DNA of 20,047 nucleotides from the IMG/VR virus record IMGVR_UViG_3300047409_000265, positions 1 through 20,047 of that record; one strand, 5' to 3'. The translations under genes and the position numbers were made by a program. The notes beneath the pieces were generated by a model. That model saw only the letters and a list, made by a program, of their open reading frames with translations, was not told where the DNA came from and ran no database searches. Source of the DNA: a virus. This document shows, one piece after another, positions 1 to 20,047 of the stretch (the stretch's first letter is position 1; each line of letters opens with the position of its first letter).

Positions 1-1930
1 CGGTGTTCGGCCCCAAGCTCCAAGACGCGATTGTGCCTCTATTGCCCGCGAGACGAAGCGTGTCCGACGTGATCGCGATCGTCAAGGTGCCGGCGGTGTC
101 ACCATTGACGAACGTGATCGTCGTGCCAATCGGATACGGAACGTTCGCATTGCTGTCGATCGTAAATGTGCGCGCGGTCGTGTCGGCAGCCGGATGGAGA
201 AGGATGCCGTTCATGTCCGTCGCGACCGTGGTGTACGCCACCGATTTCGATGTCAAAGTGGTGTACCGGACGCCCTGATACCAACCTTCCGCAATCGTCC
301 CCGCCGTGTCGCCGGGGAAGTAATTCAGATTGATGGTTCCCGTACCGCGCGAAATCTTACCGCCACTGTCAATAGCAAACCGGATGCCTGTCGCGGAGCC
401 ACTGAACGTCTGGCTCGCCGTGATGATCTCGCCTCCAGATGCTTGCGCGAAGGCGACTGTGAAGTTTGGGGTTCCGGTCAACGTCACGGTGGCAGCACTG
501 ACCTTGATCGTTCCACCGCTACCCGCGAGCATGTGGTTAGCGGCGGAGGCCGATATTGTGGAGCCGCCGGCATATGTGATTTTTCCGCCAAGTTCGGCCA
601 TCATGTTGGGTTGACCGCTGCAAGTGGAAAACTCCCAGTTGCCCGTAAATATGATATGGCTGCCCGGGTCCTTGGCGTACACATGCTTGAAAGCGACGCC
701 GGACGTCTTCATTCCCTGAATAGTGAATTGAGCACCTTCCTGCGCTGTGAAGCCTGTGCTGTTGATCAGGATGTTAGATGGCGTCGAGCTGTCGCCATTC
801 AGCACGACTGAGTAATTGCTTCCGATCCAAGGCCCCTTGGCCACAGCACCCGCGTAAGTGCCCGCGACCGTGATGTTGCCGGTGACGATAGCGCGAATGT
901 CGAGCGTCGCCACGACGTCAAAAAACTTCTGGATCGTCAGGAAAGCACCGCTCGCGCTGTCGGTCAGACCATTGTTGCTGTTCGAACCATCAGATCGAAT
1001 GAAGTAGGTTCGATTTGCGGTCACGATTTCACGGACGGCGGGAATGACTGGATACCCGGGAGAGAAACCGTCTTCGCCGGGCTGACCGTCCTCGCCCGGG
1101 AAGCCGAGGCCCATCGGACCAGCCGCGCCGTCCGCGCCATTCGTGCCATTCGTGCCAGCCGCTCCATCCCTTCCGGGAATGAAGCTATCCTCGCCATCGC
1201 GTCCGTCGTCGCCCGGGAAGCCCGGGAAGCCGTCAGCGCCACGCGCACCGTCAGCGCCATTAGAGCCGTTGGTGCCACTGGCGCCGGGCGGTCCGGGGAT
1301 GTAACTATCCTGCCCGTCCGCGCCGTCCTCTCCCGGAAAGCCCGGGAAGCCATCAGCGCCGCGCGCACCGTCAGCGCCGGGTGCGCCGTTAGTGCCATTG
1401 GCGCCGGGCGGGCCGGGGATGAAACTGTCCTGCCCATCCGCGCCGTCTTCTCCCGGAAAGCCGGGAAACCCATCAGCGCCGCGCGCACCATCGGCGCCCG
1501 ACGCCCCAGCGCTGCCGGGGGGTCCGGGGATGTAACTATCCTGCCCATCCGCGCCATCTTCTCCCGGGAAACCCGGAGAGCCGTCAGCGCCACGCGCGCC
1601 ATCGGAGCCCGGTGCTCCAGCGCTGCCCGGTGAGCCGGGCGGCCCCGGAATGAAACTGTCTTCGCCGTCCGCGCCGTCCTGACCCGGCATCCCGGGGAAG
1701 CCGTCGCGGCCGTCGTGCCCGGCCGGCCCGGTGCCGATCGAACCGACGAGGACCGCGTTCTCATAGATGTCCCCGGTGTCAACGTCGATATAGAGCCCGA
1801 GCGCTGACGGCGGCCCATGACCCGCCGACCCGTTGGGACCGATGTTGCCCTTCAACGACCAAGCATTGTTCTCACGGAGATAGAAATCCCCGTTGAGATT
1901 GTTGATATAGAAATCGCCGTTGGAAGTCAT
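1..1930 (-). CDS. Collagen-like tail fibre / receptor-binding protein (3' end outside window)
   Basis: At least 643 residues; the frame is open to the left edge. The ATG at 1930 overlaps the stop of the upstream gene (ATGA). Residues 1-65 form a short N-terminal region with a repeated NGDFY motif, probably the virion attachment end. Residues about 66-293 are Gly-X-Y collagen-like repeats, in about 40-residue units carrying EDGADGQDS and IPGPPG. From residue about 295 comes a Ser/Thr/Gly-rich, beta-helix-like region (TYFIRSDGSNSNNGL onwards, later NYFPGDTAGT) typical of phage fibre shafts and tips. Known of the family: Gly-X-Y segments form trimeric rods that hold up receptor-binding tips. Inference: a host-adhesion fibre at the end of the late operon. 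The long Arg-rich minus-strand frame at 1021-1818 is a shadow of the repeats. The identity as a fibre is secure; the receptor is unknown. Confidence 0.85.
   Translation of the reverse strand, partial: MTSNGDFYINNLNGDFYLRENNAWSLKGNIGPNGSAGHGPPSALGLYIDVDTGDIYENAVLVGSIGTGPAGHDGRDGFPGMPGQDGADGEDSFIPGPPGSPGSAGAPGSDGARGADGSPGFPGEDGADGQDSYIPGPPGSAGASGADGARGADGFPGFPGEDGADGQDSFIPGPPGANGTNGAPGADGARGADGFPGFPGEDGADGQDSYIPGPPGASGTNGSNGADGARGADGFPGFPGDDGRDGEDSFIPGRDGAAGTNGTNGADGAAGPMGLGFPGEDGQPGEDGFSPGYPVIPAVREIVTANRTYFIRSDGSNSNNGLTDSASGAFLTIQKFFDVVATLDIRAIVTGNITVAGTYAGAVAKGPWIGSNYSVVLNGDSSTPSNILINSTGFTAQEGAQFTIQGMKTSGVAFKHVYAKDPGSHIIFTGNWEFSTCSGQPNMMAELGGKITYAGGSTISASAANHMLAGSGGTIKVSAATVTLTGTPNFTVAFAQASGGEIITASQTFSGSATGIRFAIDSGGKISRGTGTINLNYFPGDTAGTIAEGWYQGVRYTTLTSKSVAYTTVATDMNGILLHPAADTTARTFTIDSNANVPYPIGTTITFVNGDTAGTLTIAITSDTLRLAGNRGTIASWSLGPNT
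1085..1735 (-). repeat. Tandem coding repeats of about 111-120 bp encoding Gly-X-Y units
   Basis: Five imperfect units read GARGADG, then GFPGFPGEDGADGQDS, then F/Y-IPGPPG. On the plus strand the landmark CCCGGGAAGCCCGGGAAGCC or a near copy recurs at about 1211, 1331, 1451 and 1562. One unit is about 9 bases shorter. The units vary mainly at third positions and in the Gly-X-Y loop residues. Confidence 0.85.
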
Positions 1931-2193
1931 GAGGGCGGACCGTCTCCGCTAGAGCCTTGACCGCCGCCTCCGCCGCCACCGATGTTGCGTCGTTGCACGA
2001 TAACCTGAAACGGCGGCTTGCCATCAATGAAAATCTGAGGAGAGCGCGGAGCTGAAGAACCGAACTTGACGCCGGCCTGACGCGCCTTGGTCTTTGCGAC
2101 TTCGACGCCGTACTTGCGAACGTACTCACCCTGACGGGTAAGGTTCCAGAACTCAGAGGACCACGGGTTTTCGTCGAACTTCGAATCGCCCAT
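1927..2193 (-). CDS. Small protein with a scaffold-tail-like 'NPW..WN.T.QG.Y' domain and glycine linker
   Basis: 88 residues. The start is ATG with GAGGAT about 6 bases upstream, and the stop overlaps the fibre start. Residues 9-49 (NPWSSEFWNLTRQGEYVRK onwards) align without gaps to the C-terminal tail of the scaffold-like protein at 2632-3477, with 21 of 41 identities counted by eye. The C-terminus ends in a run of seven glycines and a GSSGDGPPS tail. Known: 'NPW....N.T.Q' tails are common at the end of phage scaffold-like proteins. Inference: the domain may bind the capsid or portal surface, making this a candidate head accessory or linker protein. The function is not established. Confidence 0.75.
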   Translation of the reverse strand: MGDSKFDENPWSSEFWNLTRQGEYVRKYGVEVAKTKARQAGVKFGSSAPRSPQIFIDGKPPFQVIVQRRNIGGGGGGGQGSSGDGPPS

Positions 2194-2210
2194 ATCGTGA
2201 TCCTCGCATG

Positions 2211-2555
2211 TCAGACGACGTATTGCTCACCGTTGATCGTGATCGTGAGCGCAGTCGCGGTATCCGATCCGCCGACGAGGAAGTCAGTCGACAGCAGCTT
2301 GAGACCCGGAGAGTACCAATCGTAGACGTCATGAGCGAGAATGGGCTTCGCGTTGAACAGCTCAGTGCCGGCGGCGTTCGCGCCGGTCGCGCCGATCCAC
2401 AGCGAAAACGCGGCAGACGAACCCGTCTTGTTTGCGATATGAATATGCTTGATCATATCGAAAATCAGCGCCGACGTGTTGTTGTAGACGTTCGTGGTAA
2501 GCGTGGTCGTGAGCGCGAGCGGTCCCGCGATACGCTTCATTGACGGATTGGCCAT
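2211..2555 (-). CDS. Small structural protein candidate (beta-rich, possible head decoration protein)
   Basis: 114 residues, starting MANPSMKRIAGPLALTTTLT. The ATG has GAGGG six bases upstream. It is rich in Thr/Ala/Gly with alternating hydrophobic strands (IKHIHIANKTGSSAAFSLWI, LSTDFLVGG, LTITINGEQYVV), which suggests a small beta-sandwich. No signal peptide or membrane helix is seen. It follows the scaffold gene across a terminator-like hairpin and precedes the 88-residue protein and the fibre. The position and fold fit a decoration or head-tail accessory protein, and similar proteins are common in phages. At this length it is too short to be an ordinary HK97-fold major capsid protein. The exact role is unassigned. 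Confidence 0.75.
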   Translation of the reverse strand: MANPSMKRIAGPLALTTTLTTNVYNNTSALIFDMIKHIHIANKTGSSAAFSLWIGATGANAAGTELFNAKPILAHDVYDWYSPGLKLLSTDFLVGGSDTATALTITINGEQYVV

Positions 2556-2568
2556 GGGCTACCCTCGC

Positions 2569-2604
2569 AAAAAGAATTGTGGCGCGCATTATACTGCGCG
2601 CCAC
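2569..2604 (-). terminator. Hairpin with T run between scaffold and the next gene
   Basis: A perfect 10-bp stem GTGGCGCGCA / TGCGCGCCAC (2579-2604) has a six-base loop and is followed on the minus strand by AATTCTTTTTG. This looks like a factor-independent terminator 28 bases after the scaffold stop. The Shine-Dalgarno of the following gene begins only a few bases after the T run, so it probably terminates partially or marks a processing site within the late operon. Confidence 0.7.
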
Positions 2605-2631
2605 TGAGCCGTTACTACTGGCAATCTGCGA

Positions 2632-3477
2632 TCAAGCCGGGGGCTTCGTCGCTCCGATCTTGGAGCCGACGCTCTCGGCGAGAGTCTTCGCCTTTTCCAG
2701 ACCGTGCTCGGTGATATACTTGCCTTGGTTGGTGATGTTCCAAGCCTCCTTGGACCATGGGTTGTTCGCCCGGCCGGCCGGTCCGCCGCTACCCCGCGAG
2801 CCGCCGCCGACAGAGGCAGGCCACCAATGCGGAGACTTGTCCTGCATGTCCTTGAACCATTCCTTGGGGGACAGCCCGGGGACAATTCCGGCGACATCCT
2901 TGGTGATGATCCGGCCGTCCTCGGTCACCTCGAAGACTTCGCGGCCGTAGCGGACCGCGTCGAAGATCGCCGTGGGCAACAGCTTCGCCTCGGCCGCCGC
3001 ATCGCGGATTGCGCGTTCGACGTTCGTGGTGACGATGGTCGTCTTGAGACTGGTAACCTCGCCGTCCTTGTCGATGAGGAGCTTCGCATTCGCTTCGAGC
3101 TTGCGCTCAAGGTTGGTCTTGTCGCGCTCCAGCGGAGCAACGGCCTGCTTGACGCGAGCCGCGATGATCGGCTCCAGTTTCGTCTCATCGACCCGGCCAT
3201 CCTTGTTGATGGCTTCGAGCTGCGCGGTAACCTCCTCCAGCTTCCGGGCCTGTTCGGCGACGGCCTCCGGATCGACACCTTCGAACGCCTTGAGTTGTTC
3301 GCGGGCCTCCTTGTGATCCTTCCGCTCTTTGACGAGCGCGCTTTGAACGCGGTCGACATCGGCCTGCGTCTTCACGCCTTGAACGCCGGTCAGCTCCCAT
3401 TTGCCGTTGCGCTCGGTGTAGAGCGCCGCGTAGCCCTCCGGGATTTCGTCTTCGGTATCGTATACGGTCTTCAACAT
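2632..3477 (-). CDS. Phage scaffold-like protein with central coiled coil
   Basis: 281 residues from ATG 3477, which has AGGAGA nine bases upstream; a longer frame begins at 3501 but lacks such a site. The N-terminus (MLKTVYDTEDEIPEGYAALY) matches a widespread phage family that begins with a short 'D.IPEG....Y' module. Residues about 45-150 are charged and heptad-rich, typical of a coiled coil. Then come a folded-looking segment (LLPTAIFDAVRYGREVFEV), a Gly-rich linker, and a C-terminal tail from about residue 239 (NPWSKEAWNITNQGKYITEH). Known: such proteins occupy the scaffold position just before the major capsid gene, and scaffold C-termini contact capsid subunits. Here the next gene encodes only 114 residues. 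Scaffold function is inferred from architecture and position. Confidence 0.8.
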   Translation of the reverse strand: MLKTVYDTEDEIPEGYAALYTERNGKWELTGVQGVKTQADVDRVQSALVKERKDHKEAREQLKAFEGVDPEAVAEQARKLEEVTAQLEAINKDGRVDETKLEPIIAARVKQAVAPLERDKTNLERKLEANAKLLIDKDGEVTSLKTTIVTTNVERAIRDAAAEAKLLPTAIFDAVRYGREVFEVTEDGRIITKDVAGIVPGLSPKEWFKDMQDKSPHWWPASVGGGSRGSGGPAGRANNPWSKEAWNITNQGKYITEHGLEKAKTLAESVGSKIGATKPPA

Positions 3478-3508
3478 GGTGGGTATCTCCTGCAACTCCA
3501 ACGCCGGA

Positions 3509-4012
3509 TCATTCCGGGCGCCGACCTCTCATGAGGGTTTTTCGTTTGATGAGCAATCCACGGCCGAGACCGTAAATGTGCTGTCGTGTAACCTCGGTAG
3601 CGCCGTTCGATCCATTCAGTCGCCGGCTGCCGATGACCCGATGCGCGATGTCCGTGTTGTCCTCGCCTGCGGTGAGGCCAACGCTGATCGCGGTCTGAAT
3701 ATTCTGCGCGTCCTGCTCTGCGATCATGCGCGCCCATGTCGCCATGGTGTGCCCGTGAACGCGAAGCGTCTTGCGCTGCCCGGTGCGGATACGATGCTTC
3801 GCCCACGCCGCGCCGTCGTGCTGATGCTCATCGTCGTCCTCGATCGGTGCCGGCTCCGACGCCTGCCCGGGGGCACGCAGCAAAACCATCTCGCCGTCAT
3901 CGAAGAGAATTTTGACGAGGCAGCCGGGCGCACCCTTGTCGACAGGCATGAAGGCGTCGTCGAAATAGGCGATGACCGCCTCGCGGCCGTCTATGGTTTG
4001 GCGCTCGATCAT
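3509..4012 (-). CDS. Short MuF-like minor head protein
   Basis: 167 residues. The ATG overlaps the preceding stop (ATGA). Residues 1-50 (ERQTIDGREAVIAYFDDAF) form a small module found with phage minor head proteins. An acidic linker follows (EPAPIEDDDEHQHDG), then a segment near residues 95-155 (IQTAISVGLTAGEDNTDIAH, then RVIGSRRLNG, then EVTRQHIYGLGRGLL) that resembles the gpF/MuF pattern of 'sI..Gl..G.....i..rv.G', ending in an 'R..i..L.R' helix. Full MuF proteins usually run several hundred residues, so this is a compact or split form. It lies between the effector-like genes and the scaffold, as expected of a portal-associated head-morphogenesis protein. The family call is moderate and rests on pattern. 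Confidence 0.6.
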   Translation of the reverse strand: MIERQTIDGREAVIAYFDDAFMPVDKGAPGCLVKILFDDGEMVLLRAPGQASEPAPIEDDDEHQHDGAAWAKHRIRTGQRKTLRVHGHTMATWARMIAEQDAQNIQTAISVGLTAGEDNTDIAHRVIGSRRLNGSNGATEVTRQHIYGLGRGLLIKRKTLMRGRRPE

Positions 4013-5004
4013 GCCGCCTTCTCTCTGTTTTTCCAGTGCGTCTGGATCGCGTCATAGAGCGCGACCCATTCCGGGGCCGGCTCGCTGTATTTGCTCGTCG
4101 GCCGTCCGGACAGAAACCGCGCCTCATAATTGGCGCGAGCGCGGAGCCGATCGAGCGAGGCTTTCAGCTCCGGTGGGAGCGTGCTCTCATCGATCGCGTC
4201 GCCCTTCCACACTCGCACCGCGTAGGTCGACGGCCTCTTGAAAGTGCCTTGGACAGTGTCCAGCGCAAAGCCCGCCGCTTTGAACTTCGGGCTCTCCGTC
4301 TCAAAACTGGCCGGCGCTGTATATGCGCGAGCCGTCATCTCCGCGATCGTCTCGTGCATCGCCTGATTGGTCTTGGCCACTCCATCGTTCCAAGACTTCC
4401 ACCATTCGCGGCTATACTCGGTGATCCCGTCGCTCTTCGCAAACACCTCTGTGACGCTCGGCGCCATGGCGCGCGAATATTCGTTATACGTCGGATACCT
4501 CTTGACGTACTCGCCTTTTAGCATGCCTCCCTTGTCGAACACCTCGGCGGCCTTGAAGAAGACGCCGTCCTCGTTCATCCGCTGGCGCTCGGTCTGGTAG
4601 TCGGCAATGAATCGCTGGAACTTCTGATGCCCTATCTCGTGCGCCGTGATGTCCGGAATGGTGGAAGGTTCAGCGATTGCCTTGGCGAAAAGCTCGATCC
4701 GCCCTGAGCCGTCCAGATACGCCGCGCCTGCATAGTCGTGCTGCATGCCGTTGAGTATGAACTTCTGCTCGTCGGTGCGAACCGTGATCAGTGTGGGGTC
4801 GTAGTCGAGATCGGCGGCGACGCGCTTTGCCGCGTCCTCGATCCGCTTCACATAAGCGGCGGCTCCGGCCTCGTCTGCCATCTCGTCTTCGTGCTTGACC
4901 CGCGCGAGCGCGCGATCGAACGCGTCGCCCTCGGCATCGGGCGAGGCGCCACCCGTCGTCCACTTGCCGTCGCGATCTCGTTTCTCATTCGGGTCAAAGG
5001 TCAT
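4009..5004 (-). CDS. Predicted HExxH zinc metallopeptidase with N-terminal 'DPNxxRxxxGKWT' tag
   Basis: 331 residues from ATG 5004, which overlaps the stop of the gene before it. The open frame continues to 5394, but the start at MTFDPNEKRDRDGKWTTGG is chosen because the overlap is tight and the signature is N-terminal in relatives. The tag is followed by an acidic linker and then a domain with the zincin motif AHEIGH (His122, Glu123, His126). A candidate third ligand is the glutamate in MHETIAEMTARAY, about 110 residues later. The C-terminal part is charged and unassigned. There is no signal peptide. Known: HExxH proteins bind catalytic zinc. Inference: a peptidase acting on host or virion protein, possibly carried in the particle. 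Activity is unproven. Confidence 0.75.
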   Translation of the reverse strand: MTFDPNEKRDRDGKWTTGGASPDAEGDAFDRALARVKHEDEMADEAGAAAYVKRIEDAAKRVAADLDYDPTLITVRTDEQKFILNGMQHDYAGAAYLDGSGRIELFAKAIAEPSTIPDITAHEIGHQKFQRFIADYQTERQRMNEDGVFFKAAEVFDKGGMLKGEYVKRYPTYNEYSRAMAPSVTEVFAKSDGITEYSREWWKSWNDGVAKTNQAMHETIAEMTARAYTAPASFETESPKFKAAGFALDTVQGTFKRPSTYAVRVWKGDAIDESTLPPELKASLDRLRARANYEARFLSGRPTSKYSEPAPEWVALYDAIQTHWKNREKAA

Positions 5005-5978
5005 TTGCGGCCCTCGTCCTGAGTCCACGCCGGCATCAGCCCGATCTTCTGCGGGGCGAACACGGTGTGCTCCGCGTCGGCGGTGCGGTTCTCCGCGCCG
5101 TGCGGTCCGAAATTGACCCACGAGTTTTGCCCACGCGTCTCGTTCGTCATCGCGCCCCGCGCCAGATCGGAGAACATGGAGGCGTGCACGCGCCACGCGT
5201 TCTCTTCGCCGTCCGCGCGGAAACCATTCCCCTCCTTGAAGTGGCCCATCATGTCGTGCACGATCCGGAACACGTCGTTGACGACGACCTTCCGGCCGCC
5301 GATGACCTCGCCTGTCTCGCGCAGCATCGGATTGTTCTTGCTCGTGTCGCCGCCGGCCGAGCCGTAGCCGAGATCGGTGGGGAAGCCCCACCAATGGTTA
5401 TTCTCGCTCACGTCCATCGCGGCGAGGCGCGGCGACAGAGCATAGGGGTCCTTCTGCCCGGGCTGCACCCAATCGACTTTCAGGCCGGTCTTCTTGACCG
5501 CCTCCCACTGCCCGAGCACTTCCTTCGCCAGCGCCTCATAGCTCGCCTTGACGGCGGGATCGTTCGGCGCGTTCACCTCGTGGTCATAGGCCTCGGCAAC
5601 CCGGGCGGCGCGCTCCTTGTCAACCTTGACGTAGGCCGTTGGCGGGTCGTACGGTATACCCGCGTCGCGCATGTAGGCCTCGGCCGCGTCCTTGAGGCGC
5701 CCGATCGGCCCGGGGACGTACCATTGGCCGTTCAGCTCGATCGGTTTCTGCGGGAGACCCTCCAGCGGCTTATATCCGGCCGCCACAAGCGCTGCCTGCG
5801 CGGCTGCGGCTTCCGGTGTCTCCGCGCCCTCATGCGCGCCAGCGCCCACCGGAAGGGCGTGGACGTTGATTGGCGTCTTGGTCACGATCGCGCTGGCCGC
5901 CGCGTCACCCTTGAGAGGGACATCCTGCGTGCCGAACTCGCCGTGGTTGTTGCGCGCCTGATTCGGGTTATAGGTCAC
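5001..5978 (-). CDS. Phage protein with 'HDxxGH...GEExAW..H...ETRGQNSWVNFGP' domain and N-terminal 'NPNQxRxxxG' tag
   Basis: 325 residues. It uses a GTG start at 5978 that overlaps the previous gene by 11 bases; the ribosome site is weak, so coupling is likely. The N-terminus MTYNPNQARNNHGEFG matches the tag of the next protein. Residues about 75-130 (LNGQWYVPGPIGRLKDAAEA) form one module. Residues about 235-292 hold the strongly patterned core FRIVHDMMGHFKEGNGF, GEENAWRVH and ETRGQNSWVNFGP. This core recurs in phage and mobile-element polyproteins. The His/Asp/Glu spacing (H241, D242, H246, E258, E259, H265) suggests metal binding, so a hydrolase is possible, but I know of no demonstrated activity. 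It sits with the metallopeptidase between portal and scaffold, as expected of a virion-carried effector. Confidence 0.75.
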   Translation of the reverse strand: MTYNPNQARNNHGEFGTQDVPLKGDAAASAIVTKTPINVHALPVGAGAHEGAETPEAAAAQAALVAAGYKPLEGLPQKPIELNGQWYVPGPIGRLKDAAEAYMRDAGIPYDPPTAYVKVDKERAARVAEAYDHEVNAPNDPAVKASYEALAKEVLGQWEAVKKTGLKVDWVQPGQKDPYALSPRLAAMDVSENNHWWGFPTDLGYGSAGGDTSKNNPMLRETGEVIGGRKVVVNDVFRIVHDMMGHFKEGNGFRADGEENAWRVHASMFSDLARGAMTNETRGQNSWVNFGPHGAENRTADAEHTVFAPQKIGLMPAWTQDEGRK

Positions 5979-6228
5979 TGGGCAGGTTGTCCCGTAGGTG
6001 CTTGAACGCCGCCTTGATATGCTGCGTTCGGATGTTGATGATCTGACGCGTCAGCTCGTCGCGGGTGAGCATGGCGTCGGAGACCTTGGTCCGGTTGATG
6101 CCAGCGACGTCCATCAGCCGCGTCTCAATTAGATCGCGGATCATGGGCTCGCTCGCGTCGAGGATGGCGACCGCCTCGTGCACTGTCGTGAAGATGTGCG
6201 TCGTGGCGGGGTCGCGGAGTTCGTTCAT
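5968..6228 (-). CDS. Small helical protein after the portal gene, unknown
   Basis: 86 residues from ATG 6228, overlapping the portal stop (ATGA). The sequence is predicted to be mostly helical (VHEAVAILDASEPMIRDLIE, then LTRQIINIRTQHIKAAFKHL) with no cysteines, signal or membrane segment. Its position directly after the portal and its helical content would suit a small portal-associated or head-completion protein, or a detached N-terminal piece of a MuF-type protein. I do not recognise the family, and no function is assigned. Confidence 0.65.
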   Translation of the reverse strand: MNELRDPATTHIFTTVHEAVAILDASEPMIRDLIETRLMDVAGINRTKVSDAMLTRDELTRQIINIRTQHIKAAFKHLRDNLPSDL

Positions 6229-7922
6229 GCGCCACCCTTCGTCTTGTTGGCCGACGCGCCCTTCTTGCCGACCTTGGTCTTCAAGGGTACAGGTGACCCA
6301 CGCGTGTAGCCCTTGTTACCCGCACTCGGCTTGACCGGAACGTTTGAGTTGGGCGGCACAGTTGTGGCGGGGGCCGCCGGAGGCTGTCCCGGAGTGGGAG
6401 CCGTTGGAGGCGTTCCCGCTCCCGATGCCGCGACTGGCGCCACATCGTCGTCCAAGAACGTGTCGTCAGTAGCTCCGGCGAATGGCGAGACCATCGTGCC
6501 GAGCATGGACGCGGCTTCCTCTTCGATTTGCTTGTTCTCTTCTTCAAAATCCATCTCCGTCATGTCGTTGAGCCGCATCATACGGTGCATCGATCGCAGC
6601 GACAGCGGCAGACCGAGTTGCTTCGCCTGCATGAAGGCGAGGAGCGCGGCGCCGGCCACAGTCTGATCCGCGAAGTCGGTGGTCGGGACAACCGAGACCT
6701 CGTTCGGGTCTTCGCCCATCCAGATCGCGCAGTGCTTGAGCGCTTGCTCCAGCCCGGCGCCGCCGGTCTTCGCCACGGTGGCGATCGTCGTTGTGCGCGC
6801 GGCCACGCGCACGCGCAAGGCCTCGCCGCTCTGTCCTGCATCGGTCGTCACGTCGAGAAACGCGTTACCCTCGGCCGCCGCCTGCTTCTTGTCGTTCTCC
6901 AGCGAGGTCCGCATTTCACTGAGCCCGCCCGGAGAGACGCCGATATATTTCGCGTCGCCGCCGAGCCGCACATCGATGACAGCCTTGTTTCCGACCCGAA
7001 TCTTATCGGGGGAGGCCTCATCAACATTGCCGTTGACGATGACGAGCGTATTCTGCCCCTGCAAGAAAAGCGTCTGCCGATAGTCGGCTTCACCGCGATA
7101 GATCGCGAGAGCCAGATTCGACAGCGCGAGCAGCGGAGAAACCTCGGGCTCTGGCACGAGATCATTCGCGCCGATAAAGACGAATGGGATGTCAGTAAGC
7201 GCCTTTCCGCCGATAGACGGAAAGAAGAACTCGTCAGGCGTCGGATCATTCGTGTCGTTGACCTTGACCGCCATCGCGAAGCCTTCCAGCGGACGGCCTT
7301 CGGTGTCCGTCACGATGGCGCCGTCGTCGCGCGAGAGGATGCGAAATTTCTGTTCTGTCTTCCAATTGAAGCCGGTTCGCCGATAGCCGCTCTCGTCGAG
7401 CACGACCATCTCCAGCAGGTTCATCCCCTCGTCGAGCTTGCCCGCGTCCCAGTTGATGATGCTCTCGGCGCTGTAGAGCGAGAGATACGGGAGCGCCTTG
7501 TTGATGTCAGCGCCCGCCGGGACGTCGCAGAGAAGACCACACCGCCCTTTCAAGAGCTGATTGACATTGATCCGACGCAAAAGATTCTGGAGACCCTCGC
7601 CCTGAACCGTGGCGCTTGTCATCATGCCTTCCATCCGCTTCGGAAGCTTGATGACCGCCGGCTTGCTGTGCATGATGCCGATCATGGCTTTCACGGCGTC
7701 CTTGACGACATCGTGGAAGACCGCGCGCATCAAGTACGCGTCGTAGTCCTTCCATCCCGGGGCCTGCGGCGAGGTCATGCCATCTTGGATCATGCCCTCC
7801 GTCGCGGGCAAGTAATCGAGACGCTTCCCCTTGACGGCGCGCTCCCCCGCGTACGTGTCCGTGAGCTGAATCCACTCACCGAGACGCGCGACAAATTCCG
7901 GATGCTTATCAGTGATCGCCAT
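6225..7922 (-). CDS. Portal protein, DUF4055 type
   Basis: 565 residues from ATG 7922, with AGGA about seven bases upstream; an in-frame start at 7958 lacks a comparable site. The N-terminus (KHPEFVARLGEW, then YAGERAVKGKRLDYLPATEG) and the order of later motifs (ALPYLSLYSAESIINWD, FVFIGANDLVPEPEVSPLLA, LALAIYRGEADYRQTLFLQG) follow the DUF4055 phage family, a portal-like family placed next to terminases. The C-terminus is a long Pro/Ala-rich then Lys-rich tail (residues about 500-565), probably disordered. Known: the portal is the dodecameric ring through which terminase pumps DNA. It lies 66 bases after the large terminase, and a small GGGGC-ctc-GCCCC hairpin sits in that gap. The call is solid. 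Confidence 0.88.
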   Translation of the reverse strand: MAITDKHPEFVARLGEWIQLTDTYAGERAVKGKRLDYLPATEGMIQDGMTSPQAPGWKDYDAYLMRAVFHDVVKDAVKAMIGIMHSKPAVIKLPKRMEGMMTSATVQGEGLQNLLRRINVNQLLKGRCGLLCDVPAGADINKALPYLSLYSAESIINWDAGKLDEGMNLLEMVVLDESGYRRTGFNWKTEQKFRILSRDDGAIVTDTEGRPLEGFAMAVKVNDTNDPTPDEFFFPSIGGKALTDIPFVFIGANDLVPEPEVSPLLALSNLALAIYRGEADYRQTLFLQGQNTLVIVNGNVDEASPDKIRVGNKAVIDVRLGGDAKYIGVSPGGLSEMRTSLENDKKQAAAEGNAFLDVTTDAGQSGEALRVRVAARTTTIATVAKTGGAGLEQALKHCAIWMGEDPNEVSVVPTTDFADQTVAGAALLAFMQAKQLGLPLSLRSMHRMMRLNDMTEMDFEEENKQIEEEAASMLGTMVSPFAGATDDTFLDDDVAPVAASGAGTPPTAPTPGQPPAAPATTVPPNSNVPVKPSAGNKGYTRGSPVPLKTKVGKKGASANKTKGGA

Positions 7923-7988
7923 GGTCGATCCTATCTGGGGGCGAGGCCCCTGTAGCACTGTTAACCACGAAATGCAATAGCCCTTGAC

Positions 7989-9572
7989 TTACGTCGTGCG
8001 GCCTGACTTCAGCGTCTTGATCTCGTAACGCAGCATGTACCGGGTCTCATCCCCGTTGTGATCTTCTGCCTCGTCATCGACATCATCGATCTCTTTCTCG
8101 TCCCTCGGCAGCACGGGCACGCACCGAAGCCATTGGACGCAGTCGCTTGAGATGAACAGACCGGGCGTCTCGCGGAAGCCGCCTTCCGGCCGCTTCGTCG
8201 CCTTGAGCCGCTTGCGGACTTGCTCCCAACCTTGTTCGCGCGAGTGCGGGGACTTGTCCGCCTTTTCCCAGAAGACGCCGCGATGCTTGACCCCGTTGAC
8301 CACGACCGGCTTCTCAAAGTCGTTCGCGATCGTGATCTCGGAGCCGTTCAGGTTCTCATCGAAAATCTGGCTATCGGCCGGGCCTCGGCTTACGCGGGTC
8401 CACGAGGCATCGGCCGCGCGGAGGCCCCATTTGATTTCACGCTCGATAATGCCCTTCGCGATCTCCGTGGTGATCATGCGCACGCCTTCGTTCGGCTGCC
8501 CGCGCCACCCGTACCACTCCTTGATCCGGAAGAGATCACCGCGCACTGTCGCGCGAATGCGCCCGTCGCGGAGCTTCAGATCGGTCCCGTCGCTCATCGC
8601 GTACCAGCCGACAGAGAACGGCTTTGACGAGCCGTGGTCGTAGGCCCGATAGATTTTCCAGCTCGTCGGCACGTCGAATGGGTCCATGACAATTGTGTCG
8701 CGGTACTCATACCAGATGTCATCGAACATGCCGCCCGCGACGATGTCCCACGAGCCGTCCATCCATGCGGCCAACTCCGACGCGTTACGCGCGGCTGCCT
8801 TGATGCGCCCCTTGTAGCCCGGGTCCGCATGCAGCAAGAGCAAATTCTCGTCGAGGTAGCCGTGAATGGCACGACGCGGCGGCTCCGCGTTTCCGTGCTC
8901 GTCAACGCTGTCCGTGATGACCGGGCCGACAGTCGGCTTGCGCCCGTTGATCGTCTCGCCGCTGATCGGGAGACGAAAGCGCGCCTTGACCCAGTTGTGG
9001 CCCACGCCGTACGGGTTCGTCGTCGCGCGGATTTTGCGCGGCATACCTTTCATGGTCGACCGCGAGCACGAGAACATGACCTTGTAGCAGTCAGGCGTCG
9101 CCCACGTCGTCAGCTCCTCCCAACCGATCCACGGATAGGCGTGGCCGTGGTAGTCGCTATACTGGCTCGGCGCGTTGAAGTGGGCGAAGTAGAGCCGCTC
9201 ACCATCCGGCCATTCCCACATCGTCTTGACTTCATTGTAGACGGCATCAGGCCAGATGCGCTTGATCCATTTCTTGGACTTCTCGATCACGTCGCGCAGT
9301 TGAGGATGAGACTGTCGAAACAGAATGCCCTTCCACTCCGCGCCCCAGCCCTTGCCGACTTCTTGGCAGAAGTCCATGATCAGCGCGTCGGTTTTGCCGG
9401 GGCCGCGCGTGCCCTCGTAGAGCACCTCGATCGTCGGGTCCGCTAGGAAGAACTCTTGTGAGCCGGGTTGCGGCGCCCAAGCGACTTGGCGGAGCACATT
9501 GTTATCGTCATAGACGAATGGAACGTACTCCGCACCGATCCTCTTGAACTTCGCGACGCAAGGCCACCCCAT
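7989..9572 (-). CDS. terL: Terminase large subunit (DNA-packaging ATPase-nuclease)
   Basis: 527 residues; the start codon overlaps the small terminase stop by one base (TGATG). Residues 54-61 GTRGPGKT are the Walker A motif, residues about 147-153 PWIGWEE carry the Walker B-like aspartate-replacing pattern with the catalytic glutamate, and TTNP at about 184-187 is the coupling motif III. The C-terminal nuclease half shows YRAYDHGSSKPFSVGWY (Asp312 as a RuvC-like metal ligand) and AADASW (Asp388). The length is normal for the family. It cuts concatemeric DNA and pumps it through the portal encoded next. The order small terminase, large terminase, portal is classical. The call is firm. Confidence 0.93.
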   Translation of the reverse strand: MGWPCVAKFKRIGAEYVPFVYDDNNVLRQVAWAPQPGSQEFFLADPTIEVLYEGTRGPGKTDALIMDFCQEVGKGWGAEWKGILFRQSHPQLRDVIEKSKKWIKRIWPDAVYNEVKTMWEWPDGERLYFAHFNAPSQYSDYHGHAYPWIGWEELTTWATPDCYKVMFSCSRSTMKGMPRKIRATTNPYGVGHNWVKARFRLPISGETINGRKPTVGPVITDSVDEHGNAEPPRRAIHGYLDENLLLLHADPGYKGRIKAAARNASELAAWMDGSWDIVAGGMFDDIWYEYRDTIVMDPFDVPTSWKIYRAYDHGSSKPFSVGWYAMSDGTDLKLRDGRIRATVRGDLFRIKEWYGWRGQPNEGVRMITTEIAKGIIEREIKWGLRAADASWTRVSRGPADSQIFDENLNGSEITIANDFEKPVVVNGVKHRGVFWEKADKSPHSREQGWEQVRKRLKATKRPEGGFRETPGLFISSDCVQWLRCVPVLPRDEKEIDDVDDEAEDHNGDETRYMLRYEIKTLKSGRTT

Positions 9573-10351
9573 CAGTCATCCTCTTCGAACGTGACGGCCG
9601 GGCGTCCCTCACGTCGATAATCGGCTTCCATCTCGTTGAGGGCTTCGGCGGTCTCCGCGCGCACACCGACGACGAGCACGCCGCCCCGGACGTTGACATC
9701 GACCTGAGCTTGTTTGCCGTATTTATCCTTCATGCGCCGTTCCATGATGAACATCATGAGATCGGGGTCCTGCTTGAACACGGTCTCCGGGACCGGAGCG
9801 CCGAACTCGTCTTTCAGGTAGCAGTCGGCGGTGTTATCGGGGAGCCCAAGCTCTCGCGCGAGCGAGACCTTTTCAGGATCGAGCTGATAGATGACGCGGC
9901 CCTGATAGGTCAGGACTTCACGATAGCCAACTGCTCGCCTAAACGCGGCGGCCTCTACAAGCTGGAGGCCGCCTTCGATCGCATTTTCAAATGCCTCGTG
10001 AAACCTAACCGGGAGCGGCTCGTCGCCTTCACCGTCGAGGACGACATCAAAGCCATCCCCCGGCCGGCCCTCCTTGCTCTTCTGGAGCCAGTATTTGAGC
10101 GTCGTCGAGCTGATGTTCGCGCGCATGCAAATGCTGTTGACGACCGGCATTTCGGCCGCGCTCCGGATGATCTGCTTCAAGCGTTCTGGGGTGTTTTTCT
10201 TGGGTGGGACGATGACGATCTTCTGAGAGCGCTCTAGCAGCGCGCGGCTCGCCTTGCCCATCGGGCGGGATTTCGGTTTTGGCTTCGGAGCCTCCGGGAC
10301 GACCGGGTCCGGCCCGAGCATATCTTCGAGATCGATGTCTTCGCCGCGCAT
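9572..10351 (-). CDS. terS: Terminase small subunit (DNA recognition)
   Basis: 259 residues from ATG 10351, with AAGGA eight bases upstream; a GTG at 10396 in the same frame is less likely. After an acidic, Pro/Lys-rich arm comes a helix-turn-helix-like stretch (MPVVNSICMRANISSTTLKY), then the helical oligomerisation region (FHEAFENAIEGGLQLVEAAA, AVGYREVLTYQGRVIYQLDP) and the typical DPDLMMFIMERRMKDKYGKQ segment leading into a beta strand. Known: small terminases bind the packaging site and present DNA to the large subunit. Position immediately upstream of the large terminase supports the call. Confidence 0.85.
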   Translation of the reverse strand: MRGEDIDLEDMLGPDPVVPEAPKPKPKSRPMGKASRALLERSQKIVIVPPKKNTPERLKQIIRSAAEMPVVNSICMRANISSTTLKYWLQKSKEGRPGDGFDVVLDGEGDEPLPVRFHEAFENAIEGGLQLVEAAAFRRAVGYREVLTYQGRVIYQLDPEKVSLARELGLPDNTADCYLKDEFGAPVPETVFKQDPDLMMFIMERRMKDKYGKQAQVDVNVRGGVLVVGVRAETAEALNEMEADYRREGRPAVTFEEDD

Positions 10352-10424
10352 GCGGATATTCCTTCCACAGTCCTCGGCAATCTCACATCGCCGCACCTCG
10401 CCTCATGCGGGGTTTTATGCGAGA

Positions 10425-10451
10425 GCGCGTATAGTGCCAGACTATACGCGC
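10425..10451. repeat. 11-bp perfect inverted repeat, terminator- or operator-like
   Basis: The arms GCGCGTATAGT and ACTATACGCGC surround a five-base spacer. It lies eight bases after the stop of the exported-protein gene and about 75 bases before the small terminase start. No clear T run follows on the minus strand (TCTCGCATAAAA comes next), so a protein-bound operator, an RNA processing site or a weak terminator are all possible. Confidence 0.65.
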
Positions 10452-10458
10452 CCACGTA

Positions 10459-10806
10459 TCAGAGCGTCTTGTTCTTGAGCAGGTTGCCGAGGCTCTCGGT
10501 CTTGAACAGCCCGAAACCCACGACGCACTCTCCCTTGAACGTGAAGAACGGGGACTCCCCGTGTGCAGCCGCTTCAGGGGCCGAATAGATGTTGATGCCA
10601 TCAACTCCGTTTTCGAACGGGATGTGGTCTTCGACCGTCGCGTTCATGACGAAAGTCCTGACCTCATCACTAGTGAGTTTCCTCACTAGCTTCGCGCCTT
10701 TTGGTGCAGATAGAATGACTTCCGCCTCTGTGAGACAGACCGTGGTGTCAGCTAGTGCGGGGGACACAAGCATCGCGGCGACGAGCGCCGATAGCAGCAC
10801 TTTCAT
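10459..10806 (-). CDS. Small exported protein with signal peptide, unknown
   Basis: 115 residues from ATG 10806, with AAAGGTG just upstream. The N-terminus MKVLLSALVAAMLVSPALA has a positive n-region, hydrophobic core and an ALA cleavage site before DTTVC, a standard Sec signal peptide (cut after about residue 19). The mature part of about 96 residues has two cysteines (in TTVCLTEAE and FKGECVVG) that could form a disulfide in the periplasm. No catalytic motif is seen. It lies directly before the terminase genes, an unusual place for a secreted protein. A role in cell-surface modification, superinfection exclusion or lysis is possible but not shown. Confidence 0.75.
   Translation of the reverse strand: MKVLLSALVAAMLVSPALADTTVCLTEAEVILSAPKGAKLVRKLTSDEVRTFVMNATVEDHIPFENGVDGINIYSAPEAAAHGESPFFTFKGECVVGFGLFKTESLGNLLKNKTL
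10674..10689. repeat. Short inverted repeat around the CTAGTGAG/CTCACTAG palindrome inside the exported-protein gene
   Basis: CTAGTGAG (10670-10677) and CTCACTAG (10682-10689) form a perfect 8-bp stem with a four-base loop TTTC. It lies within coding sequence, so it may be coincidental or an RNA structure affecting translation. Confidence 0.4.
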
Positions 10807-10809
10807 GGA

Positions 10810-11109
10810 TCACCTTTGGAAGGACTTGGGGTTGGCGGGGACAGAGGCCCGACGTACGTTTGCAGTCGGGAACGCATGCGCCGTATTCGGGGCCTTCATC
10901 CCGGATGCAGGCGCATATGGCTGGGCAGACACCTTGCGGGTCTGCCCGTCATTGTCTTCGGCCGGCAACGAGACCTTGGGCAGAAAGCCCGAGGTCGTGT
11001 GTTGACCGGGGAGATCGCTTGATGGTCCCGGATAGCCGTTCTGACCATACCGATTGTTCGGCTTCAGGTGCGAGCCCGCGATGATGGTATCACTTTCGAA
11101 GGTCGTCAT
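10810..11109 (-). CDS. Small Pro/Gly/Asn-rich protein, unknown
   Basis: 99 residues from ATG 11109, with AAAGGA nine bases upstream. It ends three bases before the exported-protein start. Low-complexity, polar and proline-rich (NNRYGQNGYPGPSSDLPGQH, SAQPYAPASGMKAP), it is predicted to be largely disordered. It has no cysteine, signal or membrane segment. It does not carry the GHGS tag of the upstream cluster. The function is unknown; a virion-associated flexible protein would fit the setting, but nothing shows this. Confidence 0.6.
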   Translation of the reverse strand: MTTFESDTIIAGSHLKPNNRYGQNGYPGPSSDLPGQHTTSGFLPKVSLPAEDNDGQTRKVSAQPYAPASGMKAPNTAHAFPTANVRRASVPANPKSFQR

Positions 11110-11124
11110 GAGGGCCGTCCTTTG

Positions 11125-11436
11125 TTAGTACATCTTGCCGAGGTTCGCGGCCTCCGAGAGGACGCGCGAGCCGAGGTCGTGATCGACGGCGCCCTTCATG
11201 CCCCACTTGGTGGCGGGCTTCGGAAGGTGCTTCATGCCGGGGCACGGGGAGAGGGGATTCGCTGGGGCCGCGTCGGGACCAACACCCGGGTTGGTCGGGC
11301 TGACGCCCGCCATCTCGGCGGTGCGGTCGCGCATGGTAACGCGCGGCGGGAACGAGGTCTGGGGCCGCTTAGCCGCGCCATCACGGGCGATGTTGCTGGA
11401 AGTCTGGTCAGTCATGCCGGTGTGAGTTGCAACCAT
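11125..11436 (-). CDS. Small basic Pro-rich protein downstream of the tagged cluster, unknown
   Basis: 103 residues from ATG 11436, with GAGGG about eight bases upstream; the frame extends to a TTG at 11472 and a second ATG lies at 11415. The N-terminal half is polar and probably disordered (ARDGAAKRPQTSFPP, SPTNPGVGPDAAPANP). The C-terminal half (MKHLPKPATKWGMKGAVDHD, LGSRVLSEAANLGKMY) may fold into a short helical unit. It sits between the GHGS-tagged genes and the terminases. No family is recognised. Confidence 0.6.
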   Translation of the reverse strand: MVATHTGMTDQTSSNIARDGAAKRPQTSFPPRVTMRDRTAEMAGVSPTNPGVGPDAAPANPLSPCPGMKHLPKPATKWGMKGAVDHDLGSRVLSEAANLGKMY

Positions 11437-11508
11437 GATACGGCCCTCGCGAGTGATAGGTTTTCGCGTCAAGCATATCCGGCCGGGCCGAGGATCACAA
11501 CTGGCAAG

Positions 11509-11955
11509 TTAACCCGTGCCGCCCGTCCGGATTTCCCGCATGCGTTTCACGTCCCAGATCGCGATCTGGTTATGCCTCTTGCCGGCGGAAACCGCCGCGC
11601 TCCGGCCGGAGATGTTGTGCGAGACGTCGAGGTAGGTCTTGCCCGATTCCTTGTCGGTCCAACCGCCGATGTGCGCCCGGGGATCACTGAGCACGTCCGC
11701 GTGCTGGCGCGCGTACTCGCCAATGAGACGGGCGCCCTGCGGACCGCGAAGGTCTGCCTCGGAAACGATCTGCGTGTGCCCGGGGATCGAAACCATGTAG
11801 CCGGCTTTCGGCATGACGCCGTTCGTCGGCCGCACAGAGAAACCGCCCGGGTTCTTGGTGATCGTTTTGAGCACCTTCGGATGAAGCTGGACGTTGGCGA
11901 TCTTCGCCACGCCCGAGTTGTGCGCGTTACTGCCGTGCCCAAGTGCGTCTTTCAT
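11509..11955 (-). CDS. GHGS-tagged protein with conserved 'HIGGWxD...YLDVS' phage domain
   Basis: 148 residues, ATG overlapping the previous stop (ATGA). The N-terminal tag is MKDALGHGSNAH. The payload ends with ARQHADVLSDPRAHIGGWTD, then KTYLDVSHNISGR and HNQIAIWDVKRM. This 'IGgW...g..YLDvs.n......A...g..nQ.aiwD' pattern is recognisable from phage accessory proteins and polyproteins, but I know of no assigned activity. It has no signal peptide. It is the last of six consecutive genes sharing the tag. Inference: a small effector or virion-cargo protein. Confidence 0.75.
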   Translation of the reverse strand: MKDALGHGSNAHNSGVAKIANVQLHPKVLKTITKNPGGFSVRPTNGVMPKAGYMVSIPGHTQIVSEADLRGPQGARLIGEYARQHADVLSDPRAHIGGWTDKESGKTYLDVSHNISGRSAAVSAGKRHNQIAIWDVKRMREIRTGGTG

Positions 11956-12443
11956 TTGCGTGGCCTCGCGTATTGACGGAATGCGGTCATGACGTGCTCG
12001 GGAAAGGACTTCCCGGCCTTCATCCCCGCGTGAACCTCGGAGACGAACTCTTTCGGATTCATCGCCGCGTATTTGGAAACGTGCTGCCGCGCCATGTCTT
12101 GGTGATCGAGCGTCATGAAATTATCCGGCGGATCGTAGAGCACATGGCCGATCTCGTGATGGATCACGTGCTCCGGAACTTGGGATGAGAGGTTCGTCGA
12201 GCGCGCCGCAGAGCCAACCGGATCGCGCCAGAACTTCGAGTTCTCATTGAGGCTGATACCCCGCCAATCGTGATAGGCGACGCCGGAGCCTACCGACTTG
12301 ACGATCACGGCCTCGTGCCCGTTCTCGCGTGCGATCTGTTGAGCGAGCGCGAGGTTCTTGGCTTTGTTCTTCGTCCACTGGCGCCCGATCGCGGCGACGC
12401 CCGCGCCGTGCGCGTTGCTGCCGTGGCCGAGTGCGTCTTTCAT
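11952..12443 (-). CDS. GHGS-tagged predicted HExxH metallopeptidase
   Basis: 163 residues. The tag is MKDALGHGSNAHGAG. The payload carries VIHHEIGHVLYDPPDNF (His96, Glu97, His100) followed by NPKEFVSEVHAGMKAGK, where Glu132 or Glu136 could be the third zinc ligand, as in gluzincins. The pattern 'HE.GH ... Y...n..EF.sE' is typical of small phage metallopeptidase-like proteins. It has no signal peptide, so it would act inside the host or be packaged. The first 45 nucleotides match the neighbouring gene at 12930 except for two silent changes, although the payloads differ. Confidence 0.78.
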   Translation of the reverse strand: MKDALGHGSNAHGAGVAAIGRQWTKNKAKNLALAQQIARENGHEAVIVKSVGSGVAYHDWRGISLNENSKFWRDPVGSAARSTNLSSQVPEHVIHHEIGHVLYDPPDNFMTLDHQDMARQHVSKYAAMNPKEFVSEVHAGMKAGKSFPEHVMTAFRQYARPRK

Positions 12444-12447
12444 CTTG

Positions 12448-12930
12448 TCACCGATCGTAAATGTTGCGGGCCGGGAGACCCGTCAGCCGGGCGTGCTCTT
12501 TGGCGTGACGGTCGAACGCGGCGCGCGTGTTGTTGCCATACTCGCCATAGCGGTTTTGACCGACGTGGAATGTGTCTCGGAGCCGGCCCATCGCACCCTC
12601 ATGTTCGGCGATTTTCTTGTCGAAGTGCCGCGCATCGTCGGCCGACAGCTCGGCGCCCGTGTGCGTATCGCGAACGCCAAGGAAATAGCCGTTGCCCGAC
12701 CCCGCATGTTCTTGCGCGACACCCTGCATCTTCCCGGTGATCATGGAGCCGGCCTTGCCGCTGGCAGCTTTCAAGCTGTTGTGCGAGGAGATGACCTTCT
12801 CCTGCCCGATATGCTTCCCGACCTGTCCGGCCGCGAGCGAATAGGGCTTGACGATGACCTGATAACGCTTGCCGACTTGCGCGATGCCCGCGCCGTGCGC
12901 GTTGCTGCCGTGACCGAGTGCATCTTTCAT
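12448..12930 (-). CDS. GHGS-tagged protein, unknown payload
   Basis: 160 residues with AGGTAGG upstream of the ATG. The tag is MKDALGHGSNAHGAG, almost identical to that of the next gene. The payload begins KRYQVIVKPYSLAAGQ and contains GNGYFLGVRDTHTGAELSAD, then a helical, charged region (DARHFDKKIAEHEGAMGRLR) and an ending rich in Arg/His (RAAFDRHAKEHARLTGLPAR). I do not recognise this domain. The beta-then-helix layout looks like a folded enzyme-sized domain, but no catalytic motif is clear. Confidence 0.72.
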   Translation of the reverse strand: MKDALGHGSNAHGAGIAQVGKRYQVIVKPYSLAAGQVGKHIGQEKVISSHNSLKAASGKAGSMITGKMQGVAQEHAGSGNGYFLGVRDTHTGAELSADDARHFDKKIAEHEGAMGRLRDTFHVGQNRYGEYGNNTRAAFDRHAKEHARLTGLPARNIYDR

Positions 12931-12936
12931 GGTGGC

Positions 12937-13197
12937 CTACCTGATCCGAATGAGTGAGTTGGGGTTGTCGACCCGCGCGTTCATAGCGATCCGTTCGGCG
13001 ACCGCGCGGCGCTTGGGACTGGAGACCTTCTGCCAGACGTTGCCGGTCGTGGTGACGCGCTGACCGGCCGCCGTGCGCCCGGCATACGCCACGTGCTTTT
13101 CGACCTTGAGCTTCGGCCCGACCGCGCGGCGCACGCCGGTCTGATGTACGACCTTGAGGCCGTGCGGGTCGCTGCCGTGTCCTTGTGCGTCTTTCAT
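12937..13197 (-). CDS. GHGS-tagged small basic protein, unknown
   Basis: 86 residues from ATG 13197; the same frame is open further upstream to 13629, but the tag marks the start, in line with its five neighbours. The tag reads MKDAQGHGSDPHG, with Gln in place of the usual Leu5. The payload is strongly basic (GVRRAVGPKLKVEKHVAYAG, SPKRRAVAERIAMNARVDN), which would suit binding nucleic acid or a capsid interior, though this is inference. It is the shortest member of the tagged set. Confidence 0.68.
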   Translation of the reverse strand: MKDAQGHGSDPHGLKVVHQTGVRRAVGPKLKVEKHVAYAGRTAAGQRVTTTGNVWQKVSSPKRRAVAERIAMNARVDNPNSLIRIR

Positions 13198-13237
13198 GAA
13201 CCAACCATCCCACGCCCGGGTAAAGAAAAGGTAAACG

Positions 13238-13792
13238 TCAGCCGCGCCCGCGCAGGAGCCGGTGAATGGCCGATGCTTCCTTGGCGCCGATCTTGCCGGT
13301 TCGGTTGTTGGCAATGGCTTTGCTGACGCTCTCCGGGTTGTATCCGTGGCGGCCGACCGTACCATCCTTCCGACGCCCGAACTCGTCGAGGCCCGCCGTC
13401 CGGCTTTTGTTGTGCTCGCTGAGTGAGGCCTGCTCGCGCTGATACTCGTCATGCAGGCGGGCACGATCATTCCCTGACATGCCGCCGTGAACCGGAGCCG
13501 GCATCGACTTCTGACCGCTAGCGAGCGCTTCCGCAGCCGCCGGGCCGAGGTCTTGCGAGCCGCCGCGCTGCCGATAGCCGAGCACGCTCGCCGCGTCGTT
13601 GACCTGATCGAGGTACTTGTTCTCGGCATGGGGGCTGTGCCCGCGCATCGCCTCAGCCGCCTCTTTCGCGTCCCTCGCGATGTAGCGGAGTTCCGCGTCC
13701 GACTTCTGATGATAGGGATGGCCGGGAATCGGCTTGGCGAGTTTCTTGGGTCCGCCGCGCGAATTGCTGCCGTGGCCGAGAGGGTCCTTCAT
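13238..13792 (-). CDS. GHGS-tagged protein with conserved 'YHxKSDAELRYIxRDA...YLDQVNDA' phage domain
   Basis: 184 residues. The tag reads MKDPLGHGSNSRGG, the most diverged of the set. Residues about 25-78 contain HPYHQKSDAELRYIARDAKE, then AEAMRGHSPHAENKYLDQVN and ASVLGYRQRGG. This module recurs in phage structural and accessory proteins and is predicted helical; its function is not known to me. The C-terminal segment (YNPESVSKAIANNRTGKIG, then AKEASAIHRLLRGRG) is a second recurring motif. The middle is charged and may be a linker. This gene shows most clearly that the tag is attached to an independently conserved domain. Confidence 0.75.
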   Translation of the reverse strand: MKDPLGHGSNSRGGPKKLAKPIPGHPYHQKSDAELRYIARDAKEAAEAMRGHSPHAENKYLDQVNDAASVLGYRQRGGSQDLGPAAAEALASGQKSMPAPVHGGMSGNDRARLHDEYQREQASLSEHNKSRTAGLDEFGRRKDGTVGRHGYNPESVSKAIANNRTGKIGAKEASAIHRLLRGRG

Positions 13793-13796
13793 GGGC

Positions 13797-14144
13797 TCAA
13801 TCCTTCTTGACTGATGCGAAGCCGCGCGCCCGAAGCCGGGTCTTGAGGTCCGCGATCTCCGCCGTGGTCAGCGGAGCCGGATCGGACTTCGACGTGCCGG
13901 AGTGCAGCTCGCGAGCAACCGGATCGTTGGCGAGCTGTGCGGCAGTGTCGGAGCGGGATTTGTCCAAAGCCCTCGCGGCGGCCATGGCGCGATCGTACAT
14001 GATTTCCGAACCGGGCTTGCGCGTGATGCCATTGCCCATCCACTCGTGCGCGGCAGCGCGCTGCGCCCCGTTCTGCCCGCGAGCAATCACTTGGTGCATG
14101 CGCTGCCCGAGCGCGTCGCTGCCGTGTCCCAGTGCGTCCTTCAT
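13797..14144 (-). CDS. GHGS-tagged helical protein, first gene of the tagged cluster
   Basis: 115 residues from ATG 14144, with GGGAAG upstream; the frame stays open further upstream, but the tag marks the start. The tag reads MKDALGHGSDALG. The payload is helical and charged (QRMHQVIARGQNGAQRAAAH, then YDRAMAAARALDKSRSD) and ends LTTAEIADLKTRLRARGFAS. No catalytic motif is visible. It begins the run of six tagged genes, four bases downstream of the small basic protein gene at 14149-14394. Confidence 0.7.
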   Translation of the reverse strand: MKDALGHGSDALGQRMHQVIARGQNGAQRAAAHEWMGNGITRKPGSEIMYDRAMAAARALDKSRSDTAAQLANDPVARELHSGTSKSDPAPLTTAEIADLKTRLRARGFASVKKD

Positions 14145-14148
14145 GGCG

Positions 14149-14394
14149 TCACTTCCCGATGTTATGGTAGGTGGTGTCGTGCTCACCGAGCACCGCATCA
14201 GCCTTGTGCCTGATCTTCGCAGCCTGCTCCGGCGAGAGCTTGCCCTTCGCGACCATCTGGGTCGCGCGGGCTTTGGCGTTGGCAGCGTGCGCCGGATCGG
14301 GCATCGGATACTTTCCGGGCTGACCCTTCTTGGGCTTGATGCCGAACTTGCCGGCGGGAATGTTCTTGCGCTGGGCGGCGGTCAGCTTTGCCAT
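14149..14394 (-). CDS. Small basic protein of a widespread phage family ('LTAxxRxxxPxxxFxxP...HAANAKARATQ')
   Basis: 81 residues from ATG 14394, with GAGGG eight bases upstream. The sequence opens MAKLTAAQRKNIPAGKFGIK, then YPMPDPAHAANAKARATQMV and KLSPEQAAKIRHKADAVLG. This pattern occurs as a stand-alone small protein and as a domain appended to larger phage proteins, often near head genes. It is highly basic, with a helical second half. The exact function is not established, so only the family resemblance is claimed. Confidence 0.72.
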   Translation of the reverse strand: MAKLTAAQRKNIPAGKFGIKPKKGQPGKYPMPDPAHAANAKARATQMVAKGKLSPEQAAKIRHKADAVLGEHDTTYHNIGK

Positions 14395-14404
14395 CTTCGG
14401 AACC

Positions 14405-14432
14405 CTCGGGGAAAGTAAAATTCTCCCCCGAG
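14405..14432. repeat. Hairpin in the leader of the 14394 gene
   Basis: CTCGGGG (14405-14411) and CCCCGAG (14426-14432) pair around a 14-base A/T-rich loop. On the minus strand the distal arm contributes to the GAGGG ribosome site of the gene starting at 14394, so folding could hide that site. Confidence 0.45.
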
Positions 14433-14438
14433 AGTACC

Positions 14439-14463
14439 CCAGTTGTACGGTACGAACAACTGG
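14439..14463. repeat. 8-bp inverted repeat CCAGTTGT/ACAACTGG after the 14468 stop
   Basis: The arms at 14439-14446 and 14456-14463 are perfect, with spacer ACGGTACGA. It lies five bases beyond the stop of the gene ending at 14468 and next to the leader hairpin. No T run follows, so it is a binding site, processing site or weak terminator candidate. Confidence 0.5.
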
Positions 14464-14467
14464 ACGT

Positions 14468-14815
14468 TTACATCAGATCGGCGAGGTCGTCCACGGCCTC
14501 TGACGGGTGAGGCGCCTCCGACAGCGCATCGACCGGCGCACCGTCCAGCTTGACGCCCGTGTGATCCTCCTCGCGCGTCGCCCGCAGATCGATTGTGGGC
14601 GCCGGAGCCGGGGGCGGCTTCTTGGTCTTGGCTGTCGCCAGCGCGAGCATGATCGCCTTGACCGGGTCCGGGTCCTCGGCAAACGTGTTGCCGAACTTGC
14701 TGCACATCGCGTACACCGCGCGAAACGTTTTGCCGTCCTGCGATGGGGTGAGGCTGATATGGGAGATTTCCCCAGCTCGCGCGAGGTCGCGAATTTTAGT
14801 CTCCAGATCGCTCAT
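14468..14815 (-). CDS. Small acidic-tailed phage protein, unknown
   Basis: 115 residues. The N-terminal half (MSDLETKIRDLARAGEISHI, then SKFGNTFAEDPDPVKAIMLA) looks like a compact alpha-beta fold with a 'DPv.AI..AL' helix seen in small phage hypothetical proteins. A Pro-rich hinge (KPPPAPAP) leads to an acidic, disordered tail (PHPSEAVDDLADLM). It overlaps its upstream neighbour by 20 bases. The function is unknown. The 73 bases after it hold two inverted repeats and form the only sizeable gap in this part of the operon. Confidence 0.65.
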   Translation of the reverse strand: MSDLETKIRDLARAGEISHISLTPSQDGKTFRAVYAMCSKFGNTFAEDPDPVKAIMLALATAKTKKPPPAPAPTIDLRATREEDHTGVKLDGAPVDALSEAPHPSEAVDDLADLM

Positions 14816-15095
14816 TGCCTTCCTCCGGTTGCTGCGGAAACCGTGCCCGGCCTTGGGCGAGGTCCGCCTCGTTGACAGTCCAATACGCGTCTAGCGCGTC
14901 CGCAATCTGCGCGCCCGTGAGGCCGCGCAGCAAATTCGTCTGTGGAAACCATTGCGCGGCTGGCGCCGGATTATTGCTGCCGAAAACGATCGAGTTGAGC
15001 CCGGTCAGCACCGTGATAGCCCGCTGGCGATTTGCCTCCGCGATTTTCAATTTCCACTCCTCGTCGATAAAGCCGCGCTTCCACTTGGCGAGCAT
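14796..15095 (-). CDS. Small protein, unknown
   Basis: 99 residues from ATG 15095, which overlaps the stop of the gene before it (TGATG) and has AGGAA eight bases upstream; an in-frame start at 15125 is less supported. The sequence begins MLAKWKRGFIDEEWKLKIAE, then a helical IADALDAYWTVNEADLAQGR and a polar tail. No signal, membrane helix or catalytic motif is seen, and no family is recognised. Confidence 0.62.
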   Translation of the reverse strand: MLAKWKRGFIDEEWKLKIAEANRQRAITVLTGLNSIVFGSNNPAPAAQWFPQTNLLRGLTGAQIADALDAYWTVNEADLAQGRARFPQQPEEGNERSGD

Positions 15096-15391
15096 CAGTC
15101 CGGTTCCTTGTAGTCGCGCTGCCAAAACTGGGCGTAGGCCTCTTGGACGTACTCGTCGAATTTTCCATCCGCCGGATCACTGAACACGTAAAAAGTGCTC
15201 TTCTCTGGCCATACCTTGCCGTCCGTGTCCGCGTGCCCGGGTAAGAACGAGCAGACCTTGACGAACTCGCCATGGTGCTGAATGCGGATGCTGCCGGCCT
15301 CGCCGTTGCGCGTCAGCGACAACAGGCGCACGGTATCGCCCGGATACTTCGGCTCGGTCCACAGCCCTTGATGCCCTGAAGCCTCACTCAC
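15095..15391 (-). CDS. Small protein, unknown (GTG start)
   Basis: 98 residues from GTG 15391, with AAGGGG about seven bases upstream; the same frame is open to 15463, but that segment overlaps a better small gene in another frame. The payload is beta-rich (TVRLLSLTRNGEAGSIRIQH, VKVCSFLPG, STFYVFSDPADGKFDEYVQE) with one cysteine. It looks like a small folded domain of about 90 residues. No recognised function. Confidence 0.6.
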   Translation of the reverse strand: MSEASGHQGLWTEPKYPGDTVRLLSLTRNGEAGSIRIQHHGEFVKVCSFLPGHADTDGKVWPEKSTFYVFSDPADGKFDEYVQEAYAQFWQRDYKEPD

Positions 15392-15476
15392 GATCTCGTC
15401 CCCTTCGAAGCGGTTTCGTTGAAATCCTTGCGGTGCCGAACAAGAGCCCGACGATGATAGCAATCAAGACACGCAT
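15384..15476 (-). CDS. 30-residue single-pass membrane peptide
   Basis: From ATG 15476 with a near-consensus ribosome site (GGGAGG, seven bases upstream), overlapping the upstream stop by 13 bases and the next start by 8. Residues 3-14 (VLIAIIVGLLFG) are hydrophobic, then TARISTKPLRRGRDRE is strongly basic, giving an N-out or short-helix, C-in arrangement. The overlaps on both sides and the strong ribosome site argue that it is translated. Too short for family assignment; a holin-like, antiholin or regulatory membrane peptide is conceivable. Confidence 0.55.
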   Translation of the reverse strand: MRVLIAIIVGLLFGTARISTKPLRRGRDRE

Positions 15477-15673
15477 TTGATAACCTCCCGGCCGAGCGGC
15501 GTGATCTTGACGCGCCGGTCCCGATTGTGATCGAGCCAGCTCGTGATCAGGCCCCGCCGCGCGAGGCCGCCCACGATCGCCCCGTCGCTGGGCAGGGGGT
15601 AGAACTCCCCGCTCCCGCCTGCCTCAGCCGCGTGCCGGAGCACGCGGAGCTGTTGCTCGTTGAGCTGCTTCAC
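15464..15673 (-). CDS. Small winged-helix-like protein
   Basis: 69 residues from GTG 15673, with GAGG about six bases upstream. The sequence has helices (LNEQQLRVLRHAAEA), a recognition-like segment (SDGAIVGGLARRGLITSWLD) and a strand-turn wing (NRDRRVKITPLGREVIK). This is the pattern of compact winged-helix DNA-binding proteins of the MarR/PadR-like kind, here in minimal form. It may regulate this operon or bind DNA otherwise. The call rests on pattern only. It overlaps its upstream neighbour by 50 bases. Confidence 0.55.
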   Translation of the reverse strand: MKQLNEQQLRVLRHAAEAGGSGEFYPLPSDGAIVGGLARRGLITSWLDHNRDRRVKITPLGREVIKCVS

Positions 15674-15788
15674 CGGAAGCCTCCTCGATCTCGCGGCGCT
15701 GGCGCGCGATTGCGCGCTTGCGTGCCGCCGTATACTCGTCGAAATCGCGCATGCGACCTTCGAGGTCATGTAACTGCTGCCACGTCAC
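15624..15788 (-). CDS. Short charged helical protein, unknown (GTG start)
   Basis: 54 residues from GTG 15788, with AGGAAG about nine bases upstream, overlapping the preceding stop by four bases. The sequence MTWQQLHDLEGRMRDFDEYT, then ARKRAIARQRREIEEASG is one long amphipathic, charged helix with a low-complexity Ala/Pro/Arg tail. It resembles small coiled-coil accessory proteins. The last 50 bases overlap the winged-helix-like gene in another frame, so the C-terminus could be read differently. No function is known. Confidence 0.5.
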   Translation of the reverse strand: MTWQQLHDLEGRMRDFDEYTAARKRAIARQRREIEEASGEAAQRATAPRAPARG

Positions 15789-16048
15789 CGGAGTGTCTTC
15801 CTCTGGTAGACCTTGAACGAGAAGGGGCGCGTGTCGCTGAGGAGGTAGTGACACTCCTCCACGCCCGTCGAGTAGCACACGCCGCCCGTGTAGCTGAAAT
15901 CCTGCGTCACGCCATAGGGGCGGACAATGATAACCTCGTCCTTCGTGATCTGGCGCACAACGCCAGTGCCGAAGGGGCCGTCGAACAACTTGACAACGTC
16001 AGCGAGCTGGAGCTGTTGAACAGAGGCGTGGGTGACGAAGTCAGACAT
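15785..16048 (-). CDS. Small beta-rich protein, unknown
   Basis: 87 residues from ATG 16048, overlapping the previous gene by eight bases; a longer frame to 16321 is not supported by a better start. The sequence (LADVVKLFDGPFGTGVVRQI, then EVIIVRPYGVTQDFSYTG and ECHYLLSDTRPFSFKVY) suggests a small barrel of the SH3-like or KOW-like kind around 'G.V..I..d.v.V.rPy'. No catalytic residues are visible. It might bind a protein or nucleic acid, but this is inference. Confidence 0.6.
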   Translation of the reverse strand: MSDFVTHASVQQLQLADVVKLFDGPFGTGVVRQITKDEVIIVRPYGVTQDFSYTGGVCYSTGVEECHYLLSDTRPFSFKVYQRKTLR

Positions 16049-16253
16049 TTTTGCTCTCCAGTTGAGCAGCGAATTGCTTGCCCTCCGCGACCCATTGCGC
16101 CAGCGGAAGACGGTTGAGCTTCGGCACCATGACCGACAGCGTGTCGTATCGCTTGCCGTCATCAAAAACGAAGTAGAGATATCCGCTGCCCCTGACGAGT
16201 TCGACAGGGAGGCCCGAAGCCGAGAAAACATTGTTGACGGTTCGCAGTTGCAC
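16041..16253 (-). CDS. Small protein, first recognised gene of the main leftward operon
   Basis: 70 residues from GTG 16253, with GGAG six bases upstream; a TTG at 16265 is a weaker choice. The sequence (VNNVFSASGLPVELVRGSGY, then LYFVFDDGKRYDTLSVMVPK and LPLAQWVAEGKQFAAQLESK) is a compact beta-beta-helix domain of a kind seen in small phage and plasmid proteins. Its function is unknown to me. It stands downstream of a leader that contains a terminator-like hairpin, so its expression and that of the whole late operon may be controlled there. Confidence 0.62.
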   Translation of the reverse strand: MQLRTVNNVFSASGLPVELVRGSGYLYFVFDDGKRYDTLSVMVPKLNRLPLAQWVAEGKQFAAQLESKNV

Positions 16254-16279
16254 GGTACTCTCCAAAATTCCCCGGGATC

Positions 16280-16312
16280 AAAACGGTGCGGGCTGGGGAA
16301 AGCCCGCACCGT
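16280..16312 (-). terminator. Strong hairpin with TTTT in the leader of the leftward operon
   Basis: A 12-bp perfect stem (ACGGTGCGGGCT / AGCCCGCACCGT, 16283-16312) with a six-base loop is followed on the minus strand by TTTTGATC. It sits about 27 bases upstream of the first operon gene. It fits a leader terminator or attenuator. The T run is short, so termination may be partial or need antitermination control. Confidence 0.6.
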
Positions 16313-16378
16313 ACCGCCCACTTTCGCCTACCGGATTTTTCAAAGACGCGGCGGTGCGTCTCCGGTGTTGGCGTGTTG

Positions 16379-16429
16379 TTAGTTCATGGTCGCCTCCATC
16401 TCGTAATTCTTGAAACCTTCGAACTTCAC
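16379..16429 (-). CDS. Possible 16-residue leader peptide
   Basis: From GTG 16429 the frame reads MKFEGFKNYEMEATMN and stops. Codon third positions are mostly G or C, as in real genes here. The last in-frame ATG is followed at once by AAC and TAA and is preceded by GGAGG five bases upstream, so a two-codon minigene (Met-Asn) could also be read. It lies upstream of two hairpins, the second terminator-like. No strong ribosome site precedes the GTG. Speculative. Confidence 0.3.
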   Translation of the reverse strand: MKFEGFKNYEMEATMN

Positions 16430-16587
16430 ATCTAGCCGGGTTCAAAAGGCGGGTCTATTGCTTTCTGTGTCGGCGGGGCCTCGTTCGCTGTTTCCGTTGC
16501 CCCGAGATGTATCGCAGGCCGGGGCCGAGCGCAATCCAAAAGACGGCGCGTGGTTAACACCGGGTTTCGACCGTCACGCACAGAGCT

Positions 16588-16602
16588 TTTACCGCGCGTA
16601 AA
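16588..16602. promoter_or_regulatory. TTTAC-CGCGC-GTAAA palindrome, operator candidate
   Basis: A 15-base near-complete dyad (arms TTTAC and GTAAA) lies in the divergent region about 85 bases before the first rightward gene. The position suits a repressor or activator site. No second copy was seen. Confidence 0.35.
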
Positions 16603-16685
16603 CCATTCCGTGCGGTACGGCTTGCGCGGACCGGACCGTGGTGTATCGTCCGCCCGTGCCCGATGACCGGGCCGGAGAAAAATCC

Positions 16686-16880
16686 ATGCTACAGCGCCCT
16701 GTCAAGATTAGAGCCCACGATATGGGCGACGGCGGTTGGCTGGCGTTCTACGTCGGCCGCGAGAACGAGTGGCGTCTTGCTCACGACGCTCTCGGCCATC
16801 CGATCGTATGCGACAACGAGCAACTCGCCGTGAGCGTCGCCGCCTATCGGCGCCGCCGGCTTCAGGTTTGGAGGGACTAA
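16686..16880 (+). CDS. Small protein, first gene of the rightward cluster, unknown
   Basis: 64 residues from ATG 16686, with GGAG about nine bases upstream; an upstream GTG at 16638 extends it by 16 residues. The sequence MLQRPVKIRAHDMGDGGWLA, then FYVGRENEWRLAHDALGHPI and QLAVSVAAYRRRRLQVWRD is a small alpha-beta protein ending in a basic helix. The stop overlaps the next start by one base (TAATG). It may act with its three neighbours as an early or regulatory set, which is inference. Confidence 0.62.
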   Translation: MLQRPVKIRAHDMGDGGWLAFYVGRENEWRLAHDALGHPIVCDNEQLAVSVAAYRRRRLQVWRD

Positions 16881-17068
16881 TGACTGACAACAAGATCATT
16901 CGGAAGACGCGGATCATGGCCGCCGACGAGGCGGAGTTCACCGTCCAGCATTATGACGACGGCGCCGTCATGATCAGTCAGCCCGGCGGGTTCGACGGGA
17001 CTGAGCGCGTCTACATTCCCGCCAACATGGTGACCGCGTTCATGGCGGTCATGGAGAGGCCGGCGTGA
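16880..17068 (+). CDS. Small protein, unknown
   Basis: 62 residues from ATG 16880, with GGAGGG about six bases upstream. The sequence MTDNKIIRKTRIMAADEAEF, then TVQHYDDGAVMISQPGG and RVYIPANMVTAFMAVMERPA suggests a short beta hairpin followed by a helix, like phage early proteins of 60-70 residues. No catalytic motif. It is coupled to both neighbours. Confidence 0.62.
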   Translation: MTDNKIIRKTRIMAADEAEFTVQHYDDGAVMISQPGGFDGTERVYIPANMVTAFMAVMERPA

Positions 17069-17253
17069 AAGTCATCAAGATGTCTCATCACGTCGGGCTC
17101 CACGGCCCGCTCTACATCACTCGCTCGCTCTTTGAGCGGGCGCAATCGGAGCTGGGCAAACTTGAGGCCCGGGCCGCCGTGGGTGATAAACTCACCGCGA
17201 TCGAAGAGATTGGGCTCCTACTTCTCAAGACCTCGGGAAAGGTGCCCGAGTGA
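17065..17253 (+). CDS. Small protein, unknown (GTG start)
   Basis: 62 residues from GTG 17065, overlapping the previous stop by four bases (GTGA), with GAGAGG upstream. The sequence MKVIKMSHHVGLHGPLYITR, then SLFERAQSELGKLEARAAV and LTAIEEIGLLLLKTSGKVPE is helical after a short N-terminal strand. No known family is recognised. It keeps the tight overlap pattern of the cluster. Confidence 0.6.
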   Translation: MKVIKMSHHVGLHGPLYITRSLFERAQSELGKLEARAAVGDKLTAIEEIGLLLLKTSGKVPE

Positions 17254-17423
17254 GCCTCCACGACGAAATCACCTTGGAGCTTGCCCGGCTGGAGCGCGCG
17301 GCCCACAGACGCGCCCGCGAGGTGGACTTCGAGTTGCAGACGGACGACAGATCGTGGCTGGCGGGAGAGGCAGGAGTCGAACCTGCGATCACGGTTTTGG
17401 AGACCGTTGCTGTAGACCGCTGA
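17250..17423 (+). CDS. Short ORF ending inside an antisense tRNA gene
   Basis: 57 residues from GTG 17250, overlapping the stop before it (GTGA). Residues 1-37 (MSLHDEITLELARLERAAHR, then RAREVDFELQTDDRSW) form a plausible charged helix with normal codon use. The rest (GEAGVEPAITVLETV) is the antisense reading of the tRNA gene. Either the gene was truncated when the tRNA arrived, or the ORF is a chance extension. No ribosome site stands out beyond the coupling. Confidence 0.4.
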   Translation: MSLHDEITLELARLERAAHRRAREVDFELQTDDRSWLAGEAGVEPAITVLETVAVDR

Positions 17424-17434
17424 GCTACACTCCC
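17359..17434 (-). tRNA. tRNA-Trp (anticodon CCA)
   Basis: 76 bases including an encoded CCA. The anticodon stem ACGGT/ACCGT closes a seven-base loop CTCCAAA with anticodon CCA. The T arm GCAGG-TTCGACT-CCTGC is perfect. The acceptor stem GGGAGTG / CTCTCCC has a single U-U mismatch at pair 6-67. The D stem GCTC / CAGC has a C-C mismatch in its last pair. The 5' end lies at 17434. Such small defects are common in phage tRNAs. It may supplement host tRNA or mark a former attachment site. Confidence 0.85.
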
Positions 17435-17463
17435 GGATTTTTCGCGGGCCTTAAACCTAAACG

Positions 17464-17498
17464 CGGGCTGGCGCCGTCAGGCGCCGGCCCGTTTCGTT
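17464..17498 (+). terminator. Strong hairpin terminator after the rightward cluster
   Basis: A 12-pair stem with one G-U pair (CGGGCTGGCGCC / GGCGCCGGCCCG, 17464-17491) and a GTCA loop is followed by TTTCGTT on the plus strand. It lies between the rightward cluster and the convergent leftward gene ending at 17508, so it can serve both. On the minus strand the flank is GCGTTTAGG, a weaker T run. Confidence 0.7.
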
Positions 17499-17517
17499 AT
17501 GGCGCCGTCAGGCGCCG
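17469..17517. repeat. Duplicated 18-bp hairpin TGGCGCCGTCAGGCGCCG
   Basis: Exact copies at 17469-17486 and 17500-17517, 31 bases apart. Each contains GGCGCC-GTCA-GGCGCC, a 6-bp stem-loop. The second overlaps the end of the leftward gene (its final codons VLVGA). Confidence 0.75.
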
Positions 17518-17885
17518 ACGAGGACGCTCTTCACCCGCTTCGTCAGGCCGCCTAAGAAGCCCGTGGGTGCGTCGGAGCCGGGCGCCGGGGGATAGCGGCG
17601 GGGGCCATGAGCTGGGTACACCTTGCCCCGGGGCACGCCAGTGTAGACCCGTCCCACGAAGATCGGTCGGGAGGTCTTGCGGTTCGGTTCCGGAAGCTGG
17701 GCGGCCGGCGCGATGAGCCGGGCTGTCTTGAGCCGCCGGCCCTCTGCGTCCTCAATCCGCTTGACGACAGTGCGCCCACGGATACCACGGGTCACGATCA
17801 TGTCGCCGGCAATAGCCACCATTGCCTTCGCTCGCTTGAACGGCCGAATCGGTGACTTGTTGCGCTTGATGCGTCGGGTCTTCAT
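17508..17885 (-). CDS. Small strongly basic protein, unknown
   Basis: 125 residues from ATG 17885, with AGGAGA about eight bases upstream, a good site. The sequence is rich in Arg/Lys (MKTRRIKRNKSPIRPFKRAK, then IRGRTVVKRIEDAEGRRLK) and proline (YPAHGPRRYPPAPGSDAP). A KOW-like or SH3-like strand pattern (AIAGDMIVTRGIRGRTVVKR) is possible. It may bind nucleic acid. Its first 134 bases overlap the upstream gene in another frame. No family is recognised. Confidence 0.6.
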   Translation of the reverse strand: MKTRRIKRNKSPIRPFKRAKAMVAIAGDMIVTRGIRGRTVVKRIEDAEGRRLKTARLIAPAAQLPEPNRKTSRPIFVGRVYTGVPRGKVYPAHGPRRYPPAPGSDAPTGFLGGLTKRVKSVLVGA

Positions 17886-18084
17886 CTTTCATTCTCCTGA
17901 TCACGCGATCGAAAACTTGTGAAACCATCTTCCGCCGATCGCGGATGAATGGGCCGGTGAAACGCTCGGGCATCGGGCCGAAGGCCACATACTCGCCCGG
18001 GCGGTCGTTGTCCTGCTCGATCACGTAGCACCATTCGGCGCCAAAGCACCGAACGCCCCACGATATCGTGCGCGCCGGGATCAC
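17752..18084 (-). CDS. Small protein, unknown (GTG start, overlapping next gene)
   Basis: 110 residues from GTG 18084, overlapping the preceding stop (GTGA). Residues 1-72 (IPARTISWGVRCFGAEWCYV, then IEQDNDRPGEYVAFGPMPER and RKMVSQVFDRVIRRMKDED) look like a normal small folded domain. The last 40 residues overlap the 17885 gene in another frame and are low-complexity (EGNGGYCRRHDRDPWYPW), so the natural protein may effectively end its fold there. Function unknown. Confidence 0.55.
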   Translation of the reverse strand: MIPARTISWGVRCFGAEWCYVIEQDNDRPGEYVAFGPMPERFTGPFIRDRRKMVSQVFDRVIRRMKDEDPTHQAQQVTDSAVQASEGNGGYCRRHDRDPWYPWAHCRQAD

Positions 18085-18506
18085 GGGTGCGTGTCGCCGC
18101 CGACGACCGCCGTCGTGGGAGCGTCAACAATTGGTATGTAATCGAGGCCGCCGTCCACGCACCGCGAGATGACCGTGCTCAGGTCATCGACCCGAACGAG
18201 GAGCGGGAGATAGTCGACGCCCGGTTTGGCGTTGACCTCGATCCGCACTCGAAGCTCGTCGAGCAGCTCGCGCGTCGTGGAGCGGCCGAGCCGGGCCGGT
18301 GACGGTGCGTCGGCTTCGGACATGACCTTGACGTAGTCGGAGAACCACGGCCCGAGATCGGTCTGCATGCCCATGAAGTGTTTCGCTTGGGCTACAGGGT
18401 CATTCGGTGAGAACGAGGCTCGCATCACAAGATGCAAGCCGCGCAGGATCAGGCTTTCGGCTGGGTTGGGCATCAGTGTCTCGCTTTCTGGGTTGGATAG
18501 TTGCAT
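18081..18506 (-). CDS. Small protein, unknown
   Basis: 141 residues from ATG 18506; an internal ATG at 18473 (MPNPAESL) is a possible alternative, and neither has a strong ribosome site. The sequence includes helices (SLILRGLHLVMRASFSPNDP, then TTRELLDELRVRIEVNAKPG) and a strand-helix ending (VDDLSTVISRCVDGGLDYIP, then IVDAPTTAVVGGDTHP). No known family. Its N-terminal part overlaps the gene before it by about 100 bases in another frame. Confidence 0.55.
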   Translation of the reverse strand: MQLSNPESETLMPNPAESLILRGLHLVMRASFSPNDPVAQAKHFMGMQTDLGPWFSDYVKVMSEADAPSPARLGRSTTRELLDELRVRIEVNAKPGVDYLPLLVRVDDLSTVISRCVDGGLDYIPIVDAPTTAVVGGDTHP

Positions 18507-18609
18507 AGATCGAGCCAGTTTCTACGCGGGCGTACACGATCTCGACTAGCTCGGCTTCGACGATCATGTCAAGCAGGGACTTTCTTTCGGCCACATCAAG
18601 GCATCTCAT
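18400..18609 (-). CDS. Small protein, unknown
   Basis: 69 residues from ATG 18609, overlapping the previous stop (ATGA). The first 45 residues (MRCLDVAERKSLLDMIVEAE, then VEIVYARVETGSIYATIQPR) form a helix followed by a strand pair. The rest overlaps the next gene and is low-complexity, so the stop may be later than the functional end. No function is known. Confidence 0.5.
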   Translation of the reverse strand: MRCLDVAERKSLLDMIVEAELVEIVYARVETGSIYATIQPRKRDTDAQPSRKPDPARLASCDASLVLTE

Positions 18610-18974
18610 CGCAGCACCGCCTTTCGCGTACTTTGAAAATCTTGGAGTAGTGCATCGAAGATCGTTTGCACTGCGTAGGCTTCGAACTCGGAGGACGGCT
18701 CGTGCTCTCCGATGAGCTGGCGACAGTGTCGCCAGATATGCATGCTCTCGTGCACGAGCAGCACGACGGCAGCCCTCGAAGTCCGCTTGTGCTCGCCGAT
18801 CGTAATGATGTCGATCTCGTCGCTCCCTCTGGCAAGCCGTGTGCAGCGGGCATCAGTCGTAGGATACGGCCCGGCATCCACCTTGAGCTTTTTCATCTCC
18901 CGAGCCCACGTGCGGGCGTCCGGGCAAAACGCAAACCAGAAACCGGGGACGATATCGAGCCGGTGCCACTGCAT
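18606..18974 (-). CDS. Predicted HExxH-type protein (HESMH), putative metallopeptidase
   Basis: 122 residues from ATG 18974; the frame extends to 19079 without a better start. The core AAVVLLVHESMHIWRHCRQL (His75, Glu76, His79) is followed by GEHEPSSEFEAYAVQTIFDA, where Glu96 or Glu98 could be the third ligand. The combination 'vvhE..H.w......gE..ps.EfEAYa.q' is a recurrent small phage protein and looks like a minimal metallopeptidase fold. No signal peptide is present. Its position away from the structural operon suggests an intracellular role. Catalysis is inferred from motif only. Confidence 0.65.
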   Translation of the reverse strand: MQWHRLDIVPGFWFAFCPDARTWAREMKKLKVDAGPYPTTDARCTRLARGSDEIDIITIGEHKRTSRAAVVLLVHESMHIWRHCRQLIGEHEPSSEFEAYAVQTIFDALLQDFQSTRKAVLR

Positions 18975-18979
18975 GGGCG

Positions 18980-19507
18980 CTACTTCGTCGCGGCGGCGAA
19001 ATCCGCATAGACGTCGTGAGCCGGCATAGTGAGCGCGATTTTGCGCGCCGTCTCCCGAGCGGGAGTGGTGGACCGGCAACCCCAGTGCGAAGCGCGCCCA
19101 ACGTCGTTGGCAACCGCGCCCATGCCGAGGTTGTATTCGCCGGGCCGCACATAGATCGAGAACTTGGTATTCCCTGCATCAGTCGACTGATAGTAGCGCT
19201 TGTCGGCGACTTCGAAAAGGATCAGGTACGTCAGGAGATCGACAAGATTCTTCGGTCGATGCCCCGGCTCTGTTTCCGCGACATGCGCGATAGCGTTGCG
19301 AAATCCGATCTCGTTGAACATCGGACACCGAAAACGTTGACGGGCCATGTTGACGCGCTCCAGCATGGCGGGCGTCAACACGATCTGATGCCCGTATGCC
19401 GCCGACAAAGCCGGCGGTTTCCCGGGGCGGCGCTGCCGCAGTTTGTGGGCCGCGTATACGACGAGGACAATCGCGGCACCGAGTTCGCCGATCTCAAGAT
19501 GGTTCAT
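18980..19507 (-). CDS. Membrane-anchored protein, unknown
   Basis: 175 residues from ATG 19507, with AGGAGG about nine bases upstream; the frame runs to 19705 but overlaps another gene there. Residues 6-23 (IGELGAAIVLVVYAAHKL) are a single transmembrane helix followed by RQRRPGKP, so the bulk probably lies in the cytoplasm. The soluble part (RCPMFNEIGFRNAIAHVAET, LLTYLILFEVADKRYYQSTD, FSIYVRPGEYNLGMGAVAND) has no recognised family or catalytic motif. Confidence 0.65.
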   Translation of the reverse strand: MNHLEIGELGAAIVLVVYAAHKLRQRRPGKPPALSAAYGHQIVLTPAMLERVNMARQRFRCPMFNEIGFRNAIAHVAETEPGHRPKNLVDLLTYLILFEVADKRYYQSTDAGNTKFSIYVRPGEYNLGMGAVANDVGRASHWGCRSTTPARETARKIALTMPAHDVYADFAAATK

Positions 19508-19727
19508 TGGATACTGCCTCCTTGGGCTCTTCTGCGCGCCATTGGAAAGACGACCGGTGCGCGTCAGTGAAATGGACTTTGTGGGCCTTCTCCCCTTTCG
19601 GGTTGAAGTAGTAGAACAGCTTGTCCTTCGGGTCGTAGCGTATGGTCCAGCCGAACCGCATCGTCGCGTCGCACCGTACCGATAGGCCGGTGGAGGTCGC
19701 AACACTCATGGCTTCGTTGAGGTCCAT
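19494..19727 (-). CDS. Small protein, unknown
   Basis: 77 residues from ATG 19727, overlapping the stop of the tiny membrane peptide (TGATG) with AGGA nine bases upstream, and overlapping the next gene by 14 bases. The sequence (MRFGWTIRYDPKDKLFYYFN, then PKGEKAHKVHFTDAHRSSFQ) has a strand-turn-strand core with a WW-like aromatic pattern, and a Glu-rich tail. No function is known. Confidence 0.6.
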   Translation of the reverse strand: MDLNEAMSVATSTGLSVRCDATMRFGWTIRYDPKDKLFYYFNPKGEKAHKVHFTDAHRSSFQWRAEEPKEAVSNEPS

Positions 19728-19807
19728 CAGCGCAGTCCTATTGCCATTGCGATCAGGATCACCACGAACCCGATCAGGACGTATGTTCGAAGCACAACCT
19801 CAGTCAT
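19727..19807 (-). CDS. 26-residue single-pass membrane peptide
   Basis: From ATG 19807 with GAGG six bases upstream, overlapping the upstream stop by eight bases and the downstream start by one (TGATG). The sequence MTEVVLRTYVLIGFVVILIA, then MAIGLR is almost entirely one hydrophobic helix. The start and stop overlaps on both sides support real translation. It could be a tiny holin-like or regulatory membrane protein. Confidence 0.55.
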   Translation of the reverse strand: MTEVVLRTYVLIGFVVILIAMAIGLR

Positions 19808-20003
19808 GCTTCACCTCTTCGAGGATTGAGGCGTTTTGCGTGGCCTGTCGCGCCGCCCACCCGGCGAGGAATGCCGTTCGGAGAAGCTCCGGCATGCGAA
19901 ACTCGGCGCCGACAAGCTCGTCCATGAACTTCCGGAACGCCGCATCACGCACGTGCCGTGTCGTGTCGGGATATTCCTTGGACTTATTCGGCGTTCTGTT
20001 CAC
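19800..20003 (-). CDS. Small protein, unknown (start uncertain)
   Basis: 67 residues from GTG 20003, chosen because GGAG lies six bases upstream; a GTG at 20015 extends it by four residues. The sequence is helical and charged (NKSKEYPDTTRHVRDAAFRK, then MPELLRTAFLAGWAARQATQ). No motif is recognised. It overlaps the end of the partial gene at the right edge by 20 bases, so it may be coupled to it. Confidence 0.5.
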   Translation of the reverse strand: MNRTPNKSKEYPDTTRHVRDAAFRKFMDELVGAEFRMPELLRTAFLAGWAARQATQNASILEEVKHD

Positions 20004-20047
20004 TCTGGGCTCCACGGATTGTGTTGAGACACTTCAGGCACGAAACG
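19984..20047 (-). CDS. C-terminal end of an upstream gene with a CxxC motif (partial)
   Basis: Only the last 20 residues are inside the window: VSCLKCLNTIRGAQSEQNAE. The CLKC pair looks like half of a zinc-ribbon, as in small phage proteins ending 'C..CL..i'. The rest lies outside the right edge, so no family call is possible. Confidence 0.45.
   Translation of the reverse strand, partial: VSCLKCLNTIRGAQSEQNAE

Follow-up and report, generated by a model that had tools for sequence, protein, structure and literature searches.

A second copy of the scaffold C-terminal domain in a small phage protein that may serve as a fibre adaptor

The window analysed here, a virus fragment of 20,047 bases from IMG/VR, carries head genes on its minus strand. 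In this block, a domain from the C-terminus of the head scaffolding protein occurs a second time, at the N-terminus of an 88-residue protein (p88). We propose that p88 is a scaffold-derived fibre adaptor, which holds a fibre on the head via a scaffold-type site on the coat or at the portal vertex, and assign to this reading a probability of roughly 0.57. About 41 residues at the N-terminus of p88, homologous to the C-terminal end of the scaffold, would fold as a helix-turn-helix docking domain and fix the protein to the head at the scaffold-type site, on the coat or at the portal vertex. The remainder of p88, with its strand motif and Gly-rich tail, would then connect to the cap at the start of the collagen-like fibre, which is encoded by the overlapping downstream gene. 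The fibre held in this way may be an optional and exchangeable device for adhesion or decoration.

The minus-strand gene set comprises terS, terL, a DUF4055 portal (PHROG 145), small head genes, the scaffold, a 114-aa gene, p88 and the collagen-like fibre (Table 1). As the fragment stops within the fibre gene, the major capsid gene is absent from the window. For the 114-aa protein, a role in head decoration is perhaps conceivable as a guess.

Table 1. Position of the scaffold, p88 and fibre features in the window
Feature	Position	Strand	Evidence
Head scaffolding protein, 281 aa	2632..3477	-	PHROG 206, E 2.6e-43 over residues 1-267
Scaffold C-terminal docking domain (putative), residues 239-279, NPW....W.NxT.QG...	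2641..2763	-	Alignment to p88, conserved residues
114-aa protein between scaffold and p88, same insert	2211..2555	-	67-72% identical homologues in the same place in L017 and L034
p88, small adaptor protein of 88 residues: docking domain, short strand motif, Gly-rich tail with end GSSGDGPPS	1927..2193	-	
Second docking-domain copy, p88 residues 9-49	2047..2169	-	21/41 against scaffold tail, hhalign E 4e-28
Strand-like motif FQVIVQRRN, p88 residues 62-70	1984..2010	-	Recurs after the domain in relatives (VIVQRK, VLIQRR, VLVQRR)
p88 Gly-rich C-terminal tail GGGGGGGQGSSGDGPPS	1930..1980	-	Tail end co-varies with downstream gene type
ATGA overlap, p88 stop and fibre start	1927..1930	-	
Collagen-like fibre protein, incomplete at fragment end	2..1930	-	Pfam Collagen E 9e-25; collagen-like minor tail and tail fibre PHROGs
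Fibre cap module GDFYI...GDFYLRENNAWSLKGNIGPNG, first ~36 fibre residues	1823-1930	-	

The original observation was that residues 9-49 of p88 align without gaps to the end of the scaffold. This was borne out by BLASTP run with composition-based statistics, which placed them on scaffold residues 239-279 with 21 identities in 41 ungapped positions (52 bits, E 5e-14). The parent protein is assigned to the PHROG 206 "head scaffolding protein" family (E 2.6e-43). The Smith-Waterman score was 128, compared to a maximum of 71 among 5,000 shuffles of p88. A profile built from scaffold tails only retrieved p88 at E 9e-16 (58 bits), with 16.4 bits for the top of 14,700 shuffled sequences, and hhalign comparison of the scaffold-tail and p88-type profiles aligned all 41 columns with a probability of 99.8% (E 4e-28). 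The relation is thus significant also when composition is taken into account. The similarity involves a short region with Gly-rich segments close by, and could in principle reflect chance or the composition of two short Trp/Gly-rich stretches. The shuffle, profile and profile-profile tests exclude this explanation, and the same pattern is seen again in about 20 phage groups, so that its probability is practically nil.

The scaffold-tail residues N, P, W, W, T, Q, G, A and G are conserved across 24 relatives. Columns that are invariant or nearly so in both the scaffold-tail and the adaptor domains are N, P, W, W, T, Q, G, G, A, A, G and P, and column conservation is correlated between the two types (Spearman 0.81). 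Some columns change in a type-specific manner, for example from Lys to Val at column 24. A recent duplication of the scaffold tail of the window phage itself is not supported: p88 clusters with the adaptors, and the tail of the window scaffold is placed among those of other scaffolds. In a tree on the 41 columns, most adaptors form a clade of their own, and p88 falls inside a 15-row adaptor clade (support 98/83); the tree does not separate one origin from several.

In the AlphaFold2 model of p88, helices are predicted for residues 18-28 and 30-39 with a pLDDT of about 90, and the rest is low-confidence coil. The scaffold model, which was built with IMG/VR rows only (mean pLDDT 82), has a long helix (98-163), a disordered Gly-rich linker (223-235) and two short helices (248-258 and 260-269). 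The offset between the helix pairs of the two proteins is exactly 230 residues, the same as in the sequence alignment. The coinciding predicted helices and the same conserved columns fit the earlier suggestion that p88 may use the same site as the scaffold tail. The central coiled coil is absent from p88 and from 22 aligned adaptors. The p88 model consists of two short docking helices and no dimerising helical body, and it lacks a beta base, unlike the beta-barrel or beta-prism anchors of head fibres. Foldseek returned no structural match for either model, sequence searches of the PDB gave no convincing match, and Pfam and PHROGs yielded nothing with the domain alone as the query.

In scaffolds that have been compared with P22, the coat-binding regions are C-terminal (PMC12005531), and the SaPI1 protein CpmB binds coat via a motif that is common to the C-terminus of the 80alpha scaffold (PMC5644958). 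By analogy, the C-terminal end of the scaffold most likely grips the head shell during assembly, and the docking domain of p88 would bind coat or portal.

Searches of IMG/VR with scaffold and adaptor queries identified about 95 loci, which were clustered at 95% scaffold DNA identity into 62 clusters. At many of these loci, the scaffold is followed by another open frame, here termed the adaptor, that carries the domain N-terminally. Adaptors like p88 occur in about 20 related, non-redundant groups of uncultured tailed phages, and share its layout of domain, strand motif (VIVQRR, VLIQRR or HWIIQK) and Gly-rich or collagen-like tail. The L062 and L091 proteins have an NPW start that is very divergent; a search by the scaffold-tail profile on its own did not reach significance for the NPW starts of L062, L091 and L089 (E 4.9 to 9.5 for L089 and L062, the latter value being that of L062). 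With p88 alone as the query, nothing was found in the viral_contigs or genome_contigs collections.

The cassette is inserted between the scaffold gene and that of the major capsid protein, inside the head gene block, and its presence is reflected in the distance between the two. In the 11 adaptor-bearing clusters with the capsid gene in view, the gap is always 2.3-6.6 kb, as opposed to 54-578 bp in 36 of the 38 adaptor-free clusters (Fisher test of adaptor against gap, 2.7e-9), in which the scaffold gene stands just upstream of the major capsid gene. The two exceptions are filled by unrelated small ORFs (L075) and by a fibre-like cassette without docking domain (L087). L062 and L091 also looked like exceptions at first, and are the loci with the divergent NPW start. 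Among isolates, the scaffold directly precedes the capsid gene in RDJL3, 9g and MiCath, and in phage Simon, the isolate record that heads the p88 matches, the capsid gene comes after a scaffold of the ordinary kind; no isolate with an adaptor was found.

The adaptors that have the capsid gene in view belong to one clade, with capsid proteins of about 82% identity or more. The cassette is missing from L009, L010, L067 and L069 despite a major capsid protein that is 81-90% identical. Only remnants of it are kept in L010, where the first ~28 codons of the 114-aa gene persist, and in L089, where a remnant of about 58 codons resembles the divergent adaptor starts of L091 and L062. The absence of the cassette beside such similar capsid proteins, together with these remnants, indicates that phages have both acquired and lost it, and that heads can be assembled without it. 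The proposal that p88 completes the head as a needed function is not supported, since the four phages with closely similar capsids do without the gene. At 80 further IMG/VR loci of other scaffold lineages, searched with 4 kb flanks, the domain was found once per locus and always at a C-terminus. Within such flanks, re-use of the domain therefore appears to be specific to the p88 clade.

The gene directly downstream of the adaptor is fibre-like, and its start usually overlaps the adaptor stop; in nearly all relatives the start lies between -3 and +4 nt from that stop. A conserved frameshift joining p88 to the fibre is not supported, as start offsets and frames vary among the relatives. The downstream proteins begin in one of two ways, either with a cap module of the form G(D/E)FYI...DFYLRE.GAW..KGN, or with ILD..KSIVVVLGEAK. 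The C-terminus of the adaptor varies with this choice: a GxGxP-type end is found in 14/14 adaptors before "GDFYI"-type genes and in 0/6 before the other type (Fisher 2.6e-5, with kinship ignored). Such co-variation would be consistent with physical contact between the adaptor tail and the fibre cap. In an independent search with the fibre cap as the query, all 13 of 13 loci were on adaptor-bearing contigs. As a point against the fibre-adaptor reading, one gene with the cap in L023 is not directly preceded by an adaptor. At L097, the adaptor and fibre genes are found beside terS and the scaffold is not adjacent, so that the adaptor travels with the fibre. A homology between the fibre cap and the scaffold N-terminal module was also considered, and rejected as unproven, as its score was reached by 2 of 200 shuffles.

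It had been suggested to look for phages in which the two domain-bearing proteins are fused. No fusion of scaffold and p88 was found, but the domain is fused to fibre sequence in two cases. In L012, two divergent copies stand in tandem at the N-terminus of a collagen-like fibre of 988 aa (E 0.007 for the first and 1.5e-8 for the second), and in L016 the domain, collagen repeats and a cap-like module are contained in a single frame of 121 aa. Several of the downstream proteins are collagen-like or tail-fibre-like, or have beta-propeller-like repeats, and some have no family match; two cassettes also encode a glycosyltransferase. A fibre-like partner gene fits the earlier view of p88 as an anchored accessory part.

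The fibre linkage also bears on a reading in which p88, in the manner of SaPI1 CpmB, binds coat in place of the scaffold and alters head size or the moment at which the scaffold leaves. A coat-binding C-terminal motif is common to CpmB and the 80alpha scaffold, and the two compete (PMC5644958); p88 has the tail domain of the scaffold encoded beside it, which by analogy would bind coat. However, the adaptor is phage-encoded and has no dimerising helical body. Its gene is linked to fibre genes, in L012 and L016 the domain is joined to fibre sequence, and many scaffold-bearing relatives do without it. A role of p88 as a scaffold competitor is thus very unlikely.

Some adaptors have retained more of the scaffold than its tail. 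Those of L004, L005 and L030 start with a stretch that resembles the scaffold N-terminus (YASRSEIPRGAEALY against YDTAEEIPEGYAELY). When 25,247 ORFs were searched with the scaffold N-terminal profile, they were the top three matches outside the scaffolds themselves, although individually weak (E 0.24-1.2). In the profile-profile comparison with hhalign, the module reached E 4e-6 and a score of 27, compared to a maximum of 15.7 in 200 column shuffles. These three adaptors have thus kept the scaffold N-terminal module and not the coiled coil, which suggests that the adaptor is a scaffold minus its coiled coil. Judged from the sequences, the data suggest that p88 is a scaffold-derived adaptor, in which the scaffold tail would be reused as a fibre anchor.

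That the fibre is on the head, and not on the tail, is suggested by the position of the cassette and the homology of the domain. Alternatively, p88 could anchor the fibre to the tail or neck, with the scaffold-like domain now binding another partner. The cap motif is present also in fibres annotated as tail proteins, and the cap module together with the collagen repeats resembles annotated tail fibres. The same conserved columns in both domain types speak against a change of partner, and the cassette lies within the head gene block of a clade whose capsid proteins are closely alike (about 82% identity or more). We regard attachment to the tail as quite unlikely, and the head as the probable location.

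The geometry counts against a fibre anchor, because the docking site of scaffold is inside the procapsid, on its inner face, whereas fibres are expected on the outside. The difficulty could be met by docking at the portal vertex, by passage through openings or pores in the shell, or by binding after assembly. The main rival to the fibre-anchor reading is that the scaffold-type domain loads p88 and its partner into the procapsid as cargo, so that the partner would be an internal head protein and not an external fibre. Scaffold indeed docks inside, the genes adjoin that of the scaffold, and P22 shells take up cargo that has been linked to C-terminal segments of their scaffold (PMC9962691). Yet the partners are long collagen-like, tail-fibre-like and beta-propeller proteins of up to 500-900 aa, which, like the glycosyltransferase in two cassettes, fit surface structures better, and internal proteins of this size would compete with DNA. 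Loading of internal cargo is therefore unlikely. A scaffold is normally a temporary protein that exits or is degraded. As a tentative and rather doubtful extension of our proposal, a scaffold reduced to its docking end may have become a permanent part of the virion, sitting at the scaffold sites of the inner shell or portal vertex and carrying a fibre that ends outside; an internal clamp of assembly would then serve to mount exchangeable fibres on the surface.

If the proposal is true, it shows how new surface structures can arise in phages, through the copying of an interface used in assembly. The domain would then be a natural, putative minimal docking tag of about 41 residues, with many sequence variants and with natural presence and absence controls. 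It could be useful for locating scaffold docking in this phage group, for which we found no solved scaffold-coat structure. The adaptor and fibre pair also marks a variable slot between the scaffold and capsid genes, as a place to find host-contact genes.

In a literature search that covered a minority of subscription journals, no precedent for a scaffold-derived fibre adaptor was found; already known are head fibres with other anchors and a scaffold element that is shared with a competing scaffold. The helix-turn-helix of P22 gp8 and the helix-and-hook of the 80alpha scaffold are, as here, small helical C-terminal elements of coiled-coil scaffolds behind a flexible linker (PMC12005531, PMC5644958). 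No match between them and the domain described here was found in sequence or fold, and here another protein carries a second copy of the domain N-terminally. The RIIK motif of SaPI1 CpmB and the 80alpha scaffold is likewise a case of two proteins with the C-terminal coat-binding element of a scaffold in common. However, CpmB is encoded by a satellite and acts as a competing scaffold inside the shell that determines capsid size, whereas p88 is phage-encoded, with an N-terminal element and a fibre gene as its partner.

Head fibres of the phi29 gp8.5 and Andhra gp13 type are fixed to the capsid by an N-terminal base. These bases are beta-barrels or beta-prisms within the fibre chain, and bind the outer surface of the coat. 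In contrast, the anchor proposed here would be helical and scaffold-derived, and is usually located on a separate small protein. The capsid targeting sequences of T4 are short head-directing elements that bring other proteins to the head, and are cleaved by the head protease; p88 is not known to be cleaved. Like the scaffold-fused cargo of P22, they resemble the p88 system in the use of a short scaffold-related or head-directing element, but both deliver internal cargo, whereas p88 would carry a fibre.

The slot between the scaffold and major capsid genes may be open to fibre cassettes of other kinds. In the related locus L087, neither occupant of the slot, one of them fibre-like, has the NPW docking domain of the adaptor, which suggests that other fibre cassettes may use this position. 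Two further loci, L089 and L010, retain only cassette remnants. Glycosyltransferase genes are located downstream of the adaptor and fibre genes in L003 and L016, and the fibre may be the target of modification by their products.

Comparison of the 114-aa protein, encoded between scaffold and adaptor, with Pfam and PHROG gave no match. Homologues are present at the unchanged position in L017 and L034, and Xanthomonas phage PBR31 contains a partial match under a gene annotated as acetyltransferase.

Features of the window and related loci
Feature	Location	Strand	Remark
Six-gene run	window 11509-14147	-	common N-terminus MKDALGHGSNAHG
Adjoining genes after portal	window 5001-5978, 4009-4989	-	similar N-terminal stretches
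114-aa protein	window 2211-2555	-	no Pfam or PHROG family assigned
96-aa and fibre-like 423-aa proteins	L087 7328-8889		scaffold-capsid slot
Cassette remnant	L089 7223-7402		truncated NPW start, without fibre
Cassette remnant	L010 4149-4240		first ~28 codons of 114-aa gene
Glycosyltransferase	L003 12162-13049		PHROG 3408, E 1e-98
Glycosyltransferase	L016 7209-8387		PHROG 3408, E 2e-115

Two proteins encoded after the portal gene start similarly (MTYNPNQARNNHGEFGT and MTFDPNEKRDRDGKWTT), possibly with a further common N-terminal tag, on head-associated proteins; such a pair is also present in L010. Elsewhere in the window, six successive proteins that are otherwise unlike one another share a short N-terminus (variants MKDPLGHGSNSRG and MKDAQGHGSDPHG), with 58-nt units as the underlying DNA-level repeat. 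This N-terminus may be a sorting or packaging tag, comparable to a capsid targeting sequence.

What the first reader, a model, noticed from the sequence alone, without database searches (positions are those of the whole stretch)
11509..14144. Six adjacent genes share one short N-terminal tag but carry different payloads
Six consecutive ORFs start MKD.xGHGS(N/D), with K2, D3, G6, H7, G8 and S9 invariant. CACGGCAG is invariant in DNA in all six. Two members (12443 and 12930) match over their first 45 bases except for two silent changes. Past about residue 15 the proteins have nothing obvious in common: one is HExxH, one has the YLDVS domain, one has the SDAELRYI domain, one is a small basic protein and two are unassigned. 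This is the signature of a tag-plus-payload module. A shared sorting signal (for example for capsid loading or for a protease) is the leading inference; a recombination-prone start region that lets phages swap payloads is another.
Basis: partly seen in the sequence, partly recalled or inferred. Interest (0 to 1): 0.88.

Follow-up and report, generated by a model that had tools for sequence, protein, structure and literature searches.

The report
Phage effector genes share address tag
A soil phage and its relatives carry a row of small, unrelated, basic proteins that all begin with the same short disordered label, and the same label sits inside head-building proteases of other phages, which suggests that it loads these proteins into the virus head for delivery into the bacterium.

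Summary
In detail: six ORFs share MKD..GHGS(N/D), and their payloads are unrelated (15 of 15 pairs). In uncultured phages the label M(A)KDA(K/L)GHGS(N/D/E)xRGG heads 255 distinct small proteins, mostly in one same-strand array just upstream of TerS-TerL-portal. Payloads include ADP-ribosyltransferase, GNAT, ParB and HNH domains and turn over quickly. The label is predicted disordered and conserved as protein rather than DNA. The proteins are basic (median pI 9.9; small genes of cultured relatives 5.5).

Two results point to the head. Elsewhere the label lies inside head-maturation proteases (DUF2213, XkdF/S78_2), beside other short headers. And labels are exchangeable: the window's own payload occurs under three different labels, and a same-lineage phage has a four-gene array under another label.

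Best explanation: an N-terminal head-loading signal for injected effectors, working like the T4 internal-protein capsid targeting sequence but unrelated to it in sequence. Loading and injection are inferred, not shown. Twelve array-lineage contigs show no S78 or S78_2 protease, which favours docking over cleavage there. My literature searches (open-licence papers) found no description of the label.

The parts
13797..14144 (-). Tagged gene 1 (115 aa, payload unassigned); tag = 14106-14144
   Evidence: pI 10.0; no Pfam or PHROG match at E<=0.01
13238..13792 (-). Tagged gene 2 (184 aa, SDAELRYI helical payload, short module KS.PAPVH, C-terminal KEASAIHRLL segment); tag = 13754-13792
12937..13197 (-). 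Tagged gene 3 (86 aa, very basic, pI 11.7); tag = 13159-13197
12448..12930 (-). Tagged gene 4 (160 aa, payload without relatives in the set); tag = 12892-12930
11952..12443 (-). Tagged gene 5 (163 aa, HEIGH motif, zincin-like); tag = 12405-12443
   Evidence: Pfam Peptidase_M57 only 14.2 bits against a cut-off of 21; relatives in two other loci
11509..11955 (-). Tagged gene 6 (148 aa, YLDVS payload, phrog_3170 region); tag = 11917-11955, predicted disordered
   Evidence: last gene of the array in 26 of 31 arrays that contain it
14149..14394 (-). 81-aa gene, fixed border upstream of the array (basic, phrog_16160, function unknown)
11125..11472 (-). 115-aa gene, fixed border downstream of the array (basic)
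10810..11109 (-). 99-aa gene, conserved neighbour (basic)
9572..10396 (-). terminase small subunit
   Evidence: phrog_4044 E 2e-8
7989..9572 (-). terminase large subunit
   Evidence: phrog_979 E 2e-23; 59.7% to Roseobacter phage RDJL3
6225..7958 (-). portal protein
   Evidence: phrog_145 E 7e-108
5001..5978 (-). 325-aa protein with N-terminal tag 2 (YNPNQARNNHGEF); other part of phrog_3170
4009..5004 (-). 331-aa protein with N-terminal tag 2 (FDPNEKRDRDGKW) and a second HEIGH motif
   Evidence: no PHROG match
3509..4012 (-). head-morphogenesis protein
   Evidence: phrog_241 E 6e-8
2632..3501 (-). head scaffolding protein
   Evidence: phrog_206 E 1e-43

Best explanation
The shared N-terminus is a short linear address label. 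It recruits a set of small, basic, mostly single-domain effector proteins into the assembling prohead, so that they travel in the virion and enter the host with the DNA. The array between the 81-aa and 115-aa genes is the phage's exchangeable effector island: the label stays, the payloads are swapped. Shown here: a predicted-disordered label conserved at protein level; unrelated payloads, some of known effector type; a fixed position beside the packaging genes; fast payload turnover; basic charge; the same label inside head-maturation proteases of other phages; and the same payloads under other labels. Inferred: that the label binds a head component (scaffold, portal or capsid lining), that the proteins are packaged and injected, and that they act on the host or its defences.
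For: N-terminal in 255 of 255 ORFs of the array loci (loci chosen with a start codon) and in 95 of 102 distinct matches of an uncapped scan without a start codon. Fixed order 81-aa gene, array, 115-aa gene, 99-aa gene, TerS, TerL, portal; tags on one strand in 79 of 79 loci with a tag. 84 of 89 tags on 12 long contigs in one cluster each. Pfam on 150 tagged proteins: ART-PolyVal, Arr-ms, GNAT, ParB_N, HNH_3. Payload-family Jaccard 0.16 at TerL identity 80-90%. Tag pLDDT about 40, payload 88-95. Median pI 9.87, n=238, against 5.46 in 32 small proteins of three cultured phages. Tag inside DUF2213 and XkdF/S78_2 proteases. Label exchange on the same payloads. T4 internal proteins measured the same way: ipII and ipIII share only 13 N-terminal residues, pI 8.9-9.5; that their N-terminal signal loads them and that they are injected is stated in passages of PMC12373910 and PMC3012670.
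Against: No virion proteomics, no binding partner. Arrays also hold untagged ORFs (94 untagged against 143 tagged in 22 arrays by a mechanical caller). The three border genes are basic too, so charge marks the region, not the tag alone; the window's two tag-2 proteins are acidic (5.6). Most payloads have no recognised domain. One payload is an HNH nuclease that could be a plain homing enzyme. The fusions are in other phage lineages, and L105 is just under the Pfam cut-off (20.1 against 22).
Confidence: 0.6

Rival explanations
1. The tags are processing sites or spacers of head-protease polyproteins: they mark where segments are cut apart, and the free N-terminal copies are trimmed off or are relics.
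For: Tags lie between a protease domain and later segments in L103, L105 and L121; in 14 of 17 distinct internal contexts the two residues before tag 1 are K-A, though many of these contexts were found with a pattern that requires K-A.
Against: No Peptidase_S78_2 and no Peptidase_S78 in 12 array-lineage contigs (contigs may be incomplete; the DUF2213 search had no working control), yet the tag is abundant there as a free N-terminus with nothing in front of it to release.
Confidence: 0.17
2. The tag docks the proteins to some other common partner (host or phage, for instance a DNA-bound or membrane hub) in the infected cell and has nothing to do with the head.
For: The proteins carry further recurrent short modules of docking type; payloads are basic and could bind DNA.
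Against: Position beside packaging genes and fusion of the same label to head-maturation proteases.
Confidence: 0.14
3. The shared start is a recombination cassette or a common ancestral start region that lets phages swap payloads, without a function as a peptide.
For: Fast payload turnover; two window genes share 43 of their first 45 bases.
Against: Synonymous codons vary in the tag, and copies within a locus are hardly more alike than between loci (0.564 against 0.524); six residues stay invariant; internal copies exist; another label replaces it on the same payloads.
Confidence: 0.06
4. The tag is a translation-start or nascent-chain element.
For: The first tag codons are A-rich compared with payloads (GCA 65% against 14% of Ala codons, AAA 61% against 30% of Lys codons), as is common at gene starts.
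Against: Internal copies in long proteins are far from any start; residues, not bases, are conserved.
Confidence: 0.03

Closest known systems
T4 internal proteins (ipI, ipII, ipIII) with their capsid targeting sequence
   Same: Small basic proteins with a short shared N-terminus and otherwise unrelated, exchangeable payloads (passages).
   Different: No sequence relation of label or payload; T4 ip genes lie in two places away from the terminase, here in one array beside it; loading is stated for T4, only inferred here.
Phage polyvalent proteins (Iyer et al. 2017, PMC5512222, passages read)
   Same: Overlapping payload kinds (ART, GNAT, ParB-like, HExxH peptidase); inferred packaging and injection; MuF fusions.
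   Different: There many domains in one long protein, here mostly one domain per small gene with a common header; the passages I read mention no such header.
Head-maturation proteases DUF2213 and XkdF/Peptidase_S78_2
   Same: Some carry the same tag inside.
   Different: The window's tagged genes are not proteases of these families; the tag alone is shared.
Mesyanzhinovviridae (YuA) and Roseobacter phage RDJL3
   Same: Closest cultured TerL (55-60%) and the order terminase, portal, head morphogenesis.
   Different: No annotated array of this kind is visible in the stretches shown (RDJL3 starts 498 bases before TerS); the tag-1 peptide gave no match in the phage collection.

Membership tests
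T4 internal protein / CTS system | Short common N-terminal sequence on otherwise unrelated proteins | tested here: met
   T4 yardstick (ipII/ipIII 92% over 13 residues; ipI weaker, 43% over 14)
T4 internal protein / CTS system | Sequence relation of the label or the proteins to T4 ip genes | tested here: not met
   blastp of ipI-III against the 255 tagged proteins: best E 0.49; none of the three tag patterns in the T4 proteins
T4 internal protein / CTS system | Small and basic | tested here: met
   median length 127 aa, median pI 9.87; T4 95-193 aa, pI 8.9-9.5
T4 internal protein / CTS system | Label packages the protein into the head; protein is injected | not testable with these tools
   needs virion mass spectrometry and a reporter assay
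T4 internal protein / CTS system | Label removed by the prohead protease | tested here: inconclusive
   no S78 or S78_2 protease on 12 array contigs; DUF2213 search uncontrolled
Polyvalent proteins | Several disparate domains in one polypeptide | tested here: not met
   window proteins are 86-184 aa with at most one recognised domain
Polyvalent proteins | Domains of the polyvalent set | tested here: met
   ART-PolyVal in 3 of 150 tagged proteins, plus GNAT and ParB_N
Head-maturation protease (DUF2213, S78_2) | Protease domain | tested here: not met
   no such match among the six window proteins

The most novel reading that the evidence does not exclude
Tailed phages use a small code of interchangeable address labels: KDAxGHGS, R(D/N)xxG(R/K/E)(F/W), W(S/T)(D/E)EARxAA..AR, perhaps GGPGSGP. 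Each is read by a cognate head component and can head any effector, as a free gene or as a segment of a head-protease or MuF polyprotein. A whole effector array can change label in concert, as in contig L149, which would mean that label and receptor co-evolve and that packaged effectors can be recognised from sequence alone.
Probability: 0.33. Interest if true: 0.93.

Novelty: new variant of a known kind. Interest (0 to 1): 0.82.

Why it matters
Which phage proteins ride in the head and are injected is known for few phages. If these labels are head-loading signals, hundreds of unassigned small phage genes can be sorted at once into candidate injected effectors, and the label becomes a portable signal for putting chosen proteins into capsids. 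The exchange of labels on the same payloads makes the question directly testable.

Tried and rejected
Recombination cassette and translation start: tested with codon statistics and internal copies, largely rejected. Payloads as diverged homologues: rejected for the six and, for the wider set, by distinct Pfam families.

Fold of the YLDVS payload: no PDB match at E<=0.001, best VIA-align Z 3.9 over 73 residues at 3.6 A, no PDB sequence match; the 22 BFVD matches at E<=0.001 include large phage proteins, one annotated XkdF. Its activity stays unknown, and a weak match does not show a new fold. The DAELRYI model has low overall confidence (pTM 0.39) and was not searched.

Cultured phages: tblastn of two of the six window proteins. 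Gene 6 has matches in 207 records at about 30% identity, and the 30 listed alignments start at query residue 19 or later, so after the tag; the N-termini of those proteins were not read. Gene 2 has one weak match. The tag-1 peptide gave no match in phages or plasmids, nor did the tag-4 peptide; BLAST filtering and short length limit this. The tag-2 peptide matched 14 records at E 2-4, 13 of them Mycobacterium phages; in the one I opened the match is the start of an annotated capsid maturation protease. These are leads only.

Against a clean picture: the best PHROG match of the L121 protease is a family labelled DNA methyltransferase (E 4e-22); head-maturation-protease families follow (E 1e-8). 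The Mu_F, intein and 2H matches of the 1,600-aa protein L093:439-5238 are under Pfam cut-offs; only ART-PolyVal is over. At least three of the 44 tag-2 matches lie in TerL-like ORFs and are not tags (read). The three shorter L149 payloads match tag-1 payloads over 47-53 residues only; the fourth matches over its whole length. The L120, L116 and L118 tagged proteins have no family match. Tag 3: 20 of 65 matches have a start codon within three codons, but several of these are GTG valines inside longer frames, so 20 is an upper bound.

Gene calls in arrays are mechanical. 26 of 176 non-redundant tagged proteins, the shortest, were left out of the family scans. An earlier count said 103 matches; 102 encode GHGS. 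Literature: open-licence papers only; listings seen; passages read of PMC5512222, PMC3012670 and PMC12373910 only.
Full report
What is there. The window is a whole 20,047-base IMG/VR virus record. On the minus strand lie, in transcription order, an 81-aa gene, the six tagged genes, a 115-aa gene, a 99-aa gene, another small gene, TerS, TerL, portal, an 86-aa gene, two larger proteins, a head-morphogenesis protein, the scaffold, two small genes and a collagen-like gene that runs off the record. The six ORFs, the invariant MKD..GHGS, the invariant CACGGCAG and the 43 of 45 bases shared by two members are real. With the tag removed, none of the 15 payload pairs is related (hhalign probability at most 2.6%).

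How far it reaches. In those 80 loci and the window the core occurs in 255 distinct ORFs, every one at the N-terminus, with consensus M(A)KDA(K/L)GHGS(N/D/E)xRGG; information falls from 4.3 bits at the invariant residues to under 0.6 bit from 14 residues after the lysine. Those loci were chosen with a start codon in the pattern, so I repeated the scan without one. It was not capped: 95 of 102 distinct matches have a start codon within four codons. A stricter pattern found one contig in the bacterial and archaeal genome collection, a Hyphomicrobiales MAG with two tagged ORFs. The peptide found nothing in the cultured-phage and plasmid collections.

An effector island. The order 81-aa gene, array, 115-aa gene, 99-aa gene, TerS, TerL, portal recurs. 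In all 79 loci in which the core was read the tags are on one strand, 1 to 11 per locus. On 12 long contigs 84 of 89 tags fall in one cluster per contig; on 15 records there are 100 matches against none for the backwards pattern. Between phages whose TerL is 80-90% identical the payload families overlap little (mean Jaccard 0.16, 74 pairs; 0.03 at 50-60%, 113 pairs). The 250 payloads of 25 residues or more form 96 groups, 56 of them single. Arrays also contain untagged ORFs: 94 against 143 tagged in 22 arrays by a mechanical caller. Of 150 non-redundant tagged proteins (of 176; the shortest left out) the Pfam matches include ART-PolyVal in 3, GNAT in 2, and Arr-ms, HNH_3 and ParB_N in one each. 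In the window, gene 5 has a HEIGH motif (Pfam below cut-off) and gene 6 a stretch of phrog_3170.

Charge. Tagged proteins are basic: median pI 9.87, 90% above 8.5, n = 238, and 9.6 to 11.7 for the six; the window's TerS, TerL, portal and scaffold are at 5.2 to 6.7. As a control, 32 small proteins of three cultured phages have median 5.46, 22% above 8.5. Against a tag-specific reading, the three border genes are basic too, and the window's two tag-2 proteins are acidic.

What kind of signal. AlphaFold2 with a 27-sequence alignment folds the payload of gene 6 confidently (114 of 148 residues at pLDDT 90 or more) and leaves residues 1-18 below 50; in gene 2 residues 6-14 are below 50. Tag codons vary synonymously; copies within a locus are barely more alike than between loci (0.564 against 0.524; 0.452 expected from payload codon use). 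The signal is therefore read as a flexible peptide under protein-level selection. The first codons are A-rich, which is usual at gene starts.

Where the tag is internal. Other phage lineages carry it inside longer proteins. L103 has it after a DUF2213 domain (28.3 bits, cut-off 22) that also matches head-maturation-protease PHROGs; L105 likewise (DUF2213 20.1 bits, just under the cut-off; phrog_760 in both). L121 has it in an XkdF/Peptidase_S78_2 protease (65.6 bits, cut-off 24) that also carries a tag-2-like stretch, a GHGSNPKGG copy and tag 3; its best PHROG match is labelled DNA methyltransferase, followed by head-maturation proteases. In L103 the gene before the protease is a MuF protein with tag 2 far towards its C-terminus. 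A 197-kb contig has eight copies, in several proteins, next to a 1,600-aa protein with ART-PolyVal, weaker MuF, intein and 2H-type matches and two tag-2 copies. Of 17 distinct internal contexts 14 have K-A just before the tag, partly because one scan required it.

Interchangeable labels. The payload of window gene 6 (YLDVS) occurs behind tag 2 in three distinct frames of 611, 1,148 and 1,169 residues (L161-L163, L164, L168; E 1e-24 or better to tag-1 payloads). In L149, a phage of the same lineage (TerL 64%, 115-aa gene 60%), four array ORFs begin with a third label, M(A)W(S/T)DEARxAA..AR, and tag 1 is absent. All four payloads match tag-1 payloads: the YLDVS one over its whole length (E 7e-56), the others over 47-53 residues (E 7e-15, 9e-10, 8e-13). 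Tag 3 also occurs singly among tag-1 genes, for example in L056 and L021. An uncapped scan for tag 3 gave 65 distinct matches, at most 20 of them N-terminal. Tag 2 occurs 44 times in the loci against 2 for its reversed control, at least three of the 44 being unrelated stretches of TerL-like ORFs.

Reading. One label at the N-terminus of small basic effector-like proteins beside packaging genes, and inside proteases that build heads, is best explained as a head-loading signal. T4 internal proteins measured in the same way show this anatomy (ipII and ipIII 92% identical over 13 residues only, ipI weaker; 95-193 aa; pI 8.9 to 9.5). For them, loading by the N-terminal signal and injection are stated in passages of PMC3012670 and PMC12373910. 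There is no sequence relation to T4: this works like the T4 system and is not a member of it. Twelve array contigs show no S78_2 or S78 protease, so docking looks likelier than cleavage in this lineage; the DUF2213 search had no working control. Packaging, injection and effector action remain to be shown.

Noticed in passing
window 13238-13792; L011:5-466, L059, L085, L031 and others: A second short module, roughly AAxxLxxGxKSxxxPVHxxM, recurs mid-protein: its strict core is in 41 of 258 tagged ORFs and 12 of 12,844 other ORFs, with none in shuffles of the tagged ORFs. Several of the untagged carriers lie in the arrays.
   Followed up: partly
window 11955, 12443 and 12930 starts; L149, L008, L024: A third short module, HxxG(V/I)xx(V/I/L)(G/P), often follows the tag (58 of 258 tagged ORFs, 4 of 12,844 others). 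It can be N-terminal, internal or C-terminal in untagged array genes.
   Followed up: partly
window 5001-5978 and 4009-5004: Two larger, acidic proteins begin with another header (FDPNxxRDxxGKW type); one of them is a second HEIGH protein, so the phage seems to carry zincin-like domains under two different labels.
   Followed up: partly
window 1927-2193: An 88-aa basic protein repeats the C-terminal NPWSxExWNxTxQGxY segment of the scaffold (2632-3501), as if the scaffold's end had been placed on another protein; similar pairs occur in relatives.
   Followed up: no
window 2-1930, minus strand: A collagen-like protein of more than 640 residues that runs off the record. I saw no major capsid protein gene in the window.
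   Followed up: no
L103:4216-7818 and L093:439-5238: Two MuF-type head proteins with possible inteins (Pfam Intein_splicing, below cut-off) just after the MuF region.
   Followed up: no
L070:8076-8528: An HNH endonuclease carrying the effector tag at its N-terminus.
   Followed up: no
L087:2182-2505 and 2910-3224: The only contig found in the bacterial genome collection with the tag: two tagged ORFs in a Hyphomicrobiales MAG; prophage or mis-binned phage contig not resolved.
   Followed up: partly
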